Below, in pieces: positions 1 through 59,603 of a stretch of DNA of 59,603 nucleotides. Position 1 is the stretch's first letter, and each line of letters begins with the position of its first letter. The DNA comes from Chromatiaceae bacterium. Its GTDB lineage: Bacteria; Pseudomonadota; Gammaproteobacteria; Chromatiales; Chromatiaceae. Made by a program: the position numbers and the translations under genes. The stretch lies in contig JACDZG010000035.1 in NCBI GenBank assembly GCA_013426805.1, positions 1-59,603 of the forward strand, written 5' to 3'. Under the pieces are notes generated by a model. The model saw only the letters and a list, made by a program, of their open reading frames with translations, ran no database searches and was not told where the DNA came from.

Positions 1-612
1 TACTCAAATTATGTATATCTTTCATGACTTTAAATTTAACGAAGTAGAATTAAGCAAGCCGCGTGACAGTTCCGGCAACCACATCAGTTTGGATCGCACC
101 CCTGCGGGAACCGTCGGTTGCGAGTTTGTGGCGCAGGTGCGTCGCCGCCCACCAGCAACCGCGGTCCGGTCAGCGGGTCGAAAAAAGCGTCGGTCGCGGG
201 CTGTGCTATGCAGGTCTGCACGCGGTGTTGAACGGCCCTGGTCTGTGGTCCGCGATGCATCTTGCTGGTCCCTCGGGTGACGTGTTGCTCTATCGCAACA
301 TCCAGCCTACCACTTGCAGCTATCGACCAAAGATTTTCTTTTTTCTCATTTGGTTGGGCTTAAGTCAGTGCCATTCGAGCCTGGCCTCATTATCCTCTGG
401 CCTCTTTATCCTCGTTGGGAGATCAGCGCTCGTGCGCGCGCCGTAAGAGCACCTTGGGTTAGAAAATCCTACGCACGATAGCCACAGATTGACGAGACAT
501 TTGAGATTGGGCAAGTATTAGAGTCTTTATTATCAGTTAGTTAGCCAAAGTTTAACACCTCAGATTATTTCTCTCTTAAGATCATCCGCTTACAGCGGAA
601 AAAATCGGTCAG
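1..612. other. no recognisable gene (window start to insertion sequence)
   Basis: This stretch mixes an AT-rich start, a GC-rich block at about 90-300 and an AT-rich tail. Several short reading frames cross the GC-rich block on both strands, but none shows a domain, a good start context or a convincing amino-acid composition. It may be decayed coding sequence next to the insertion sequence that follows. Nothing can be assigned. Confidence 0.5.
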
Positions 613-2528
613 TGGCACTACATTCGTGAAATTTTGTGAAACCGGAGGATTCAGACAAGCATTTTTTGTATCCCTCCCGGGCTGGGATCGCTGCCCAGCG
701 CCTGGATGATCGCCAGCTGCGCCGGCTCGGCGCGGGTCGCCTTGCGCACATGCAGGGTGCGCCCATCCGCCCGGCGGAAGGTGGCGGTCACCCGGCACTG
801 GCCGGCGAGGATGTCGCGCAGGGTCGACCAGCGCTCGCTGATGCCGTGCGCGCGCAAGCGGCGACGGATCAGTTGCACAAATTGATAGGCCAGCACCGAG
901 ATGAACAGGTGGCCGTCGACCCGCGCCTCGGTGCGGTGGTAGATCGGGCGCAAGCCCAGCTCGGATTTCAGCGAGCGGAACACGGCCTCCAAGTCGGTGA
1001 GCATGGTGTAGGTCCGCCACAGTTGCTCGGCGTCCCAGGTCAATTCATTGGTGCGCAGGCAGTAGACCCCGGGGTGGGTCAGCATGGTCCCGGCGACCGG
1101 CTGGCGTTCCCAGCGGATCGCCGTAGCGAGCTGACCCGTGGCATCCGCATCGATCTCAATGCGGTAGTGTTGGCCCACCCCGTGGCTCTTGGCCTTCAGG
1201 CGCCCGATGCGCTCCCAGAGCTTGTCAATCTGCTTGGTGGTGCGTGGCCGCGCCAAGCCGTCATGCAGGGCTTGCAAGGCGGTTTCGAAGCGCGTGGTGA
1301 AGCGCTCGGAGATCCCCTTCTCCTTGCCGGCCCGGCATTCGGAAAAGCAATACAGCCGCACTTCCGCGCCGTCGGCGTCAAGCACCCGCTGGATGGCCAA
1401 CGCCTCGCCACTCGCCGTCGTCAGCGACGTGGCCGCGGTGGCATCGAACTGACGCTGGCGCTCCCGGCTGACCACCAAGTAGCGGTAGCCCTGGGTGCGC
1501 AGCCAAAGGATGTTCTCTGCGGTCGCGATCCCGGCATCCATCACCACCAGGGCGCCGCGCGGCGCCCCCAAGCCCTGCAACATGCCCTCCAGGGTCGTGC
1601 CCTCGGTCACCGCGCCGTCGAAGGTCTGGGAGCGGCGGACAAAGCCGCTGCCATCGAGCACCAGCCCCAGGGTCACCAGCGGGCAGTCGCTACGCTTTTC
1701 CTTGGAGTGTCCGCGCTGGGCCTTGGGGTTGCCAAGCGCCGCCCCCTCAAAGAAGGTGTTGGTCAGATCATAGAGGGTGACGGTCCAGTCCAGCCCGAAC
1801 AGGTCACTGACGCGCGTAAAGACCGTCTGCTCGATCACTGCCCGGTGCCGCATCAGCAGGTCCGCCGCCCGGTAGAACGGGGCCAGGGGGAGGGTCGCGA
1901 AGTCGACCTCCAGCAATTCCCCCAACGCACTGCGCTCACCCAGCCAGCGGTGGGTCGCCCGTTCCGAGCCCGGCGCGGCCATGCGCCCAACCACCGCCCC
2001 GACAATCAGCGCCCGTTGCGGGCCGCTCAGCCCCAAGCGCTGGAGCAGTGCGACAAAATTCACCTCCGCCATCGCCCACAGCGCCACCGACTCCACCCCG
2101 ACGCTGCGCGGGCGGCTCAGTTCCAGCGAGTCGACGTCGACCGCCTGCACATCGCCCCCGTCGGTGCGGCCGGCGAGGGGTGGGGCCACGCCCTGGCGCG
2201 CCAACAACCGGGCGAACAGCCGCTGCGCCTTCCGTTCGACGGGGCCGGAGCCGGCCAGCAAGGCGCCCTGGCCGCTACGCAGTTCTTCCAACCGCGCACA
2301 GAGTGCCGGCCACTCCTCCTGGGGCAGCGTGAACTGGCGGCCCAGGTTCAGCAGGGTGACCTGCCGCACCCGGCCGCCCACGCGCTCGGACTGCACCAGG
2401 CGGTGGGTGGTGTAGCGCTCCCCGGTGGCGCTGTTCGTGGTGTGGGTGCGACGAATGTACATCCCGGTACTCTACGACACCCGGCACCGGTTTTACTCTT
2501 CCCCTATTGAATAACTTGGCACTACATT
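613..2528 (-). mobile_element. IS1634-family insertion sequence flanked by 12-bp direct repeats
   Basis: The element carries one transposase gene on the minus strand. The 12-mer TGGCACTACATT occurs in the same orientation at 613-624 and 2517-2528, just outside the gene. Because the copies are direct rather than inverted, they look like a target-site duplication. IS1634-type elements are known for duplications of unusual and variable length. I could not find convincing long terminal inverted repeats inside them; the best candidate is an imperfect GTGAAACCGG / GTAAAACCGG pair (about 634-643 against about 2488-2497), so the exact ends are uncertain. Confidence 0.6.
651..2462 (-). CDS. IS1634-family DDE transposase
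   Basis: This 603-residue DDE transposase of the IS4 superfamily, IS1634 group, would cut and rejoin its element's ends. Visible family features are YDLTNTFFEG, then VVMDAGIATAEN (second acidic position), and DLEAVFRSLKSELGLRP near residue 500, which carries the catalytic Glu of the C-terminal region followed by the RPIYHR block. Full length and no internal stops mean it may still be active. The ATG at 2460-2462 gives the usual N-terminus (MYIRRTHTTNSATGERYTTHRLV). A long open frame on the opposite strand is a GC-bias shadow. The gene stands alone and points away from the conflict operon downstream. Confidence 0.9.
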   Translation of the reverse strand: MYIRRTHTTNSATGERYTTHRLVQSERVGGRVRQVTLLNLGRQFTLPQEEWPALCARLEELRSGQGALLAGSGPVERKAQRLFARLLARQGVAPPLAGRTDGGDVQAVDVDSLELSRPRSVGVESVALWAMAEVNFVALLQRLGLSGPQRALIVGAVVGRMAAPGSERATHRWLGERSALGELLEVDFATLPLAPFYRAADLLMRHRAVIEQTVFTRVSDLFGLDWTVTLYDLTNTFFEGAALGNPKAQRGHSKEKRSDCPLVTLGLVLDGSGFVRRSQTFDGAVTEGTTLEGMLQGLGAPRGALVVMDAGIATAENILWLRTQGYRYLVVSRERQRQFDATAATSLTTASGEALAIQRVLDADGAEVRLYCFSECRAGKEKGISERFTTRFETALQALHDGLARPRTTKQIDKLWERIGRLKAKSHGVGQHYRIEIDADATGQLATAIRWERQPVAGTMLTHPGVYCLRTNELTWDAEQLWRTYTMLTDLEAVFRSLKSELGLRPIYHRTEARVDGHLFISVLAYQFVQLIRRRLRAHGISERWSTLRDILAGQCRVTATFRRADGRTLHVRKATRAEPAQLAIIQALGSDPSPGGIQKMLV

Positions 2529-3369
2529 GCGATTTTCGGCAGGCGTGTACATAAGGATCAGATGGTTAGATACCATCTAGGAGTGGTTATCAATGGGGCC
2601 ATGTTAAAGATGGGTTAGGGCGTAGGTGGGACGGCTTTTCCCATAAAAAGCGCAAAAAAGCGCTGATTGCCGGCATTTTCGCTCAAAGAGTGGCTCTCTG
2701 GGATCTCAGTAGGTCAACATATCGATAAACAACATCATTTTATAGCGGAAGCGAGGGCGGCATAGGGTCGCATGTCGAGCCACATCAGCAAGCTCTGGAG
2801 CGATTACTGATCTGCCGAATCTTCATATCAAGGGTTTACGCTATTCTCAGACGCTGCCATAGAGCCATTTTCTTTTTGTGTAATCGCCCTATAATGCTGT
2901 TTTTAGTAACTACTCAGGTCTATCCAAGCGCATGAAATATCGAGATATTGACTTGGCGCGACGGACTCTCGACGGACTACGGCAACAGGGCGACGCTATG
3001 AACATCAATACGTTACAAAGTTGTTGCGATGAGTGTGCGAAAGTCGAAACTCGCTAACAAACTGTACTAATTGACGTTTTCACGAAATCGCCTACCTGAG
3101 TAGTTACTGTTTTTATAGACTTACTCGACCTACTGAGTTCCCAGAGAGCCCAAAGAGTGATCTTATCTATCTGATTCTAAATGATAATAATATTTTCCCG
3201 GTCTCATTTGCGCTGTGACGAAAAATGCGCAGCATCTTGTGTCTGCAAGACCTCCTGTGACCACAACATCTGGGTACAGCGCAAATGCCTCTTAGAGTGG
3301 GCACCTTTTCATGCACTGCCAAGTGCGGTACAGTTCGATTTCGGCATCCGCTATCGGCATCGCCTACAC
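2529..3369. other. AT-rich gap without a clear gene; contains a MITE-like element
   Basis: This gap separates the insertion sequence from the conflict operon and is clearly poorer in GC than the genes around it. The only organised structure I see is the inverted-repeat element at 2905-3108, listed separately. The last 260 bases must hold the promoter of the operon, but no convincing -35/-10 pair stands out. A reading frame extends upstream of the first operon gene to 3181, but its extra 63 residues are Cys-rich and do not look like protein. Confidence 0.5.
2905..3108. mobile_element. 204-bp MITE-like element (15-bp TIR, 6-bp TSD)
   Basis: AGTAACTACTCAGGT at 2905-2919 and its exact reverse complement at 3094-3108 form perfect 15-bp terminal inverted repeats. 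The hexamer GTTTTT lies immediately outside both ends (2899-2904 and 3109-3114), as expected for a target duplication. The interior cannot encode a transposase; its only frame is a 41-codon ORF (2932-3057, beginning MKYRDIDLARRTLDGL). This is the structure of a non-autonomous element mobilised in trans. The parent family is not identified, and the 41-residue frame may be the truncated start of an ancestral gene. Confidence 0.7.
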
Positions 3370-3567
3370 ATGACCACCACTCGGCGTCCGAAGGTGAAGA
3401 CCGCCACCCTGACAGTTCGGCTTGATCCGAGAATCAAAGCCGCTGCAGAGGCAGCAGCCCAGCATGAGCACCGAAGTCTCACCAACCTCCTTGATCTGTT
3501 GATCGTCAACCACTGCCTGACGCTGGGCCTGAATCCTGAACACTTTGCCAAGGAGCCCCGCCAATGA
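3370..3567 (+). CDS. small ribbon-helix-helix-like DNA-binding protein, first gene of conflict operon
   Basis: This 65-residue protein has a basic N-terminus (MTTTRRPKVK), then a strand-like segment TATLTVRLDPRIKAAAEAAA, then two helices (HEHRSLTNLLDLLIVNHCL). That is the MetJ/Arc/CopG ribbon-helix-helix layout, with SLTNLL resembling the helix-turn-helix pivot. The start at 3370 is the first ATG that gives a compact domain; no good Shine-Dalgarno sequence is visible. Its stop overlaps the next gene's ATG (ATGA). A small repressor ahead of a toxic or defensive operon would make it a plausible autoregulator, which is inference from position. Confidence 0.7.
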   Translation: MTTTRRPKVKTATLTVRLDPRIKAAAEAAAQHEHRSLTNLLDLLIVNHCLTLGLNPEHFAKEPRQ

Positions 3568-4136
3568 CCAAGACGCGGCAGACGACCGCCGCCCCGGAGA
3601 TCCGCTTCTACCGCGCCAACGAGAACCCTTATGGCGCCTTAAGTAATTTGTTCCCCCGCCCAATCGAATTCGAGGAGAGAAACTATCCCACGTCTGAACA
3701 CGCCTATCAGGCTGGCAAGGCCCGCAAACCTGCCGTTCGCGAATGGATCCTCAATGCACCTACGCCCGCGTTGGCTGCAATGGCAGCCCACGGTCTCTAC
3801 GTATGGGACGTTGTGCCGGACTGGGCGCAGATCAAGTTCGATCGCATGCGTGCCGTGCTTCGGGCGAAGTTCGATCAGCATGATGACCTACGCGAGTTGC
3901 TGTTGTCGACCGGCAATGCCAGGCTAGTGGAGGCCGGGACCGTCAACAACGCCGTCAACCGGCTGTGGGGCGAGGTGGATGGCAAGGGAGATAACATGCT
4001 CGGCGTGATGCTGATGGAACTGCGGGCATTCTATGCTCAGCCGCTGGCGAGGACTGCCGATCCCGATACGTTCACGATAGACAAAGCGCCCGACAGCGAT
4101 AATGCTGCCTCCAAGTTGGTGCTTGCGACGGCATGA
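3564..4136 (+). CDS. NADAR-family (YbiA-like) N-glycosidase
   Basis: This 190-residue protein is almost entirely a NADAR domain. IRFYRANENPYGALSNLFP (residues about 13-31) is the family's substrate-loop signature, followed by YPTSEHAYQAGKA, the WDVVPDWAQIKFDRMRAVLRAKF block, and the C-terminal NRLWGEVDGKGDNMLGVMLM. Members such as E. coli YbiA hydrolyse N-glycosidic bonds of ribosyl-phosphate compounds (riboflavin intermediates), and others remove ADP-ribose from guanine bases. The gene overlaps its neighbours by 4 bp on both sides. In this operon it could remove or recycle a ribosylated product; that role is inferred. About 50 residues after the domain core are uncharacterised. Confidence 0.88.
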   Translation: MTKTRQTTAAPEIRFYRANENPYGALSNLFPRPIEFEERNYPTSEHAYQAGKARKPAVREWILNAPTPALAAMAAHGLYVWDVVPDWAQIKFDRMRAVLRAKFDQHDDLRELLLSTGNARLVEAGTVNNAVNRLWGEVDGKGDNMLGVMLMELRAFYAQPLARTADPDTFTIDKAPDSDNAASKLVLATA

Positions 4137-6106
4137 AAAATCTGCAGACGGCTGCCAGCCACTACGAGGATGAACTGACGCAGCTATGGAATAGCTATGC
4201 GGCTGCGTCTTCCGCCGACATCGATGCGCTGAAACTCGCGATTGCCAGCGCTGCCGAGTCCAGCATGATCGGCGTAGGGTCTGGTGGCTCCTTCACGGTG
4301 GCGTCGCTGCTGTGCAGCCTGCACGAAGCCTATACGGGACGGGTCTCCCGTCCTTCAACTCCTTTGGAAATCATTTGCCGGCCTGCACTGGCCTCGTCGA
4401 GTCCGGTGTTTCTCGTGTCGGCGGAAGGTAAGAACCCTGACATCGTGGAGGCCCTTGATCGGGTACGGCGCTTCAGTTCGCGGACGGTCCATGTGTTGAC
4501 CAATCGGCAGGACAGCCCCTTGATGGAGCATGTCGGAGCGTTGCCGGGCGTGAAGCCCTACGTGTTCGAGTTGGCCAAGAAAGACGGTTACTTGGCGACT
4601 AACAGCCTGCTGCTTGATGCGGTACTAGTCGCGAGGGCGTACGGCGAGCTCAACGGTCGCCACCCGCCGATGCCCTTGGAGTTTGAGGCATTACGAGTTA
4701 GTGATCAGACGGTCGATGAATGGCTGAAAGCGGCGCAGCCGTTCATCTCCGAGGCCGTGCAGCGAGGCGCACTGACCGTTATCTACTCGCCTCTGCTCAA
4801 AGCCATTGCGACGGACCTGGAGTCTAAGCTCTCCGAAGGCGCCTTGCTGCACACCCAACTGGCCGACCTACGTTCGTATGCACACGGCAGGCACCTCTGG
4901 CTGGCTGATCGACCTCAGGATTGCACCGTCCTTGCGTTGGTCGAGCCTACCCTAAACGGACTCTGGGAAGGTATGCGCAGCAAGTTTCCGAGCGGCATTC
5001 CTACGCTGACTATGCCCCTGTCCGGCGCCGACCCCGTCCACCTGATCGTAGGGCTAGTCGCGGAAATGCATTTCGTGGCAGCGGTTAGCCGCGAGCTGGG
5101 CAAGGATCCCGGACGGCCCGATGTGCCGAGCTACGGGCGGGAAATCCACAATGCGAACCTGCGGGACGTGATCCCCTTGCCACAGGCGGCAGGCCCGGCC
5201 GAGGAGCAGTCGAAGTACGAGGTGCTCGGAGCCCATTGGCCTTCGCAGCGCGATCACGGGACGATGCGCCGAGCGGCACTGGCATTCGCAGACACCATCC
5301 GGGCGCGGCGTTTCAAGGCGGTAGTCTTCGACTACGATGGCACTCTATGCAGTTCGCAAAGCAAGGACAACCCTCCACCGCCTGATGTCGTGAAGCATCT
5401 CATCCGACTTGTCCACGCCGGCATCATCGTCGGAATCGCTTCGGGACGGGGCGGCTCGATCCAGACCTGCCTAGAGGAGGTTATGCCAAAGGACGTCTTG
5501 CCCAAGATCCAGCTGGGCCTGTACAACGGAGGCTGGATCTCCCCGGCGAATACGCCACCGGAGTCGTCGCAAGAGACGAGCGAGTTCCTCAGTCATGTGA
5601 CACGCATCGTGGTGCGTTTGAAGTCGCTGGGCGTGCCCATCCTTTCCCATCGCACCACGCATCCCTACCAGGTGAGCGTACGGTTTCACGAAGGCCTCGC
5701 GACTGATGCCATGTGGTTCGTGATCGCCGACGCATTGCGCCAGGCCGGGTTGGATTTGTCGACCTTGGTGCGTAGCAAGCACTCTGTTGACATCCTCGCC
5801 AAGGGCGTGAGCAAGTCACTCCTCGTCGCGGACATTATCCAGAAAGACAAAGTCGATCCCTACGAGGTCCTGACCATGGGTGATCAGGGTGCCTGGCCCG
5901 GCAACGATGCGGCCCTGCTCGAACACCGATTCTCTTTGAGTGTCGATATGCCGTCTCGTCGTTTGGACCGAGGATGGAAGCTAGCGCCGGCCGAGAAGCG
6001 CGACATCGATGCCACGCTATGGTACCTTGAACACATGAAAGAAGAAGAGGGTAGCGTATTCCGCATGAACCTCCCTCAAGCCAAAGGAAGCGACGCCGGT
6101 GCGTGA
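4133..6106 (+). CDS. SIS-domain / HAD-phosphatase fusion protein
   Basis: This 657-residue protein has two recognisable parts. Residues about 45-170 form a SIS phosphosugar-binding fold: IGVGSGGSFTVASLL is the glycine-rich loop and VSAEGKNPDIVEAL matches the SxxGxxxD/E turn. Residues about 395-610 form a Cof-type HAD phosphatase: VVFDYDGTLCSS (motif I), GIASGRGGS (motif II), KGVSKS (motif III lysine) and TMGDQGAWPGNDAALL (motif IV). All catalytic residues are present. Residues 170-390 look like a second SIS-like Rossmann lobe without clear motifs. Both domains handle phosphorylated sugars. The start ATG overlaps the NADAR stop. The fusion is unusual outside conflict operons. Confidence 0.82.
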   Translation: MKNLQTAASHYEDELTQLWNSYAAASSADIDALKLAIASAAESSMIGVGSGGSFTVASLLCSLHEAYTGRVSRPSTPLEIICRPALASSSPVFLVSAEGKNPDIVEALDRVRRFSSRTVHVLTNRQDSPLMEHVGALPGVKPYVFELAKKDGYLATNSLLLDAVLVARAYGELNGRHPPMPLEFEALRVSDQTVDEWLKAAQPFISEAVQRGALTVIYSPLLKAIATDLESKLSEGALLHTQLADLRSYAHGRHLWLADRPQDCTVLALVEPTLNGLWEGMRSKFPSGIPTLTMPLSGADPVHLIVGLVAEMHFVAAVSRELGKDPGRPDVPSYGREIHNANLRDVIPLPQAAGPAEEQSKYEVLGAHWPSQRDHGTMRRAALAFADTIRARRFKAVVFDYDGTLCSSQSKDNPPPPDVVKHLIRLVHAGIIVGIASGRGGSIQTCLEEVMPKDVLPKIQLGLYNGGWISPANTPPESSQETSEFLSHVTRIVVRLKSLGVPILSHRTTHPYQVSVRFHEGLATDAMWFVIADALRQAGLDLSTLVRSKHSVDILAKGVSKSLLVADIIQKDKVDPYEVLTMGDQGAWPGNDAALLEHRFSLSVDMPSRRLDRGWKLAPAEKRDIDATLWYLEHMKEEEGSVFRMNLPQAKGSDAGA

Positions 6107-7205
6107 CCAGAATGCCGCTAAGTTGCTGGCGAAGGTGATGGGGTGGGAGGACTTGGAGCAGGTGTCGCAGGTCCGGCCTACCCTCCAGTTGCTTGCCGAT
6201 TTCAAGTATGATCACTACCAACGCTTCGGTCCGGGGCGCCGCTTCATCGAAAGCCTGGCGCTGTGGCTCCACCAATTCGAACAGCAAGATCGGCAAACCG
6301 CACTGACGTTGATTCTCGACCACTTGGTGTTCATCTCCGACGCCGAACTCTTACACCTCGTGGGTACTGCCTATCGGGACTGGATCGTGCAGGAACGCAT
6401 GCGCCTTGTATCTGAGGAGTATGAGATCCCTTCCTTCAGGGTCCAAGAGATCGCTCGCCACCGGCGTTTCGAACAGTTGCGTTTGACATCGCTCTACCTC
6501 GGTTTGAGCGACGGCGCACGTACCAATGAGCTTCGCCGCGCCAGCGATGGGGAGATCGGCAATGAGCAGATCTGGCAGGCCTACGAGTTGGGTGACGAGA
6601 AGGCTAAGGACATGCTCGATGACCTCGGCATGTCATTGAAGAGCGCGGGCTTCGCGTCTGATGGTCCCCACTTCAATCTGATCTGGTTGCTGGACGACTT
6701 CTCGGGGAGCGGCAACACCTACATTCGATACGACGGTGAGGAACGCAGGTTCAAGGGCAAGCTGCCGAAGATCTACCAGCGGCTTCACCAAAGAGGCATG
6801 GTGGACCCTTCGCACTACGAAGTGTTCCTGATGTTGTATACCGCAACGCGACAGGCCGTCGACCACATAGAGTATTGGTCCGAGCGATTTACAACAGAAC
6901 ACGGATTCAAACCATTGCAGGTGCGTGTCCTTTGCCCTATAGAGCCCGAGTCCTCCTTGTCTCGGAGCACCAACCCTGAGTTGCGAGCCCTGCTTGCAAA
7001 TCCTGCCTACTGTAACAACAGCGTGGTCGACAAGCACTTTCGTGTCGGCGGAACCAACGATGCCAGTCTCGGCTTCGCTGGCTGTGCGTTGCCGGTGGTG
7101 CTAGGTCACAACACACCGAACAACTCGGTGTTTCTGCTGTGGGGACCAGAGCATTTAGAGCCGCATGGCCTGTTCCCTCGCGTCAGCCGTCATCGGGCGT
7201 TCTGA
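6099..7205 (+). CDS. phosphoribosyltransferase-like protein (conflict-system type)
   Basis: This 368-residue protein begins with GTG at 6099, overlapping the preceding gene by 8 bp. The key element is LLDDFSGSGNTY at residues about 197-208, which matches the PRPP-binding loop of phosphoribosyltransferases (two acidic residues, then a small-residue turn ending in Thr). A predicted helical N-terminal region (1-120) precedes it, and a Rossmann-like core follows (VFLMLYTATRQAVDHIEYW). I link it to the PRTase-like families reported next to AAA ATPases in computational surveys of prokaryotic conflict systems. No substrate is known to me. The C-terminus (GHNTPNNSVFLLWG) resembles the last strand of the PRTase fold. 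Confidence 0.72.
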   Translation: MRDQNAAKLLAKVMGWEDLEQVSQVRPTLQLLADFKYDHYQRFGPGRRFIESLALWLHQFEQQDRQTALTLILDHLVFISDAELLHLVGTAYRDWIVQERMRLVSEEYEIPSFRVQEIARHRRFEQLRLTSLYLGLSDGARTNELRRASDGEIGNEQIWQAYELGDEKAKDMLDDLGMSLKSAGFASDGPHFNLIWLLDDFSGSGNTYIRYDGEERRFKGKLPKIYQRLHQRGMVDPSHYEVFLMLYTATRQAVDHIEYWSERFTTEHGFKPLQVRVLCPIEPESSLSRSTNPELRALLANPAYCNNSVVDKHFRVGGTNDASLGFAGCALPVVLGHNTPNNSVFLLWGPEHLEPHGLFPRVSRHRAF

Positions 7206-9118
7206 TGGCCTACAATGCCAACCCTTTCTTGGAGCGAATGTCCGAACGCACGACCTCGGACACGGAATTCGTACGGCTGTTTTCCCCCAAGATTCTTGAG
7301 AAGCTGGCCGAGGATGCCTTCGACGGTGCAGTGCATGTCTTCCGGAGCGCGCCCGGCGCTGGCAGGACCACGCTGCTACGCGCCTTCACACCGCCAGCAT
7401 TGCGCGCGTTCTGGAACTCCCGCAATCGGCCAGAGTTGTCGGAGTCTTTCCAGAAGCTGCGCAATCGTGGTTTGCTGACAGATGGCGATAGCCCTCAACT
7501 GGTCGGCGTTTACCTTAGCTGCGCCTCCGGTTATGCCGATCTGCCTTCCAACGAAGGCTTGGAGCAGGAAGGGCTGTTTCGGGCGTTGCTGGATTGCCGG
7601 ATCGTGCTGCGCACGCTGCGCAGCCTAGGTGCCCTTCTGGGGTTCAGTGGGCCGGAGCAACTGGCCGAGGTATCGCTGGACCATGCTACCGTGCCCCGCC
7701 TGCAAGGCATACCAGTACTTAAGAACGCGTTGGATCTCGCTAAGTGGGCCGAAGATCACGAGCAGCGTGTCTACGCGCAGCTCGACACCTTCATGGGATC
7801 TGCGGGCACGAACTTCCCCGTTCACGTCCGCTTCGAGGGGGTTCTCTGGTTGCAGTCGATCCAATTCGTCCATGAAGGCCGGACCGTTGGTGGTCAGCGG
7901 CTGCTGATGGTCGACGACATGCATAAGCTGCGACGTAAACAACGCGCCTTGCTGCTCGACGAGCTGACGGTAATGCGCCCCCGAATCCCGGTCTGGCTGG
8001 CGGAGCGCACCGTTGCGCTAGGAACGGAGCTGCTGTCGCAGGGGGCTCGCGAAGGTCGGGACCTGCGCGAATACAATCTAGATAAAATGTGGAGCGATCC
8101 TAGGGGGATGAACCAATTCGTGTCCTATGCTCAGAACATTTTGGATCGCCGCATGAAGAACCAGGACGTGGTTCCGGTGGGCTCGTTCACACAATGCCTG
8201 CGCGACAAGCTGGTCAGCAGCGAAGTGCGCGGTCAAGTCGCCGATGGCATCCAACGATTCCGAAATGAGGTGCAGCGTCACCAGTCGAAGGTGCGCTATA
8301 CGCAATGGTTGGCACGGGCGGACCAGTACACCGTCGACCAGAACTTGGAGTCGCTGCTCGAACTTTATGTCACGCGCATCCTACTGGTTCGCGATGAGTC
8401 TAAGCGCCAGTTGTCCCTGGACCTGACCTTGACCGAGGAAGAACTTGAGGACCGTGACAGTTCTCAGGTCCGCGGGGCCGCGGAGCTTTTCATGCACGAT
8501 GAATTAGGCATTCCATACTACTTCGGTTTCGATCGCTTATGCGTGATGGCGACGAGCAACGTTGAGGAACTGCTGGCGTTGGCCGCGGCACTTTACGTCG
8601 GCTTGCAGGCCAAGCAGGTGTTGCGCAAGTCCGAACCGGTCCTGTCGCCTGTCGAGCAGGACAAGCTGCTGCGCGAGGCAGCCAGTCGCAAGCGCGAGTT
8701 CATACCTAAGTCTCATACTGAAGGTACCCGGGCGCAACGTCTGTTGGACTCCATCGGGGCGTTTTGCTACGACCAGACCTTCGCGCCCAACGCTCCCTAC
8801 GCGCCCGGCGTTACCGGTGTGCGTCTTTCCAGCTGGGAACTGGCGAAGCTCACCGGACAGGTCAAGCCGCTCGGTTACAGCATGACGCTACAGCGGGTAC
8901 TGGCGGAATGTGTCGCGGAGAACCTTCTGGTCCAGCGCGAAAGCCAGGCCACGGGTTCGCGTGACAGCGGGACTGTTTTCTATTTGAATCGCTCGTTGTG
9001 CACTCACTATGGCCTGCCTTTGCAAATGGGGGGATGGCGGGACGTGTCGGTCGGAGACTTGATGAAGTGGATGGAACGTCGCCTCACGCCCAGTCGGAAA
9101 AGCCTGGCGGCGACCTAG
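7205..9118 (+). CDS. ORC/CDC6-like AAA+ ATPase
   Basis: This 637-residue AAA+ protein has Walker A at residues about 47-58 (SAPGAGRTTLLR) and Walker B at about 232-242 (RLLMVDDMHKL). The next strand, IPVWLAERTVAL, suits a sensor-1 position. The C-terminal 150 residues (from about 510) read as a winged-helix-like DNA-binding region. The overall plan resembles ORC/CDC6-type ATPases seen in conflict operons, so it may sense or remodel DNA or gate the enzymes encoded upstream; this is inference. The ATG is nested in the preceding stop (TGATG), which implies translational coupling and roughly matched expression. Confidence 0.75.
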   Translation: MAYNANPFLERMSERTTSDTEFVRLFSPKILEKLAEDAFDGAVHVFRSAPGAGRTTLLRAFTPPALRAFWNSRNRPELSESFQKLRNRGLLTDGDSPQLVGVYLSCASGYADLPSNEGLEQEGLFRALLDCRIVLRTLRSLGALLGFSGPEQLAEVSLDHATVPRLQGIPVLKNALDLAKWAEDHEQRVYAQLDTFMGSAGTNFPVHVRFEGVLWLQSIQFVHEGRTVGGQRLLMVDDMHKLRRKQRALLLDELTVMRPRIPVWLAERTVALGTELLSQGAREGRDLREYNLDKMWSDPRGMNQFVSYAQNILDRRMKNQDVVPVGSFTQCLRDKLVSSEVRGQVADGIQRFRNEVQRHQSKVRYTQWLARADQYTVDQNLESLLELYVTRILLVRDESKRQLSLDLTLTEEELEDRDSSQVRGAAELFMHDELGIPYYFGFDRLCVMATSNVEELLALAAALYVGLQAKQVLRKSEPVLSPVEQDKLLREAASRKREFIPKSHTEGTRAQRLLDSIGAFCYDQTFAPNAPYAPGVTGVRLSSWELAKLTGQVKPLGYSMTLQRVLAECVAENLLVQRESQATGSRDSGTVFYLNRSLCTHYGLPLQMGGWRDVSVGDLMKWMERRLTPSRKSLAAT

Positions 9119-9119
9119 C

Positions 9120-10292
9120 ATGCTTTGGGATCACTACGTATTTCGTCGCGGCGACGCAGTCCATGAGCTGTGGGACAGCTTGCTGAAGGACCGTCCGGTT
9201 GATCTGCTGTACATCGCGGGTCGTGGATTCGACGTTCGAGCGGAAACGGTGATGCGTGAGTTCGTCGCGGGCCAGCAGGGCGCCGAGCGCCGGACTGTAA
9301 GCGCGACGCTGCTGCTACTGGGATTACATGACTATGAACTGGACGAGGGCTTGAAACAGCTCACCGAGGAGAATGCCACAGCGCTAGAAGCGGTGTTCTC
9401 ATCGCTTGGCAGAACGGAGATGGTCACGGTCGCGACGCGCGACGGAGAGGACGAGGCGAGTGCCAGCGATATGTTGCGTCAGATCGTCAAGGCAGTGCTC
9501 GACGAAGTCGATGGCAAGACGGATATCATCCTTGATGTCAGCTCTTTACCTCGGGCGACGTATCTCGCACTGCTCACCAATATCCTGCAGAAGCTCGTCC
9601 CCAGTAAGGTGGCCACCCAGGGCGTCGTACATCCACTATACGCCAGCGGTGTGAACTTCCAGGTGTTTGTCGCCGAAGACGCCGAGTTGGATGGACATAT
9701 CCGTGCGGACGACCCGAGCAACGACCTTGTAAACATCCCTGGTTTCTTCGCCGCGTGGCAAGCCGAGAGCGTTCAGGACTGGCCTCTCGTTTGGTTCCCG
9801 GTCTTGGGCGAAGGGCGCGTGAACCAGTTGCAGAAAATCGCAGGCTCAATTCCAATGGAAGCCGAGGTATGTCCGGTTGTACCCCACCCTTCCAAGGACC
9901 CCCGGCGTGCGGATCGCCTGCTCGTGGAGTATCGGAACCCTCTGTTCGACAGCCGCAGCACTCCGACATCGAATATCCTCTATGCCAATGAGTCCCAGCC
10001 GTTCGAGGCCTACCGCCAACTCTTGGGGGCGATGCAGCGCTACCAGAGCAGTATGTCTATCCTCGGAGGTTGCCGCTTGGTATTGAGCCCGCTAGGCAGC
10101 AAGCTCATTACCCTTGGCAGCGGCTTGGCATGTTTTGAAATGCGGCCCGCCGACTTGACAGCCAAATATGGAGTCGCCATCCCCCATGCTGAGCCAAGGC
10201 GCTATGTCGCATCCGCGGATTCGCTACGCCAATCGAAGGCCGAGATCTACGTATTGCTCTTGACTGGCGAAGCCTATGGGACGCAAGACTAA
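9120..10292 (+). CDS. uncharacterised Rossmann-like protein, last gene of conflict operon
   Basis: I do not recognise a named family in this 390-residue protein. Residues about 30-42 read DLLYIAGRGFDVR, a strand ending in a glycine-rich loop. Residues about 135-145 read DIILDVSSLPR followed by a long helix, a strand-loop-helix resembling nucleotide-binding Rossmannoid and CARF-like folds. The second half (about 200-390) has alternating strands and helices without motifs. It starts one base after the ATPase stop and ends the operon; coding density then collapses into pseudogenes. It could be a sensor or effector subunit. No membrane segment or signal peptide is visible. Confidence 0.6.
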   Translation: MLWDHYVFRRGDAVHELWDSLLKDRPVDLLYIAGRGFDVRAETVMREFVAGQQGAERRTVSATLLLLGLHDYELDEGLKQLTEENATALEAVFSSLGRTEMVTVATRDGEDEASASDMLRQIVKAVLDEVDGKTDIILDVSSLPRATYLALLTNILQKLVPSKVATQGVVHPLYASGVNFQVFVAEDAELDGHIRADDPSNDLVNIPGFFAAWQAESVQDWPLVWFPVLGEGRVNQLQKIAGSIPMEAEVCPVVPHPSKDPRRADRLLVEYRNPLFDSRSTPTSNILYANESQPFEAYRQLLGAMQRYQSSMSILGGCRLVLSPLGSKLITLGSGLACFEMRPADLTAKYGVAIPHAEPRRYVASADSLRQSKAEIYVLLLTGEAYGTQD

Positions 10293-10338
10293 GCGATGGC
10301 TGTGTCGCGGTCACGATTCATCCGACGCGTCTCCTGTG

Positions 10339-10800
10339 CTATTGGAGCGGTTGGTCAAGCTCGATGGTGGCCTTCTCAAGACTGCCGGAGAATGGTAAGG
10401 CGTCTCGTAGAGGTGGCTGACCGGGGCGCCGGTATTGCACGCGATGAGCAGCCCATAGCTGGATGGCGCTGTACTGGGCGGCCATCTTGACGCCCTTGAG
10501 CTCGCCCACCGGTTTGCCGTCGATGGCGATGGTTGCATCGGCGCTGAACCAATCGGGCTTCAGGGACTTCTCCCTGGCGCGAACTGCACGGTGAGCGCAT
10601 AGGGCTCGGGCGTGATCCGCTCCTGCGAGGCCAGCGCGTATTCCCCGATCTTCAAGTAATTGCAGGCGTAGTGCCAGCGACCCGGCGACCGTCGAGGATG
10701 AAGAAGGTCCAGCCGCCGAACTCCTCGCCGGCGCAGGCCAACCCCCCCTCGGGGATCTTCACTTGGGCCTCAATGCGGTGGGCGCGGCCGAATCGCCTTA
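10339..10800 (-). pseudogene. arylsulfatase C-terminal remnant with several frameshifts
   Basis: Read on the minus strand in shifting frames, this region gives successive pieces of the C-terminal domain of large arylsulfatases: HRIEAQVKIPEGG, EEFGGWTFFILDGRRV, then in another frame CNYLKIGEYALASQERI, then SADATIAIDGKPVGELK, then CNTGAPVSHLYETPY, and finally FSGSLEKATIELDQPLQ with a stop at 10339-10341. At least three frame changes are needed, so no product is possible. The catalytic N-terminal part is absent. It is a relic of a sulfatase gene lost by truncation. Confidence 0.7.
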
Positions 10801-10971
10801 TTGTATGCCGGGGACCGGACATCGGGGACCGGGTACCGGGGCAACCGTTGGTGCTCGGGACGGTACCGCGGATCGGCATCCCGACCGACTGGCCTTGTCG
10901 TGCCGCGGCGCGGTCGCCATGTCCAGGCGTGCGGTCGAATTGACGACCTCGCATTGCCCAGGGTGCCCGCT

Positions 10972-11388
10972 ATGACTGATCAAACCGCTGACGAACGCCT
11001 GGCCCTGACCCGGCGCATCATGGACCTGCTCACGCTCTGGGCACTGCCCGCGCAGGCGATTGTTGACATTCTGGACTTGCCGGATACCGTGAAAGCCCGC
11101 CAGGTGGGGCGCTTTCGCGAGGCCGAGCCCTTGCCGGACGACCCGCGGGTGAATCGTCGGATCGCCTATCTGGTGCGGATCGAGGAGGCGCTGCACACCT
11201 ATTTTCCGCGTAATCCGGAACAGCGCAACCTTTGGGTCAGGCGGGGGAACAGGCGGTTTGGCCGCCGTGCACCCATCGCCGTCATGGTGGAGGATGGCGA
11301 GAGCGGCATGATCGCGGTGCTGTCGCACCTGGACTGTACCTTTGCCTGGGACCTGACCGGCTCCAAATCCGAGTACCAGATGACCTGA
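10972..11388 (+). CDS. MbcA/ParS/Xre-type (DUF2384) antitoxin-like protein, orphan
   Basis: This 138-residue protein (start ATG 10972) has an N-terminal helical part resembling the Xre-like helix-turn-helix of this group (MDLLTLWALPAQAIVDILDL, residues about 16-35). Its C-terminal part LWVRRGNRRFGRRAPIAVMVEDG (about 91-113) matches the toxin-binding signature, where W-(L/V)-R, an N and a P precede a short helix. In the usual RES/Xre modules such antitoxins sit beside a RES-domain NAD-degrading toxin. No such gene is adjacent: upstream is the arylsulfatase relic and downstream is convergent apaH. It may be a stranded antitoxin or a regulator in its own right. Confidence 0.6.
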   Translation: MTDQTADERLALTRRIMDLLTLWALPAQAIVDILDLPDTVKARQVGRFREAEPLPDDPRVNRRIAYLVRIEEALHTYFPRNPEQRNLWVRRGNRRFGRRAPIAVMVEDGESGMIAVLSHLDCTFAWDLTGSKSEYQMT

Positions 11389-11400
11389 TACCGCACCGCC

Positions 11401-12246
11401 TCAGTCGCCGCCCTCGCCCGGCGTCAGGTAGCCCGCGCAGGGCAGATGCAGCGGTTCAATGGGCTTGGATTTACGCACTCGCACCGCGGTCAAGCTGCCG
11501 CCCCACAGGCAGCCGCTATCGATTCCCCAGACGTTGTCCTGATCCCAGTAACCCAGCGCGGACCAGTGCCCGAAGATGATCCGCGTGGTGCGGGTCAGCC
11601 GGTCCGGACACTGGAACCAGGGGAACAAGCCTGCCGGACAATTGGCCGGCAGGCTCTTTTCCTTGAGCGCCAGGGCGCCGTCCGCGGTGCAATAGCGCAG
11701 CCGGGTCAAGCAGTTGGTGATGAAGCGCAGACGTTCGATGCCGGTGAGTTCCGGGCTCCAGCGGCTCGGTTCGTTGCCGTACATGGCGAACAGGAAATCG
11801 CGCCAGTCCGGTCCCCGCAGGGCGGTTTCCACCTCACGGGCGCAAGCGCGCGCGTCGTCAAGGGTCCATTGCGGGGGGAGCCCCGCATGGATCAGCGTGT
11901 AGCCCTTGGCGCTGTCGTGATGCAGCAGGGGGCGGCGGCGCAGCCAATCCAGGAGTTCCTCGCGATCAGGGGCCTCCAGGACCGCCTGGAGGGTGCCCTT
12001 CTGCGCGTGCTTCCGGTTGCCGGCGGCCAGCGCGAGCAAGTGCAGATCATGGTTGCCGAGTACGACGACCGCACAGGCGTCGAGCGAGCGGACCAGCCGC
12101 AGCACGCCCAGGGAGTCGGGCCCCCGATTGACCAGATCGCCGGCGAACCAGAGATGGTCCGCGCCGGGATCGAAACGGATGCGTTCGAGCAAACGGTGGA
12201 GTTCCAGTTCGCAGCCCTGGATATCTCCGATAGCGTAGGTAGGCAT
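11401..12246 (-). CDS. apaH: symmetrical bis(5'-nucleosyl)-tetraphosphatase ApaH
   Basis: This 281-residue protein hydrolyses Ap4A to two ADP and decaps Np4-capped RNA in the cytoplasm. The calcineurin-like metallophosphatase motifs are complete: GDIQGC at residues 7-12, GDLVNRGPDS, VVLGNHDLHLLA, and later HAGLPPQW and the family-specific IFGHWSALGYW and GIDSGCLWGG. The ATG at 12244-12246 starts exactly at MPTYAIGDIQGC; upstream in-frame sequence is arginine-rich and noncoding in character. It follows apaG by 25 bp in the same direction, the standard apaGH pair. Confidence 0.95.
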   Translation of the reverse strand: MPTYAIGDIQGCELELHRLLERIRFDPGADHLWFAGDLVNRGPDSLGVLRLVRSLDACAVVVLGNHDLHLLALAAGNRKHAQKGTLQAVLEAPDREELLDWLRRRPLLHHDSAKGYTLIHAGLPPQWTLDDARACAREVETALRGPDWRDFLFAMYGNEPSRWSPELTGIERLRFITNCLTRLRYCTADGALALKEKSLPANCPAGLFPWFQCPDRLTRTTRIIFGHWSALGYWDQDNVWGIDSGCLWGGSLTAVRVRKSKPIEPLHLPCAGYLTPGEGGD

Positions 12247-12271
12247 GCGCGTGCGGTCGGTGGTGTCGCGG

Positions 12272-12646
12272 CTAGTGCAGGCTGCGCATGGATGCCAGGG
12301 AAAACGCCGGGATCGCGGCGTCGAAGCGGGTGCCGTCATCGCTGACCATGCCGTAGCTTCCATGCATGCTGCCGACCGGTGTGGGCAGGATGGTGCCGCT
12401 GGTATACTCGAAGCACTCGCCCGGTTGCAGATAGGGTTGCTCTCCCACCACGCCTTCCCCGCGGACTTCCTGCACCTTGCCGTCCGAATCGGTGATCACC
12501 CAATGCCGGTCGAGCAGGCGCGCGGCCTCGTCGCCTTGATTCTCGATGGTAATGGTGTAGGAAAAGACATAGCGTCCGTCGGCCGGTGAGGACTGCTCGG
12601 GCTGGAACTTGCTGAGGGCACCGACCTTGATCGAGTGATGCTTCAT
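12272..12646 (-). CDS. apaG: ApaG (Co2+/Mg2+ efflux-associated protein)
   Basis: This 124-residue single-domain protein is the usual ApaG length. The beta-rich fold is recognisable from YVFSYTITIENQGDEAARLLDRHWVITD and GVVGEQPYLQPGECFEYTSG, then GSMHGSYGM. The ATG at 12644-12646 is preceded by a good Shine-Dalgarno sequence (AAGGAGT on the minus strand, 12651-12657). The function is not firmly known; mutants are linked to divalent-metal resistance. In most gammaproteobacteria rsmA and pdxA lie directly upstream, but here the upstream neighbours are divergent and unrelated. Confidence 0.93.
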   Translation of the reverse strand: MKHHSIKVGALSKFQPEQSSPADGRYVFSYTITIENQGDEAARLLDRHWVITDSDGKVQEVRGEGVVGEQPYLQPGECFEYTSGTILPTPVGSMHGSYGMVSDDGTRFDAAIPAFSLASMRSLH

Positions 12647-12693
12647 GTGGACTCCTTGAATCGTTGCAATGGGTTGACTGACCGCGCTCAAGC

Positions 12694-12712
12694 CGTTAAG
12701 GGTACCTTAACG
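12694..12712. promoter_or_regulatory. perfect 8-bp-arm palindrome upstream of apaG
   Basis: CGTTAAGG-GTA-CCTTAACG is a perfect inverted repeat about 48 bp upstream of the apaG start, in an otherwise featureless divergent region. The symmetry and spacing suit an operator for a dimeric regulator, or a small hairpin in a leader. No T-run follows, so a terminator is unlikely. The function is inferred only from position. Confidence 0.35.
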
Positions 12713-12971
12713 CGCACCACTCCAGGAAGTTCGGCGGCCGCCGCGGCGCGTCGCGGGTCGGAGTTTCAGCACGCCGGCACCGCGGTGCAGCGTGCGTGAA
12801 CGGAAGCAGACAAGCGGGCCGCAACGCGGGATAATGCGAACCGGGATGCGGTCTCGGTGACCGGACAGGTCCGTTCACGCCGCTCTCGTTGCGCGATGTT
12901 GATTGTTGTTTCGCACGGTTTTCGTTCTTCACCCCCCCAGAACTTCACTTGCAGTGTTCTTCGGTACGTTC

Positions 12972-13139
12972 ATGACTTACAAGCGCAACCGTCGAAAACC
13001 CGATCTGTTTGCACTCCTGCTGATCGTCGTGGTCGTCGGTATGGCCGCAACCCTTGGGTACCAGATCAACATCTACTACGGCGCGGATGCGGTGCCGATC
13101 GCCAAGCAGGCGCCCGGTGCCGACGCGGTCGGTGGCTGA
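12972..13139 (+). CDS. small single-pass membrane protein
   Basis: This 55-residue protein has a basic N-terminus (MTYKRNRRKPDL), one hydrophobic segment at residues about 12-29 (LFALLLIVVVVGMAATLG) and a short polar tail. By the positive-inside rule the N-terminus should be cytoplasmic. It lies 25 bp upstream of the Gfo/Idh/MocA gene in the same direction, so the two are probably cotranscribed. The family is not recognised. The hydrophobic pattern, start codon and spacing support a real gene. Confidence 0.6.
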   Translation: MTYKRNRRKPDLFALLLIVVVVGMAATLGYQINIYYGADAVPIAKQAPGADAVGG

Positions 13140-13164
13140 TCGCCTCACGGCAGGTCTCTTGCCC

Positions 13165-14100
13165 ATGCCGGAAAAACTGCGTTTAGCCGTCATCGGCGTC
13201 GGTTATCTGGGCCGTTTTCACGCCCTGATCTACTCGCGGATGGCCGATGTCGTGCTGGTCGGCGTGGTTGACACGGACCCGGAGCGCGCCCGGGCCGTGG
13301 CGGCCGAGGCCGGTTGCGCCGTCTTTGACCGTGCGGCGGATCTGGTCGATCGGGTCGATGCGGTCAGTATCGTGGTCCCGACCACGCTTCATCGGTCGGC
13401 CGCCGAGCCGTTTTTGCGGCGCGGCCTCGCGGTGCTGATCGAGAAACCCATCGCCGCGACCCAGGCGGACGGCGTCGCGATCGTGCAACTGGCCCGCGAC
13501 CATGGGGCACTGGTCCAGATCGGGCATGTGGAGCGGTTCAATGCCGGCGTCATGGCGCTGGCCGAGCGCATCACGGCACCGCGCTACATCGAAGCCCAGC
13601 GCATGGGCGGATTCACCGAGCGCGCGACCGACGTGGACGTAGTGTCGGATCTCATGATCCACGACATCGACATCATCCTGGCGCTGGTGGGAGAACCGAT
13701 CAGCAGCATCTCCGCGGTGGGTTCAGCGGTGCTGACCCCCCATGTGGACATCGCCAGCGCCCGTCTGGAATTCGTCAACGGGACCGTGGCGAATGTCGTC
13801 GCGAGTCGTGTCTCGGACAAACAGACCCGTCGCATCCGCGTCTTCCAGCCGGGGGCCTACCTGTCGCTCGACTTCATCGCGCAAACCATCGACAGCGCCG
13901 GTCTCAAAGAGGTACCGGGGGCCGCTCGCCCCGAGATCGTGCGTGAGCGTCTTCAGGTCGAAGCGGTCAAGCCGCTGGACCGGGAATTGGCCGCCTTCGT
14001 GGAGTCGGTCCGCACCGGCCGTCCGCCATTGGTGGACGGCGCCATCGGGCTGAAGGCGCTGGAGGTCGCGCTGGAGGTTCGCGCCCGGATCGGGGGCTAG
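13165..14100 (+). CDS. Gfo/Idh/MocA-family NAD(P)-dependent oxidoreductase
   Basis: This 311-residue protein has the N-terminal Rossmann motif VIGVGYLGRFHA (residues about 9-20), an acidic residue after strand 2 (VGVVDTD) and the family's conserved Lys in VLIEKPIA. The C-terminal substrate domain contains HVERFN and SDLMIHDIDIILAL, whose His residues belong to the active-site region. HVERFN plus the compact length resemble members found with lipid A genes (UDP-GlcNAc 3-dehydrogenase, GnnA-like), but no partner aminotransferase is present, so the substrate stays open. The start was chosen at MPEKLRLAVIG because upstream codons are arginine-rich noise. Confidence 0.85.
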   Translation: MPEKLRLAVIGVGYLGRFHALIYSRMADVVLVGVVDTDPERARAVAAEAGCAVFDRAADLVDRVDAVSIVVPTTLHRSAAEPFLRRGLAVLIEKPIAATQADGVAIVQLARDHGALVQIGHVERFNAGVMALAERITAPRYIEAQRMGGFTERATDVDVVSDLMIHDIDIILALVGEPISSISAVGSAVLTPHVDIASARLEFVNGTVANVVASRVSDKQTRRIRVFQPGAYLSLDFIAQTIDSAGLKEVPGAARPEIVRERLQVEAVKPLDRELAAFVESVRTGRPPLVDGAIGLKALEVALEVRARIGG

Positions 14101-14169
14101 CACTTGCGAGCCGACGATGGAGTCGCGCAGTCGAGCGTCGCTAGTGCGGCATGATGCAATTTACGTTGC

Positions 14170-14525
14170 ATGACCGAACCCCCGCAGACCCGTTGGCTGT
14201 TGCTGTCCTTCAGCCTCCCTGGCCGCTCCGTCGGCACCGGGCGGGTGCGGCTGTGGCGGGCGCTCAGGGACTTAGGGGCCGGCAGCCTGCGCGACGGGGT
14301 TGCCGTGCTGCCGGCGAGCGCCGCCGCCCGCACCGCGTTCGAGCGGCGTTGCGCAACAGGGTCTTGTGGACTCTGGTCGCGGCGGCCTTCCTGGCGATGC
14401 GGAAGGGGCCTTGTACCTGAACTTCGGCTGGGCCGGACCACTGACCCAGATGGGCTGGTTCTTCACCAAGGCGGCGCTCGTCACCTTCGGTGGGGCCTAT
14501 GCGGTGCTGCCCTATAGGTCGGCGC
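14170..14525 (+). pseudogene. composite chrB-chrA (chromate resistance) remnant
   Basis: The first 60 codons from the ATG at 14170 read like the N-terminus of ChrB (RWLLLSFSLPGRS, then RVRLWRALRDLGAGSLRDGV). The sequence then changes frame into pieces of the ChrA transporter: LWTLVAAAFLAM in one frame and LYLNFGWAGPLTQMGWFFTK followed by VTFGGAYAVLPY in another. A complete chrBA locus would need about 2 kb, so both genes have been cut down and fused by internal deletions. No functional product is expected. Confidence 0.65.
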
Positions 14526-14617
14526 AGGGCCGCACCCCGCTCCTGTCCATCCACTGGAACCTGACCGTCATCGGGCATACTCTTGCCGATCCTGCCGCCA
14601 ATTTGGAGTACGCGACC

Positions 14618-14851
14618 ATGGCCCACCGATTCGACCGCATCACCAGCGATCCCGCTCGCATGAACGGCCAGCCCTGCATCCGCGGGATGCGTCTCACCGC
14701 CAGGCGCGTGGTCGCGGCCGTCGCCCTCTACCCCGATCGCGAAGCGCTCAAGCGCGAGTACCCGGAGTTGGAAGACGAAGACATCCGCCAAGCCCTGGAG
14801 TACGCGGCGGAAAGCATCGCCGACGAGATCCTCGCCCTGGATGCGGCGTGA
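14618..14851 (+). CDS. DUF433 family antitoxin
   Basis: This 77-residue DUF433 protein contains FDRITSDPARMNGQPCIRGM followed by RLTARRVVAAVALYPDREAL and EYPELEDEDIRQALEYAAE, the typical helix-turn-helix-like core. DUF433 proteins are usually paired with a DUF5615 PIN-like protein as a toxin-antitoxin module. That partner begins 4 bp before this gene's end (ATGA overlap) but is broken by frameshifts. This antitoxin is intact; the ATG at 14618 gives the usual N-terminus. Confidence 0.8.
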   Translation: MAHRFDRITSDPARMNGQPCIRGMRLTARRVVAAVALYPDREALKREYPELEDEDIRQALEYAAESIADEILALDAA

Positions 14852-15251
14852 CGCCCCTGCTGCTCGACCAAGGGTTGCCGCGTAGCGCACCTGCAACAAC
14901 TCGGCATCCAGGCGACTCACGTCGCGGATATCGGATATCGGACTCAGCCGCGCCAGCGACAGCCAGATCATCGACCAGGCGCGGTCGGACCGGACCGCCA
15001 TCGTCACCCTGGATGCGGACTTTCATGCCTTGATCGCCGTTAGTGGCGCGGCCCGGCCCACGGTGATCCGCATCCGTCGCGAGGGCCTCAACGGCGCCGA
15101 GATCGCCGCGTTGATTGCGGATGTATTGTTGCGCCTGCCTGAAGCGATTGCCCAAGGTGCCCTGATGACCGTCACCGAGCGTACCATCCGCATCCGCCGT
15201 CTGCCCGTCAAGCGGCCATCGCCGACCCGTCGGCGGGAGGGGCAAAGCTAA
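14848..15251 (+). pseudogene. DUF5615 PIN-like toxin, frameshifted
   Basis: The gene starts normally (MTPLLLDQGLPR) at the antitoxin overlap, continues in a second frame (AHLQQLGIQATHVADIG) and then in a third (LSRASDSQIIDQARSDRTAIVTLDADFHALIA), which runs to RTIRIRRLP and the stop at 15251. The acidic residues in LLLDQG and TLDADF are the PIN-like signature. The second break is explained by a tandem 7-bp duplication (ATATCGG twice at about 14930-14945), which shifts the frame by one. The toxin is therefore inactivated while its DUF433 antitoxin remains. Confidence 0.75.
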
Positions 15252-15313
15252 AGCTGTGCGTCAACCAACTCCCCGCCGAGCGCGAGGCCGTCGACGTGGA
15301 GCGCCAGCGTCTA

Positions 15314-15400
15314 CCCGAAAAGCCGCTGTTTTGGATAGGAAGCAGCCTGGACGACCTGAAGTACTGTCCGGACGTTATGAGCGATGAACAAGACATCCCC
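15314..15400 (+). pseudogene. HigB/Gp49-like toxin fragment
   Basis: One frame reads PEKPLFWIGSSLDDLKYCPD, which matches the N-terminal motif of phage Gp49-like/HigB (RelE superfamily) toxins, normally K-P-L-x-W-x-G-S-S-x-x-D-L-K. Nothing of the rest of the domain follows. It is a short stub with no useful start and no adjacent antitoxin. Confidence 0.45.
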
Positions 15401-15542
15401 ATACAGGCCTGTAGCGGCTCATATTAGCGTGAGTGGCGCTCAAACCGCACGGGGAGATCACGTAGGTGTCTACCTCTCTGGTGTCTGGGAATTAAGTATA
15501 CTGTCCCCGATATTCCCAGCCCACCAACGATTAATCCGGAAA

Positions 15543-17820
15543 CTATCCCCCACTCGCGGGCGCCGTGGCGGGACGATCGGCATGGCGGACCTCCGGTAGC
15601 GGGTCGTCTTGGACCGCCTGCGCCCAGCGCGCCACTGTCGGATCGGCCTCGAAGCCGAAGGCCGACATTGCCAACGCGAGGTGGGCGCAGCCCCAGCGCA
15701 ACAAGGGAACGTCAACCTCGTCTTCCTTGCGATGGTCTCGGTCATACCGCAACTCCTCGATCAGGTAGCGCAATCCGTCCAGGCTCATTTGCGCAATAGC
15801 ATCGCGTTGTTCGGCAGAGCCATCAGTGAAGATCCACCGCGCTAACTGAAGCGCTTTGTTGAGGGTGTGCTTCCGTCGGTTGGCGATCATTACGCCGACC
15901 TCTCGGCACAGATCGCCCGGCGGCGCTGGGATTCGTGATGTCCGTTCCGCAGCGGCAATCAACCAAGAATGGAGGCCATCGACCGCCGCTTCGGCAACAA
16001 CCGCGTTGTCTGACGCCAATCCCATCCTCATGCCCATGGCAATATCGTCGAGGCTGTCGGGCAAGGACTTCGCCAATCCAGCCGACAATCGGAAGCTCGG
16101 CGTGTTCGTCTGGTTCAGAGCAGCCGCTTTGATGAGCAACCCCTGCGCAACCGCAGGCGACACATCGATCTCCAGAAGTATGGATTGGAGGCCCTCAATG
16201 GCCTCTAGTTTGTCATCCGATGTCACCGGTAACGCAGCCCACTCTTCGACCGCAGCCGCAAGTCGGGCGCACTCATCTGGCGCGAGCGCCAGTGGTCGCT
16301 GCTCAGCCCTCAGGGCAGAGAGAGCAGTTCCCACCCGCCAAAACGCCTCGTTTAGACGATTCGGATCCCTAGCCTCTTGAGAACCGAACCAGTGATCGCG
16401 CAACCTCTGTTCCGCCAAGCCTGGTGCGGGCTCCGGCAACAACAAGAATACCCAGTCAAACAGTTTGGTTTCGCTTGGAAGCGCATCCGCACCGGTAAAA
16501 CGGGTTAACCAGAGCGCTTCGGCGACGCGCTTCGCTTCGGGATCGGTTAGCCGGCTCCACCGGGCCAGCGGCACGAGTCGTGAGGCTGCTCGCTTGCGGG
16601 CCTCGCCGCCAGTGCGCAAGCCGAGCACGATCAATTCCACGATTTCAATCCACCGCCACTCGGTTCCAGACTCTCGAGGAGGTGCAGGCGTCTGATTATC
16701 ATTGATAAGAAGTTCCCCGGGATCGGGATAAAACGGCGTGAAACTTCCGAAGCCACGAATCCCAACGATTGGCGCGCTCAATACGTCGAGGATCAGGTCA
16801 GTCCGACGGCACTTTGGCAGCGCCTCCCAAGAGCGGACCAACAGGTGATCGATGCTCTTGTCCAACCAGGGCTCCCTGGCTAATCCTTCCATTGGGTAAT
16901 AGCTCAGTCCGCGCCTGAAGATCTCTTCTGCACGCTCCGGAGAGAGCCTCAGCACGATCCGCGACAGCGCTTCCATCAACACGCGCAACCGAGTTACCCA
17001 GAATGTGGAACGACCACCTGCACCTGTGGCCATGGGAAAGACGTAAGTCATGGCGTTGGTGACGATGGCGACTAACTCGCTCACCTCATCGGTCGACATC
17101 GCGGCAATACAAGGCCGAGACCAGACGCGGTTAAACGTTGGATCGTCTTCAGATTTCGCAAGACGCAAGACCAAGCGCGCGGCAAGGGCATAATCTGTCG
17201 TCATCAGAATGTCAGCGGCAAGAGCCAGAATGTCCGACCCCACGACCCAATTGCCTGCCGACGGCGGAAGGCCGACGACTTCACAGAGTCGGACCACTTG
17301 GCGTGCAGCCACCCATCGCCTGTTCTCGGCGCTCGAAAAGCGAATCGTTGTTTCCCGGCGGGCGCCCAGATCGAACAGAGGTCCGTCCTTCTTTTCGGGA
17401 TTACCGCGCAAGGCGTCAAAGAGTTCCCGCTTCTGGGCACGGGCATCGCACTGCAAAGCAGCGAGTTGCTCCCAACGAGTGAATACTGGAGGGGCCTGCA
17501 ACACTTCGGGCGACGGTGGGAAAGAGCCATGCTCAAAAGCCAACGCAAGCCACAGCGTCCAACCTTCACGCGACGGACCGGCGAGGGTACGAACGCTACG
17601 CTGTGCCTCGCGGGCTGTCGACAGGCTGCAATTCAGCAACCGAACCGCTTCGTCGTTACAATCGATTTCCACCAGCAACGCCGCCTTTCGCGTCATCCAG
17701 GCGGGATCGCAATCCTTCGTGCGCCAAGCGATCAATAAATCATTGAGCGCAGTGTAATCGAGGGCGTAAAGTGCCCATTGCCCATAGGCACTTTTCGTGA
17801 TGAACTCGGTGGCCGACGTC
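15543..17820 (-). CDS. C-terminal part of frameshifted SIR2-family defence protein
   Basis: This frame continues the SIR2 gene after a frame change. From about 17,815 the residues read like protein (TEFITKSAYGQWALYALDY and onward) and stay coding to the stop at 15543, about 750 residues. Further upstream the same frame is arginine/proline noise. The region is helical-repeat-like, with no catalytic motif I can name, and resembles the long C-terminal sensor regions of defence-associated SIR2 proteins. Joined to the N-terminal frame it would make a protein of about 1,240 residues. An independent start is unlikely because no RBS/ATG pair fits the junction. Confidence 0.6.
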
Positions 17821-19293
17821 GGCGTGGTCCTCGATAAAGGGCTGAAGGTCCGCAAGCCGGCGGTCGAAAGCACTACGGTCGAAGCGCTGTCGGGCCGCGG
17901 TGAGCAGTGCCAAGGCCAGATTTCGCCAAGCCTCGCGCATGTCGGCCCAGCCCGCGGACCGCTCTTCCTTACCACCGATTGTCCGTGCTGAACAATCAAT
18001 GTCATCGAGAGTGGCTTGGATCGCCGCCTCGTGCCCTTCCGAAAGCGGCTCCAACAGGTTCTCATACCGCCAGACCAGTTCTTGAATCACGGACAACCTT
18101 TCGACCGGCGCCAACCCCGGCGCGGCACGGAGGATCGCCCCTTCCCACTCGTCCATCCCCATCCGGATGAGGTGATGTTTGCTCGGCGGAATGATCAGCC
18201 AGCCGGGATAGAGTTTACGGTTGTGTTTCCAAGCTTCAACGATAGCGAGAACCTGCTTCGGAAGACTCGCCGGCTCCGCATTCAACATGGGTGAAGGTTC
18301 CTCCTCGCAAGGTGCATCTATCGTTACGTCTTCAACCGGTTGCAGCCGTTCCGGAACCGGAGAGAGGCTTCGATTTGGCGGGGATGGCCATTGCGTCACA
18401 TCGTACGGTTGACCACGCTCTAATGAGTGGAGTAGCCATTCGGTAGCGTACTGGTACCGTTGGTGCTCGGACCAACGCGCGGCTTGCGGGTGACGGGCGA
18501 GGTCGATGGGGACGACGCTACGCCCCTCCAGCATGCGGCGGCGGTGGGGAGATAAGTCGAGCCATCCCGCCAGGTAGATCTTGGGCGCAGACTCGCCCAA
18601 ATTATCGCGTACCCATCCCGACCAATGGAGGAAGTTCGGGTCGTCGCCCGAAAAGCCGATCAGGCAAAAGACCGTCTCCATCATCGCCTGCTGGACCGTG
18701 TTCACGAATGGGGAAAAGCGTCGTGGATAAGTTCGGTAGTCTTCTTCAGTGAAAACGAAAGGAACATGGGCGGGGAGCGAGCCATGCAGCTTCACGATGC
18801 GCGGCCTTGGGGCCGATGGAATTTCGTCCGGGGTCCGCACCACGCTATAGGCACGATCAACGACGAGGGGCGTGGTCCGCTCTAGCAGGGTATCCCAATT
18901 CGTGGTGAAAACGTCTCGCCAAGGAAGGCGCAAGAGGCGGACATGGGCATCGTCCGGAACATAGTCATCGTCGGGCACCAATTCCTGAATCAACTTGTTC
19001 AGTGCGCCCCGACCGAAGGCTGCTTCGTATTCCTGGCAAAGACGGAGAAAGCCGCTGGTCCCCGCTGCCTCAGAAATGGCACGATGCCGCCGATCGGCGT
19101 CGCTTGAAGGATAGAGTCGGTGGCACAACGAGGTGATGAGATCATGCCAAAGCGGGAACCCGAGCGTATCCGGCATCGACTTTCGAGCGTTCCGACTGAA
19201 CCCCGACCCGACCATCACAGAGGCGCAACCTTCAGGTTGCTGCCAAAGGGCTTCACGGATGCGGTTGATATGACTCTGGTCAGGGAAAATCAT
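17740..19293 (-). CDS. SIR2-like NAD-binding domain protein, N-terminal part of frameshifted gene
   Basis: This 517-residue frame begins with a SIR2-like domain: SVMVGSGFSRNA (glycine-rich NAD loop, residues about 25-36), DVFTTNWDTLLERT (conserved Asn/Asp), IVKLHGSLP (the His expected to be catalytic) and CLIGFSGDDPNFLHW. SIR2 domains of this kind in phage-defence proteins are typically NAD+ hydrolases rather than deacylases. Residues about 300-485 form a middle region, and the frame then runs into about 25 aberrant residues and a stop. The coding signal moves to the next frame at about 17,804-17,820, equivalent to one extra base. Possible causes are mutation, phase variation or a sequencing error. 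Confidence 0.75.
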   Translation of the reverse strand: MIFPDQSHINRIREALWQQPEGCASVMVGSGFSRNARKSMPDTLGFPLWHDLITSLCHRLYPSSDADRRHRAISEAAGTSGFLRLCQEYEAAFGRGALNKLIQELVPDDDYVPDDAHVRLLRLPWRDVFTTNWDTLLERTTPLVVDRAYSVVRTPDEIPSAPRPRIVKLHGSLPAHVPFVFTEEDYRTYPRRFSPFVNTVQQAMMETVFCLIGFSGDDPNFLHWSGWVRDNLGESAPKIYLAGWLDLSPHRRRMLEGRSVVPIDLARHPQAARWSEHQRYQYATEWLLHSLERGQPYDVTQWPSPPNRSLSPVPERLQPVEDVTIDAPCEEEPSPMLNAEPASLPKQVLAIVEAWKHNRKLYPGWLIIPPSKHHLIRMGMDEWEGAILRAAPGLAPVERLSVIQELVWRYENLLEPLSEGHEAAIQATLDDIDCSARTIGGKEERSAGWADMREAWRNLALALLTAARQRFDRSAFDRRLADLQPFIEDHADVGHRVHHEKCLWAMGTLRPRLHCAQ

Positions 19294-19529
19294 GGATAGT
19301 TCAAAAAGACTGTAATGATATCGTTAGTGGCAAAGAGCGTCCGTGGGCGCAATACCCTGCTGCTGTATTGTACTAGGGAGGGCCATTCTTAATAAGGCTG
19401 ACCATGCGCGACAGATCTTTGGCTATGGCGGTTTCTCACGCCAAGGCGCCAAGCTCGCCAAGATAGACAGCGGGTTAGGTGGAGTACACAGATCACCCAC
19501 CGCCTGCGACGCCACAATAAGTTAAGCGG

Positions 19530-19860
19530 TCATCGCGGGTCTTCAGAAAACACCTCGTCGAGAGTCTGTGAAGCAAGCACGCACGGCCCTAGGCCATCAG
19601 GCGGTCGGCATTGGCCTTCTCCAGTTCGATCGCTTCCGTAGGGATGGCCCGAAACGCTCTTCCAGCAGACCGCGCAGTAACAGCCCGGCACCGCGCGCCT
19701 TCCCGCGGCGTTCGACATAACTGACATATGGCATCTTCAGGCTCTCCTCCATCGCGAAGATCGCATCGGTATATTGCAGTTTCAGATCCTCCGGCAGACG
19801 CAGTATCCAGTCGAGGAACCGGTAAAGGATCGTGTTATTTTCCGAAGTCGTCTGCACCAA
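19530..19860 (-). pseudogene. Rpn/PD-(D/E)XK transposase-like (DUF4351-type) remnant
   Basis: The minus strand gives FLDWILRLPEDLKLQY and FAMEESLKMPYVSYVERRGK, the middle of Rpn-family recombination-promoting nucleases. In another frame comes IELEKANADRLMA, followed by a stop and then a C-terminal echo, SQTLDEVFS. The nuclease domain that should precede it is missing and at least two frame breaks are present, so this is debris of a mobile nuclease gene. Confidence 0.5.
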
Positions 19861-19992
19861 ATATCAGAAGTCGCCTGCGCAACGGCCGTTGATGCCAGCA
19901 AACTGGTGCAGACGACTGCGAAAGATGACAGGCGCCGTTGCCGCACCAAAACCAGGCAATCTGAACGGCGGAGGTGTGCGCCGCTGATCCTT

Positions 19993-20343
19993 TTAGCGGG
20001 TCAGGTCGCTCTCGATCATGGCCTTCTCGCGGATCAGCGCCCGACCCCGGGCGTCCGCCTTGCGGTACATCCCCAGTAGGTCAAGCTCGTCGGGGCTGAA
20101 GCGCATCAGCGGCTCGACGCAGAGCAGGTAGTCCGGCGTGACCGTGCCCAGGGCCTTGGCCAACAGGCATGCCTCCTCGATGCCGATGCGCCGTTGGGCC
20201 CGCTCATAGTTGCTGATCATCGAAACTGAAACCTTGCCGTCGGTTCGGTCGGACAATTGCGCTAGGGATAGGCTGGACGCGCTGCGGGCGAGGCGCAGCC
20301 GTTCGGCGATCTGAAAGTTCAGGGTGAGCCGGTCTTCGATCAT
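19993..20343 (-). CDS. XRE-family helix-turn-helix regulator
   Basis: This 116-residue protein has an N-terminal HTH_XRE domain (residues about 10-66): IAERLRLARSASSLSLAQLS, then the recognition region KVSVSMISNYERAQRRIGIE. A 50-residue helical tail follows (LIREKAMIESDL). It lies 43 bp downstream of the accessory ssb gene on the same strand, so the two may be one transcript. Phage- or ICE-type regulators often look like this; the target is unknown. Confidence 0.8.
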   Translation of the reverse strand: MIEDRLTLNFQIAERLRLARSASSLSLAQLSDRTDGKVSVSMISNYERAQRRIGIEEACLLAKALGTVTPDYLLCVEPLMRFSPDELDLLGMYRKADARGRALIREKAMIESDLTR

Positions 20344-20386
20344 GATGCCGCGGCTGGTTTGGTGGTTTTCTCAAACGCGCACCCGC

Positions 20387-20809
20387 TCAAAACGGGATGT
20401 CATCATCGTAGAACGGCACCGGCTCCGACTCAACTGGGGGCGCCGGGTCCCGCGCCGGTTCGCCTTGGCGCTTCGCGCGCGCCCCGCCGGTCGGCTTGGC
20501 GGAGGTGGTCACCACCAGCGAGTCACACAGCATGGCCCAGGACTCGCGCGGTTCGCCGTCCGCGGGGGTATAAATGCCGCGCGTCATGCGCCCTAGAGCG
20601 GCGACCATCTGTCCCTTCTGCGCCCGCTTTAAGGTCTGCGCGGCGACCCCAAACGCGAGAAGGCCAACCCACAGGGTTTCCGGCGCCGACGCATCACGGG
20701 GCGTGACATCGACGGCGACCTGGACCGTGGTCATGTCTTTGCCGCTCTTGGTGGTGCGGGCCACGGGATCGCCACCCAGGCGACCGTACAAATTGGCGAT
20801 CAGGCTCAT
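20387..20809 (-). CDS. ssb: accessory single-stranded DNA-binding protein
   Basis: This 140-residue protein has an OB-fold region (residues 1-105: MSLIANLYGRLGGDPVAR, VQVAVDVTPRD, WVGLLAFG, KGQMVAALGRM), a short disordered linker and the conserved acidic tip YDDDIPF that binds partner proteins. The sequence is divergent from housekeeping SSB and of the short type carried by plasmids and integrative elements. With the XRE gene it suggests a former mobile element inserted between apaG and pdxA. Confidence 0.8.
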   Translation of the reverse strand: MSLIANLYGRLGGDPVARTTKSGKDMTTVQVAVDVTPRDASAPETLWVGLLAFGVAAQTLKRAQKGQMVAALGRMTRGIYTPADGEPRESWAMLCDSLVVTTSAKPTGGARAKRQGEPARDPAPPVESEPVPFYDDDIPF

Positions 20810-20899
20810 CCGGCGGCTCCTTGGTTGACTACGCGCTATGGACTTGTTTCGTTTGCTTTTGTTAGTGAACGGTTCCCGAGCCGATTTTCGGCAATCGCC

Positions 20900-21880
20900 T
20901 TAACCCGGAGCGTCCACCATCACCAGCGCCGCCGCAATCGCGGCGTGCAGGCTCCCAAGGTCGGCGCGATCCGTTCCCGCCAGGTCCAGCGCGGTGCCAT
21001 GATCCACAGAGGTGCGGATGATCGGCAGCCCCAGGCTGATGTTGACCGCCTGACCGAACCCCAGGTGCTTGAGTACGGGCAGACCCTGATCATGGTACAT
21101 GGCCAGCACGACGTCTGCGGCCGCCAGGCGCTCCGGTAAGAAGGCGGTATCCGCCGGCAGGGGGCCGACCAGGTCCCAGCCGCGCTCGCGCAGGTCGTTG
21201 AGCACCGGCGTGATCACCTCGATTTCCTCCCGCCCCAGATAGCCGCCTTCGCCCGCGTGGGGGTTGAGTCCACAGACCAGAATGCGCGGGGCGGCGATGC
21301 CGAAGCGCCGGCTGAGATCCGCGTGCAGAACCTCGATGACGCGGCGCAGGTGCGGCCCGGTGATGGCGGCGCTGACTTGACTCAGCGGCAGGTGGGTGGT
21401 GACCAAGGCGACCCGCAGACCAGGAGTGGCAAGCAGCATGACCGGTTGCGCCTGACATCGCTCGGCCAGGAATTCGGTGTGTCCAGTGAAGGGCAGCCCC
21501 GCCGTGTTGATGATGCCTTTATGGATGGGGCCCGTGACCAGCGCATCGAACATGCCGGTCAGACACCCATCGCAGCCGATCCGCAGCGTTTCGAGCACGT
21601 AGGCCGCATTGGCGGCATCCAGTCGGCCTGGCAGTACCGGGGCACCCAGCGGCACCGGAGCGACCAATAACTGCGCCGCTGCACTCGGGCGACGCGGGGT
21701 GTCGGCGGCAAAGATGTGACAGCGCAGCGGCAGCCCGAGTGCCTGCGCACGCGCGCTCAGCAGGTCGGGGTCGGCGACCGCGATCAACTGGGCCGCGCTG
21801 GATTCCTGAGCCAGGCGAACCAGCAGGTCGGGGCCGATCCCGGCCGGTTCTCCCGGAGTGATGACGAGCCGCGGAGTCAT
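20900..21880 (-). CDS. pdxA: 4-hydroxythreonine-4-phosphate dehydrogenase PdxA
   Basis: This 326-residue NAD-dependent enzyme of pyridoxal 5'-phosphate synthesis oxidises 4-phosphohydroxy-L-threonine in the cytoplasm. Family motifs include [16 protein letters not shown] at the N-terminus, [25 protein letters not shown] (a metal-binding His in the middle), [30 protein letters not shown] and [14 protein letters not shown] near the C-terminus. The ATG at 21878-21880 starts at [12 protein letters not shown]. It follows surA by 13 bp, as in many gammaproteobacteria. The next gene should be rsmA, but an unrelated ssb lies downstream. Confidence 0.95.
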
Positions 21881-21893
21881 GCGTGCGTTCCTC

Positions 21894-23249
21894 TCAGCGT
21901 TCGGTGTTGGCGGCATCGAGCCGCAGTTCAACATAGGCCTCATCGCGCAGTCGCTTCAGCCAGGCGTCGGTCGCCTCGTCCACCTTGCGCCGCTGGATCG
22001 CCTCTTTCGCCTTGAGCCGCAGCAATTCATCCGCGGTGTCCTGGCTGCGGCGCTCCAGCACCTGAATGATATGCCAACCGAATGCGCTGTGGACCGGCTC
22101 GCTGACCTCGTTGATGGCGAGCTTAGTCATTGCGGCTTCAAACTCCGGTACGGTTTGTCCCGGATTGACCCATCCCAGGTCGCCTCCTTTCAGGGCCGAG
22201 CCCGTATCGTCCGAGTGGGCGCGGGCCAAAGTCGCGAAATCATCGCCGCCGACAATCCGCATGCGCAATTGCGCCAGCCGGGTCTTGGCGTCTTCATCAG
22301 CGACCAGTTCGTTGGGGCGGATCAGGATGTGGCGGGCCCTGGTCTGGGTGACGTTACCCGGCACCCCGCCCTTGACTTCCGCCAAGCGGATGATGTTGAA
22401 CCCGCTCGGGCTGCGGATCGGATCGGTGATCTCACCCTGGGCCATGGTTTGGGCCTTGTCGGCGACCAGGCTCGGCACGGCGGCCATCTCGAACCATCCC
22501 AGGTCGCCGCCTTGCAGGGCGGTGCGTCCCTCGGAACTGGCGGCGGCCACCGCGGCGAAATCCGCCCCGCCGCGCAATTTGGCGACCAGTTGCTTGGCCT
22601 TGGTCTCGGCTTGGGCAATTTGGGCGGGTGTCGGATTATCGGGCAGTGCGACCAGGATGTGCTGCAGCCGCACCTGCTCACGCGGCATCAGTTGACCCTT
22701 GTCCCGTTGGAGGAAGCGTTCCACTTCCTGATCGCTGACCTGGATCGTGCCCACGACCTCCTGGTTTTGCAGTCGACCGGTCAGGATCTGCATTCGGGTG
22801 TCTTCGCGAAAGGCCTCAAAGCGCATCCCACTACTTTCCAGCGTGGCCTGCAACTCTTCGATCGAGAGATTGTTACGGCTCGCGATCGACTGGATCGCGC
22901 TGCTCAGGGCCGCTTCATCGACCGTGATGCCGAGTTGTTTGGCGCGTTGCTGTTGAAGCCGTTTCAGGATCAGCCGCTCCAGCACCTGTTTGCGCAGCTG
23001 TTCCGGCGGGGGTACCGGGGTGCCCTGTTGCTGAAGTTGAGGGATCGTCTGCGCCATCTCACGGGACACTTCGCTTTGCACCACCACGTCATCATTGACC
23101 ACGGCGACGATCGAGTCGAGTTCTTCGGCGTTGGCGGGCGGGTGAGTCAGGCCCAGGCAGAGCAGGCCGACAACCAACCAGAGCAGCGCCCCGCCGGCGG
23201 TGCGGGTCGGTGTGTGCGGGCCGTCACGATCAGTCCGAGTCATAGCCAT
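21894..23249 (-). CDS. surA: periplasmic chaperone / peptidyl-prolyl isomerase SurA
   Basis: This 451-residue protein has a signal peptide (hydrophobic [22 protein letters not shown], with cleavage near residue 41). The mature SurA N-domain begins [19 protein letters not shown], followed by two parvulin (PpiC) domains at about 185-285 and 300-395; [15 protein letters not shown] and [12 protein letters not shown] mark their starts. SurA escorts outer-membrane proteins, including LptD encoded just upstream, to the BAM complex. It overlaps the lptD end by 14-20 bp depending on which of two in-frame ATGs (23247 or 23241) is used. Confidence 0.94.
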
Positions 23250-26133
23250 AGATTCCGTGTTCCAGGAGTTTGTCGATTTTGTTGCCGAGTGAACCCAGGC
23301 CGGCGAGTTCGAGTTGCAGCATCACGCTGGTGTTCCCCTCGCTCTCGGCCGTGGTCTTGAGATGACGCCCGAGGATTCGCAAACGCCAGCAGCAGCGGCC
23401 GAATTCGACTCCAGCAAAGGCGTCGACGGTGTCGGAGTCGAGGAGTGAGTAGAGCCAGCGCCCGACCAGGCTGATCTGCCGGGTCACCGGCAGGCGAAAG
23501 GACAGATCCGTATTCTCATAGCGCTCGGCCTCGGTTTGGCCCAGGTTGTAGCGATACGCGAAATTGAACACACGCTCATCCCCCGGGGCATAGCGGAACT
23601 GCACTACGCGCTTCTCCCATTGATTGATCGAGAGATTCGGGTCCCACTGAAAGCTGGCCCGCGCGCTCCACCCCGGAGCGGGATTGGTCGACAACTCGCC
23701 CGCGACCGACGAGGTGGTGGTTTCATCCGTTGACAGACCCGTGAGCTGGACCCGACGCGGGTCGAAGTAATACACCTGACCCAGGCTGGCGCGCAACCAT
23801 TCGCGACCGCTCTTGTTGCCCAGAGTGCGCGAGGTCAAGCCGATCGTGAAGCGGTTCTCGTCGCCGATGCGGTCATATCCGGTGAATCGATTCGGTCTGA
23901 ACAGGCTGGCGTAGCTGAAATCCAACAGCGTGGTGTCGAAGAGCGGGGTGTCGGACTGGTTCTCATAGGGTGTCGCGACATAATAGAATCGGGGCTCCAG
24001 GGTCTGTAGCGCACCCTGACCGAACCAGTTGAGATCACGCTCGAAGACCAGTCCCGCGTCCATGTCGAAACTGGGAATCAGGAAGGATTGTACCGACGGG
24101 ATGCCTGGTTGCGTGTCCGCCAGATCATAGCCGGTCGCGTACAGGCGCAGGCGCGGAATCAGGTGACCGAAGCTGCGCCGCAACGGCAACCGCAACGAGG
24201 GCAGCAAGACGCCACGATTGCCGTGGACCTTCGCGTGGTGGTCGAAGTAATCGTAACGCCCCTCGAAGGCATACTCGAATAGGCCCCAGCGGGTCCGCGG
24301 GACATCCATCTGGATGTGAGGGAGTTGACCGTAGGGACGATCGGCAGGCGGGATGGTCGGGTCGACCGTCTGGAAGCCCTGCAACCAGGCTTGCACGCTG
24401 TACGTGCCGCCGTTATACGCGAGATTGCCGCGCTGGACCAGATTGCGAATGCTGGTGACGTCCAGGCGGTTGCCGAAGTCGGTCAGGTACTGGTCGTCCG
24501 AGACCATGCTGTAATCGAGCGAAGTACTCCAGCGACCACCCAAGGTACCGGTCTGCTCCAGCCGTAGCGACCCCCGTGTCCCGAGGTCCGGGTCGGCGTT
24601 ATCGTGCGGCAGGAGCTCGCTGTTGAGTTCGATCCGCTGACTCCCCGTGAGGTGACGCACCTGGACGCCGAGCATCAGCCCGCGTGTACTCATGAAGCGG
24701 GGGGTGATGGTCGCGTCCAGGTTCGGGGCGATGTTCCAATAGTAAGGGAGGATGATGTCCGTGCCGGTGGTGTCGGAGGAGCCCACCGTCGGGATCAGTA
24801 GTCCGCTGCGTCGCCGGTCATCGATCGGAAAGGTCACGTAGGGTGTGTAGAACACCGGCAGATTGCCGAATTGCAGGCGCGCATGACGTGCGGTGCCCAA
24901 GCCTTCCGGGTGATCGAGCAGCAAGCTGCGCGCGTGGATGGACCAATCGTAACGGCCGGGCGGGCACGTGGTGTAGATCACCTCGCGATAGCGGGTGATC
25001 TTACCAGGCAGGAGTTCGGCCGTCGCGGCGGTGCCGCGCAGGTTGGTATCGCCGGACAGCCGATAATGCACATCCTTCAGGGTGCCTTCCTTGGTTCGCA
25101 GATTGTAGTCCGCGGAGTCGGCCGTCAGTCGTGCGGGCGGGTACTCCAGATAGACGTTGCCCTGTGCGTCGACCGCGCCGGTGCGTCGATGATAGCGGGA
25201 GCGATCCGCTTCCAGGCGTTGGTCGCCTTGGAGGATCTCGACGCCCCCTTGCAGTCGCACGATCTCGCCGGTTTGGTCGTAATCGACCTGATCGGCGCCG
25301 GCATCGACCGGTGCATTGAGGTCCGCGGCGGGGACCGCGGCGCTTCCGGTCCCTCCGCTGCGGCCTGCGGGGCCGCACCGCTCCCAGGGCAGCCCGGCGT
25401 GCAGACGCGCCTCGTCATCGCGCGGCACCGCTCTGCGCCGCGGGCCAAGGGCCGCGTTCAGCCGTGCCGTGTCCGCCGCAGTGGATGGTTGGTCCGGCGG
25501 CGGCAGGACCAGCGGGGCGATGCCGGTAAACACCGGGCGTGCGGGGTCCAGCACGATCGGCAGCGTCAGGCGGGCCGGTTCCGGGGGCAGGGACACCGGC
25601 GGTGGCGGCGTTGCGGCCGGGAGCGCATCCACCCGCTCGGGGATGGGGTCCGCCGTCGGTTTCGGGCCAGCGATTGATGCCGGCTCCGCCGCCGCGGGGA
25701 GCGGATCGATCGTGCCCGAGTTCGGCGGTGGTGTTGCCGTCGCCGTCCGGTCCGACGGCGGTGAAGTTGCAGCGCTGGGAAGCGGGGTCGCCGTGTCTGA
25801 CCGGCCGTCGGCCGCCGCCGGAATCGCGGCAGCGTCCGCGGGGTGCGCCGGGGTCTTGGCTGTGGTCGCTTCCAGGTCCGTGACCGGGCCGGGTGGCGCC
25901 GTGCCGGTGTCCTGAGCAGGCTTGCCGTCCGTCGGCTCGGGGGCAGGGCAATCCCCGGTGATGCCGGAACCGTCGGCCGCGCCCCGGCTGGCGTTTTGGT
26001 CGGCGCAGGGCCGCGAATCAACCGCGGCGCCTTCGGTAAGCGTCGGCGATGGGCTCACGGCGACCAGAATCAGGGCAACGGATAGGATTAGGGAACGCAC
26101 GACATGGACGGATTGGGAGTTCGCTGCAACCAT
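23230..26133 (-). CDS. lptD: LPS-assembly protein LptD
   Basis: This protein inserts lipopolysaccharide into the outer leaflet. The start is taken at MVAANSQSVHVVRSLILSVA (ATG 26131-26133), which gives a signal peptide and 967 residues, longer than the usual 750-850. The excess is a Pro/Ala/Thr-rich low-complexity stretch at residues about 35-255. The periplasmic beta-jellyroll follows (VDYDQTGEIVRLQGGVEI, YHRRTGAVDAQGNVYLEYPP), and the 26-strand barrel forms the rest. Cysteines in ERCGP and YTTCPPG and the pair in GRCCWRL near the end are placed as in the disulphide-linked E. coli protein. It heads the lptD-surA-pdxA operon. Confidence 0.93.
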   Translation of the reverse strand: MVAANSQSVHVVRSLILSVALILVAVSPSPTLTEGAAVDSRPCADQNASRGAADGSGITGDCPAPEPTDGKPAQDTGTAPPGPVTDLEATTAKTPAHPADAAAIPAAADGRSDTATPLPSAATSPPSDRTATATPPPNSGTIDPLPAAAEPASIAGPKPTADPIPERVDALPAATPPPPVSLPPEPARLTLPIVLDPARPVFTGIAPLVLPPPDQPSTAADTARLNAALGPRRRAVPRDDEARLHAGLPWERCGPAGRSGGTGSAAVPAADLNAPVDAGADQVDYDQTGEIVRLQGGVEILQGDQRLEADRSRYHRRTGAVDAQGNVYLEYPPARLTADSADYNLRTKEGTLKDVHYRLSGDTNLRGTAATAELLPGKITRYREVIYTTCPPGRYDWSIHARSLLLDHPEGLGTARHARLQFGNLPVFYTPYVTFPIDDRRRSGLLIPTVGSSDTTGTDIILPYYWNIAPNLDATITPRFMSTRGLMLGVQVRHLTGSQRIELNSELLPHDNADPDLGTRGSLRLEQTGTLGGRWSTSLDYSMVSDDQYLTDFGNRLDVTSIRNLVQRGNLAYNGGTYSVQAWLQGFQTVDPTIPPADRPYGQLPHIQMDVPRTRWGLFEYAFEGRYDYFDHHAKVHGNRGVLLPSLRLPLRRSFGHLIPRLRLYATGYDLADTQPGIPSVQSFLIPSFDMDAGLVFERDLNWFGQGALQTLEPRFYYVATPYENQSDTPLFDTTLLDFSYASLFRPNRFTGYDRIGDENRFTIGLTSRTLGNKSGREWLRASLGQVYYFDPRRVQLTGLSTDETTTSSVAGELSTNPAPGWSARASFQWDPNLSINQWEKRVVQFRYAPGDERVFNFAYRYNLGQTEAERYENTDLSFRLPVTRQISLVGRWLYSLLDSDTVDAFAGVEFGRCCWRLRILGRHLKTTAESEGNTSVMLQLELAGLGSLGNKIDKLLEHGIYGYDSD

Positions 26134-26350
26134 GTCACATTCTTCGTGGGCCGGCAATGCGGTTATCCTGCAAAACCCGGTCAACCGTCAGCGGTCGGCC
26201 GACCGTCGGCGTTCAAACAGCGCCTTGGGTGCGGCGCCGCGACGCCGTCCGGCCACGAAAACCGCATTGAATGCGAGTCGGTCTGCGCGAAGCCGAGTGC
26301 TGACCGCGCGGCTTGGGGTTATTGTTGTCATCATTGTTGAGGGGATCGTC

Positions 26351-27352
26351 TTGACTGCACGGCATGAGTTGTTAGCACATTGGGTCGCCATGGTACTCGG
26401 TAGGGACGACTTCGCGCTGGAACCGGCCTCTTCCGACGCCAGCTTTCGCCGTTATTGGCGGGCCCGCTGGCAGGGAAACACCATGATTCTGATGGACGCT
26501 CCGCCCGCGCACGAAGACTGCGGTCGTTTTGTCGACCTGGCGCGGCGCCTGCGCGCCATCGGGCTGCATACCCCGGAAATCCATGCCGAGGACCGGGTCA
26601 ACGGCTTTCTCGCGTGCTCCGACCTGGGCGACCGGCTCTATCTGGCCGAGCTCGATGAGCAGAGTGCGGACCGGCTTTATGGGGACGCGCTCGCCGCCCT
26701 GGCGGTCATCCAGGCCTGCGGTCCGCTGGACGGTCTGCCGCACTATGATGACGCCTTCCTGCGTCGCGAGTTGGAGATCTTCCGCGAATGGTTCCTCGTC
26801 CGCCACCTGGGGCTGGTGCTCACCCCGAGGGACACGGCCGGCTGGGTCCGTGCGGGCGATTGTCTGGTGGCCAGTGCACTGGAGCAGCCCCAGGTCTGTG
26901 TCCATCGGGACTATCACTCGCGCAATCTGATGGTCACCGATCCGCCGAGTCCTGGCATCCTGGATTTCCAGGACGCGGTGGTCGGACCCGTCACCTACGA
27001 TCTGGTCTCCCTGCTTAAGGACTGTTACATCGCCTGGCCGCCCGAACGGGTCACCGACTGGGCCCTGGGCTATCTTCAACTGGCCATCCAGTCCGGGGTG
27101 CTGCCGGAGATCGAACCGGCGCGCTTCCTGCGCTGGTTCGACCTCATGGGCACCCAGCGTCATCTGAAAGCCTGCGGCATCTTCGCCCGGCTCAATCATC
27201 GCGACGGCAAACCGCATTATCTCAACGATATCCCGCGCACCCTGGACTACATCCGCGCGGTCTGTGCCCGCTACCCGGAACTGGCGGATTTGGATCGGCT
27301 GTTGACCGAGCGGGTCGATCCGGCGATGGCCGGCACGCCCGCGAGACACTGA
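26351..27352 (+). CDS. amgK: AmgK-like anomeric sugar kinase (aminoglycoside phosphotransferase fold)
   Basis: This 333-residue protein of the APH fold has the nucleotide-region motif LEPASSDASFRRYWR (residues about 21-35), the catalytic loop CVHRDYHSRNLMV and the metal-binding GILDFQDAVVGPVTYDLVSLL. AmgK phosphorylates MurNAc/GlcNAc at the anomeric position for cell-wall recycling and is typically divergent from lptD, as here. A TTG start at 26351 is chosen because the family's N-terminus aligns from there and GAGGGG lies 8 bp upstream; the ATG at 26390 would remove conserved residues. The usual MurU partner is not adjacent. Confidence 0.8.
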   Translation: MTARHELLAHWVAMVLGRDDFALEPASSDASFRRYWRARWQGNTMILMDAPPAHEDCGRFVDLARRLRAIGLHTPEIHAEDRVNGFLACSDLGDRLYLAELDEQSADRLYGDALAALAVIQACGPLDGLPHYDDAFLRRELEIFREWFLVRHLGLVLTPRDTAGWVRAGDCLVASALEQPQVCVHRDYHSRNLMVTDPPSPGILDFQDAVVGPVTYDLVSLLKDCYIAWPPERVTDWALGYLQLAIQSGVLPEIEPARFLRWFDLMGTQRHLKACGIFARLNHRDGKPHYLNDIPRTLDYIRAVCARYPELADLDRLLTERVDPAMAGTPARH

Positions 27353-27540
27353 TGATGTCACTGAACGAGGCCGACACCTGCCGCCTCCATGTCACCCCCC
27401 GGCTGCGCGCCGCGGGCTGGTAGGAACCGCCCCATGCGCTCGCCGAGCAGCAGACCTACACCGCCGGCCGCGTTCAAATCATCGGCGGCAAGGCCGTACG
27501 CGCAGAGCGCAAGCGGGTGGATTATTTTCTGCTCGGTTGC
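27352..27540 (+). pseudogene. hsdR (type I restriction subunit) N-terminal stub
   Basis: The frame starting at 27352 reads MSLNEADTCRLHVTPRLRAAGW, meets TAG at 27421-27423, then continues in frame EPPHALAEQQTYTAGRVQII and ERKRVDYFLL. This is the N-terminus of EcoEI-like HsdR proteins, up to the start of the nuclease core. The nuclease and helicase domains (about 700 or more residues) are gone. Its start overlaps the AmgK stop as TGATG. Confidence 0.75.
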
Positions 27541-27718
27541 AGAGCCTGCTTTACGCGGAGATCGGAAATAGCTGAATCTGAATCATTTATTCTTTGCCAC
27601 GGAGGACACTGAGCGATAAAACCAAGAAATTTTGGTGAAACCGAGGGCCAGGCTGCTTGCTCCCAGCCTGAACTGCATGAACAATGCTATCACTTTGATG
27701 TCATTTGGAGGCGCGAGT

Positions 27719-27985
27719 ATGGCTGATCTCACCATTCGCGGTGTGTCCGACGAGTTGCATACCTGGCTCAAGCAGCAGGCCCGCGCCCATCACCGTTCGG
27801 TGAATCGTGAGGCCATCGCGCTCATCGAGTCGGTTCGGGCGGCGGGTAGCGCCCCGGCACGATCGCGTCCGTCCGCGCAAGACATCCTCGCCAGGGCCGA
27901 ACGTTTCGCGAATCTTCCCGTACTGGACACGCGTACCGCAGACGAGATCATCGGCTATGACGAAGCCGGTCTGCCCAGCCGATGA
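27719..27985 (+). CDS. vapB: FitA/VapB-type antitoxin
   Basis: This 88-residue ribbon-helix-helix antitoxin opens with MADLTIRGVSDELHTWLKQQ followed by ARAHHRSVNREAIALIESV, the FitA/Arc pattern. The C-terminal toxin-binding tail contains LDTRTADEIIGYDEAGLPS. The start ATG is preceded by GGAGG 10 bp upstream. The following vapC starts in the last codons (ATGA overlap) but is deleted internally. The pair sits between the hsdR stub and hsdM, so it probably inserted there. Confidence 0.82.
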   Translation: MADLTIRGVSDELHTWLKQQARAHHRSVNREAIALIESVRAAGSAPARSRPSAQDILARAERFANLPVLDTRTADEIIGYDEAGLPSR

Positions 27986-28124
27986 CGGCCCTGGTGGTGG
28001 ACACTTCGGCCTTGATGGCGACTGTTTCTCCTACGCCCTCGCCAAGCAGCGGCGCGAACCGCTCCTGTTCAAGGGGCTGGACTTCAGGCTGACGGACATT
28101 CAATCGGCCATCCCGCCGCCCTGA
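27982..28124 (+). pseudogene. vapC (PIN-domain toxin) with internal deletion
   Basis: The 5' end reads MTALVVDTSALMA, the first strand and Asp of a PIN domain. The 3' end, in another frame, reads GDCFSYALAKQRREPLLFKG and DFRLTDIQSAI, the usual C-terminal part. The intervening 80-100 residues, including other acidic active-site residues, are missing, and the junction (about 28,017) is out of frame. The toxin cannot be functional. Confidence 0.8.
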
Positions 28125-28198
28125 CTTCGGTCGTCAGGGTCGCCCGCCGATCCTGCGATCTTCCGACGACCTCAGCCCAAGCCCTGGACCGCTCACCC

Positions 28199-29567
28199 AT
28201 GCCCCCCAAGAAGCCAGTCACATCCCAGACCACCGCGCAGCAGCTCGGGGCCATCATCAAGTCCGCGCGCAACATCATGCGCAAAGACAAAGGCCTCAAT
28301 GGTGACCTGGACCGACTGCCCATGCTCACCTGGATCATGTTCCTCAAGTTCCTCGACGACATGGAGCAACTGCGCGAGACCAACGCCCAGTTGGCGGGGA
28401 CGCCGTTTCGCCCGGATATTGCGCCGCCCTACCGTTGGCGCGACTGGGGTGCGGAGGCCGGCGGCATCACCGGCGCTGAACTGATCGCCTTCGTCAACAA
28501 CGACGAGGCCATGCGTCCCAACGGCACCCGCGGGGCCGGGCTCTTCTATTACCTGCGCGGGCTGCGCAGCCTGGATGGGGCCGATCGGCGCGATGTCATC
28601 GCCACCGTGTTCAAGGGCATGCAGAACCGCATGGCGGACGGCTACCTGCTGCGCGACGTGATCACGCTGGTCAACGGCATCCACCTCACCGCCTCCGCGG
28701 AGATGCACACCCTGAGTCGGCTCTACGAGACCCTGCTGCGCGAGATGCGCGACGCGGCCGGTGACTCGGGTGAGTTCTACACTCCGCGCCCGGCGGTGCG
28801 CTTCATGGTCCAGGTCATGGACCCGCGCCTGGGCGAAACCGTGCAACAGCCTGCGCGTTCCGCTGCGTGACCTCACCGATCAGGACCGGGTGGATCTGAT
28901 CCTGACCAATGTCCCCTTCGGCGGCGAGGAAGACCGCGGCATCCTGAGCAACTTCCCCAAGGACCGCCAGACCGCCGAGACCGCGCTGCTGTTCCTGCAA
29001 CTCATCATGCGCCGTCTGAAACGCCCCGGACCGGGCAATGACCGGGGCGGCCGGGCCGGTGTGATCGTCCCTAACGGCACCCTGTTCGGCGACGGCGTCT
29101 GTGCCCGCGTCAAGGAAGACCTGCTCAAGCACTATCACGTGCATACCATCGTTCGTCTACCCGAGGGCGTCTTTGCCCCCTATACCGACATTCCGTCCAA
29201 CCTGATCTTCTTCGACCGTTCCGGGCCGACCCAGGCGATCTGGTACTACCAAGTCCCGCTGCCCGCGGGTCGGCGCAAATACACCAAGACCAAGCCGATG
29301 GAGGACGCCGACCTCACGGCCTGTCTGGCCTGGTGGGACGACCGGACAGAGGGTGCCAATGCCTGGCGGGTCAATGTCGCGGATGTGCTCAAGTACGACG
29401 CCGAGGGGCGGTTGCTCTCGGTTAATCTGGATATCAAGAATCCGCATGGTCTGGAGGCGTTGGAGCATCGGGAGCCGCTGGAAATCGTGGCCGATATCAT
29501 CAATAAGGAGCAGCGGCTGTTGGCAGTAGTATCGGAGATTTCCGATTTCTTAAGGACCACGAGATGA
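28199..29567 (+). pseudogene. hsdM (type I DNA methyltransferase) with deletion of SAM motif
   Basis: The first part (223 codons) is a good HsdM N-terminus (QLGAIIKSARNIMRKDKG; LTWIMFLKFLDDMEQLRE) up to SGEFYTPRPAVRFMVQVMDP. After GETV the sequence jumps, at about 28,845, out of frame to NSLRVPLRDLTDQDRVDLIL. The segment that should contain motif I (DPACGTGG) and some 70-90 residues is absent. Motif IV downstream is NVPF instead of NPPF. The remaining C-terminal part (to ISDFLRTTR) is clean, so the deletion may be recent. No modification activity is expected. hsdS overlaps its stop by 4 bp. Confidence 0.85.
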
Positions 29568-30715
29568 CTCTTGTTTGGCCTATGCGCCCTATCGGTGAAT
29601 TGGTTGCCCCCATTAATCGACAAGAGATGCCTGAACCAGGAGTTAATTACCGACAGATCGGGGTACGCTGGTGGGGTGAAGGTGTCTACGAGCGAGAGTC
29701 CGTCGATGGCGGCGTAACTTTATACAAGACGCTTAACCGGATTCAATCCGATGACATCGTTTATAACAAGATTTGGGCTCGTCATGGAAGTGTCAGTGTG
29801 GTTCCCAAAGAGTTGGATGGATGCTATTGCTCCGCGGAGTTTCCTCTTCATCGTGTCAAGGACGAATTACTTGATACGCGCTGGTTCTACTGGTTGACCA
29901 AATGTCGTTGGTTCTGGGGTAAATGCGACGAGCAATCCAGAGGGACGAGCGGAAAGAATCGCATTCGACCAGAGCAGTTCTTGGCGATTAAGATCCCGCT
30001 TCCTTCGTTAGCAGAGCAAAGGCGGATCGTCGTTCGGATCGAGGCTATCGCCACCCGAGTTGACGAGGGTAGGCGGCTGCGCCAGGAGATCCAGGACGAC
30101 GCCAAGGCCCTGCTGCACAGCGTCTTTCACCGCTTGATCCAAGGTGCCGCGTATCGCCCACTCGCGGAAGTCGCCCCCATCGTTCGGCGACCAGTCGCGA
30201 TCGAATTGGACGGCATCTACCCCGAGCTGGGTGCACGCTCATTCGGCAAGGGTCTCTTCCACAAGCCGATCCTGAGCGGTGCGGATCTCGATTGGCAGAA
30301 GCTCTTTCGCGTTCATACCGGGGACCTGGTCATCAGCAACATTAAAGCCTGGGAGGGCGCCATCGCTGTTGCCGGAGAGGCCGACCATGACCGGGTCGGC
30401 TCGCACCGCTACATCACCTGTGTTGCCAGGGACGGGATCGCCACCCCTCAGTTCCTATGCTTTTATCTCCTGACGAACGAAGGGATTGAGCAGGTGCAGG
30501 GCGCCTCACCCGGAAGCGCGGACCGCAACCGGACACTGGCGATGGGGCGTTTGGAACAGCTTCTCGTGCCGGTTCCAACGATCGAGAAACAGAGAGAATT
30601 CAGCACGCTTCAAGCCAAGATCGCAGCTATCCACCAAGCCCAAGCCGCCAACCAACCCGCGCTGGACGCCCTGCTGCCCGCCGTGCTGGATAAAGCCTTC
30701 AAAGGCGAGCTATAA
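29564..30715 (+). CDS. hsdS: type I restriction-modification specificity subunit HsdS
   Basis: This 383-residue protein contains two target-recognition halves. The first is residues about 1-150, ending in the conserved PLPSLAEQRRIVVRIEAI helix start. The second is about 190-360, ending in VPVPTIEKQREF and a C-terminal helix. HsdS directs HsdM/HsdR to a bipartite DNA target. It is intact even though hsdM has lost its cofactor motif and hsdR is a stub. The first half is less GC-rich than its surroundings, which is common for exchanged recognition domains. Confidence 0.9.
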   Translation: MTLVWPMRPIGELVAPINRQEMPEPGVNYRQIGVRWWGEGVYERESVDGGVTLYKTLNRIQSDDIVYNKIWARHGSVSVVPKELDGCYCSAEFPLHRVKDELLDTRWFYWLTKCRWFWGKCDEQSRGTSGKNRIRPEQFLAIKIPLPSLAEQRRIVVRIEAIATRVDEGRRLRQEIQDDAKALLHSVFHRLIQGAAYRPLAEVAPIVRRPVAIELDGIYPELGARSFGKGLFHKPILSGADLDWQKLFRVHTGDLVISNIKAWEGAIAVAGEADHDRVGSHRYITCVARDGIATPQFLCFYLLTNEGIEQVQGASPGSADRNRTLAMGRLEQLLVPVPTIEKQREFSTLQAKIAAIHQAQAANQPALDALLPAVLDKAFKGEL

Positions 30716-30858
30716 CCGAGCGGGCCGTGAGCGTCGTTCCGGCCGCCGGAAGACCGGAGGCCGAGGCTTTAGCCGGTCGACATTGCGTCTGCGTGGGGCT
30801 TGTTCGGCTAACGGCGATGGAAGGAACATCAGCCACCCCGGAAGATGAATGTCTCCCG

Positions 30859-30949
30859 TGGGAGCGGCGTCCCGCCGCGATGGGTGCCGCGGTGATCTCG
30901 AACGGTAGGGCGACGCGCCCGGCCCCATCGCGGCGGGACGCCGCTCCCA
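30859..30949. repeat. 26-bp perfect inverted repeat (REP-like hairpin)
   Basis: Arms at 30859-30884 and 30924-30949 are exact reverse complements; each contains AGCGGCGTCCCGCCGCGAT, and they are separated by 39 bp. Each arm is itself partly self-complementary (CGGCGTCCCGCCG). The structure resembles repetitive extragenic palindromes. It sits downstream of hsdS and could also stop or stabilise that transcript. Confidence 0.7.
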
Positions 30950-31065
30950 CAGTGTCGCGGCGCGACTTTCACGGTAAAGCCGCGAGCTCTAGTGCGCGAA
31001 GCCCGTGATCTGGCCGGAACGATGATCAACGCCCAGCACGGCGAGCGCGAGCGATCGGCGTCTAA

Positions 31066-31140
31066 CGTGATCACCGGATGTAGGGGCGGGTTTCAAACCC
31101 GCCCCTACGCTATGGGCATGTCCGGATATCAGGTGCGAAG
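31066..31140. repeat. 75-bp dispersed palindromic repeat, copy 1
   Basis: The core 31079-31107 is a perfect palindrome with 14-bp arms (GTAGGGGCGGGTTT, one base, then its complement). It is flanked by a weaker outer inverted repeat ending in TCCGGATATC. The same 75 bases recur at 36261-36335 with nine differences and no gaps. Confidence 0.8.
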
Positions 31141-31395
31141 GCTATAATCCCGTGACGCGTGATCATCAGCCCGAAAAAAGGAGTTCTAACACAAAGACAC
31201 AAAGATCTCAACGCGCTGCGCCGGTCGCACGGCCCCCAGGCGCGGTGATCGGACCAACGTTTCCAATGACCTGTTGTTCTTTGTGTTCTTTGCGCCTTTG
31301 TGAGAGCAATTTCCGGATTGCGGATCATAAAATGATCCACTGCTAAAAACCCGCCCCGCTCGCCAGTCCGGGCGGGGCCTCACTGGAGACCTGAG

Positions 31396-31575
31396 ATGAG
31401 CATCGAAGTCAGCGGCCTGCTTGGGCTGCTTCATTTGATTCTGACCGTCTATGCCATGGTCAAGATCGTCCAAAGTAACGCGGGCACGGGCTCCAAGGTC
31501 ATCTGGATCGTCCTGGTCCTGCTGCTGCCGGTCCTCGGGCTGATCCTGTGGCTGCTGTTCGGGCCTAAGGGCTGA
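31396..31575 (+). CDS. PLDc_N-like small membrane protein
   Basis: This 59-residue protein (MSIEVSGLLGLLHLILTVYA...) has two hydrophobic segments, residues about 6-24 and 34-55 (VIWIVLVLLLPVLGLILWLL), and ends FGPKG. This hairpin is the membrane domain found at the N-terminus of cardiolipin synthases (PLDc_N), here standing alone. Conserved features are the AMVKIVQSN linker and P-x-x-G-x-I-x-W in the second helix. It is preceded by GGAGACCTGAG upstream of the ATG. The role of stand-alone copies is unknown. Confidence 0.75.
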   Translation: MSIEVSGLLGLLHLILTVYAMVKIVQSNAGTGSKVIWIVLVLLLPVLGLILWLLFGPKG

Positions 31576-31829
31576 GCGGTTCCGGTCGTGCGTTGCTCTT
31601 GCTGGTGCGCAACGCCACGGAGAAGGACCGCAGCGGATGCTGATGACTTACCCGATCATCCAGGTTCCCGATGGCGCTGGCGAGACCATCGAGCAACTGG
31701 GCACGAAGCTCAAGTTCAGGGGTGACACACTGATGAAGACCTGTTCGCAGGATGTCTTTGAACCCCTGGGGTAGGCCGCTACGGATTTTACCGGCGATTA
31801 ATTCCGCTTGTCGGCCGGGGCCGTCGCTC

Positions 31830-33128
31830 TTAGCGGCCTGCACCAGCGGCCTCGCGCGCAATCGCCCGATAGCCGATATCGGTGCGGTAATAGGCGTCCG
31901 GCCAGGTGATCTCGTGCACCCGGCGGTAGGCGCGTTCCTGGGCGTCCCGGGCGGTGTCGCCCAGGGCGGTGGCGCAGAGCACCCGGCCGCCGGCGGTCAG
32001 GGTGGCATCGCCGTCGCGGCGCGTGCCGGCGTGGAAGACCTTGACGTTCGCATCATCGTCAGCGGTCAGGCCGCTGATCGGGAGCCCTTGGGCATAGGTG
32101 TCCGGATAGCCGCCGGCAGCCATGACGACCCCCAGGGCGACTCGCGGGTCCCAGTCGGCCTGGACTTCGTGCAGGCGCCCGTCCAGTGCGGCCAGGCAGA
32201 GGGCAACCAGATCCGAGCGCAGCCGCATCAAGATGGGCTGGGTTTCGGGGTCGCCGAAGCGGCAGTTGTATTCCAGGACCTTGGGGGTGCCGTCGGCGGC
32301 GATCATCAGACCGGCGTAGAGAAAGCCGATATAGGGCGTGCCCTCGGCCGCGAGTCCGGCGACGGTCGGGGCGATGACCTCGCGCATGACGCGTTCGTGA
32401 ATCGCGGGGGTGACCACCGGCGCCGGGGAGTAGGCGCCCATGCCGCCGGTGTTGGGGCCGCGGTCGCCGTCGTCGCGCGCCTTGTGATCCTGGGAGGTGG
32501 CCATGGCCAGCGCATGGCTGCCGTCGACCATGACGATGAAACTCGCTTCCTCGCCGGTGAGTAACTCCTCGATCACCACCCGCGCCCCCGCGCTGCCGAA
32601 CCGTCCGGCGCCGAGCATATCGCGCACCGCCGCCCGCGCGGTGTCCAGGTCCGGCGCGAGGATCACGCCTTTGCCGGCGGCCAGACCATCGGCCTTGACC
32701 ACGATGGGCGCGCCGACCTGGTCCAGATAGGCGAGGGCCGGTTCGACCTCGGTGAAGGATCCGTAGGCCGCGGTGGGGATGCCGTGACGTTCCAGGAAGG
32801 CTTTGGAGAAGGCCTTGGAACCCTCCAGTTGAGCGGCGGCCCGGCGGGGGCCGAAGCAGGGCAGGCCGGCGGCGGCGAAGGCGTCGACCACCCCGGCGAC
32901 CAGCGGCACCTCGGGTCCGATGATGGTGAGTCCGATGTGCTGCGCCGTGGCGAAAGCGACCAGGCCGGCCACGTCATCCGCGGCGATGGGGACGTTCTCG
33001 ATGCCCGGTTCGCGGGCGGTCCCGCCGTTGCCGGGGGCCACATAGACGCGTTGCGCCAGCGGCGACCGCGCGGCCTTCCAGGCGAGCGCGTGTTCTCGAC
33101 CACCGCCGCCGATGATGAGGATGTTCAT
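31830..33128 (-). CDS. purD: phosphoribosylamine-glycine ligase PurD
   Basis: This 432-residue ATP-grasp enzyme performs the second step of purine synthesis, joining phosphoribosylamine and glycine. Seen are [20 protein letters not shown] (N-domain), [29 protein letters not shown] (ATP-grasp lysine region), [12 protein letters not shown] and [18 protein letters not shown] (metal-binding Glu/Asn). Length and ends are normal. It is monocistronic here; the usual partner purH is not adjacent. Confidence 0.96.
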
Positions 33129-33217
33129 GGGTGTGGTTGCTCACCTGGGAAACGAAAAAGCCAGAGAAAATAACGGGCTTTGGGCTTGATGCGGCCGGCG
33201 GGCGTCGGCGTCGCTGA

Positions 33218-33253
33218 TTGCGGGTAGTTTACCGGTTGCGGGTAGTTTACCGG
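33218..33253. repeat. 18-bp perfect tandem duplication
   Basis: TTGCGGGTAGTTTACCGG occurs twice in direct succession (33218-33235 and 33236-33253) in the leader region upstream of purD. Each unit contains a partial palindrome (CGGGTAGTTTACCG). It may be a simple slippage product or a doubled binding site. Confidence 0.6.
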
Positions 33254-33325
33254 GAAAGACGGGCCGCGGCGCTGTAGGAATGGCCTGCGGCCGCGACGGG
33301 CCTCCGGGGCTGTGGTTCGGTGAAC

Positions 33326-33469
33326 TCAGCCTCCGACCAGCGCGTCGTAGGGCGGCAGGTTGATCACCGTACGCGCAGCGACGTGATAGGCGCGCTCAAG
33401 CTCCTCCGCTGTGCGGAGGTAGTCTTCAAGTAGTTGATACTCAGCTGCATCTACCTCGCCACTCGCCAT
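33326..33469 (-). CDS. possible short hypothetical protein or gene 3' end
   Basis: A 47-residue frame from the ATG at 33467-33469 reads MASGEVDAAEYQLLEDYLRT then AEELERAYHVAARTVINLPP, an amphipathic helical composition typical of real protein. The same frame stays open and protein-like for another 55 codons upstream (QQPDTRHFQAVASEIRTLRK) but offers no ATG or GTG with a ribosome-binding site. It could be the 3' end of a gene that lost its start, or a small protein with an unusual start. The family is not recognised. Confidence 0.35.
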   Translation of the reverse strand: MASGEVDAAEYQLLEDYLRTAEELERAYHVAARTVINLPPYDALVGG

Positions 33470-33654
33470 GGTCTTGCGTAGCGTGCGGATTTCCGACGCG
33501 ACGGCCTGGAAATGACGAGTGTCTGGTTGCTGATATCCGGCATCAGCGCCCGCCTGTTGGGTTGAGGTAGCATCGGCAAGGCTAACCGGCCGGCCGCGCC
33601 GTGCATTCCGGCATCCTGCCGGACTGACGGTGCAGCTTCAGTTGGAACGGGGTA

Positions 33655-33879
33655 CTAGTTCCGGCTGGAACCTACGATCTGATGGGCCAAATCCACCACG
33701 CGGTTGGCCATGTCCATGTAGTCTTGCCGATAGTTGAGCAGCAGACCTTCGCTCGGTGCCCAGTAGTCCTTGCCGCTGAGGCCGTGCTCATGCTCGTAGG
33801 CGATAAACTCTCCCTGCATGGCGATCATCTTGTCGATCAGATCCTGCTTTTCTTTCTTCAGCGCGGCGATGTCGGTCAT
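33655..33879 (-). CDS. conserved small hypothetical protein
   Basis: This 74-residue protein begins MTDIAALKKEKQDLIDKMIA. A charged coiled-coil-like helix (residues 5-35) is followed by HGLSGKDYWAPSEGLLLNYR and a second helix ending LAHQIVGSSRN. The start at 33879 has GGGGGA about 9 bp upstream; an in-frame ATG five codons earlier (33894) is possible. No known domain or signal peptide was recognised. The AT-rich leader (33,890-33,955) contrasts with the surroundings and probably holds its promoter. Confidence 0.6.
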   Translation of the reverse strand: MTDIAALKKEKQDLIDKMIAMQGEFIAYEHEHGLSGKDYWAPSEGLLLNYRQDYMDMANRVVDLAHQIVGSSRN

Positions 33880-34038
33880 GATGCTGTCCCCCATAGGGTT
33901 AAAATCGTATGCCGGCGGCAAATTTAGTAAATGCCGAAATCTTAATATACCATGGGGCGCTTGGCTCGGGTCAACCGGGACAGGTCTCCGCGGACCCTCC
34001 CGCGGCATCCTCTACTCTCCGCTCGCCGGCCGCCCGCG

Positions 34039-34524
34039 ATGTTCGATCTGATACTCTACCAACCCGAGATCCCGCCCAATACCGGCAATATCATCCGCCT
34101 GTGCGCGAACGCGGGCGCGGCGCTGCATCTGATCGCCCCCCTGGGTTTCAGTCTGGAGGACCGGCTGCTGCGTCGGGCTGGGCTCGACTACCACGAGTAT
34201 GTGACCGTTGTGGTGCATCAGTCGCTCAATGATTGCCTGGCCCTGTTGGTCGGTCGTCGCACGTTTGCGCTCAGCACCAAGGGCCGGGTGCGTCATGATG
34301 GTCCGCGCTATCGGCCGGGCGACTGCTTCCTGTTCGGTCCGGAGACGCGCGGATTGCCGCCGGAGGTGCTGGACAGCATCCCGGCGCAGCAGCGGCTGCG
34401 TCTGCCGATGCGGCCGGGCAATCGCAGCCTGAATTTGTCGAACGCGGCGGCGGTCGTGTTGTTCGAAGCCTGGCGACAGTTCGACTTTGCCGGTGCTGCG
34501 GTGCCTGACCCGGCGGACGGATGA
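34039..34524 (+). CDS. trmL: tRNA (cytidine/uridine-2'-O-)-methyltransferase TrmL
   Basis: This 161-residue minimal SPOUT methyltransferase 2'-O-methylates the wobble base of tRNA-Leu isoacceptors. Motif 1 is LYQPEIPPNTGNIIRLCANA (residues about 6-25), motif 2 is FLFGPETRGLPPEVL, and the knotted motif 3 is LPMRPGNRSLNLSNAAAVVL. The ATG at 34039 gives the family's short MFDLILYQPEIPPNTGN N-terminus; the longer frame upstream is noise. It is convergent with gpsA. Confidence 0.93.
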   Translation: MFDLILYQPEIPPNTGNIIRLCANAGAALHLIAPLGFSLEDRLLRRAGLDYHEYVTVVVHQSLNDCLALLVGRRTFALSTKGRVRHDGPRYRPGDCFLFGPETRGLPPEVLDSIPAQQRLRLPMRPGNRSLNLSNAAAVVLFEAWRQFDFAGAAVPDPADG

Positions 34525-34591
34525 ACTCGGGTGATTCCGGGGAACGACTATCCCGATTGCGCATATTTTTAGGGTTCGTAGGGTTGGAGAG

Positions 34592-34626
34592 GGGGCGACT
34601 AAAGTCGCCCCTACAGTCGCCCCTAC
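34592..34626. terminator. hairpin between convergent trmL and gpsA, with tandem repeat
   Basis: GGGGCGACT-AA-AGTCGCCCC (34592-34611) is a perfect 9-bp stem, and its right arm is repeated as a 12-bp tandem (AGTCGCCCCTAC at 603-614 and 615-626 of this kilobase). It lies between two convergent genes, where a bidirectional terminator is expected, although no T-run follows. The motif resembles the GTAGG...CCTAC palindromes elsewhere in the window. Confidence 0.45.
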
Positions 34627-34668
34627 AGTCGCCTCGCCACGTCGGTCGCACCTCTCCCGGAAATCGCC

Positions 34669-35691
34669 TTAATCGAACTCCGGCTTGGGCTCGCGTTCGA
34701 GCAGCGCGGCGGTCGCCTGCAGCGGTGAGCGTCCCTCGTAGAGCACCCGGTAGACCTGTTCGCTGATCGGCATTTCCACGCCATGGCGCTCGGCGAGGGT
34801 CCGCACGGCCTGGGCCGTCACTACCCCTTCGACTTCCTGGCCGATCTCCCGGCGCGCCTGGGCGACGCTGAGTCCGCGGGCCAGTGCCAGGCCCATCCGC
34901 CGGTTGCGCGATTGGTTGTCGGTGCAGGTCAGTACCAGATCGCCGACGCCCGCCAGACCCATGAAGGTCTCGCCGCGGCCGCCCAGGGCGGTGCCGAGCC
35001 GGATCAGCTCGGTCAGCCCGCGCGTGATCAGGGCGGCACGGGTGTTGGCGCCGAAGCCCAAACCGTCCGCGATCCCGGTCGCGATGGCCAGGACGTTCTT
35101 GGCCGCGCCGCTGATCTCCACGCCCACCATATCCGAGCTGGTGTAGGCGCGAAAACGCTCACCATGCAGCAGGGCGGCGGTCCGGCGGGCGAATTCCGGC
35201 TGCGCTGAGGCGACCGTGACCGCGGTCGGGAGTCCTTGCGCCACCTCGCGCGCGAAGCTTGGTCCGGAGACGATCGCCAGGTCCTCGCCGGGCAGCACTT
35301 CCTGCGCCAGCGTGTGCAGGAGTGCGCCGCTCGCGGGGTCCAGTCCTTTAGTCGCCCAAGCCAGGCCGATCCCGGCGGGCAGCAGTCCGGCGAGTGCGCG
35401 GGTCACGGCGGCGAACGCATGGCTCGGCACGACCGCCAGACAGTCGGTCGCGCCGTCCAGCGCCTGGTCCAGCGCGGCGAGCGCAACGAGACCGGGCGGG
35501 AAGGCAAGGCCCGGCAGAAAACGCCGATTCTCGCCTTCGGCGCGGAGTTCGGCGATATGGTCGGCCTCATTCCCCCAGAGTTGAACCCGATGACCATTAC
35601 GGCACAGGCGGATCGCCAAGGCCGTGCCCCAGGATCCGGCGCCGAGGACCGCTACACAGGTCTCTCCGGTCTGGCTCCCGGTCCCGCTCAT
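34669..35691 (-). CDS. gpsA: glycerol-3-phosphate dehydrogenase [NAD(P)+] GpsA
   Basis: This 340-residue enzyme makes sn-glycerol 3-phosphate from dihydroxyacetone phosphate for phospholipids. The Rossmann loop is VLGAGSWGTALAIRLCRNGH (residues about 14-33). Later come SGPSFAREVAQGLPTAVT, the substrate-binding VEISGAAKNVLAIATGIADG with its catalytic Lys, and NTRAALITRGLTELIRLG. Length is normal. It lies 39 bp downstream of secB on the same strand, the common secB-gpsA order. Confidence 0.96.
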   Translation of the reverse strand: MSGTGSQTGETCVAVLGAGSWGTALAIRLCRNGHRVQLWGNEADHIAELRAEGENRRFLPGLAFPPGLVALAALDQALDGATDCLAVVPSHAFAAVTRALAGLLPAGIGLAWATKGLDPASGALLHTLAQEVLPGEDLAIVSGPSFAREVAQGLPTAVTVASAQPEFARRTAALLHGERFRAYTSSDMVGVEISGAAKNVLAIATGIADGLGFGANTRAALITRGLTELIRLGTALGGRGETFMGLAGVGDLVLTCTDNQSRNRRMGLALARGLSVAQARREIGQEVEGVVTAQAVRTLAERHGVEMPISEQVYRVLYEGRSPLQATAALLEREPKPEFD

Positions 35692-35730
35692 TGGTGCTTG
35701 CTCATCGCCGCAGCCCTGTTGGTCCTGTGG

Positions 35731-36213
35731 TCAATGTTGACGCGCGCCTTCAGCCGCCTCGGTGGCCTGCGCCGCTGCTTCCTGCTGGTGCTGGGCGAAC
35801 AGGGCATCGAAGCTGACGTGCTGCAGGACCAATTGCGGGAAGCTGCCCTTGGTCACCAGGTCCGAGACGGTCTCGCGCGCGTATGGGAACAACAGGTTGG
35901 GGCAGTAGGCACCGAGCATAGGCCCAAGCTCCTGCTCGGTGAAACCGGCCATGGTGAAGATGCCGGCCTGCTGCACTTCGACGATGAACGCGGTCTTGTC
36001 GCCGACCTTGGCCGTGACGGTCACGGACAGGACGACCTCGTAGGCCTGAGCGGAGAGCCGGTTGACCTTGGTGTTGAGGTTCAGCTCGTTCTGGGGCTTC
36101 CACTCTCCGCGGAAGATCTCGGGGGCGTTGGGTGACTCGAACGACAGGTCCTTGGTGTAGATGCGCTGGACGGCGAACTGGCGTTCCGGGTTGGTCTGGT
36201 CGATGTCTGCCAT
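35731..36213 (-). CDS. secB: protein-export chaperone SecB
   Basis: This 160-residue cytoplasmic chaperone holds presecretory proteins unfolded and hands them to SecA. Core features are [60 protein letters not shown] and [18 protein letters not shown], and the C-terminal helix [17 protein letters not shown]. The tail is Ala/Gln-rich. It is followed by gpsA and preceded by a palindromic repeat rather than grxC. Confidence 0.96.
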
Positions 36214-36260
36214 GCGTGTCGTGCTCTAAAAATCTGGTTAAACGAATATAGCCGTCGGAC

Positions 36261-36335
36261 GTGATAACCGGACGTAGGGGTGGGTTTCAAACCCGCCCCT
36301 ACGCCACGGGTCGGTCCGGATATCAGGTACGAAGG
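36261..36335. repeat. 75-bp dispersed palindromic repeat, copy 2
   Basis: Same 75-base unit as at 31066-31140, in the same orientation, 66 of 75 positions identical. The central palindrome spans 36274-36302 with one G-T type mismatch. It lies between the rhodanese gene and secB, a place where grxC is found in many relatives. Confidence 0.8.
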
Positions 36336-36361
36336 TAATCACAGGTGAAATCCTTCCGGGG

Positions 36362-36790
36362 TCAGCGTTTCTTGCGGGTCAGCGGCAGATTGGCCGCCTG
36401 CCAGGACATGACGCCACCCTTGAGATTGTACACGTCATTGAACCCCTGTTTGCGCAGCAGGCCGCACGCGGCGCTGGACTGGGCTCCGGAGCGGCAACTG
36501 ACGACGATTGGTTTACCCTTGTACTTACTCAAGACGGCCATCTGGTTCTTGAAGCCGTTCATCGGGATGTTGACGGCATTAATGATGTGGCCCTGAGCGA
36601 AATCGGCCGCCGGCCGGACATCGATCACCGCGGCGTCCTGTTGATTGATCAGGGCGGTCGCTCCCAGGGGGTCCACGCTGCCGCGCTCCCCGACGATCAG
36701 GACATAGGTCAGCAGTCCCAGGATCACGGCAAACGCGACGAACAGGTACCAGTGGTTACCGACAAACGCGATCAGTTGGCTCAACTGCAT
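36362..36790 (-). CDS. membrane-anchored rhodanese-like protein (YibN-like)
   Basis: This 142-residue protein has an N-terminal membrane helix (residues about 14-33, YLFVAFAVILGLLTYVLIVG) followed by a rhodanese domain at 38-138. The domain carries AAVIDVRPAADFAQGHIINA and the active-site loop VVSCRSGAQSS with the sulfur-carrying Cys. Such proteins transfer persulfide sulfur. The gene stands at the YibN position near secB. A sulfide-handling role suits a sulfur-oxidising organism, but the substrate is unknown. Confidence 0.88.
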   Translation of the reverse strand: MQLSQLIAFVGNHWYLFVAFAVILGLLTYVLIVGERGSVDPLGATALINQQDAAVIDVRPAADFAQGHIINAVNIPMNGFKNQMAVLSKYKGKPIVVSCRSGAQSSAACGLLRKQGFNDVYNLKGGVMSWQAANLPLTRKKR

Positions 36791-36964
36791 CGGCCTTAAG
36801 TCTCATGTGGAGTGGATCGGTCACCGACCATTGCGATGCGGCTCACGCGGACGCGTGACCGACGCGGGTCGGCAAGGTGCTGGGCGCGGAGTATAAGGAG
36901 CGCGAGCGCGGGCGTCACCCCGTCTCGTATCGTAGGCGCGGGGCTCGCCCAGATCAGGGACCTG

Positions 36965-37333
36965 TCAGTCGTGGTGGCAGAAGACCTCGCGCATCATCCC
37001 GATGAGGCGTAAGGTCCGACCGTCGCTCACGCGGTAGTATACACGATTCGCGTCTTTGCGCGAGGCCAGGATGCCCTTGTCGCGTAGAATGGCCAAGTGC
37101 TGGGAGATGTTGCTCTGTGAGGTGCCCACGAGATCGACGATATCCTGCACGCTGACCTCCTGCTCGCCTAAGGTGCACAGGATTTTCAGTCGTAGCGGAT
37201 GGGACATGGCCTTGAGCGAACGCGAGGCGCGCTCAATGTCCTCGTCGTCCGCGAAGAGCGACATGGCCTCCTCGCCGTTCAATCCGCGGTCGTCCAACAT
37301 CGGCAGAGATCTGTGGTTAAGAATGGTGACCAT
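36965..37333 (-). CDS. ArsR/SmtB-family regulator, possibly persulfide-responsive
   Basis: This protein of up to 122 residues has a winged helix: LKAMSHPLRLKILCTLGEQE, VQDIVDLVGTSQSNISQHLA (recognition helix) and RKDANRVYYRVSDGR. The metal-site ELCVCDL motif of ArsR/SmtB is replaced by QEVSVQDI, with no cysteines. Two other cysteines stand in ILC (about 55) and VFC near the C-terminus, the arrangement described for SqrR/BigR persulfide sensors. ATGs at 37333, 37300 or 37264 could be the start. An AT-rich block (37350-37385) just upstream probably holds its promoter. Confidence 0.8.
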   Translation of the reverse strand: MVTILNHRSLPMLDDRGLNGEEAMSLFADDEDIERASRSLKAMSHPLRLKILCTLGEQEVSVQDIVDLVGTSQSNISQHLAILRDKGILASRKDANRVYYRVSDGRTLRLIGMMREVFCHHD

Positions 37334-37483
37334 CGCCTTTGACGAGGAATCAATTTTTCATAATACAATAATAAGCTCTTTTGTACGTGCTGCGAAGCGC
37401 CGCGACGGCCAACCTTCGGTTTTTTCCGGGCGAAGGTGGTGACTATACTGCCGGCCGTGCTCTCAGCGTGACCCTCTGATCCC

Positions 37484-38710
37484 ATGGCCTTTGGTTCTCA
37501 TCAACGCAGATCCCGACTGCTGCGGCGCGGGCGGTGGCGCCGCGCGGTCGCCGCGGCGCACTTCGCCTGTGCTCTGGCGGTTGATTTCGCGGCGGCGCAG
37601 GTCCCGCCGGTCCGGGCCCAGGACACGGATACCCTGATCGATGCGCGGTCGCGTGATCTTTCCGATCTCGATCGGCAGATGGAGGGTATCGGTGCGGAGT
37701 TGATCGGGCAGAATGCCGAGCGACAGACATTGATCGCAGAGCTCGAACAGCGCGAGAAAGACGTCGCGGCACTGGCCATCGCCGGCCGGGAACTGGAGCG
37801 GGTGGTCGGGGAGCAGACCCGGGTGGCGCGGGAACTGCGTGCTCGCGAGGCCCAGGCGCAAAGCGCACTGGCCGAGCAGACCCTGCGTCTGTCCGAATCG
37901 CTGCGGACGGCCTACGCGATGGGGCGGACGGACGGACTGCGCATGTTGCTGAACCAGGAGGACCCGGTCCGCGCGAGTCGGGTCATGTCTTACTTTGCCT
38001 ACTTCAATCGCGAACGTGTCCGCGGCATTCAGGCGGTCGAGGCGAGCGCCGCACGTCTGACACTATTGGCCGGTGATGCGGAGCGTGAGGCCGGGCGCCT
38101 GCGTGAGTTCGCGCTTGAGCAGGAAACCGCTCGGGTCCGTCTGGAGGCGGCGAAACAAGAGCGCGCCCAGGTCCTGGCGGCATTGGAGCAAACCATCGTG
38201 AGCCGCGAAGCGGATCTGGTGAGTCTTGGCCGCGACGCGGAAAATCTGCGCCTCCTGGTTGAACACCTGCGCCAGCGGGCGCAAATCCAGGCGGAACTCG
38301 AGATCCGCCGTGATCCTTTCGCCACACGTCAGGGACGGCTGTCTTGGCCCCTGCTGGAAGGTCGCATCCGGGCCGGATTTGGTAGCCGGAAGCCGGATTC
38401 GGACCTGACCTGGGATGGCTGTCTCCTGGCCGCGCGCGAAGGCGAGGACGTGCGTGCGATCTACGACGGTCGGGTGGTCTATGCCGACTGGCTGGTCGGT
38501 TTCGGTTTATTGCTGGTGATCGACCACGGCGACGGCTTCATGTCATTTTACGGCCATAATGAGGCGCTCCTCAAAGATGTCGGAGAATGGGTGTCGACCG
38601 CCGAGGTCATCGCCTTGAGCGGCAACAGCGGTGGCCGGGACGAGCCGGTGCTCTATTTTGCCATCCGCCACCACGGTGAGGCGCTCGACCCGGCCCGTTG
38701 GTGCGGTTGA
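37484..38710 (+). CDS. envC: EnvC-like murein hydrolase activator
   Basis: This 408-residue exported protein has an arginine-rich N-terminus, then a hydrophobic stretch (AVAAAHFACALAVDFAAA), a long coiled coil (about residues 45-265, ELEQREKDVAALAIAGRELE and similar) and a C-terminal LytM/M23 domain. In the LytM domain the first metal ligand pair is replaced (SDLTWDGCLLAAREGEDV instead of H-x-x-x-D), as in true EnvC, which activates amidases rather than cutting peptidoglycan. DHGDGFMSFYGHNEAL follows. It acts at division with FtsEX. The next gene is a Ctp protease, a conserved pairing. Confidence 0.87.
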   Translation: MAFGSHQRRSRLLRRGRWRRAVAAAHFACALAVDFAAAQVPPVRAQDTDTLIDARSRDLSDLDRQMEGIGAELIGQNAERQTLIAELEQREKDVAALAIAGRELERVVGEQTRVARELRAREAQAQSALAEQTLRLSESLRTAYAMGRTDGLRMLLNQEDPVRASRVMSYFAYFNRERVRGIQAVEASAARLTLLAGDAEREAGRLREFALEQETARVRLEAAKQERAQVLAALEQTIVSREADLVSLGRDAENLRLLVEHLRQRAQIQAELEIRRDPFATRQGRLSWPLLEGRIRAGFGSRKPDSDLTWDGCLLAAREGEDVRAIYDGRVVYADWLVGFGLLLVIDHGDGFMSFYGHNEALLKDVGEWVSTAEVIALSGNSGGRDEPVLYFAIRHHGEALDPARWCG

Positions 38711-38866
38711 AGGCGAGTCCGGCGGTGGATCGACGCGTCGCGCGGGTCATGCGTGTCTGTCGAGCGCCGTTGAAACATGCGATGCTTGCGCCACTTCGGT
38801 CGATGTGCGCCGCGGACCCCCCGGCTGCCATCCGATCACCCATTTCACCTGCGAACCCGCACGACC

Positions 38867-40321
38867 ATGCCCAAACGCTTGTCCCATGCTTTACTGATTT
38901 GGATCGGTATCACCCTCGGAACCGTTGCCCCACCGGGCGGGCCGCGAGCGCAAGAGCAGCCGTCCGCGCCGGCTGTCCCGAGCGTGCCGGCCGTGCCGGA
39001 ACCGCCGGTTGTTCCGGCGGCGCCGGGTATCCCGGACGCCGGTGTGCCGGAGCCTGCGCCGGCGCCCGCGATCCCGGCCGAACCGCAGACACCGACTGCA
39101 TCGGCCGCACCGGCCGCAGAGGAACTGCCGTTGGACGAACTACGGACCTTCGCCGAGGTCTACGGGCGGATCAAGGACGACTATGTGGAAGGCGTGAAGG
39201 ATAAGAAGTTGTTGGAAAGTGCCATCCGCGGCATGCTCGCCGGGCTCGATCCGCACTCGTCCTATCTGGACAAGGAGGAGTACCGTGAACTTCAGGTCGG
39301 CACCAGCGGCGAATTCGGTGGTCTCGGCATCGAGGTCGGCATGGACGACGGGTTCGTCAAGATCATCGCCCCGATCGATGACACCCCGGCGCAGCGGGCC
39401 GGACTCCAGGCGGGCGACCTGATCGTGCGCATTGATGACAAGCCGGTCAAGGGTTTGAGCCTCAACGAGGCGGTCAATATGATGCGCGGCAAGCCGGGCA
39501 CCGAAATCCGTCTCACCATCATGCGCGGCACCGACGGCCGGCCGCTCGAGGTGAAGGTGGAGCGCGACATCATCCATGTCGCGTCAGTCAAGAGCCGCAC
39601 GCTGGAGCCCGGCTTCGGTTACGTGCGGCTGTCGCACTTCCAGGCGCGCACGACCGAGGACATGCGCACGGCCATTGACGCCTTGAAAAAAGAGAACAAG
39701 GATGAACTCAAGGGCCTGGTGCTGGATCTGCGCAATAATCCGGGCGGTGTGCTCAACGCCGCCGTCGGGGTGAGCGATGCGTTCATCGTTGATGGCTTGA
39801 TCGTGTACACCCAGGGTCGGCAGGAGGAATCCAAGCTTCAGTTCAAGGCGGGTCCGGATGATGTGCTGGCCGGCGCCCCGCTGGTGGTCCTGGTGAACGG
39901 CGGCAGCGCCTCGGCCTCCGAGATCGTGGCGGGGGCGCTCCAGGATCATCGGCGTGCCCTGATCATGGGGACCCAGACTTTCGGCAAAGGATCGGTCCAG
40001 ACCATTGTCCCGATCGACGACACCACCGCGTTGAAGCTCACCACGGCGCGTTACTACACGCCGTCCGGCCGCTCGATTCAGGCCGAAGGGATCAATCCGG
40101 ATGTCACGCTCGACCCTGGTGTGTTCAAGCCATCGACCGAACGGGAACAGGACCCGTTGAAGGAGTCCGATTTGGTCCGCCACCTCGACGAGGGGAAGAC
40201 GGCTGCCGACGATAAGTCCGGCGAGGTCAAGAAAACCCTTGCTGCCGAGGACTTCCAGCTTGCCGAGGCCCTGAATGTGCTCAAGGGTCTGACGATTCTG
40301 GGTCGTGCCAAGGGCGGCTGA
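38867..40321 (+). CDS. ctpA: S41-family C-terminal processing peptidase
   Basis: This 484-residue periplasmic serine protease has a signal peptide (MPKRLSHALLIWIGITLGTV...) and a Pro/Ala-rich linker (residues 30-85). A PDZ domain at about 145-235 contains GLGIEVGMDDGFVKIIAPID and AGLQAGDLIVRID. The S41 core has the nucleophile in VNGGSASASEIVAGAL and the general-base Lys in QTFGKGSVQTI. It degrades or trims tail-tagged envelope proteins. The start at 38867 is the ATG that opens the signal peptide. Confidence 0.93.
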   Translation: MPKRLSHALLIWIGITLGTVAPPGGPRAQEQPSAPAVPSVPAVPEPPVVPAAPGIPDAGVPEPAPAPAIPAEPQTPTASAAPAAEELPLDELRTFAEVYGRIKDDYVEGVKDKKLLESAIRGMLAGLDPHSSYLDKEEYRELQVGTSGEFGGLGIEVGMDDGFVKIIAPIDDTPAQRAGLQAGDLIVRIDDKPVKGLSLNEAVNMMRGKPGTEIRLTIMRGTDGRPLEVKVERDIIHVASVKSRTLEPGFGYVRLSHFQARTTEDMRTAIDALKKENKDELKGLVLDLRNNPGGVLNAAVGVSDAFIVDGLIVYTQGRQEESKLQFKAGPDDVLAGAPLVVLVNGGSASASEIVAGALQDHRRALIMGTQTFGKGSVQTIVPIDDTTALKLTTARYYTPSGRSIQAEGINPDVTLDPGVFKPSTEREQDPLKESDLVRHLDEGKTAADDKSGEVKKTLAAEDFQLAEALNVLKGLTILGRAKGG

Positions 40322-40400
40322 CAGCGCAATCCGGGCGCCGGCGGGCGCCGGTCGCGCTTCGCGAACATCCGAAAACGTTGGTTTGCAGGAGATCTTCAAG

Positions 40401-40955
40401 ATGCCAAAGGTACTGGTTCTACTTGCCCAAGGCTGTGAGGAACTGGAGGCAGTGACCGTCATCGATCTGCTGCGTCGGGCACAGGTCGATGTCGTCACCG
40501 CGGGCTTGACGCCGGGTGCGGTGATCGCCAGTCGCGGCACTGTGCTGGTGCCCGACAGCACTCTGGAGGCGGAACAGGACAAGGACTTCGCCATGGTCGT
40601 GTTGCCCGGTGGTTTGCCGGGCGCGCGATTGCTCGAGGAGGACCCGCGGGTCCAGGTTTTGTTGCGCCGCCAGGTCGCGGCGGGACGCTACGCCGCGGCC
40701 ATTTGTGCCGCACCCAAGGTGCTGGCCGCCGCCGGACTGCTCGACGGCAAGCGCGCAACCGCCTATCCTGGTTCAGTCGCGGCCGCCGACTTTCCGCGGA
40801 TGATGCTGACCGCTGCGCCGGTGGTGGTGGACGGCCTGATCGTGACCTCCCGCGGGCCCGGCACCGCCATGGATTTCGCATTACAACTTATCGCGCTGCT
40901 GATGGGTGAGGCGAGCCGCCAAACCGTGGAGTCGCAACTGGTGCGCGATCTGTGA
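40401..40955 (+). CDS. DJ-1/PfpI (YajL-like) family protein
   Basis: This 184-residue class I glutamine amidotransferase-like fold protein is of DJ-1 length. The conserved Glu is in GCEELEAVTVIDLLR and the reactive Cys in AAICAAPKVLAAAG at the nucleophile elbow; VVLPGGLPGARLLEED and TSRGPGTAMDFALQLI complete the pattern. YajL/DJ-1 proteins are linked to oxidative and carbonyl stress. The ATG at 40401 follows CAGGAG about 11 bp upstream. Confidence 0.9.
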   Translation: MPKVLVLLAQGCEELEAVTVIDLLRRAQVDVVTAGLTPGAVIASRGTVLVPDSTLEAEQDKDFAMVVLPGGLPGARLLEEDPRVQVLLRRQVAAGRYAAAICAAPKVLAAAGLLDGKRATAYPGSVAAADFPRMMLTAAPVVVDGLIVTSRGPGTAMDFALQLIALLMGEASRQTVESQLVRDL

Positions 40956-40985
40956 GGCGCGGATGACCACGAGCCGCCGCGTGTC

Positions 40986-42017
40986 ATGAGCCCGACCTTG
41001 CTCGGATTGGCGGCGCTACCCACCGCCGCGGGACTCAGCGCGGTTGCCGCGCGCTGGCTGGCCGGACGCGGCGCCCTGCTCGATCACCCCAACGCCCGTT
41101 CGCTCCATCAAGTTGCGGTGCCGCGCAGTGGTGGTTTGGCGGTGCTCTTCGGTCTGGTCGTCACGCTGTGCCTGTGCCGGTTCGCCGGGCTTAACCCTGA
41201 CCAACTGCCGTGGGTTGCGGGGGCGCTGCTGCCGGTCGCAGCCGTGTCGCTGCTGGACGATCTGGGCGCGGTCTCGCGCCGTCTGCGCTTCGCCGTGCAT
41301 CTTGGCGCCGGGCTGCTCCTGGCCGCCGGCGGGCTGTTATGGGGTTCGCCGGGGCTGCCCGGCGCGGACTGGCCCTTGCCCGCACCGCTGGCCTGGCTGC
41401 TGACGGTGCTCTACGTGGTCTGGATGATCAATCTGTACAATTTCATGGATGGCATGGACGGTTTCGCCGGCGGCATGGCCCTGTTCGGCTTCGGTGCCCT
41501 GGCGGTTTTGGGCTGGCAGGGGGGCGACCCGGTCTTTGCCCTGATTGCCGCCTGTATCGCCGCGGCCGCGGGGGGCTTTCTGTTCAGCAATTTTCCCCCG
41601 GCCCGGATTTTCCTTGGTGATCTCGGTTCCTCCAGTCTTGGTCTGCTTGCTGCCGCGCTGTCATTATGGGGTGCCGCGACCGGACTCTTTCCGCTGTGGG
41701 TCGCCTGGCTGGCGTTCTCTCCCTTCGTCGTCGATGCGACCTGGACGCTGGCGCGGCGGCTGGTGCGGGGCGAGCGCATCTGGGAGGCGCATCGCAGTCA
41801 TCATTACCAGCGGCTGGTGCTCGCCGGTTGGGGTCATCGCAAGACGGTCGTGCGCGGTTATGTCGTGATGGCTGCCGCCGCCGCCTGTGCGGTCGCTGCC
41901 CCGGCCCTGCCGTTGCATGAGCAATGGCTGGTGCTGCTGGCCTGGGCGGCGATCTACGCGCTGATTCACATACGTGTGCGTCTGGCTGAAGGCCAGCACT
42001 CCGCGGAGGCCCACTAG
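40986..42017 (+). CDS. WecA/MraY-type glycosyltransferase family 4 membrane protein
   Basis: This 343-residue integral membrane protein transfers a sugar phosphate to undecaprenyl phosphate. About ten hydrophobic segments surround cytoplasmic signatures: DHPNARSLHQVAVPRSGG, VSLLDDLGAVSRRLR (Mg-binding DD), NLYNFMDGMDGFAGG, ARIFLGDLGSSSLG and the HRSHHYQRLV histidine motif. This points to O-antigen or exopolysaccharide initiation rather than MraY. Its TAG stop overlaps the GTG of gspE by one base, so it may be cotranscribed with the secretion operon. Confidence 0.9.
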   Translation: MSPTLLGLAALPTAAGLSAVAARWLAGRGALLDHPNARSLHQVAVPRSGGLAVLFGLVVTLCLCRFAGLNPDQLPWVAGALLPVAAVSLLDDLGAVSRRLRFAVHLGAGLLLAAGGLLWGSPGLPGADWPLPAPLAWLLTVLYVVWMINLYNFMDGMDGFAGGMALFGFGALAVLGWQGGDPVFALIAACIAAAAGGFLFSNFPPARIFLGDLGSSSLGLLAAALSLWGAATGLFPLWVAWLAFSPFVVDATWTLARRLVRGERIWEAHRSHHYQRLVLAGWGHRKTVVRGYVVMAAAAACAVAAPALPLHEQWLVLLAWAAIYALIHIRVRLAEGQHSAEAH

Positions 42018-43903
42018 TGCAGGAAGAGCCTTTCTTGGACGATCTTCCCGTTTTCACCGGGACGCGTGACGACCCCGAGCCATTGCCCTTAGCGCCCGAC
42101 GGCGCCGAGCGGGCCGCCCAGCCGACCGCCGCGCTCACCGACCTTGGCTCGGAACCCGCTACGGACATCGCCTCACACCCGGAGCCTCCGGCGGGTCTGG
42201 GCGCCGATCAGGCTCCGGTCGAGCGCCCGCCGGAGGCACGCATCGTCGCCTTACTCTATGAGCGGGGCAAGCTCACCGCGGGCGATCTGGCCCGCGCCCG
42301 CCGATTGGCCGACGATGGCGGCGAACCCTTGCTGCGGATGTTGGTGCGTCTGGGTCTGGTCTCCGAGCGGGATATGGCGCAGGCGATGAGCGAGGTCCTG
42401 GACCTGCCCCTGGCGGATCCCGCGCAGTTCCCCGCCGAACCCGTTGCCGAAGGCCTCTTCACCCTGCGGTTTCTCAAAGACGCCAAGGTGTTACCCATGG
42501 CGGAGGATGACGAACACCTGCGCGTCGCGGTGGCGGATGCAGTCGACCCCTACATCCTGCCGGCAGTCGCGATGGCCGCGGGCAAGCGGGTGGAAGGGGT
42601 CATCGCCCTGGCCTCCGAGATTGAGCTCGCCCTGGCGCGGCTCTATGAGAAGCAGACCGAGCCGGACCCGAATGCGGAACCCGATTACGGGGATTTCGAC
42701 GAGGAAGATATCGAGCATCTGAAGGATCTGGCCAGCGAGGCGCCGGTGATCCGCATGGTCAATCACATGATCCAGAAGGCGGTGGAATCCCGTGCATCGG
42801 ATATCCATATCGAGCCCTTCGCCGATGAACTGAAGGTGCGCTATCGGATCGACGGCATCCTGAAGGAGGTCGATGCCCCGCCGGTGCGCTCCACCGCGGC
42901 GGTGATTTCGCGTGTCAAGATCATGGCCAAGCTCAATATCGCGGAGCGCCGTCTGCCGCAGGACGGGCGCATCCCCGTCCGCGTGCAGGGCCGCGAGCTC
43001 GACCTGCGCGTCTCCACCGTGCCCACCATGTTCGGTGAGAGCGTGGTCATGCGGCTGCTGGACAAGGAGAGCGTGCGCTTCGATTTCGATGCCCTGGGTT
43101 TCGACGGCACTCCCCGGCAGCGCCTGATCGACATCCTGGAGCAGCCTTACGGCATTTTGCTCGTCACCGGACCCACGGGTTCCGGCAAGAGCACGACGCT
43201 TTATACCGCGCTGTCCCGGCTCAACACACAAGAACGCAAGATCATCACGGTCGAGGACCCGGTGGAGTATCAACTGCCGGGCATCAACCAGATTCAGGTC
43301 AAGTCCGCCATCGGCATGACCTTCGCCGGGGCCCTGCGCGCCATCGTCCGCCAGGATCCGGACATCATCATGGTCGGCGAGATGCGCGATCTCGAGACCG
43401 CCCGCATCGCCGTGCAGTCGGCTCTGACCGGACACGTGGTCCTGTCCACGCTGCACACCAACGACGCGGCCAGCGGAGTCACCCGCCTGCTCGACATGGG
43501 TGTCGAGGATTATCTGCTGACCTCCACCGTCAACGGCATTCTCGGTCAGCGTCTGGTGCGCAGCCTCTGCCCCCATTGCCGTGAACCCTATGCTGCCCTG
43601 CCGGAACTCGCCGCGCGCTTCACGCGCTTTCAGCCGGACGGTCCCGAACCGATCAAACTGTATCGTCCGGGCGGCTGCGACCTCTGTAACGGCACCGGCT
43701 ACCGCGGCCGGCTGGTGATCTCGGAGGTGCTGCTGATGACCGATCCGATCCGCAAGCTGGTGCTGAGTCACGCGACCGCCAACGCGATTCAGCGCCTGGC
43801 CATGGAAGAGGGAATGGCCACCATGTATGAGGACGGGCTGCGCAAGGCGATGGCCGGGCGCACCACGGTGGAGGAGGTGTTGCGGGTCGCGGAGGACGAT
43901 TAA
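42017..43903 (+). CDS. gspE: type II secretion system ATPase GspE
   Basis: This 628-residue cytoplasmic ATPase powers pseudopilus assembly. A disordered N-terminus (1-70) precedes the N1/N2 domain (PPEARIVALLYERGKLTAGD). The core has Walker A GPTGSGKSTTLY (about 383-394), the Asp box VEDPVEYQLPGINQIQV, Walker B DPDIIMVGEMRD and the His box STLHTNDAA. The zinc-binding tetracysteine (CPHC at about 518, CDLC at about 555) marks GspE. The GTG start overlaps the previous stop (TAGTG). It heads the gsp cluster. Confidence 0.95.
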   Translation: MQEEPFLDDLPVFTGTRDDPEPLPLAPDGAERAAQPTAALTDLGSEPATDIASHPEPPAGLGADQAPVERPPEARIVALLYERGKLTAGDLARARRLADDGGEPLLRMLVRLGLVSERDMAQAMSEVLDLPLADPAQFPAEPVAEGLFTLRFLKDAKVLPMAEDDEHLRVAVADAVDPYILPAVAMAAGKRVEGVIALASEIELALARLYEKQTEPDPNAEPDYGDFDEEDIEHLKDLASEAPVIRMVNHMIQKAVESRASDIHIEPFADELKVRYRIDGILKEVDAPPVRSTAAVISRVKIMAKLNIAERRLPQDGRIPVRVQGRELDLRVSTVPTMFGESVVMRLLDKESVRFDFDALGFDGTPRQRLIDILEQPYGILLVTGPTGSGKSTTLYTALSRLNTQERKIITVEDPVEYQLPGINQIQVKSAIGMTFAGALRAIVRQDPDIIMVGEMRDLETARIAVQSALTGHVVLSTLHTNDAASGVTRLLDMGVEDYLLTSTVNGILGQRLVRSLCPHCREPYAALPELAARFTRFQPDGPEPIKLYRPGGCDLCNGTGYRGRLVISEVLLMTDPIRKLVLSHATANAIQRLAMEEGMATMYEDGLRKAMAGRTTVEEVLRVAEDD

Positions 43904-43904
43904 G

Positions 43905-45113
43905 GTGCCCAAGTATTTCTATAAGGCGGTCAAACTCGACGGCGAGCCGGTCGAAGGGGAGCTGGAGGCGGCCGACGAGCCGGCGCTGGTCAATCTGTTG
44001 CAGTCGCAGGGGCTGCTCCCGGTCGAGACGCGCTCCGCCGGCGGTCTGCGGGCGCGGCTCGGGCGCACCCGGCGGCGTCGCCTGAGCCAGAAAGAGATCG
44101 GCATCCTCACCCGTGAACTCGCCACCCTGATCGAGGCCGGCATGACGCTGGACCGCTCGCTCCAGGTGTTGATCGACCTGACCGCGGAGGAGCATCTGGT
44201 GCGCGTGCTCGCGGACCTGCAGGGGCGGGTGCGCGGTGGTGCCACCTTCTCCAGCGCACTGGAGGCTCAGGACGGGCAGTTTGCGCGTCTCTACATCAAC
44301 ATGGTGCGGGCGGGCGAGGCCAGCGGTGCACTGGATCAGGTTCTGGATCGGCTGGCCGACTATCTGGAGCGGGTGGCCGAACTGCGGCAGACCGTCACCT
44401 CGGCGCTGGTCTATCCGGCCATTCTGCTGTTCGTGGCGGCGTCCTCGGTCATTCTGCTCCTGGTCTTCGTGGTGCCCCAGTTCACCGTGCTCTTCGATGA
44501 CATGGGCAAAGCGCTGCCGCTGCCGACGCAGATCGTGGTCGCCGCCGGCAACCTGTTCCGCAACTACTGGTGGGCCATGCTCGTCGCCGCCGCGCTGACC
44601 GCCCTGGGCCTGGAGCGTTGGATGCAGGACGAACAGGTGCGTGACCGGCTGGACCATCGCGTCTTGCAGATCCCCTTGTTCGGCGACCTGATCTGGAAGA
44701 TGGAGACCGCCCGTCTCGCCCACACGCTCTCTACTCTGCTCAAGAACGGATTGCCGCTGCTCAGTGCCTTGACGCTGGCCAAGGAGGTGGTAAGTAACCG
44801 CAAGATTTCCGGCCTCCTGGACGAGGCGGGTGAGGATCTCAAGCACGGACGCGGACTCGCCGGCCCCCTGGCGCGGCTGCAGGCGTTGCCGGATCTGGCC
44901 TTACAGATGATCCGCGTCGGCGAGGAGTCGGGCGCACTCGACGCCATGCTCGCCAAGGTGGCCAGCATCTATGATCGGGAGACCCGCACCAGTGTCCAGA
45001 GCATGCTGACCCTCCTGGAGCCTATTCTCATCGTCGGCCTGGGGGTCGTGGTCGCGGGGATCATTATTTCCATTCTGATGGCGATTTTGGGGGCCAATGA
45101 TCTGGTATTCTGA
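43905..45113 (+). CDS. gspF: type II secretion inner-membrane protein GspF
   Basis: This 402-residue polytopic platform protein couples GspE to pseudopilin assembly. Two GspF domains occupy about 65-190 (LTRELATLIEAGMTLDRSLQ) and 268-390 (TARLAHTLSTLLKNGLPLLS), and three membrane helices lie at about 168-190, 215-240 and 370-395. The GTG at 43905, just after the gspE stop, gives MPKYFYKAVKLDGEPVEGEL, the normal N-terminus. Confidence 0.94.
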   Translation: MPKYFYKAVKLDGEPVEGELEAADEPALVNLLQSQGLLPVETRSAGGLRARLGRTRRRRLSQKEIGILTRELATLIEAGMTLDRSLQVLIDLTAEEHLVRVLADLQGRVRGGATFSSALEAQDGQFARLYINMVRAGEASGALDQVLDRLADYLERVAELRQTVTSALVYPAILLFVAASSVILLLVFVVPQFTVLFDDMGKALPLPTQIVVAAGNLFRNYWWAMLVAAALTALGLERWMQDEQVRDRLDHRVLQIPLFGDLIWKMETARLAHTLSTLLKNGLPLLSALTLAKEVVSNRKISGLLDEAGEDLKHGRGLAGPLARLQALPDLALQMIRVGEESGALDAMLAKVASIYDRETRTSVQSMLTLLEPILIVGLGVVVAGIIISILMAILGANDLVF

Positions 45114-45244
45114 CAGCCACCTGGAGCGTAGTACATGTGCACCAAGGTCGGCCACGATGGCCGTGCCGGCTAAAGCGATCCTCCGGATTTATCCACAGAT
45201 GTCACAGATTTCCACAGATGAAGAAAAACCTCGGAGAACTGTGA

Positions 45245-46150
45245 ATGCTTACGAAGGCCGATAGTCCCACGACACCCGACGTGGCGAGAATCACCAGGCC
45301 TGCCCCGCTGTTGTTGCGCGGCGCGACGATTTTTGCGGGCGACGCGCTCACCGTTTTGCGCCGCCTACCCTCGGAATCGGTGCGGTGCATCGTCACGTCA
45401 CCCCCTTATTGGGGTTTGCGGGATTACGGGTATGACGAGCAAATCGGGCTGGAAGCGACCTTATCGCAGTTCCTACACCGTCTGGTTGCGGTGTTTGCCG
45501 AGTCGAAGCGCGTGCTGACAGATGATGGCACCCTCTGGCTTAACATTGGCGACGGCTACACCAGCGGCAACCGTGGCTGGAGAGCGCCCGATAAAAAGAA
45601 TCCGGCGCGGGCCATGGACGTTCGACCGGATACACCGGAAGGTTTGAAGCCCAAGGATCTGATTGGTGTACCTTGGCGGCTCGCTTTCGCCTTACAAGAG
45701 GACGGCTGGTATCTGCGCAGCGATGTCGTCTGGAATAAGCCCAATGCCATGCCGGAAAGTGTGAAGGACCGTCCCGCCCGTTCACATGAGTACCTGTTTA
45801 TGCTCTCTAAATCGGAGCGCTACTTCTATGATTGGCAGGCCGTCAGAGAGCCGGCGGATGGCGGGGGGTTGCGCAACCGTCGTTCCGTTTGGCATGTCAA
45901 CACCAAACCGTTCGCGGGCGCGCATTTCGCAACCTTCCCGCCCGACTTGATTCGGCCCTGCATTTTGGCCTCCACCGAGCCAGGGGATTATGTGCTTGAT
46001 CCTTTTTTTGGATCGGGCACCGTGGGTGTCACTTGCCGGGAGGAGAACCGGCAATATGTCGGAATCGAGCTCAATCCTGATTATGTGGCATTGGCTGCGT
46101 CACGTTTGCGGGGACAGAACAGTAATGTGATTAAGATCGCGGCGACATGA
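45245..46150 (+). CDS. DNA (N4-cytosine/N6-adenine) methyltransferase, beta-class order
   Basis: This 301-residue methyltransferase has catalytic motif IV VTSPPYWGLRDYG at about 42-54, before the SAM-binding motif I DPFFGSGTVGVTC at about 253-265. That is the beta order; SPPYW is frequent in N4-cytosine enzymes. Recognition residues lie between (RSDVVWNKPNAMPES). No restriction partner is adjacent. It interrupts the gsp operon between gspF and gspG, preceded by a gap with CACAGAT repeats (45193-45220), so it looks acquired. It overlaps the next gene by 4 bp. Confidence 0.9.
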   Translation: MLTKADSPTTPDVARITRPAPLLLRGATIFAGDALTVLRRLPSESVRCIVTSPPYWGLRDYGYDEQIGLEATLSQFLHRLVAVFAESKRVLTDDGTLWLNIGDGYTSGNRGWRAPDKKNPARAMDVRPDTPEGLKPKDLIGVPWRLAFALQEDGWYLRSDVVWNKPNAMPESVKDRPARSHEYLFMLSKSERYFYDWQAVREPADGGGLRNRRSVWHVNTKPFAGAHFATFPPDLIRPCILASTEPGDYVLDPFFGSGTVGVTCREENRQYVGIELNPDYVALAASRLRGQNSNVIKIAAT

Positions 46151-46776
46151 CCGAGATGACTACAACAACCAAACTCTGCATCACCCGGCATGGCGAGACC
46201 AACTGGAATATCTTCGGGATACTTCAGGGCTGGATCGATGTGCCGCTGAACGACAAGGGCCGCATCCAGGCCCTGGAACTGGCCGAGGCGCTGGCGGGCC
46301 AGGGTTTTTCGCGGGTCTGTACCAGCCCGCTGCGACGCTCCGCGGAGACCGCCGAGATCATTGCCGAGGCCTGGGGGATGCCGCCGCCGATGGCTTACGA
46401 GGGCCTGAAGGAGCGCAATTTTGGTCTGATCCAGGGCCAGCCCAAGAGCGAACTGGCCGAAAGCCACCCGGGTCTCTACCAGGAGATCCTGCGGCGCAAT
46501 CCGGCGGCGCATTTCGACGAGGGCGAGTCCGTGGATCATTTCGCCGACCGGGTGATCGCGGCCTTGCATGAGGTTGCGGAACAGTATCCCGGTGAGCGGG
46601 TGCTGATCATTACCCACGGTTGGGTCATGGATGTGATCACACGTTACATCAGCGGCCTGCCGCGCACGACCGTGCTGGACTTGAAGCGCAAGAACGGCGA
46701 GTCGATCTGGCTCGAACTGACGTCCGCCGCGACCTTTGTCGAAAGTGATGCCGGCAACAGCCCTGCGCCCTGTTGA
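46147..46776 (+). CDS. histidine phosphatase family protein (GpmB-like)
   Basis: This 209-residue phosphatase has the catalytic loop CITRHGETNWN (phospho-acceptor His in RHG, residues about 11-21), TSPLRRSAETAEIIAEA (second Arg), LKERNFGLIQGQ (proton-donor Glu) and LIITHGWVMDVI (second His). Related proteins act on small phosphoesters, and the substrate cannot be told. The ATG overlaps the methyltransferase stop, so the two genes form one unit inside the gsp cluster. Confidence 0.9.
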   Translation: MTEMTTTTKLCITRHGETNWNIFGILQGWIDVPLNDKGRIQALELAEALAGQGFSRVCTSPLRRSAETAEIIAEAWGMPPPMAYEGLKERNFGLIQGQPKSELAESHPGLYQEILRRNPAAHFDEGESVDHFADRVIAALHEVAEQYPGERVLIITHGWVMDVITRYISGLPRTTVLDLKRKNGESIWLELTSAATFVESDAGNSPAPC

Positions 46777-46934
46777 GCGCTCGCACCGTGTGCGTGCTGG
46801 TTGGGGGTCGCCTGGCGGCGCTCCCCGGGAACCCCTCAGCCCTCGCAGGGTCTCGCTGTCTCGTCAAGGCTGGCCCCCGGTCTTGCGCCTCACTAGAATG
46901 ATGCTCTTCTTTACAACGGTCCGGAGGACCTGCA

Positions 46935-47363
46935 ATGCGTCCGATGTTTTCCAAGCGTACCGTCGGTTTCACCCTGGTCGAACTGCTGGTGGTGCTCGCC
47001 ATCCTGGGTCTGCTGGCCGGGCTGGTGGGGCCTCAGGTCATGAAATTTCTGGGAAGTTCCAAGACCAAGACCGCCAAGTTGCAGATCGATGACCTGGTTG
47101 CCACCATGGATCTCTATCGTCTGGAGACGGGGCGTTACCCGACCGGCGAAGAGGGGCTCGAGGCACTGGTGACCAAGCCGGGCAATGCCGCTAATTGGAA
47201 CGGCCCTTACCTCAAGAAGGGGGATGTGCCCAAGGACCCTTGGGGCTTCGAGTATCAGTACCGCTTTCCCGGCGAGCACGGCGGGGTTGACATCTGGACC
47301 CTGGGTGCCGACAACCGCGAGGGCGGGGAAGGGGAGAACGCTGACGTCAGGAGTTGGGATTAA
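46935..47363 (+). CDS. gspG: major pseudopilin GspG
   Basis: This 142-residue pseudopilin is cleaved by prepilin peptidase after the G in VGFTLVELLVVLAILGLLAG; Glu+5 is present. The calcium-binding C-terminal region is typical (YLKKGDVPKDPWGFEYQY, then GVDIWTLGADN). It forms the shaft of the type II pseudopilus. AGGAGG lies about 10 bp upstream of the ATG. A 158-bp gap after the phosphatase gene may hold a separate promoter for gspG-D. Confidence 0.95.
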   Translation: MRPMFSKRTVGFTLVELLVVLAILGLLAGLVGPQVMKFLGSSKTKTAKLQIDDLVATMDLYRLETGRYPTGEEGLEALVTKPGNAANWNGPYLKKGDVPKDPWGFEYQYRFPGEHGGVDIWTLGADNREGGEGENADVRSWD

Positions 47364-47385
47364 GCAGCCGCCGGTCGCATCCGTG

Positions 47386-47877
47386 ATGCGCGTCTGCCAT
47401 TGGTCAGGCGGCACGGCCGCGGGCTTGCGGGGTTTCACGCTCATCGAACTGGTGGTCGTGCTGGCCGTTGCGGCCTTGCTCATGACGGTGGTTCCGCCCC
47501 TGATCTCAGCGGCCTTGCCCGGAGTGGAACTCAAGGCGGCGGCGCGGCGCACCGCGGCCACCCTGCGGCTCGCCCGCGAGACCGCCATCCGCACCGGCGT
47601 GGATACCGTCTTGGTGGTGGATGTGGAAGAGCGGTTGTTGGAACTCACCGGTTTTCGCACGGTCTCGCTGTCGCGCCGGCTTCGGGTCAAGCTTGATGCG
47701 GCGCAACGTGAGATGTTGGATGACCAGCGCGGGGCCATCCGGTTTTTTCCGGACGGCAGTTCCACCGGCGGGGTCATCATCCTGGCGCGTGCGGATGCCC
47801 GGGAAGATTCCGGCTTCCAGGTCGGTGTCAACTGGCTGACCGGACGGGTGCGCATGGCCGCCGTGGGTGGCGAATGA
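47386..47877 (+). CDS. gspH: minor pseudopilin GspH
   Basis: This 163-residue protein has the prepilin motif RGFTLIELVVVLAVAALLMT (cleavage after the G at about residue 16) and a GspH-type C-terminal beta domain (ARRTAATLRLARETAIRTGV, RGAIRFFPDGSSTGGVIIL). The start ATG at 47386 keeps a short leader; the frame upstream overlaps gspG and is noise. It is followed by gspI with a 4-bp overlap. Confidence 0.9.
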   Translation: MRVCHWSGGTAAGLRGFTLIELVVVLAVAALLMTVVPPLISAALPGVELKAAARRTAATLRLARETAIRTGVDTVLVVDVEERLLELTGFRTVSLSRRLRVKLDAAQREMLDDQRGAIRFFPDGSSTGGVIILARADAREDSGFQVGVNWLTGRVRMAAVGGE

Positions 47878-48296
47878 TCGGACTGCGGTGTCGGGTGAAG
47901 CGACAGGCCGGTTTTTCGCTGCTGGAGGTGCTGGTCGCCTTTGCTATCCTGGCTGTCTCGCTCGGGGTGCTGATGCAAATCTTTTCCCGCGCCACCCAGA
48001 CCACCATGACCGCGGCCCAATACAGTCGCGCCGTCTCGCTCGCCGAAGCGCGGCTCGCCGCGGTCGGGAGCGCGATTCCTCTGGAGGCGGGCGTGACCTC
48101 CGGCGACCCTGAGGATGGGTTTGCCTGGGAGCTGAGCATCATCCCGACTCAACTCACTGCCGAGGAGCCGGGGTTGCTCGCCGACGAGCCCCGGGTCACG
48201 CCCTATCGGGTGACGGCGCTCGTGGTATGGCAAGACGGTGCCCGGACTCGGCGCCTGACGCTGAGCACCCTGCGTCTGGGTGAGCAGGCGCAATAG
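47874..48296 (+). CDS. gspI: minor pseudopilin GspI
   Basis: This 140-residue minor pseudopilin has the leader motif QAGFSLLEVLVAFAILAVSL (cleavage after G13), Glu+5 and the family segment YSRAVSLAEARLAAVG. With GspJ and GspK it forms the pseudopilus tip. It overlaps gspH by 4 bp and gspJ by one base (TAGTG). Confidence 0.92.
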   Translation: MIGLRCRVKRQAGFSLLEVLVAFAILAVSLGVLMQIFSRATQTTMTAAQYSRAVSLAEARLAAVGSAIPLEAGVTSGDPEDGFAWELSIIPTQLTAEEPGLLADEPRVTPYRVTALVVWQDGARTRRLTLSTLRLGEQAQ

Positions 48297-49045
48297 TGTA
48301 TCCATTTGCCGACACTGTCCTTCCCGTGGTAAGTCAAGGCGCGCGGACTGACGCCGGACCACGCGGCGGCCGCGGTTTTACCCTGGTCGAATTGCTGATT
48401 GCCCTGGCGATGGTCAGTCTGATCACCGTCTTGCTGTTCTCCGGATTGCGGCTCGGTTCCCGTTCCTGGGATGCCGTGGATGCGTCCGCTGAGCGCACCG
48501 GCGCCTTGCGTCTTGCCCATGGCTTTCTCCTGCGCACCCTCACTCAGGCACGGGCGGCATCCCTGGTGTATGACGGTGCCATGGTTCCGGTGTTCGGTGG
48601 TGACGCGCAGCGGCTCGAATACGCGGCCCCGTTGTCGGAGCACGTCGGGGTGCCGGGGATTTATGTCTTGCGACTGCAAGTGGAAGGGTCGGGCGATCGT
48701 CGCAATCTGGTCTTGACCCGCTGGCTGATTCACCCGGAGGTACTCGAAGGGACTGCTGAGATACCCGCCTGGGAGCCGCTCAAGGAGGACTCGCAAATGA
48801 GTCTGGGATCAATACCCCCCGATCAGGACGCCGCCGCCGGCGCCTTCGGACGCACCCTGCTGTTGGAGGATGTGGCTGGGCTGGAGGTGAGCTATTTCGG
48901 CGTGACGGAGGGCGAGAGCGATCCCGAATGGCACGACGAATGGCTGGAGCAAGCGACGCCCCCGTCCCTGGTGCGCATCCACCTGACCACGAGCGAGCAG
49001 ATATGGCCGGACTTGATCGTTGCACTGCCCACCCAGTCCGGCTGA
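48296..49045 (+). CDS. gspJ: minor pseudopilin GspJ
   Basis: This 249-residue tip pseudopilin starts with GTG and has a 27-residue leader before GFTLVELLIALAMVSLITVL. The globular domain (GALRLAHGFLLRTLTQARAA; LLLEDVAGLEVSYFG) is typical. It overlaps gspK by 43 bp, a long overlap needed because the gspK prepilin leader begins inside gspJ. Confidence 0.92.
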   Translation: MYPFADTVLPVVSQGARTDAGPRGGRGFTLVELLIALAMVSLITVLLFSGLRLGSRSWDAVDASAERTGALRLAHGFLLRTLTQARAASLVYDGAMVPVFGGDAQRLEYAAPLSEHVGVPGIYVLRLQVEGSGDRRNLVLTRWLIHPEVLEGTAEIPAWEPLKEDSQMSLGSIPPDQDAAAGAFGRTLLLEDVAGLEVSYFGVTEGESDPEWHDEWLEQATPPSLVRIHLTTSEQIWPDLIVALPTQSG

Positions 49046-49989
49046 GCCGCCCCCTGGGTTCGCGTCGCGGTATCGCTTTGGTGCTGGTCCTCTGGGTCCT
49101 GACACTGTTGACTGTGATGGCCGTGGGCATGACTGCGGCGCAGCGCACCGAGACCGCCCTGACGGAGAACCAGATCGCCGACGCCCGTTTCCGCGCCCTG
49201 ACCGATGCGGCGATCGCCTACGCCCTGTTCGGCTTTATCAACCCGCCGCCTGCGGCGCCTGAGGTCGGGTTGGGTGCCGAGGAGACGGCAACGCCGGTCT
49301 GGCTGCCCAACGGTGCGTCCCGCTCCTGGGAGTTCGACGGTACCGCGTTGCGCATCGCGGTGTTCAATGAGCAGTCGCGGATCAACCTGAATCTGGCGCC
49401 GGCGTCGATCCTGGCCGCCCTGTTGGTTGCGCTCGGGGTGGAGGATGAAGCGGCCGGCGCAATCGGCGACGCCATTGTCGACTGGCGCGACGAGGATGAT
49501 TTAAAGCAACTGAATGGGGCGGAGGACGCGGATTATGAGGATGACGGGCGGGTCGCCGGGGCCAAGGATGCGCCGTTCGTCGCGGTCGAGGAACTGCAGC
49601 AGGTGTTGGGGATGACGCGTGAACTTTACCTGCTTGCGGCCCCGGAGTTGACCGTCGATGCCGCGGGCGATGAGGTGGAGCAGACCTTCGCGTCGGCGGC
49701 GGTGCTGGCCGCCCTGCAAGGGATCTCGCTGGAAGAGGCGCAACTTCAGGTGCAGGAGCGCGACCAGCCGACGCTTCCGGGCGGCCAGTTGCCGTCCGCG
49801 GTCAATCGCGGCGGGCCGCTTTATCGCATCCAGGTCAGGGAGCAGAGGGGGCCGACGGCCGGCGCCCGCGGCATGGAGGCATTGGTGGAGGTGGCGCCGG
49901 GTCAGGTTCCGCCCTACCAGATACGGTGGCGACGCTTCGGCCTGATCACCGCCCCGCCGACTCCGCTCCCGGTCGAAGCGGGCGGATGA
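49003..49989 (+). CDS. gspK: minor pseudopilin GspK
   Basis: This 328-residue tip pseudopilin has the prepilin segment RRGIALVLVLWVLTLLTVMA, which lacks Glu+5 as GspK does. The saposin-like alpha domain includes RINLNLAPASILAALLVALG and GDAIVDWRDEDDL, whose acidic residues belong to the calcium-binding area. GspK caps the tip and controls its length. The ATG at 49003 gives the shortest sensible leader. Confidence 0.92.
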   Translation: MAGLDRCTAHPVRLSRPLGSRRGIALVLVLWVLTLLTVMAVGMTAAQRTETALTENQIADARFRALTDAAIAYALFGFINPPPAAPEVGLGAEETATPVWLPNGASRSWEFDGTALRIAVFNEQSRINLNLAPASILAALLVALGVEDEAAGAIGDAIVDWRDEDDLKQLNGAEDADYEDDGRVAGAKDAPFVAVEELQQVLGMTRELYLLAAPELTVDAAGDEVEQTFASAAVLAALQGISLEEAQLQVQERDQPTLPGGQLPSAVNRGGPLYRIQVREQRGPTAGARGMEALVEVAPGQVPPYQIRWRRFGLITAPPTPLPVEAGG

Positions 49990-50104
49990 CTGGCGTCCGG
50001 CGCAGTCCTCGTCTTACACTGCAACGCTCACGGCGGATTGACGGCAAGCAACCCCGCGTACAACAGATCCAATCGCTTCCAATACCTGTCGTCGTTGGTT
50101 TCTC

Positions 50105-50145
50105 GTTTTTCGTAACCCGATGCTTGATAAAGACGAACGAAAAAC
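50105..50145 (+). other. stem-loop in the AT-rich leader of gspL
   Basis: GTTTTTCGT (50105-50113) and its exact complement ACGAAAAAC (50137-50145) can pair across a 23-nt loop in the 184-bp gap before gspL. This is the only sizeable gap within gspG-D and is poorer in GC than its surroundings. It may be an internal promoter or processing site; no T-run follows. Confidence 0.3.
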
Positions 50146-50173
50146 CAAAAACTTAAAACCGTTTCGAATATCT

Positions 50174-51271
50174 ATGGCACTGATCGACCGTGTGAATCGT
50201 TTTGGAAGGGGACTCCTGCGTCGCCCGTCCGCCGTCGATCTGGGCCTGTCCGGAGAGCCCTTTGTCGCGTGTTTACCGACGGCTGTGCGGCATTACCTGG
50301 CGCAGCGGGATCGGCGCCTGATCATCGCACCCGATGGTCCGGTCGCCACGCTGGTGCTGGCGACAGGCGAGGCGCACGAGGGACTGGGTACGCTGGAGAT
50401 GACCGGGCGCGACCCGCTGCCCGCGGCCGTTGCCGGGGGCAGCCGGGATCAGCACCGACTGACCGTGCTGATGCTCAAGAGTGCCGCGGTGTTGTCACGC
50501 CGCACGTCGCTGCCGTCGCAGGTCCGGGATAACCTGGTTCAGGTCTTACGCGTTGAGTTGGATCGGCTGTCACCCTTCACGCCGGAGCAGGTCGCTTACG
50601 ATTATCGTATCGTCAGCGGCGGACCAGGGGACGCGCGGATCGGTGTCGAACTGGCGTTGTCCCGGCGCGATCTGATCGATGGTTGGCTGAAACGGCTGCG
50701 CGAGCTCGGCTCGCCGGTCGATCAGGTGACCTGGGAGGGGGCTTGGCCGCGGGCCAATCTCCTGGCGCCCGCGGAGCGTCCGCGCCGTCGGCAGCCGCTA
50801 TTCGATCCTACCAAACTGTTGCTTGCCCTCATTCTGTTGTTGGGTGTCGCGGCGCTGGCGACCCCGCTCTGGCAAAAGGGCCGACAGCTCGAAGCCATCG
50901 AGTCGGAGGTGCGCAAAGCCCGAACCCAGGCTGTCCAGGTGGATGAACTGCGCCGGGAACTGGAGCGGGCGAGGCGCGGAAGCACGGAGGTGCTGCGCCA
51001 GAAACTGGAACAACCGCGAATGCTTGCGATGTTGCGTGAGCTGACCGATCGGATTCCGGATGACACCTGGGTGCAGAGTCTGGAGTACCAGAACAGCGAG
51101 GTCCAGCTGCGCGGCGAGTCCGGTCAGGCGACGGCTTTGATCGCGCTCCTGGAGGACGCGCCGGGGATCGATGGTGTGTCATTCCGCTCCCCCGTAACCC
51201 AGGTGGCACGGACCGGCAAAGAGCGCTTCAATCTCGCCTTCACCTACAAGCAAAGCGAGCCGGCGCCATGA
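50174..51271 (+). CDS. gspL: GspL/PilN-like inner-membrane platform protein
   Basis: This 365-residue protein has a cytoplasmic actin-like part (residues 1-210: SAVDLGLSGEPFVACLP, QVLRVELDRLSPFTPEQVAY), one membrane helix (about 216-236, KLLLALILLLGVAALATPLW), a coiled coil (LEAIESEVRKARTQ...) and a PilN-like periplasmic domain (MLRELTDRIPDDTWVQSLEY). GspL links GspE to the pseudopilus platform. A start 18 codons earlier (50120) is possible. Confidence 0.88.
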   Translation: MALIDRVNRFGRGLLRRPSAVDLGLSGEPFVACLPTAVRHYLAQRDRRLIIAPDGPVATLVLATGEAHEGLGTLEMTGRDPLPAAVAGGSRDQHRLTVLMLKSAAVLSRRTSLPSQVRDNLVQVLRVELDRLSPFTPEQVAYDYRIVSGGPGDARIGVELALSRRDLIDGWLKRLRELGSPVDQVTWEGAWPRANLLAPAERPRRRQPLFDPTKLLLALILLLGVAALATPLWQKGRQLEAIESEVRKARTQAVQVDELRRELERARRGSTEVLRQKLEQPRMLAMLRELTDRIPDDTWVQSLEYQNSEVQLRGESGQATALIALLEDAPGIDGVSFRSPVTQVARTGKERFNLAFTYKQSEPAP

Positions 51272-51882
51272 CTGAGGTCGGCAAGGTGAAGCGCTATTGC
51301 GTCATCGTCTGGGGTGCGGCAATTTTGCTGCCGACCTTGCTGATTGCCGTGATTGCGGTACCCTGGCTGGGTCAGGTGCAGCGGCTTGACGCGGGTATCG
51401 CTGACGGCGAGGAGCAACTCCAGCGCTACCGGCGACTGATCGCGACCCTGCCGTCGTTGCGGTCGGAACTGGAGCAAGTCAACGACAATCAGGCGTTCAA
51501 AGCCTTCTATTTCGATGCAGCGACCGCGGCCCTGGCAGGCGCGGAGTTACAGCGCAAGGTGCAGGATATCATTGCCGCCGCCAAGGGGCGGCTGATCAGT
51601 ACGCAGTTGCTGCCGGAGGAAAAAGACGAGCAGCCGGCACGGGTCCGGCTGCGCACCCAGATTCAGGGGTCGACCGAGACTTTGCTCGAGGTCCTTCATC
51701 AGGTCGATCAGGCGCGTCCTTTTCTGTTCGTCGACCAGGTCTCGATCCGTTCCTCCGCCCGTCCGGAACAACCCGAGCAGATGGTCCGCGGTCGCCCTGT
51801 TCGCCGCCCTCAGGTTGATGAGACGGGTGAGTTGACCATTCGCCTGGACATCTTCGGGTTCGCCCTCGGGGACAAGACGTGA
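51268..51882 (+). CDS. gspM: GspM-like type II secretion protein
   Basis: This 204-residue bitopic protein has a membrane helix at about 12-34 (VIVWGAAILLPTLLIAVIAV), a coiled coil (LDAGIADGEEQLQRYRRLIA) and a ferredoxin-like periplasmic domain of the GspM-b type (LQRKVQDIIAAAKGRLISTQ; FLFVDQVSIRSS). It partners GspL in the inner-membrane platform. It overlaps its neighbours by 4 bp on both sides. Confidence 0.85.
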   Translation: MTEVGKVKRYCVIVWGAAILLPTLLIAVIAVPWLGQVQRLDAGIADGEEQLQRYRRLIATLPSLRSELEQVNDNQAFKAFYFDAATAALAGAELQRKVQDIIAAAKGRLISTQLLPEEKDEQPARVRLRTQIQGSTETLLEVLHQVDQARPFLFVDQVSIRSSARPEQPEQMVRGRPVRRPQVDETGELTIRLDIFGFALGDKT

Positions 51883-52583
51883 TCCGCAGCGGCTTGTTAT
51901 TGCTGACCATGATCCTCGCGGGACTGCTGGTCATCCAGTGGTGGCAGTGGCCGCCGCCGCTGCCCGCGTTCGACAGTGAACAGCCGGACACCGCGGCGGT
52001 GAATGGTCCGGACGACCCGGCGAGCGGTCAGTTGGACCAACTCGCCCTGCCCGATTCCAAAGAGGCGTTTGCCAGCGTGGCCGAGCGTCCCCTGTTCCGG
52101 CCCCAGCGTAAACCCCCGGACCCGCAGCCCGCGGAGCCCGCACCCGAGGCGGTCTCCGCAGACACGGCCTCGCTGGAGGGGACCGATTTGACCGCGGTCC
52201 TGATCTCACCAGGCATCACCATGGCCTGGATCAGGGATCCAAGCGCGCCGGATCTCAAGCGTCTGCGCTTGGGTGATGAACATGCGGGCTGGTCGGTCAA
52301 GGGCATCCTGGCCGATCGCGTCGTCCTGGAACGACAAGGAGAGACGAATGAGCTACTATTGCGCGACTTCGTGCAACCTCAAACCCCATCCCCCGCGGTC
52401 CCTGTGCCGACGGTTCCGAACTCCGCGGCGCGTCAGAATCCGGCGGCGAAACGCCCGCCTCGACCGTCCCAACGGGTTCCTCAAAATGCTGCGGCACCAG
52501 GCGCAGACCAGCGGGTCGTGCCGCCAAGAGCGCCCCAACCGAGACCGAATGTACCTCGACCACCACCACAACGGCCGCAGTAA
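51879..52583 (+). CDS. GspC/GspN-like bitopic protein linking platform to secretin
   Basis: This 234-residue protein has one N-terminal membrane helix (residues about 5-22), a linker, a short beta domain resembling the GspC homology region (FASVAERPLFRPQRKP; LTAVLISPGITMAWIRD; RLRLGDEHAGWSVKGILAD) and a Pro/Arg-rich C-terminal tail (about 165-234). There is no PDZ or coiled-coil end. In this gsp layout the gene before gspD is often labelled gspN, and its role should match GspC in contacting the secretin. Its end overlaps gspD by about 35 bp. Confidence 0.75.
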   Translation: MIRSGLLLLTMILAGLLVIQWWQWPPPLPAFDSEQPDTAAVNGPDDPASGQLDQLALPDSKEAFASVAERPLFRPQRKPPDPQPAEPAPEAVSADTASLEGTDLTAVLISPGITMAWIRDPSAPDLKRLRLGDEHAGWSVKGILADRVVLERQGETNELLLRDFVQPQTPSPAVPVPTVPNSAARQNPAAKRPPRPSQRVPQNAAAPGADQRVVPPRAPQPRPNVPRPPPQRPQ

Positions 52584-54966
52584 CAGCCACTTTCGGCGTA
52601 CTTGCCTGGCGCTACTCCCCCTCTTCGTTCTGGTGTTGGGGCTGGCGGGCTGCGAGCGCAGTTACTGGGACCCGACGGTCAGGATCGGCGACACCGAGGG
52701 CCACCTGACCGATCGCACCAGGCCGGGAACAACCCCCTCAGGGGCGCGCACGACCGGGCTGGGCGATGAGGGCATCGCCTTGGGTGCGGACGACGCGGGC
52801 GATAAGAAAGCGGTCGATTCGGTGACGCGCGGCACCGGCACCTTCGTGCGGCGAGTCACGGGTCCCTCGGTGGACACCAGCCCGGGCGACGTGACCCTCA
52901 ACTTCGATGGAACCGATATTCGCGAGGTGGTGAAGGTCATTCTGGGCGACCTGCTGCAGGTCAACTATGTCCTGAGCCCGGCGGTGCAGGGGGTCGCCTC
53001 GCTGCAAACCGGTCGACCCCTGCGCCGCGAGCACCTGATTCCGACCCTGGAGACTCTGCTGCGAATGAACAACGCGGCCATGGTCTACAAGGGCGGGACC
53101 TATGAAGTGGTGCCGGTGGCGAATGCGGTGCAAGGCAATCTGGTCCCGCAACTCGGCGAGTCGACCCGCGCGCTCCCCGAGGGGTACAGCGTGCAGGTCA
53201 TCCCCCTGAGGTACATCAGTGCGGATGAAATGAACCGCATCCTCCAGCCGCTGGCCCCGGAAGGCAGTATCGTCCGCGTCGATACGCTGCGTAATCTGCT
53301 GGTGGTGGCCGGCACCAGCCCCGAGATGGGCAATCTCATCGATACCATCAAGGTGTTCGATGTGGATTGGATGAGAGGGTTGTCGGTGGGGTTCTTCGTC
53401 CTCGAGTACGCTAAGGCCAATGAGGTCGTGACGCAGCTCGAAGGGCTGCTCGCCGACGACTCCGGTAATCCGATGAAGGGCCTGTTCCGCTTTATTCCGG
53501 TGGAGTCCTCCAACAGCCTGATGGTGATCTCGCCCCAGGAGAGCTACATCCAGCAGGCGCGCAACTGGATCGAGCGGCTGGACATGGCGGAGGCGACGGG
53601 CAGCGCGGCGCAACGGCTCTTCGTCTATCGTGTCAAGCATGGCGATGCCGAGAACCTGGCCAATGTTCTGTCCGAGCTGTTCCAGGGCGAGAGCAAAGAG
53701 AGTAAGCAATCGGTCGGCGGGGTGGCGCCGGGCATGGGGTCATCGAGCATCGGCTCGCGGGCCGTGATTGGTCAGATGGGTAGCGGCCAGTTTGGCAGCA
53801 ACCAGTATGGTGGAAACCAGAATGACGGCAACCAGTATGACGGAAACCAGTCGGGCGGTTTCGGCAAGAACAACCAGAGCAACCGCAATACCGGCGGGAG
53901 TGGCCTCTCCGGCGGGTCGGGCGGGCCGGGCGGCGGGCTCGGCAGCCAGCGCCAGGCCACGGCGCGAACCTTCGAACTGACCTCCGAGGTCAGCGTTGTC
54001 GCCGATGCCGTCAACAACTCGATCCTGGTTCGGTCAAGTCCCAGGGACTACAAGAAGATCCTGGACGCGCTCAAACAGCTCGATATTACTCCCCTTCAGG
54101 TACTGGTGGAGGCGACCATCCTCGAAATAAGCCTGAAAGGCGAACTGAGGTACGGCATTTCGTGGAATCTGCTCGCCCACGCCAGCGATGGCTACAAGAG
54201 TGACTGGTCGCTGAACGGCGTGCAGACACGTCAGGGGACCACCACCACCACCACCGCCGCCACCGATGGTACCACTACCGGCACGGTCGCTGACGCCGTC
54301 ACCGACACCGCCACGACCGCGCTGCGGCGAACCTTCCCCGGCTTCAACTGGACCATTGTCGCCAATCCAACGCGAATCATTGCCAACCTCAGTGCATTGG
54401 CCGGCCAAAACCTGGTCAATGTCCTGTCCTCGCCGTCGGTGATGGTCATGGATAACCAGACCGCCAAGATCCAGGTCGGTCAACAGGTGCCGGTAGAGAC
54501 CAGCCAGCAGCAGTATACGACCGGCTCGGGAGCACCCGTTGTCAACCAGATCGATTACAAGGATACGGGCGTCATTCTCGAGGTCAAACCACGCGTGACT
54601 CCGGGCGGCATGGTACAGATGGAAATCGACCAGGAAGTGACCTCGGTCGCCACCACCTCCAGTTCGAACCTCAACTCACCGACCTTTTCGACCCGCAAGA
54701 TCACCAGTTCAGTCGCCGTGCGTTCGAACCAGGCCGTGGTGCTGGGCGGCCTGATCCAGGATAAGCGGGAGGACGGCAAGAACGGCATCCCCGGGCTCTT
54801 CGATCTACCCTATGCGGGTGCCCTGTTCGGGGAGCGTGCCAAGAACGCGGACCGTACCGAGTTAGTCGTTATCCTCATGCCCAAGGTCATCTCCAGTGAC
54901 CAGGATGTCGAGGCGGTCAACGCTGACTTCCGGGGCCGGCTGCGGGGGTTGGAGTTCAAGTTTTAA
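52549..54966 (+). CDS. gspD: type II secretion secretin GspD (lipoprotein)
   Basis: This 805-residue protein forms the outer-membrane channel. The signal ends in a lipobox (LVLGLAGC, Cys35), so the secretin may reach the outer membrane without a separate pilotin. The N0 domain begins DVTLNFDGTDIREVVKVILG (about 115), followed by N1-N3 repeats. A Gly/Asn/Gln-rich insert lies at about 405-465, within N3. The secretin core has VLVEATILEISLKGELRYGI and ends with SVAVRSNQAVVLGGLIQDKR. A Thr-rich loop (about 565-585) is unusual. The start ATG 52549 opens a suitable signal peptide. Confidence 0.92.
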   Translation: MYLDHHHNGRSNSHFRRTCLALLPLFVLVLGLAGCERSYWDPTVRIGDTEGHLTDRTRPGTTPSGARTTGLGDEGIALGADDAGDKKAVDSVTRGTGTFVRRVTGPSVDTSPGDVTLNFDGTDIREVVKVILGDLLQVNYVLSPAVQGVASLQTGRPLRREHLIPTLETLLRMNNAAMVYKGGTYEVVPVANAVQGNLVPQLGESTRALPEGYSVQVIPLRYISADEMNRILQPLAPEGSIVRVDTLRNLLVVAGTSPEMGNLIDTIKVFDVDWMRGLSVGFFVLEYAKANEVVTQLEGLLADDSGNPMKGLFRFIPVESSNSLMVISPQESYIQQARNWIERLDMAEATGSAAQRLFVYRVKHGDAENLANVLSELFQGESKESKQSVGGVAPGMGSSSIGSRAVIGQMGSGQFGSNQYGGNQNDGNQYDGNQSGGFGKNNQSNRNTGGSGLSGGSGGPGGGLGSQRQATARTFELTSEVSVVADAVNNSILVRSSPRDYKKILDALKQLDITPLQVLVEATILEISLKGELRYGISWNLLAHASDGYKSDWSLNGVQTRQGTTTTTTAATDGTTTGTVADAVTDTATTALRRTFPGFNWTIVANPTRIIANLSALAGQNLVNVLSSPSVMVMDNQTAKIQVGQQVPVETSQQQYTTGSGAPVVNQIDYKDTGVILEVKPRVTPGGMVQMEIDQEVTSVATTSSSNLNSPTFSTRKITSSVAVRSNQAVVLGGLIQDKREDGKNGIPGLFDLPYAGALFGERAKNADRTELVVILMPKVISSDQDVEAVNADFRGRLRGLEFKF

Positions 54967-55140
54967 CCAGGCTTCGTCTCGGACCGGCGAGGTCCGTGCC
55001 ACCGTCAGACGCTGGACAGCCCCGTCAACCTCAAGGACCGGGTGGCGGGGGATCGGGCCGGAGATTCTCGCAGGCCCGGTCCGGCGTCAATTCCACGACT
55101 CCGCTGGGGCGCTCTGATAGGTGCTTGGATACCGATCAGT

Positions 55141-55166
55141 GTAGGTGCGACTTCAGTCGCACCTAC
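55141..55166. repeat. palindrome with 12-bp arms downstream of gspD
   Basis: GTAGGTGCGACT-TC-AGTCGCACCTAC is a perfect hairpin between gspD and the serine-hydrolase gene. It belongs to the same style of palindrome as those at 31079 and 34592 and could act as the terminator of the gsp operon, although no T-run follows. Confidence 0.65.
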
Positions 55167-55233
55167 GTCCGTCGCAAGGTCGATTTGATTTCCTGAGTGC
55201 CTTTCACGATTTCCAGAGATTCCGAGAAGCAAG

Positions 55234-56685
55234 ATGCGCATGCCCCGGTTGACACCGCAGTGGGAGCGGCACCGCCGATGGACGCTTTCCATCGTCGCCC
55301 TCGCTGCGATCTCGACTGGCTGCAGCACCTTGGACCGTATCGCCGCGGGAACGGCTGCCAAGCTGGTCTGCTCGGGGCACTTCATGGCGCACCGGCCGGT
55401 CCGCGATATCATTGATGACGACTTGAATTCCATCCCCTTCCCCAACGCGCTGCTGGTTCGGGGGCTGGATATCGAGGCGCGCCACGGGGGCCAAATCGTT
55501 GCCACGAAGGGTAGCGCGAAGCGGCGCGCGGTGTTCTACCCGGGTTACGGCTGTACGCTGTTGTCCGACGCGGACGACGCGCCGGCGGCTGTCGCGTGGG
55601 CGCCCGCCGTGCGTTCCCCCCTGCCGGACGCGTCGCGCCGATGGCCTGACGGAGCTTTCGTCGAGCCCGATTTGCCTCTCTCGCGGTCGCTCGCAAGCAC
55701 CCTGAACGCGGAATTCGCTCCGAGCGATGCCGCGCCGCTCAGCGCGGTGCGCGCCGTGGTGGTCGTCAAGGGCGGGCGCGTGATCGCCGAGCGGTATGCC
55801 GACGGGTTCGGCCCGGAGACTCCCCAATTGGGCTGGTCGATGGCAAAAAGCGTGCTTGGGATGCTGATTGGCCAACGCATCGCCGACGGCGCGCTGTCCC
55901 TGGATCGGGACCACCTGTTCCCGGAATGGGCGAACGACTCTCGTGCCCAGATCACCGTCCGCGATCTGCTGTTCATGCGTGACGGCCTGGATTCACGCGA
56001 GGGGTATCTGCCGTTTGTCCCCGGCTCGGTGCCCCACATGCTGACCTTGGAGGACGACGTGTCGGCGGTCGCCCGGCGGGCCGCGGCGGACCGACCCCAT
56101 GGTTCCCATTGGGCCTATCGGAGTGCCACAACCAATCTGCTCTCACGGGTCTTGCGCAACGCGTTCGCCGACGACGCTGCTTATTGGGTCTACCCGCGCG
56201 AGCGCCTGTTCGGGTCCATCGGTGCCGCGACCGCGGTCTTCGAAACCGATGTCGTGGGCAACTTCGTCGGCTCTTCGTACGTCTACGCCAGCGCGCGGGA
56301 TTGGGCGCGCTTGGGACTCCTGCTGCTGCGCGACGGCGCCTGGGAGGGGCGTCAGGTGCTGCCGCGGGGCTGGCGCGATTTCGTGTCGACGCTCCCGGAT
56401 GAATACCGGCGGAGCGATCCCCGCGCTTATGGCGCCCACGTCTGGCTGCGTGGCGACCCGAGAGAGACGCAACTGGGTGTGCGCTTGTGCAATCTGCCGG
56501 ACGACGGGATCTATTTCTCCGGACATTGGGGCCAGATCATCGCGATCCTGCCGCAAGACGACCTGGTGATCGTCCGTCTCGGCTGGACCACGCGGCCCTC
56601 GCGGTGGAACCAGTGCAAATTTCTGGAATCGATCGTGGACGCGGTGCGCGCCGTCGATGGACCCTCGCCGCCCTCCGGCGCCTGA
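55234..56685 (+). CDS. beta-lactamase-fold serine hydrolase (lipoprotein)
   Basis: This 483-residue class C beta-lactamase/penicillin-binding-like protein has the nucleophile in GWSMAKSVLGML (SxxK, residues about 206-217), a Tyr in YRSATTNLLSRVL, and SGHWGQIIAIL as the third box. The N-terminus ends in a lipobox-like ALAAISTGC, so membrane anchoring is likely. Such proteins are esterases or D-amino-acid peptidases more often than antibiotic-degrading enzymes. It stands alone. Confidence 0.85.
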   Translation: MRMPRLTPQWERHRRWTLSIVALAAISTGCSTLDRIAAGTAAKLVCSGHFMAHRPVRDIIDDDLNSIPFPNALLVRGLDIEARHGGQIVATKGSAKRRAVFYPGYGCTLLSDADDAPAAVAWAPAVRSPLPDASRRWPDGAFVEPDLPLSRSLASTLNAEFAPSDAAPLSAVRAVVVVKGGRVIAERYADGFGPETPQLGWSMAKSVLGMLIGQRIADGALSLDRDHLFPEWANDSRAQITVRDLLFMRDGLDSREGYLPFVPGSVPHMLTLEDDVSAVARRAAADRPHGSHWAYRSATTNLLSRVLRNAFADDAAYWVYPRERLFGSIGAATAVFETDVVGNFVGSSYVYASARDWARLGLLLLRDGAWEGRQVLPRGWRDFVSTLPDEYRRSDPRAYGAHVWLRGDPRETQLGVRLCNLPDDGIYFSGHWGQIIAILPQDDLVIVRLGWTTRPSRWNQCKFLESIVDAVRAVDGPSPPSGA

Positions 56686-56733
56686 ACTATCGACGCCGGC
56701 TTGCAGCCGGCGCTCGGGGCGCGGTCCCTGGGG

Positions 56734-57510
56734 TTATTCGGCAAAGATCTCGTTGAAGAACGCCTGCATGCGCTGCCAAGACCGCGCATCGGCCTGGGCA
56801 TCGTAGCTGAGGTTCTCCATTCCGTAGGCAGCGACGTCCGGGTTGGTGAATCCGTGACGCGCGCCGCCGTAGATGTCCATCTCCCAGTTGGCCCGGGCGG
56901 CCTCCAGCTTGTTCTTGAAGTGAGCCACCACCTCGGGGGCGACGAAGCTGTCGGCCTGACCATGGGCCACGAGGATCTTGGGCCGGATCTTGCCGGCGGC
57001 CTCCGTCGGTGCGGCGGGCAGAGAGCCGTGGAAGCTCACCACGCCGTCCAAATCGGCACCGCCATAGGCCATCTGCATCACGGTGCCGCCGCCGAAGCAA
57101 TAGCCGATGGCGGCCAGTCTGTCCGCATCGGCCAGTTCGCTCCCCTTGAGTTGGGCGAGACCGGCGGCGGCCCGTTGGAGCCAGGACTCGGGGTCCACGG
57201 TGATCTCCTGCATCCACTCCTTGGCCTGGGACGGCTGATCGGTGACCTTGCCGTCGCCGTACATGTCGGCGGCGAATGCGACATAGCCGAGCTCGGCGAG
57301 CAGGTGGGCGCGCTTTTTCGCATAGTCGTTGAGCCCCCACCACTCATGGATGACCAGGACGCCGGGCCGCTTGCCGCTCACCGCGTCGTCCCAGTAGAGA
57401 TGGCCGGTCAGCTTGGCGCCGTCGTCCTCGTAGGCGATGGTCTTGGTCTGGACCTCGGCCTGGACGGCGGTGACGGCGAGCAGCAGCGAGAGACAAAGTG
57501 GCTTGCGCAT
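56734..57510 (-). CDS. dienelactone hydrolase family protein, exported
   Basis: This 258-residue alpha/beta hydrolase has a signal peptide (MRKPLCLSLLLAVTAVQA). Family motifs are VLVIHEWWGLNDYAKKRAHL, the nucleophile elbow IGYCFGGGTVMQMA with Cys, HGQADSFV with the acidic member and ARHGFTNPDV with His. A Cys nucleophile is characteristic of dienelactone hydrolases. Exported members are common, but their natural substrate is not known. Confidence 0.9.
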   Translation of the reverse strand: MRKPLCLSLLLAVTAVQAEVQTKTIAYEDDGAKLTGHLYWDDAVSGKRPGVLVIHEWWGLNDYAKKRAHLLAELGYVAFAADMYGDGKVTDQPSQAKEWMQEITVDPESWLQRAAAGLAQLKGSELADADRLAAIGYCFGGGTVMQMAYGGADLDGVVSFHGSLPAAPTEAAGKIRPKILVAHGQADSFVAPEVVAHFKNKLEAARANWEMDIYGGARHGFTNPDVAAYGMENLSYDAQADARSWQRMQAFFNEIFAE

Positions 57511-57600
57511 GGGTTTCGAGCTCCGATGGATGACGTTGCAGTTAGATTTGCGGTGACGCGGCCGCGGGCTGGACGGCGACTTCCGCCGCTGGGTTCGTCC

Positions 57601-58755
57601 CTACTCGGTTGGCTGGTCAGTCTTGCAAGGCGCTGCACCGGCCTGCCCCCGCTCCCAACAGGTGCCGTCGGATGACGGCGCGGGATGCGGAAGTCCCTGG
57701 TCGTCGAGGCGTGCGACGAAGGTCCGCCAGCGGCGCACGCCCTGGCGATCCACTTCCAGGCGCAACAGCCAGCCGGTGTTGTTGATTGTCTCACTGAAGC
57801 CGTTGAAAATGAAGTTGCCCAGGCTGTAGATGATGGGTCTGTCGCGATACTGCTCGGTGTCCTGGATGACATGCGGGTGGCCGCCGACCACGGCATCGGC
57901 CCCGGCGTCGATCATCAGGCGGGCCAATTGTCGCTGGCGGGGACTGGCCGTTGTTTCGTGCTCCCAACCCCAGTGCATGACCGGAATCACGAGATCGGCA
58001 TGGTCGTGATCGCGTGCCGCGGCGATGTCGTATTGCACCTGCTCATCCTCGCTCCAGGCGACCCCCGGTTGGTCGTAATCGGCCTCGAAACTGCGCGGTA
58101 AGAACTCGTTGTACCCAAGCAGCGCAATCCGCAGTCCGTGACGCTCGATAATCAGTGGCCGATGGGCTTGCGCCAGCGTGGCGCCGCCGCCGAAATAGCC
58201 GATGCCGTGCTGCTCCAGGAGGGTAAGCATCTCGCCGAAGGCGCTCGGTCCAAAGTCGCCGGAATGATTGTTCGCCAGGGTCACCGCATCGAAATGTTGC
58301 TTAAGCGGCACCAGGGTGCGCGGATGGGCGCGGAAGGTATAGGGTTTGCCGGGCTCGGCCTCGCCGCCGGCGGCAACGACACATTCCAGATTGCCGATGC
58401 GCATGTCCGCGCCACCCAGGATGGCGGCAAAGGGTGCGAATGGATCGCGACCGCGCGCGATCTCCGCTCCGGGCGTCTCGTCGAGCATGAGGTCGCCGAC
58501 GAAGGCCAGCGTCACGGTTGGCTCGGCCGGCGCCGTTTGCGCCAGGGCAACCGTTGCGCCGATGCAAACACAGCCGAGCGCGGCGGCCTTGATCATCGCG
58601 CCGGCCGTACGGTGGACAAGCGACAGAGCAGTCCACCGAATCCCGCGCTGCCGCTGGTGGACTGCGTTGCGCTTGTCCACCCTACGATGCCGCGTGGCCG
58701 AAGCCATGATCAAGGCCGTCGCGGCAAGCAGGCGGGCACAATAGCGCTGCATCAT
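57601..58755 (-). CDS. CapA family (PGA_cap metallophosphatase-like) exported protein
   Basis: The CapA domain covers the last 310 residues: VTLAFVGDLMLDETPG, IGNLECVV, FDAVTLANNHSGDFGPSA, IPVMHWGWEHE, VVGGHPHVIQ and IIYSLGNFIF. Two starts compete. The ATG at 58755 overlaps the upstream stop (ATGA) and gives 384 residues, but its first 53 codons run through a palindromic repeat and read arginine-rich. The ATG at 58596 lies at the end of that repeat and gives a clean signal peptide (MIKAAALGCVCIGATVALAQ) and 331 residues. I list the coupled start; the shorter protein may be the one exported. Confidence 0.8.
   Translation of the reverse strand: MMQRYCARLLAATALIMASATRHRRVDKRNAVHQRQRGIRWTALSLVHRTAGAMIKAAALGCVCIGATVALAQTAPAEPTVTLAFVGDLMLDETPGAEIARGRDPFAPFAAILGGADMRIGNLECVVAAGGEAEPGKPYTFRAHPRTLVPLKQHFDAVTLANNHSGDFGPSAFGEMLTLLEQHGIGYFGGGATLAQAHRPLIIERHGLRIALLGYNEFLPRSFEADYDQPGVAWSEDEQVQYDIAAARDHDHADLVIPVMHWGWEHETTASPRQRQLARLMIDAGADAVVGGHPHVIQDTEQYRDRPIIYSLGNFIFNGFSETINNTGWLLRLEVDRQGVRRWRTFVARLDDQGLPHPAPSSDGTCWERGQAGAAPCKTDQPTE
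58585..58717. repeat. 133-bp imperfect palindromic element inside a coding region
   Basis: The outer arms GGCCTTGATCAT (58585-58596) and ATGATCAAGGCC (58706-58717) are exact complements, as are the inner arms GGTGGACAAGCG (58611-58622) and CGCTTGTCCACC (58670-58681). The spacing is nearly symmetrical. The element lies within the N-terminal codons of the CapA-like gene and keeps the frame open. It is probably a REP- or MITE-like insertion. Confidence 0.65.
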
Positions 58756-59150
58756 GGGTTTGCCTCGACGAGCGCACAGCCATACTGGAACTCGCGCTCG
58801 CGGCCGGGTGCATACAGTGAGTGCCGCCCCGTCAGCGCGGTGCCGGAGGACTCGGGTTGTACCCGTGGCGCCAGGTAATTTGCTTCGTGGAGCAACACCC
58901 AGCGCCGCGCGGTTTTATAGTAGGTGTAGAGCTTGATGTATTGAATCAGATGCGCGTCACCAATGACGACGGCTTTGAAGCGGAACCTACCATTGATGTC
59001 GATCGCTTCGACACTGTACGGGTCGGTCACCGGACCGACTTCGATCACTTGAGAGGTCCCGCCCTGATCGAGCGTGCAGCGCAGGCGCGGGTCGGCCGCG
59101 GCTGGTAAGGCCCAGACGGCAAGGAGACTCAGCACGACTGGAACGCGCAT
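58752..59150 (-). CDS. small exported protein, family not recognised
   Basis: This 132-residue protein has a signal peptide (MRVPVVLSLLAVWALPAAA, cleaved before DPRLRCTL). The mature part is beta-rich (SVEAIDINGRFRFKAVVIGD; IQYIKLYTYYKTARRWVLLH) with two cysteines (RCTL and YGCALVE) that could form a disulphide. The start ATG at 59150 is chosen for the signal peptide. It is coupled to the CapA-like gene by an ATGA overlap, which suggests a shared envelope function. Confidence 0.75.
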   Translation of the reverse strand: MRVPVVLSLLAVWALPAAADPRLRCTLDQGGTSQVIEVGPVTDPYSVEAIDINGRFRFKAVVIGDAHLIQYIKLYTYYKTARRWVLLHEANYLAPRVQPESSGTALTGRHSLYAPGREREFQYGCALVEANP

Positions 59151-59603
59151 GGGCAATACCCCGATATGGGCTAAGGAAGTGTTCACTATACTCAACTCGG
59201 CCTTGCTCACAATCCCAGCCATCGCACCTACGGTAAGCCCTCTGGTCTACCCAACAGGCTTTACCAATCAAGACTTTGCCATATGGTCCGCTGCGCGGAC
59301 CGGACGCCGCTGCCCGGAACGACGACCAAGGTTGTGGCGCGAGCCATCGACGGAATTCAGTCTAGCAGCCTGTCGGACTTAGAGGATATCCGGAACGGAA
59401 TATGCCTAAACTGAGAAACCCTATAATCTACAACGCTTAATCTATCAAGCGCCAAAAGCGTCATATTGTCCGAGTTCAGTGACATATCAATAAATTTCAA
59501 CCGGTTGTCTTTCATATGCAATTTCTGAACCGGATTTCCTCTTAGCCCCTAGGTGAAGGTTCACTAACAAGTTACTCAATTTAGCTCAGACGGTCTCTGT
59601 CTG
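59151..59603. other. window end, no gene recognised
   Basis: The first part is ordinary GC-rich leader sequence. From about 59,380 the base composition becomes AT-rich and no frame is supportable. CAGCCTGTCGGACTTA (about 59367-59382) resembles the end of some insertion sequences, which would fit the abrupt change, but I cannot confirm a family. Confidence 0.4.

What the first reader, a model, noticed from the sequence alone, without database searches (positions are those of the whole stretch)
3370..10292. Six-gene coupled operon: RHH, NADAR, SIS-HAD, PRTase-like, ORC/CDC6-like AAA, unknown Rossmann protein
All five junctions overlap or abut (ATGA, ATGA, 8-bp overlap, TGATG, 1-bp gap), so the six proteins are made together. 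Four of them belong to families that bind or cut ribosyl-phosphate compounds (NADAR N-glycosidase, SIS, HAD phosphatase, PRTase). They are joined by an AAA+ ATPase with a possible DNA-binding end and a small repressor-like protein. The location next to an insertion sequence, a MITE and defence-gene debris is that of a defence island. Individual families have been noted computationally in conflict systems; I know of no experimental description of this complete set.
Basis: partly seen in the sequence, partly recalled or inferred. Interest (0 to 1): 0.92.

Follow-up and report, generated by a model that had tools for sequence, protein, structure and literature searches.

The report
Phosphoribosyltransferase defence operon with CARF sensor
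A block of six linked bacterial genes looks like an untested virus-defence system in which a signal sensor and an ATP-driven switch control an enzyme that attaches or removes a sugar phosphate, with helper enzymes that handle the same kind of sugar.

Summary
The six coupled genes are real. The unknown sixth protein is CARF6, a sensor-type family of CRISPR/defence (PADLOC E 2.6e-124). The operon reads RHH – NADAR – double-SIS/HAD – PRTase-CE – ORC/CDC6-like AAA – CARF6.

The last four travel together in 63 of the 64 fetched loci with enough flank (80 fetched of 335 relatives). NADAR is lineage-specific: the 64 loci carry NADAR (25), a PfkB sugar kinase (30) or both (9), never neither; NADAR-only rows form one clade.

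PRTase-CE is the effector family of type III-A retrons. ORC/CDC6+CARF6 pairs also occur with HD-CE or calcineurin-like genes. So this is the PRTase form of a computationally known kind with exchangeable effectors, plus sugar-phosphate enzymes. Ten library searches gave no experiment on this gene set.

Best reading: CARF6 and the AAA switch gate a phosphoribosyl-chemistry effector; SIS-HAD with NADAR or PfkB process its products. Defence and substrate are inferred. This copy has arginine at the Walker A lysine (K in 86 of 87 rows) and may be impaired.

The parts
3370..3567 (+). RHH repressor-like protein, 65 aa; autoregulator by inference
   Evidence: Weak Pfam matches to TacA1/HicB/FitA RHH, all below cut-off; relatives upstream of NADAR in 22 of the 33 other NADAR-type loci examined; dN/dS 0.07 versus L013
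3564..4136 (+). NADAR, YbiA subfamily, 190 aa; E45, K52 and E123 at the positions of the catalytic residues
   Evidence: PF08719 E 1.4e-24; aligned to YbiA 2b3w E 4.2e-22; residue roles from PMC11543638 passages, E123 placed by my own reading of the YbiA alignment; the three columns are the same in 49 of 49 rows
4133..6106 (+). double-SIS plus Cof-type HAD phosphatase fusion, 657 aa; SIS E230, E235, HGRH 251-254; HAD D400/D402, K561, D584, D592
   Evidence: PF08282, TIGR01484; SIS/GlcN6P deaminase structures E 5.3e-5; these columns kept in 86-88 of 88 rows; numbering
6099..7205 (+). PRTase-CE, 368 aa, PRPP motif DDFSGSGNT at 199
   Evidence: PF24390 E 1.8e-15; PADLOC PRTase_III-A 9.4e-13; model pLDDT 93.5; Foldseek: uracil PRTases among the first ranks, probability up to 0.99, E 0.008 or worse
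7205..9118 (+). ORC/CDC6-like AAA+ ATPase, 637 aa; Walker A reads APGAGRTT (R, not K), Walker B-type LLMVDD
   Evidence: PF24389 E 8e-23; 86 of 87 family rows have K at that column; codon AGG at 7364-7366
9120..10292 (+). CARF6 sensor-type protein, 390 aa
   Evidence: PADLOC PDLC01910 CARF6 E 2.6e-124 over residues 1-386; model pLDDT 93.7; Foldseek to Csa3 6w11 and 6wxq (probability 1.00, rmsd 5-6) and Csm6 9w3u (0.99, rmsd 19.6)

Best explanation
A horizontally moving anti-invader operon. Shown: a fixed unit of SIS-HAD, PRTase-CE, ORC/CDC6-like AAA and CARF6 with conserved catalytic motifs. Inferred: CARF6 binds an infection-linked nucleotide signal; with the AAA+ protein as an ATP-dependent switch it releases the PRTase-CE effector, which makes or breaks N-glycosidic phosphoribosyl bonds (using PRPP or a nucleotide) and so drains the nucleotide pool or modifies nucleic acid, stopping growth or the phage. 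Inferred: SIS-HAD, together with NADAR in this lineage or PfkB kinase in others, removes or recycles the ribosyl-phosphate products and so limits self-damage. Inferred: the RHH protein represses the operon.
For: Co-travel: of 64 loci with enough flank (80 fetched of 335 relatives) SIS-HAD 64, AAA 63, CARF6 63. Plasmid searches with four proteins: 17 records hold CARF6, PRTase and SIS-HAD, each of which also has one record of its own, and all 11 AAA records are among the 17. Sensor-effector logic: ORC/CDC6+CARF6 has HD-CE (L181, L183), a calcineurin-like gene (L182) or PRTase-CE (L119) as the gene upstream. PRTase-CE as effector: the 18 over-cut-off places in 398 genomes are this system (5, own included), beside an RT related to that of L121 (9), between Hma-like genes (2), PRTase-ORC-CARF6-methylase (1) and near an OLD-like ATPase and a GTPase with a dynamin-type match (1); PRTase as the usual effector of type III-A retrons is in print (PMC12548924, passages). 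Shared chemistry: NADARs cut ribosyl N-glycosidic bonds (PMC11543638, PMC11125620, passages); the PfkB proteins score weakly against ribose-1-phosphate kinase in 5 of 5 tested and fructokinase in 4 of 5, all far below cut-offs; NADAR neighbours PRTase-CE in the Hma-like loci too (L116, L117). In L009 two PRTase-AAA-CARF6 sets flank one SIS-HAD/PfkB/NADAR set. The NADAR also matches NCBIfam's anti-phage DS32_2 model at 6.9e-17, below its cut-off.
Against: No phage, toxicity or enzyme data. CARF ligand unknown; none of the six proteins matches a nucleotide cyclase. SIS-HAD is as constant as the trio, which fits an output role at least as well as a protective one. The trio also occurs without SIS-HAD (L119). 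Defence enrichment of the flanks is suggestive only: 148 PADLOC families matched among 109 flank ORFs against 6 among 109 random ORFs, but many families can match one protein and proteins were not counted. Foldseek matches are partial: CARF structures have E 4e-4 to 3e-3, with KaiC and chloride transporters (probability up to 0.96) above them by E-value; the PRTase has no match under 0.001. The window's AAA lacks the Walker A lysine. PfkB genes elsewhere in the host genome could serve in trans.
Confidence: 0.45

Rival explanations
1. Signal or toxin synthesis: SIS-HAD, PRTase and NADAR/PfkB together make a small modified nucleoside or sugar nucleotide on infection, which CARF6 senses or which blocks phage replication; the AAA protein is the downstream actor. 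This is the logic proposed for the Ter system.
For: SIS-HAD is in 64 of 64 loci with enough flank, and isomerase, kinase, phosphatase and PRTase form a plausible pathway; the Ter system is described as PRTases plus HAD phosphoesterases making a nucleotide signal (PMC7824862, passage).
Against: My profiles found no SIS-HAD, PfkB or NADAR in the nine RT-linked PRTase-CE loci; the PRTase-ORC-CARF6 trio exists without SIS-HAD (L119); ORC+CARF6 pairs with HD-CE or calcineurin-like genes, which are hydrolase families.
Confidence: 0.25
2. PRTase-CE and NADAR are a toxin and antitoxin pair in the DarT/NADAR manner, and the remaining genes only regulate them.
For: NADARs are antitoxins of DarT1 and YarT (PMC11543638, PMC11125620, passages); NADAR neighbours PRTase-CE here and in two Hma-like loci of one genus.
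Against: NADAR is absent from 30 of 64 loci with enough flank, and where both NADAR and PfkB occur NADAR lies on the strand opposite to the PRTase in 9 of 9 of these; none was seen in the nine RT-linked loci.
Confidence: 0.12
3. A metabolic or salvage module, or a plasmid-maintenance device, not a defence system.
For: Four domains are of metabolic families; 18 plasmid records carry the PRTase; genes right of the operon include an ApaG-domain gene and a metallophosphatase that I read as ApaH (ApaH recalled).
Against: CARF6 and ORC-CDC6-like partners; RT-linked and Hma-like contexts of PRTase-CE; patchy spread over many phyla with operon-sized boundaries.
Confidence: 0.1
4. This particular copy is impaired because its AAA has arginine in place of the Walker A lysine (not exclusive of the others).
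For: The only such row of 87.
Against: Purifying selection on all six genes including the AAA (dN/dS 0.07 versus L013 and L014); the other 29 of 30 near-invariant AAA columns are kept. It could also be a base-call error in a draft genome, not testable here.
Confidence: 0.4

Closest known systems
CARF6 / ORC-CDC6-like / exchangeable effector loci (Pfam PF24389, PF24390, PF24391; PADLOC CARF6 models)
   Same: ORC-CDC6-like AAA followed directly by CARF6, with an effector-type gene upstream (HD-CE in L181 and L183, calcineurin-like in L182, PRTase-CE in L119)
   Different: Here the effector is PRTase-CE with a SIS-HAD fusion and NADAR and/or PfkB; no DNA methylase in the operon
Type III-A retron
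   Same: PRTase-CE effector family (PADLOC PRTase_III-A)
   Different: No reverse transcriptase: L121's RT finds nothing in the window at E 1e-3; CARF6 and AAA are present instead
DarT-NADAR and YarT-YbiA toxin-antitoxin pairs
   Same: NADAR with E, K and E at the catalytic positions, YbiA subfamily
   Different: No ADP-ribosyltransferase among the six proteins; a PRTase is present instead
Ter stress/defence system
   Same: Mix of PRTase and HAD phosphatase with ligand sensors (as described in PMC7824862, passage)
   Different: No Ter family matched among the six proteins in Pfam or NCBIfam; the sensor is CARF6
CARF-HAD phosphatase effectors (Chp) of type III-A CRISPR
   Same: CARF sensing linked with a HAD phosphatase (PMC12715507, abstract)
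   Different: Separate proteins, Cof-type HAD fused to SIS; CRISPR genes were not sought in full

Membership tests
CARF6/ORC-CDC6-like effector loci | CARF6-family protein | tested here: met
   PDLC01910 E 2.6e-124
CARF6/ORC-CDC6-like effector loci | ORC-CDC6-like AAA directly upstream of CARF6 | tested here: met
   PF24389 81.4 bits, cut-off 27; 1-base gap
CARF6/ORC-CDC6-like effector loci | Effector-type gene directly upstream of the AAA | tested here: met
   PRTase-CE 58 bits, cut-off 27
CARF6/ORC-CDC6-like effector loci | CARF6 binds a cyclic oligonucleotide or other nucleotide | not testable with these tools
   Partial fold match to Csa3 bound to cA4; ligand unknown
Active AAA+ ATPase (a question about this copy, not about the locus type) | Walker A lysine | tested here: not met
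   R in this copy; K in the other 86 of 87 rows
PRTase-CE family | Profile match over the curated cut-off and PRPP motif | tested here: met
   D199, D200, F201, S204 and G205 invariant in the 49 rows (D199 nearly invariant in the 57 rows)
Type III-A retron | Adjacent retron reverse transcriptase | tested here: not met
   No match of L121's RT in the window's ORFs of 80 aa or more
DarT/YarT-NADAR pair | ADP-ribosyltransferase toxin gene next to NADAR | tested here: not met
   None of the six proteins matches one
NADAR, YbiA subfamily | Catalytic E, K and YbiA-type E | tested here: met
   E45, K52, E123; columns 49 of 49; residue roles from PMC11543638; E123 placed by my own reading of the alignment
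Type III CRISPR accessory | Cas10 and CRISPR array nearby | not tested
   No Cas family among the 25 of 81 PADLOC families listed for 41 window ORFs; the other 56 were not shown and arrays were not sought

The most novel reading that the evidence does not exclude
PRTase-CE is a PRPP-dependent counterpart of DarT: on activation it puts 5-phosphoribosyl on an exocyclic amine of a nucleobase in nucleic acid or in free nucleotides. NADAR hydrolyses that N-glycosylamine; where the adduct has rearranged to a ketosamine phosphate, the PfkB kinase and the double-SIS enzyme (same superfamilies as the fructoselysine kinase FrlD and deglycase FrlB, recalled) remove it, and HAD clears the sugar phosphate. 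This would explain why NADAR and PfkB replace each other next to an invariant SIS-HAD, and would be a nucleic-acid or nucleotide phosphoribosylation immune reaction with its own repair enzymes.
Probability: 0.1. Interest if true: 0.92.

Novelty: new variant of a known kind. Interest (0 to 1): 0.6.

Why it matters
It links three loose ends: CARF6 sensors outside CRISPR, the PRTase effector of type III-A retrons whose chemistry is not known to me, and NADAR enzymes with no assigned target in most genomes. The rule 'NADAR or PfkB beside SIS-HAD' (64 of 64 loci with enough flank) narrows the unknown chemistry to ribosyl-phosphate compounds and gives a compact, clonable set of genes to test it. If the defence reading holds it is a broadly spread, untested immune system.

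Tried and rejected
Retron: rejected, no RT in the window. DarT-type pair: no ART among the six proteins. CRISPR accessory: no Cas gene in the part of the list shown. Phage-encoded origin: tblastn of the PRTase in 50,697 phage records, no match; 4 relatives among 25 candidates in viral contigs, not checked for being true viruses. Sequence searches of solved structures with the CARF6, PRTase and AAA profiles gave no credible homologue (AAA alone); one PfkB query gave none at 1e-5. The promoter and terminator scan was no better than shuffles.

Papers: ten searches gave no experimental account of this gene set; the library holds only open-licence papers. Three papers tried by identifier are not held. 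DefensePredictor (PMC13092281; section 6 and passages) names NADAR-domain proteins among its classes and a PRTase in the legend for validated E. coli systems; whether that PRTase is of this family I did not see, so related single families may already be tested.

Flank test: 109 of 423 flank ORFs drawn at random from 72 of 80 loci (8 near-copies dropped) against 109 of 207 control ORFs; the controls come from other genomes. Sub-cut-off family hits were not followed: PF24390 has 36 of 398 genomes at E 0.001, 18 over the cut-off, and rings below the cut-off in 4 of 14 control genomes; PF24389 has 83 and 14, of which G362 was not extended.
Full report
OBSERVATION. Pfam gives NADAR (1.4e-24), HAD (Hydrolase_3, 7.3e-9) behind a SIS region, PRTase-CE PF24390 (1.8e-15) and ORC-CDC6-like PF24389 (8e-23); the RHH protein has only matches below cut-offs. 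The sixth protein has no Pfam match, but PADLOC's CARF6 model PDLC01910 covers residues 1-386 at E 2.6e-124, and the PRTase matches PADLOC 'PRTase_III-A' at 9.4e-13. The CARF6 protein has no second copy in the host genome.

OPERON AS A UNIT. DNA similarity with close relatives (73-84% identity) starts at window positions 3299-3385 and ends at 10238-10305 for L012-L017 and L092; L044 starts at 3461; L002, L020 and L030 align only in part. So the six-gene block, and not its neighbours, is what is shared. dN/dS against L013 is 0.06-0.13 for all six genes; in L012 the RHH gene has a stop in the aligned frame.

CO-TRAVEL. A PRTase-centred scan found 335 relatives, of which the best 80 were returned. 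Of these, 64 have at least 2.7 kb upstream and 4.3 kb downstream: SIS-HAD in 64, AAA in 63, CARF6 in 63; the one miss, L030, has a cut-short PRTase match. Over all 80, contig ends included: SIS-HAD 78, AAA 79, CARF6 73, neither NADAR nor PfkB 5. In 60 of the 64, SIS-HAD, PRTase, AAA and CARF6 lie in that order on one strand (in one with the AAA split); in three SIS-HAD is on the other strand (maps). Separate plasmid searches: CARF6 18 records, PRTase 18, SIS-HAD 18, with 17 common to all three; each has one record of its own (CP053441, CP121643, CP140871); all 11 AAA records are within the 17. I read maps for 10 of the 17. All queries come from one operon, so this tests linkage only.

NADAR OR PfkB. 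The 64 loci carry NADAR (25), PfkB (30) or both (9); none lacks both. In the PRTase tree of 92 rows, all 33 NADAR-only rows and two rows with cut-off flanks form one clade (support 100/100) on a long branch. So the NADAR-only state looks like one lineage-wide change; the rule 'never neither' is the more telling fact. Tree labels name Pseudomonadota, Acidobacteriota, Thermodesulfobacteriota, Chloroflexota, Nitrospirota, Cyanobacteriota, Armatimonadota, Bacillota, Verrucomicrobiota, Planctomycetota, Bacteroidota and Myxococcota; a Paenarthrobacter plasmid adds Actinomycetota. Many are metagenome bins and may be misassigned. RHH relatives precede NADAR in 22 of the 33 other NADAR-type loci examined. 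The window has no PfkB match, but the host genome has PfkB genes elsewhere.

ACTIVE SITES (numbering). SIS-HAD: GSGGS, the two SIS glutamates, HGRH and HAD D, D, K, D, D in 84-88 of 88 rows. NADAR: catalytic-type E, K and E in 49 of 49. PfkB: a GxGD-type motif in 56 of 56 (motif name recalled). AAA: Walker A K in 86 of 87, the window being the exception. PRTase: D199, D200, F201, S204 and G205 invariant in 49 rows; D199 is nearly invariant in 57 rows.

STRUCTURES. CARF6 model: mean pLDDT 93.7. In Foldseek, Csa3 (6w11, 6wxq; probability 1.00, rmsd 5-6) and Csm6 (9w3u; 0.99, rmsd 19.6) lead by probability but not by E-value; KaiC and cation-chloride transporters (up to 0.96) rank above with large rmsd. 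PRTase model: pLDDT 93.5; ranks 2-7 are uracil PRTases (Fur1p by recall) and rank 1, TT1426, is a PRTase by recall; all E values are above 0.001.

WIDER FAMILY. PF24390 has 18 places over its cut-off in 398 genomes of the phylum. I extended the 17 besides the window's: 5 with the window are this system; 9 have, next to the PRTase, a reverse transcriptase related to that of L121 (L120-L128; PADLOC retron labels tested for L121 only); 2 have PRTase and NADAR between HmaA- and HmaB-like genes (L116 scanned; L117 by layout and NADAR profile; one genus); 1 is PRTase-ORC-CARF6-methylase without SIS-HAD (L119); 1 lies near an OLD-like ATPase and a GTPase with a dynamin-type match (L118). PMC12548924 (passages) calls the PRTase the typical effector of type III retrons. 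ORC-CDC6-like is over its cut-off in 14 of 398 genomes: 4 are this system (own, G384, G187, G026), 1 is L119, L181 and L183 are HD-CE–ORC–CARF6, L182 is calcineurin-like–ORC–CARF6 and L188 has the same layout (not scanned), L184-L187 gave no CARF6 with my profiles, and G362 was not looked at. My profiles also missed the CARF6 of L182 that PADLOC found, so those four blanks mean little. The ORC+CARF6 pair thus recurs as a control module with exchangeable effectors, and this operon is its PRTase form with added sugar-phosphate enzymes. In L009 two PRTase-AAA-CARF6 sets (one PRTase broken) share one SIS-HAD/PfkB/NADAR set.

SURROUNDINGS. Left: a DDE transposase (654-2462, minus) and nested inverted repeats (24 nt at 2692/3127; 15 nt perfect at 2905/3094), fitting an IS and a MITE. 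Right: an Xre/MbcA-type antitoxin match below cut-off (10801-11385), a metallophosphatase read as ApaH (name recalled) and an ApaG-domain gene. The rest of the window gives PADLOC matches to Dsr2, type I RM and a type II methylase among 41 ORFs; the output does not say which. Flanks of relatives match 148 PADLOC families (GajA, BrxL, AbiEii, type I RM among the 25 shown) against 6 for random ORFs, but proteins were not counted. Defence-island placement is plausible, not proven.

MECHANISM. NADARs hydrolyse guanine-ADP-ribose (PMC11543638 and PMC11125620, passages); the riboflavin intermediates cut by YbiA carry a phosphoribosylamino group (recalled). The PfkB proteins score weakly against ribose-1-phosphate kinase (5 of 5), fructokinase (4 of 5) and fructoselysine 6-kinase (2 of 5). 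A double-SIS enzyme, a sugar kinase, a Cof-type phosphatase and a ribosyl N-glycosidase around a PRTase point to ribosyl-phosphate chemistry. I favour a gated effector plus clearing enzymes over a synthesis pathway because PRTase-CE occurs beside RTs without the sugar enzymes and the trio occurs without them (L119); the constancy of SIS-HAD keeps the synthesis reading alive. The steps from signal to damage are inference.

KNOWN OR NEW. The families carry neighbouring Pfam numbers (PF24389-PF24391) and PADLOC names, so the control trio is known computationally; I infer, and did not read, their source. Ten searches of an open-licence library gave no experimental paper on this gene set; a PRTase and NADAR proteins figure among E. 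coli systems in PMC13092281 (section 6 and passages), relation to these not seen. I file it as a new variant of a known kind.

Noticed in passing
window 7364-7366: The AAA gene encodes arginine at the Walker A lysine position, alone among 87 family rows; natural loss, tuning or base-call error.
   Followed up: partly
window, outside 3150-10300: PADLOC matches to Dsr2 (2 ORFs), type I methyltransferase (2 ORFs), specificity subunit and a type II methyltransferase among 41 ORFs; two hits each may mean split genes.
   Followed up: no
window 2692-3150: Nested inverted repeats (24 nt, 96%; 15 nt perfect) next to a DDE transposase: MITE-like element left of the operon.
   Followed up: partly
L116 3659-12364 and L117 4878-13584: PRTase-CE and NADAR genes between HmaA-like helicase and HmaB-like methylase (L116 scanned, L117 same layout).
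   Followed up: partly
L181 5621-10724; L183 533-9010: HD-CE, ORC/CDC6-like and CARF6 loci with a C5 methylase and, in L183, PDC-M33 genes.
   Followed up: partly
L182 7352-11867: Calcineurin-like phosphoesterase, ORC/CDC6-like and CARF6 locus.
   Followed up: partly
L009 26-12116; L011 4334-17103: Two divergent PRTase-AAA(-CARF6) sets around one SIS-HAD/PfkB/NADAR set on rhizobial plasmids.
   Followed up: no
L003 2320-3195: A gene annotated nucleoside 2-deoxyribosyltransferase lies upstream of the operon on a Sphingomonas plasmid; NDT-like proteins are type II-A retron effectors (PMC12548924 legend).
   Followed up: no
L121 7816-8688: SLATT_2 gene directly upstream of a retron-type PRTase-CE and RT.
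   Followed up: no
L012 171-380: RHH gene of the closest relative has a stop in the aligned frame.
   Followed up: no
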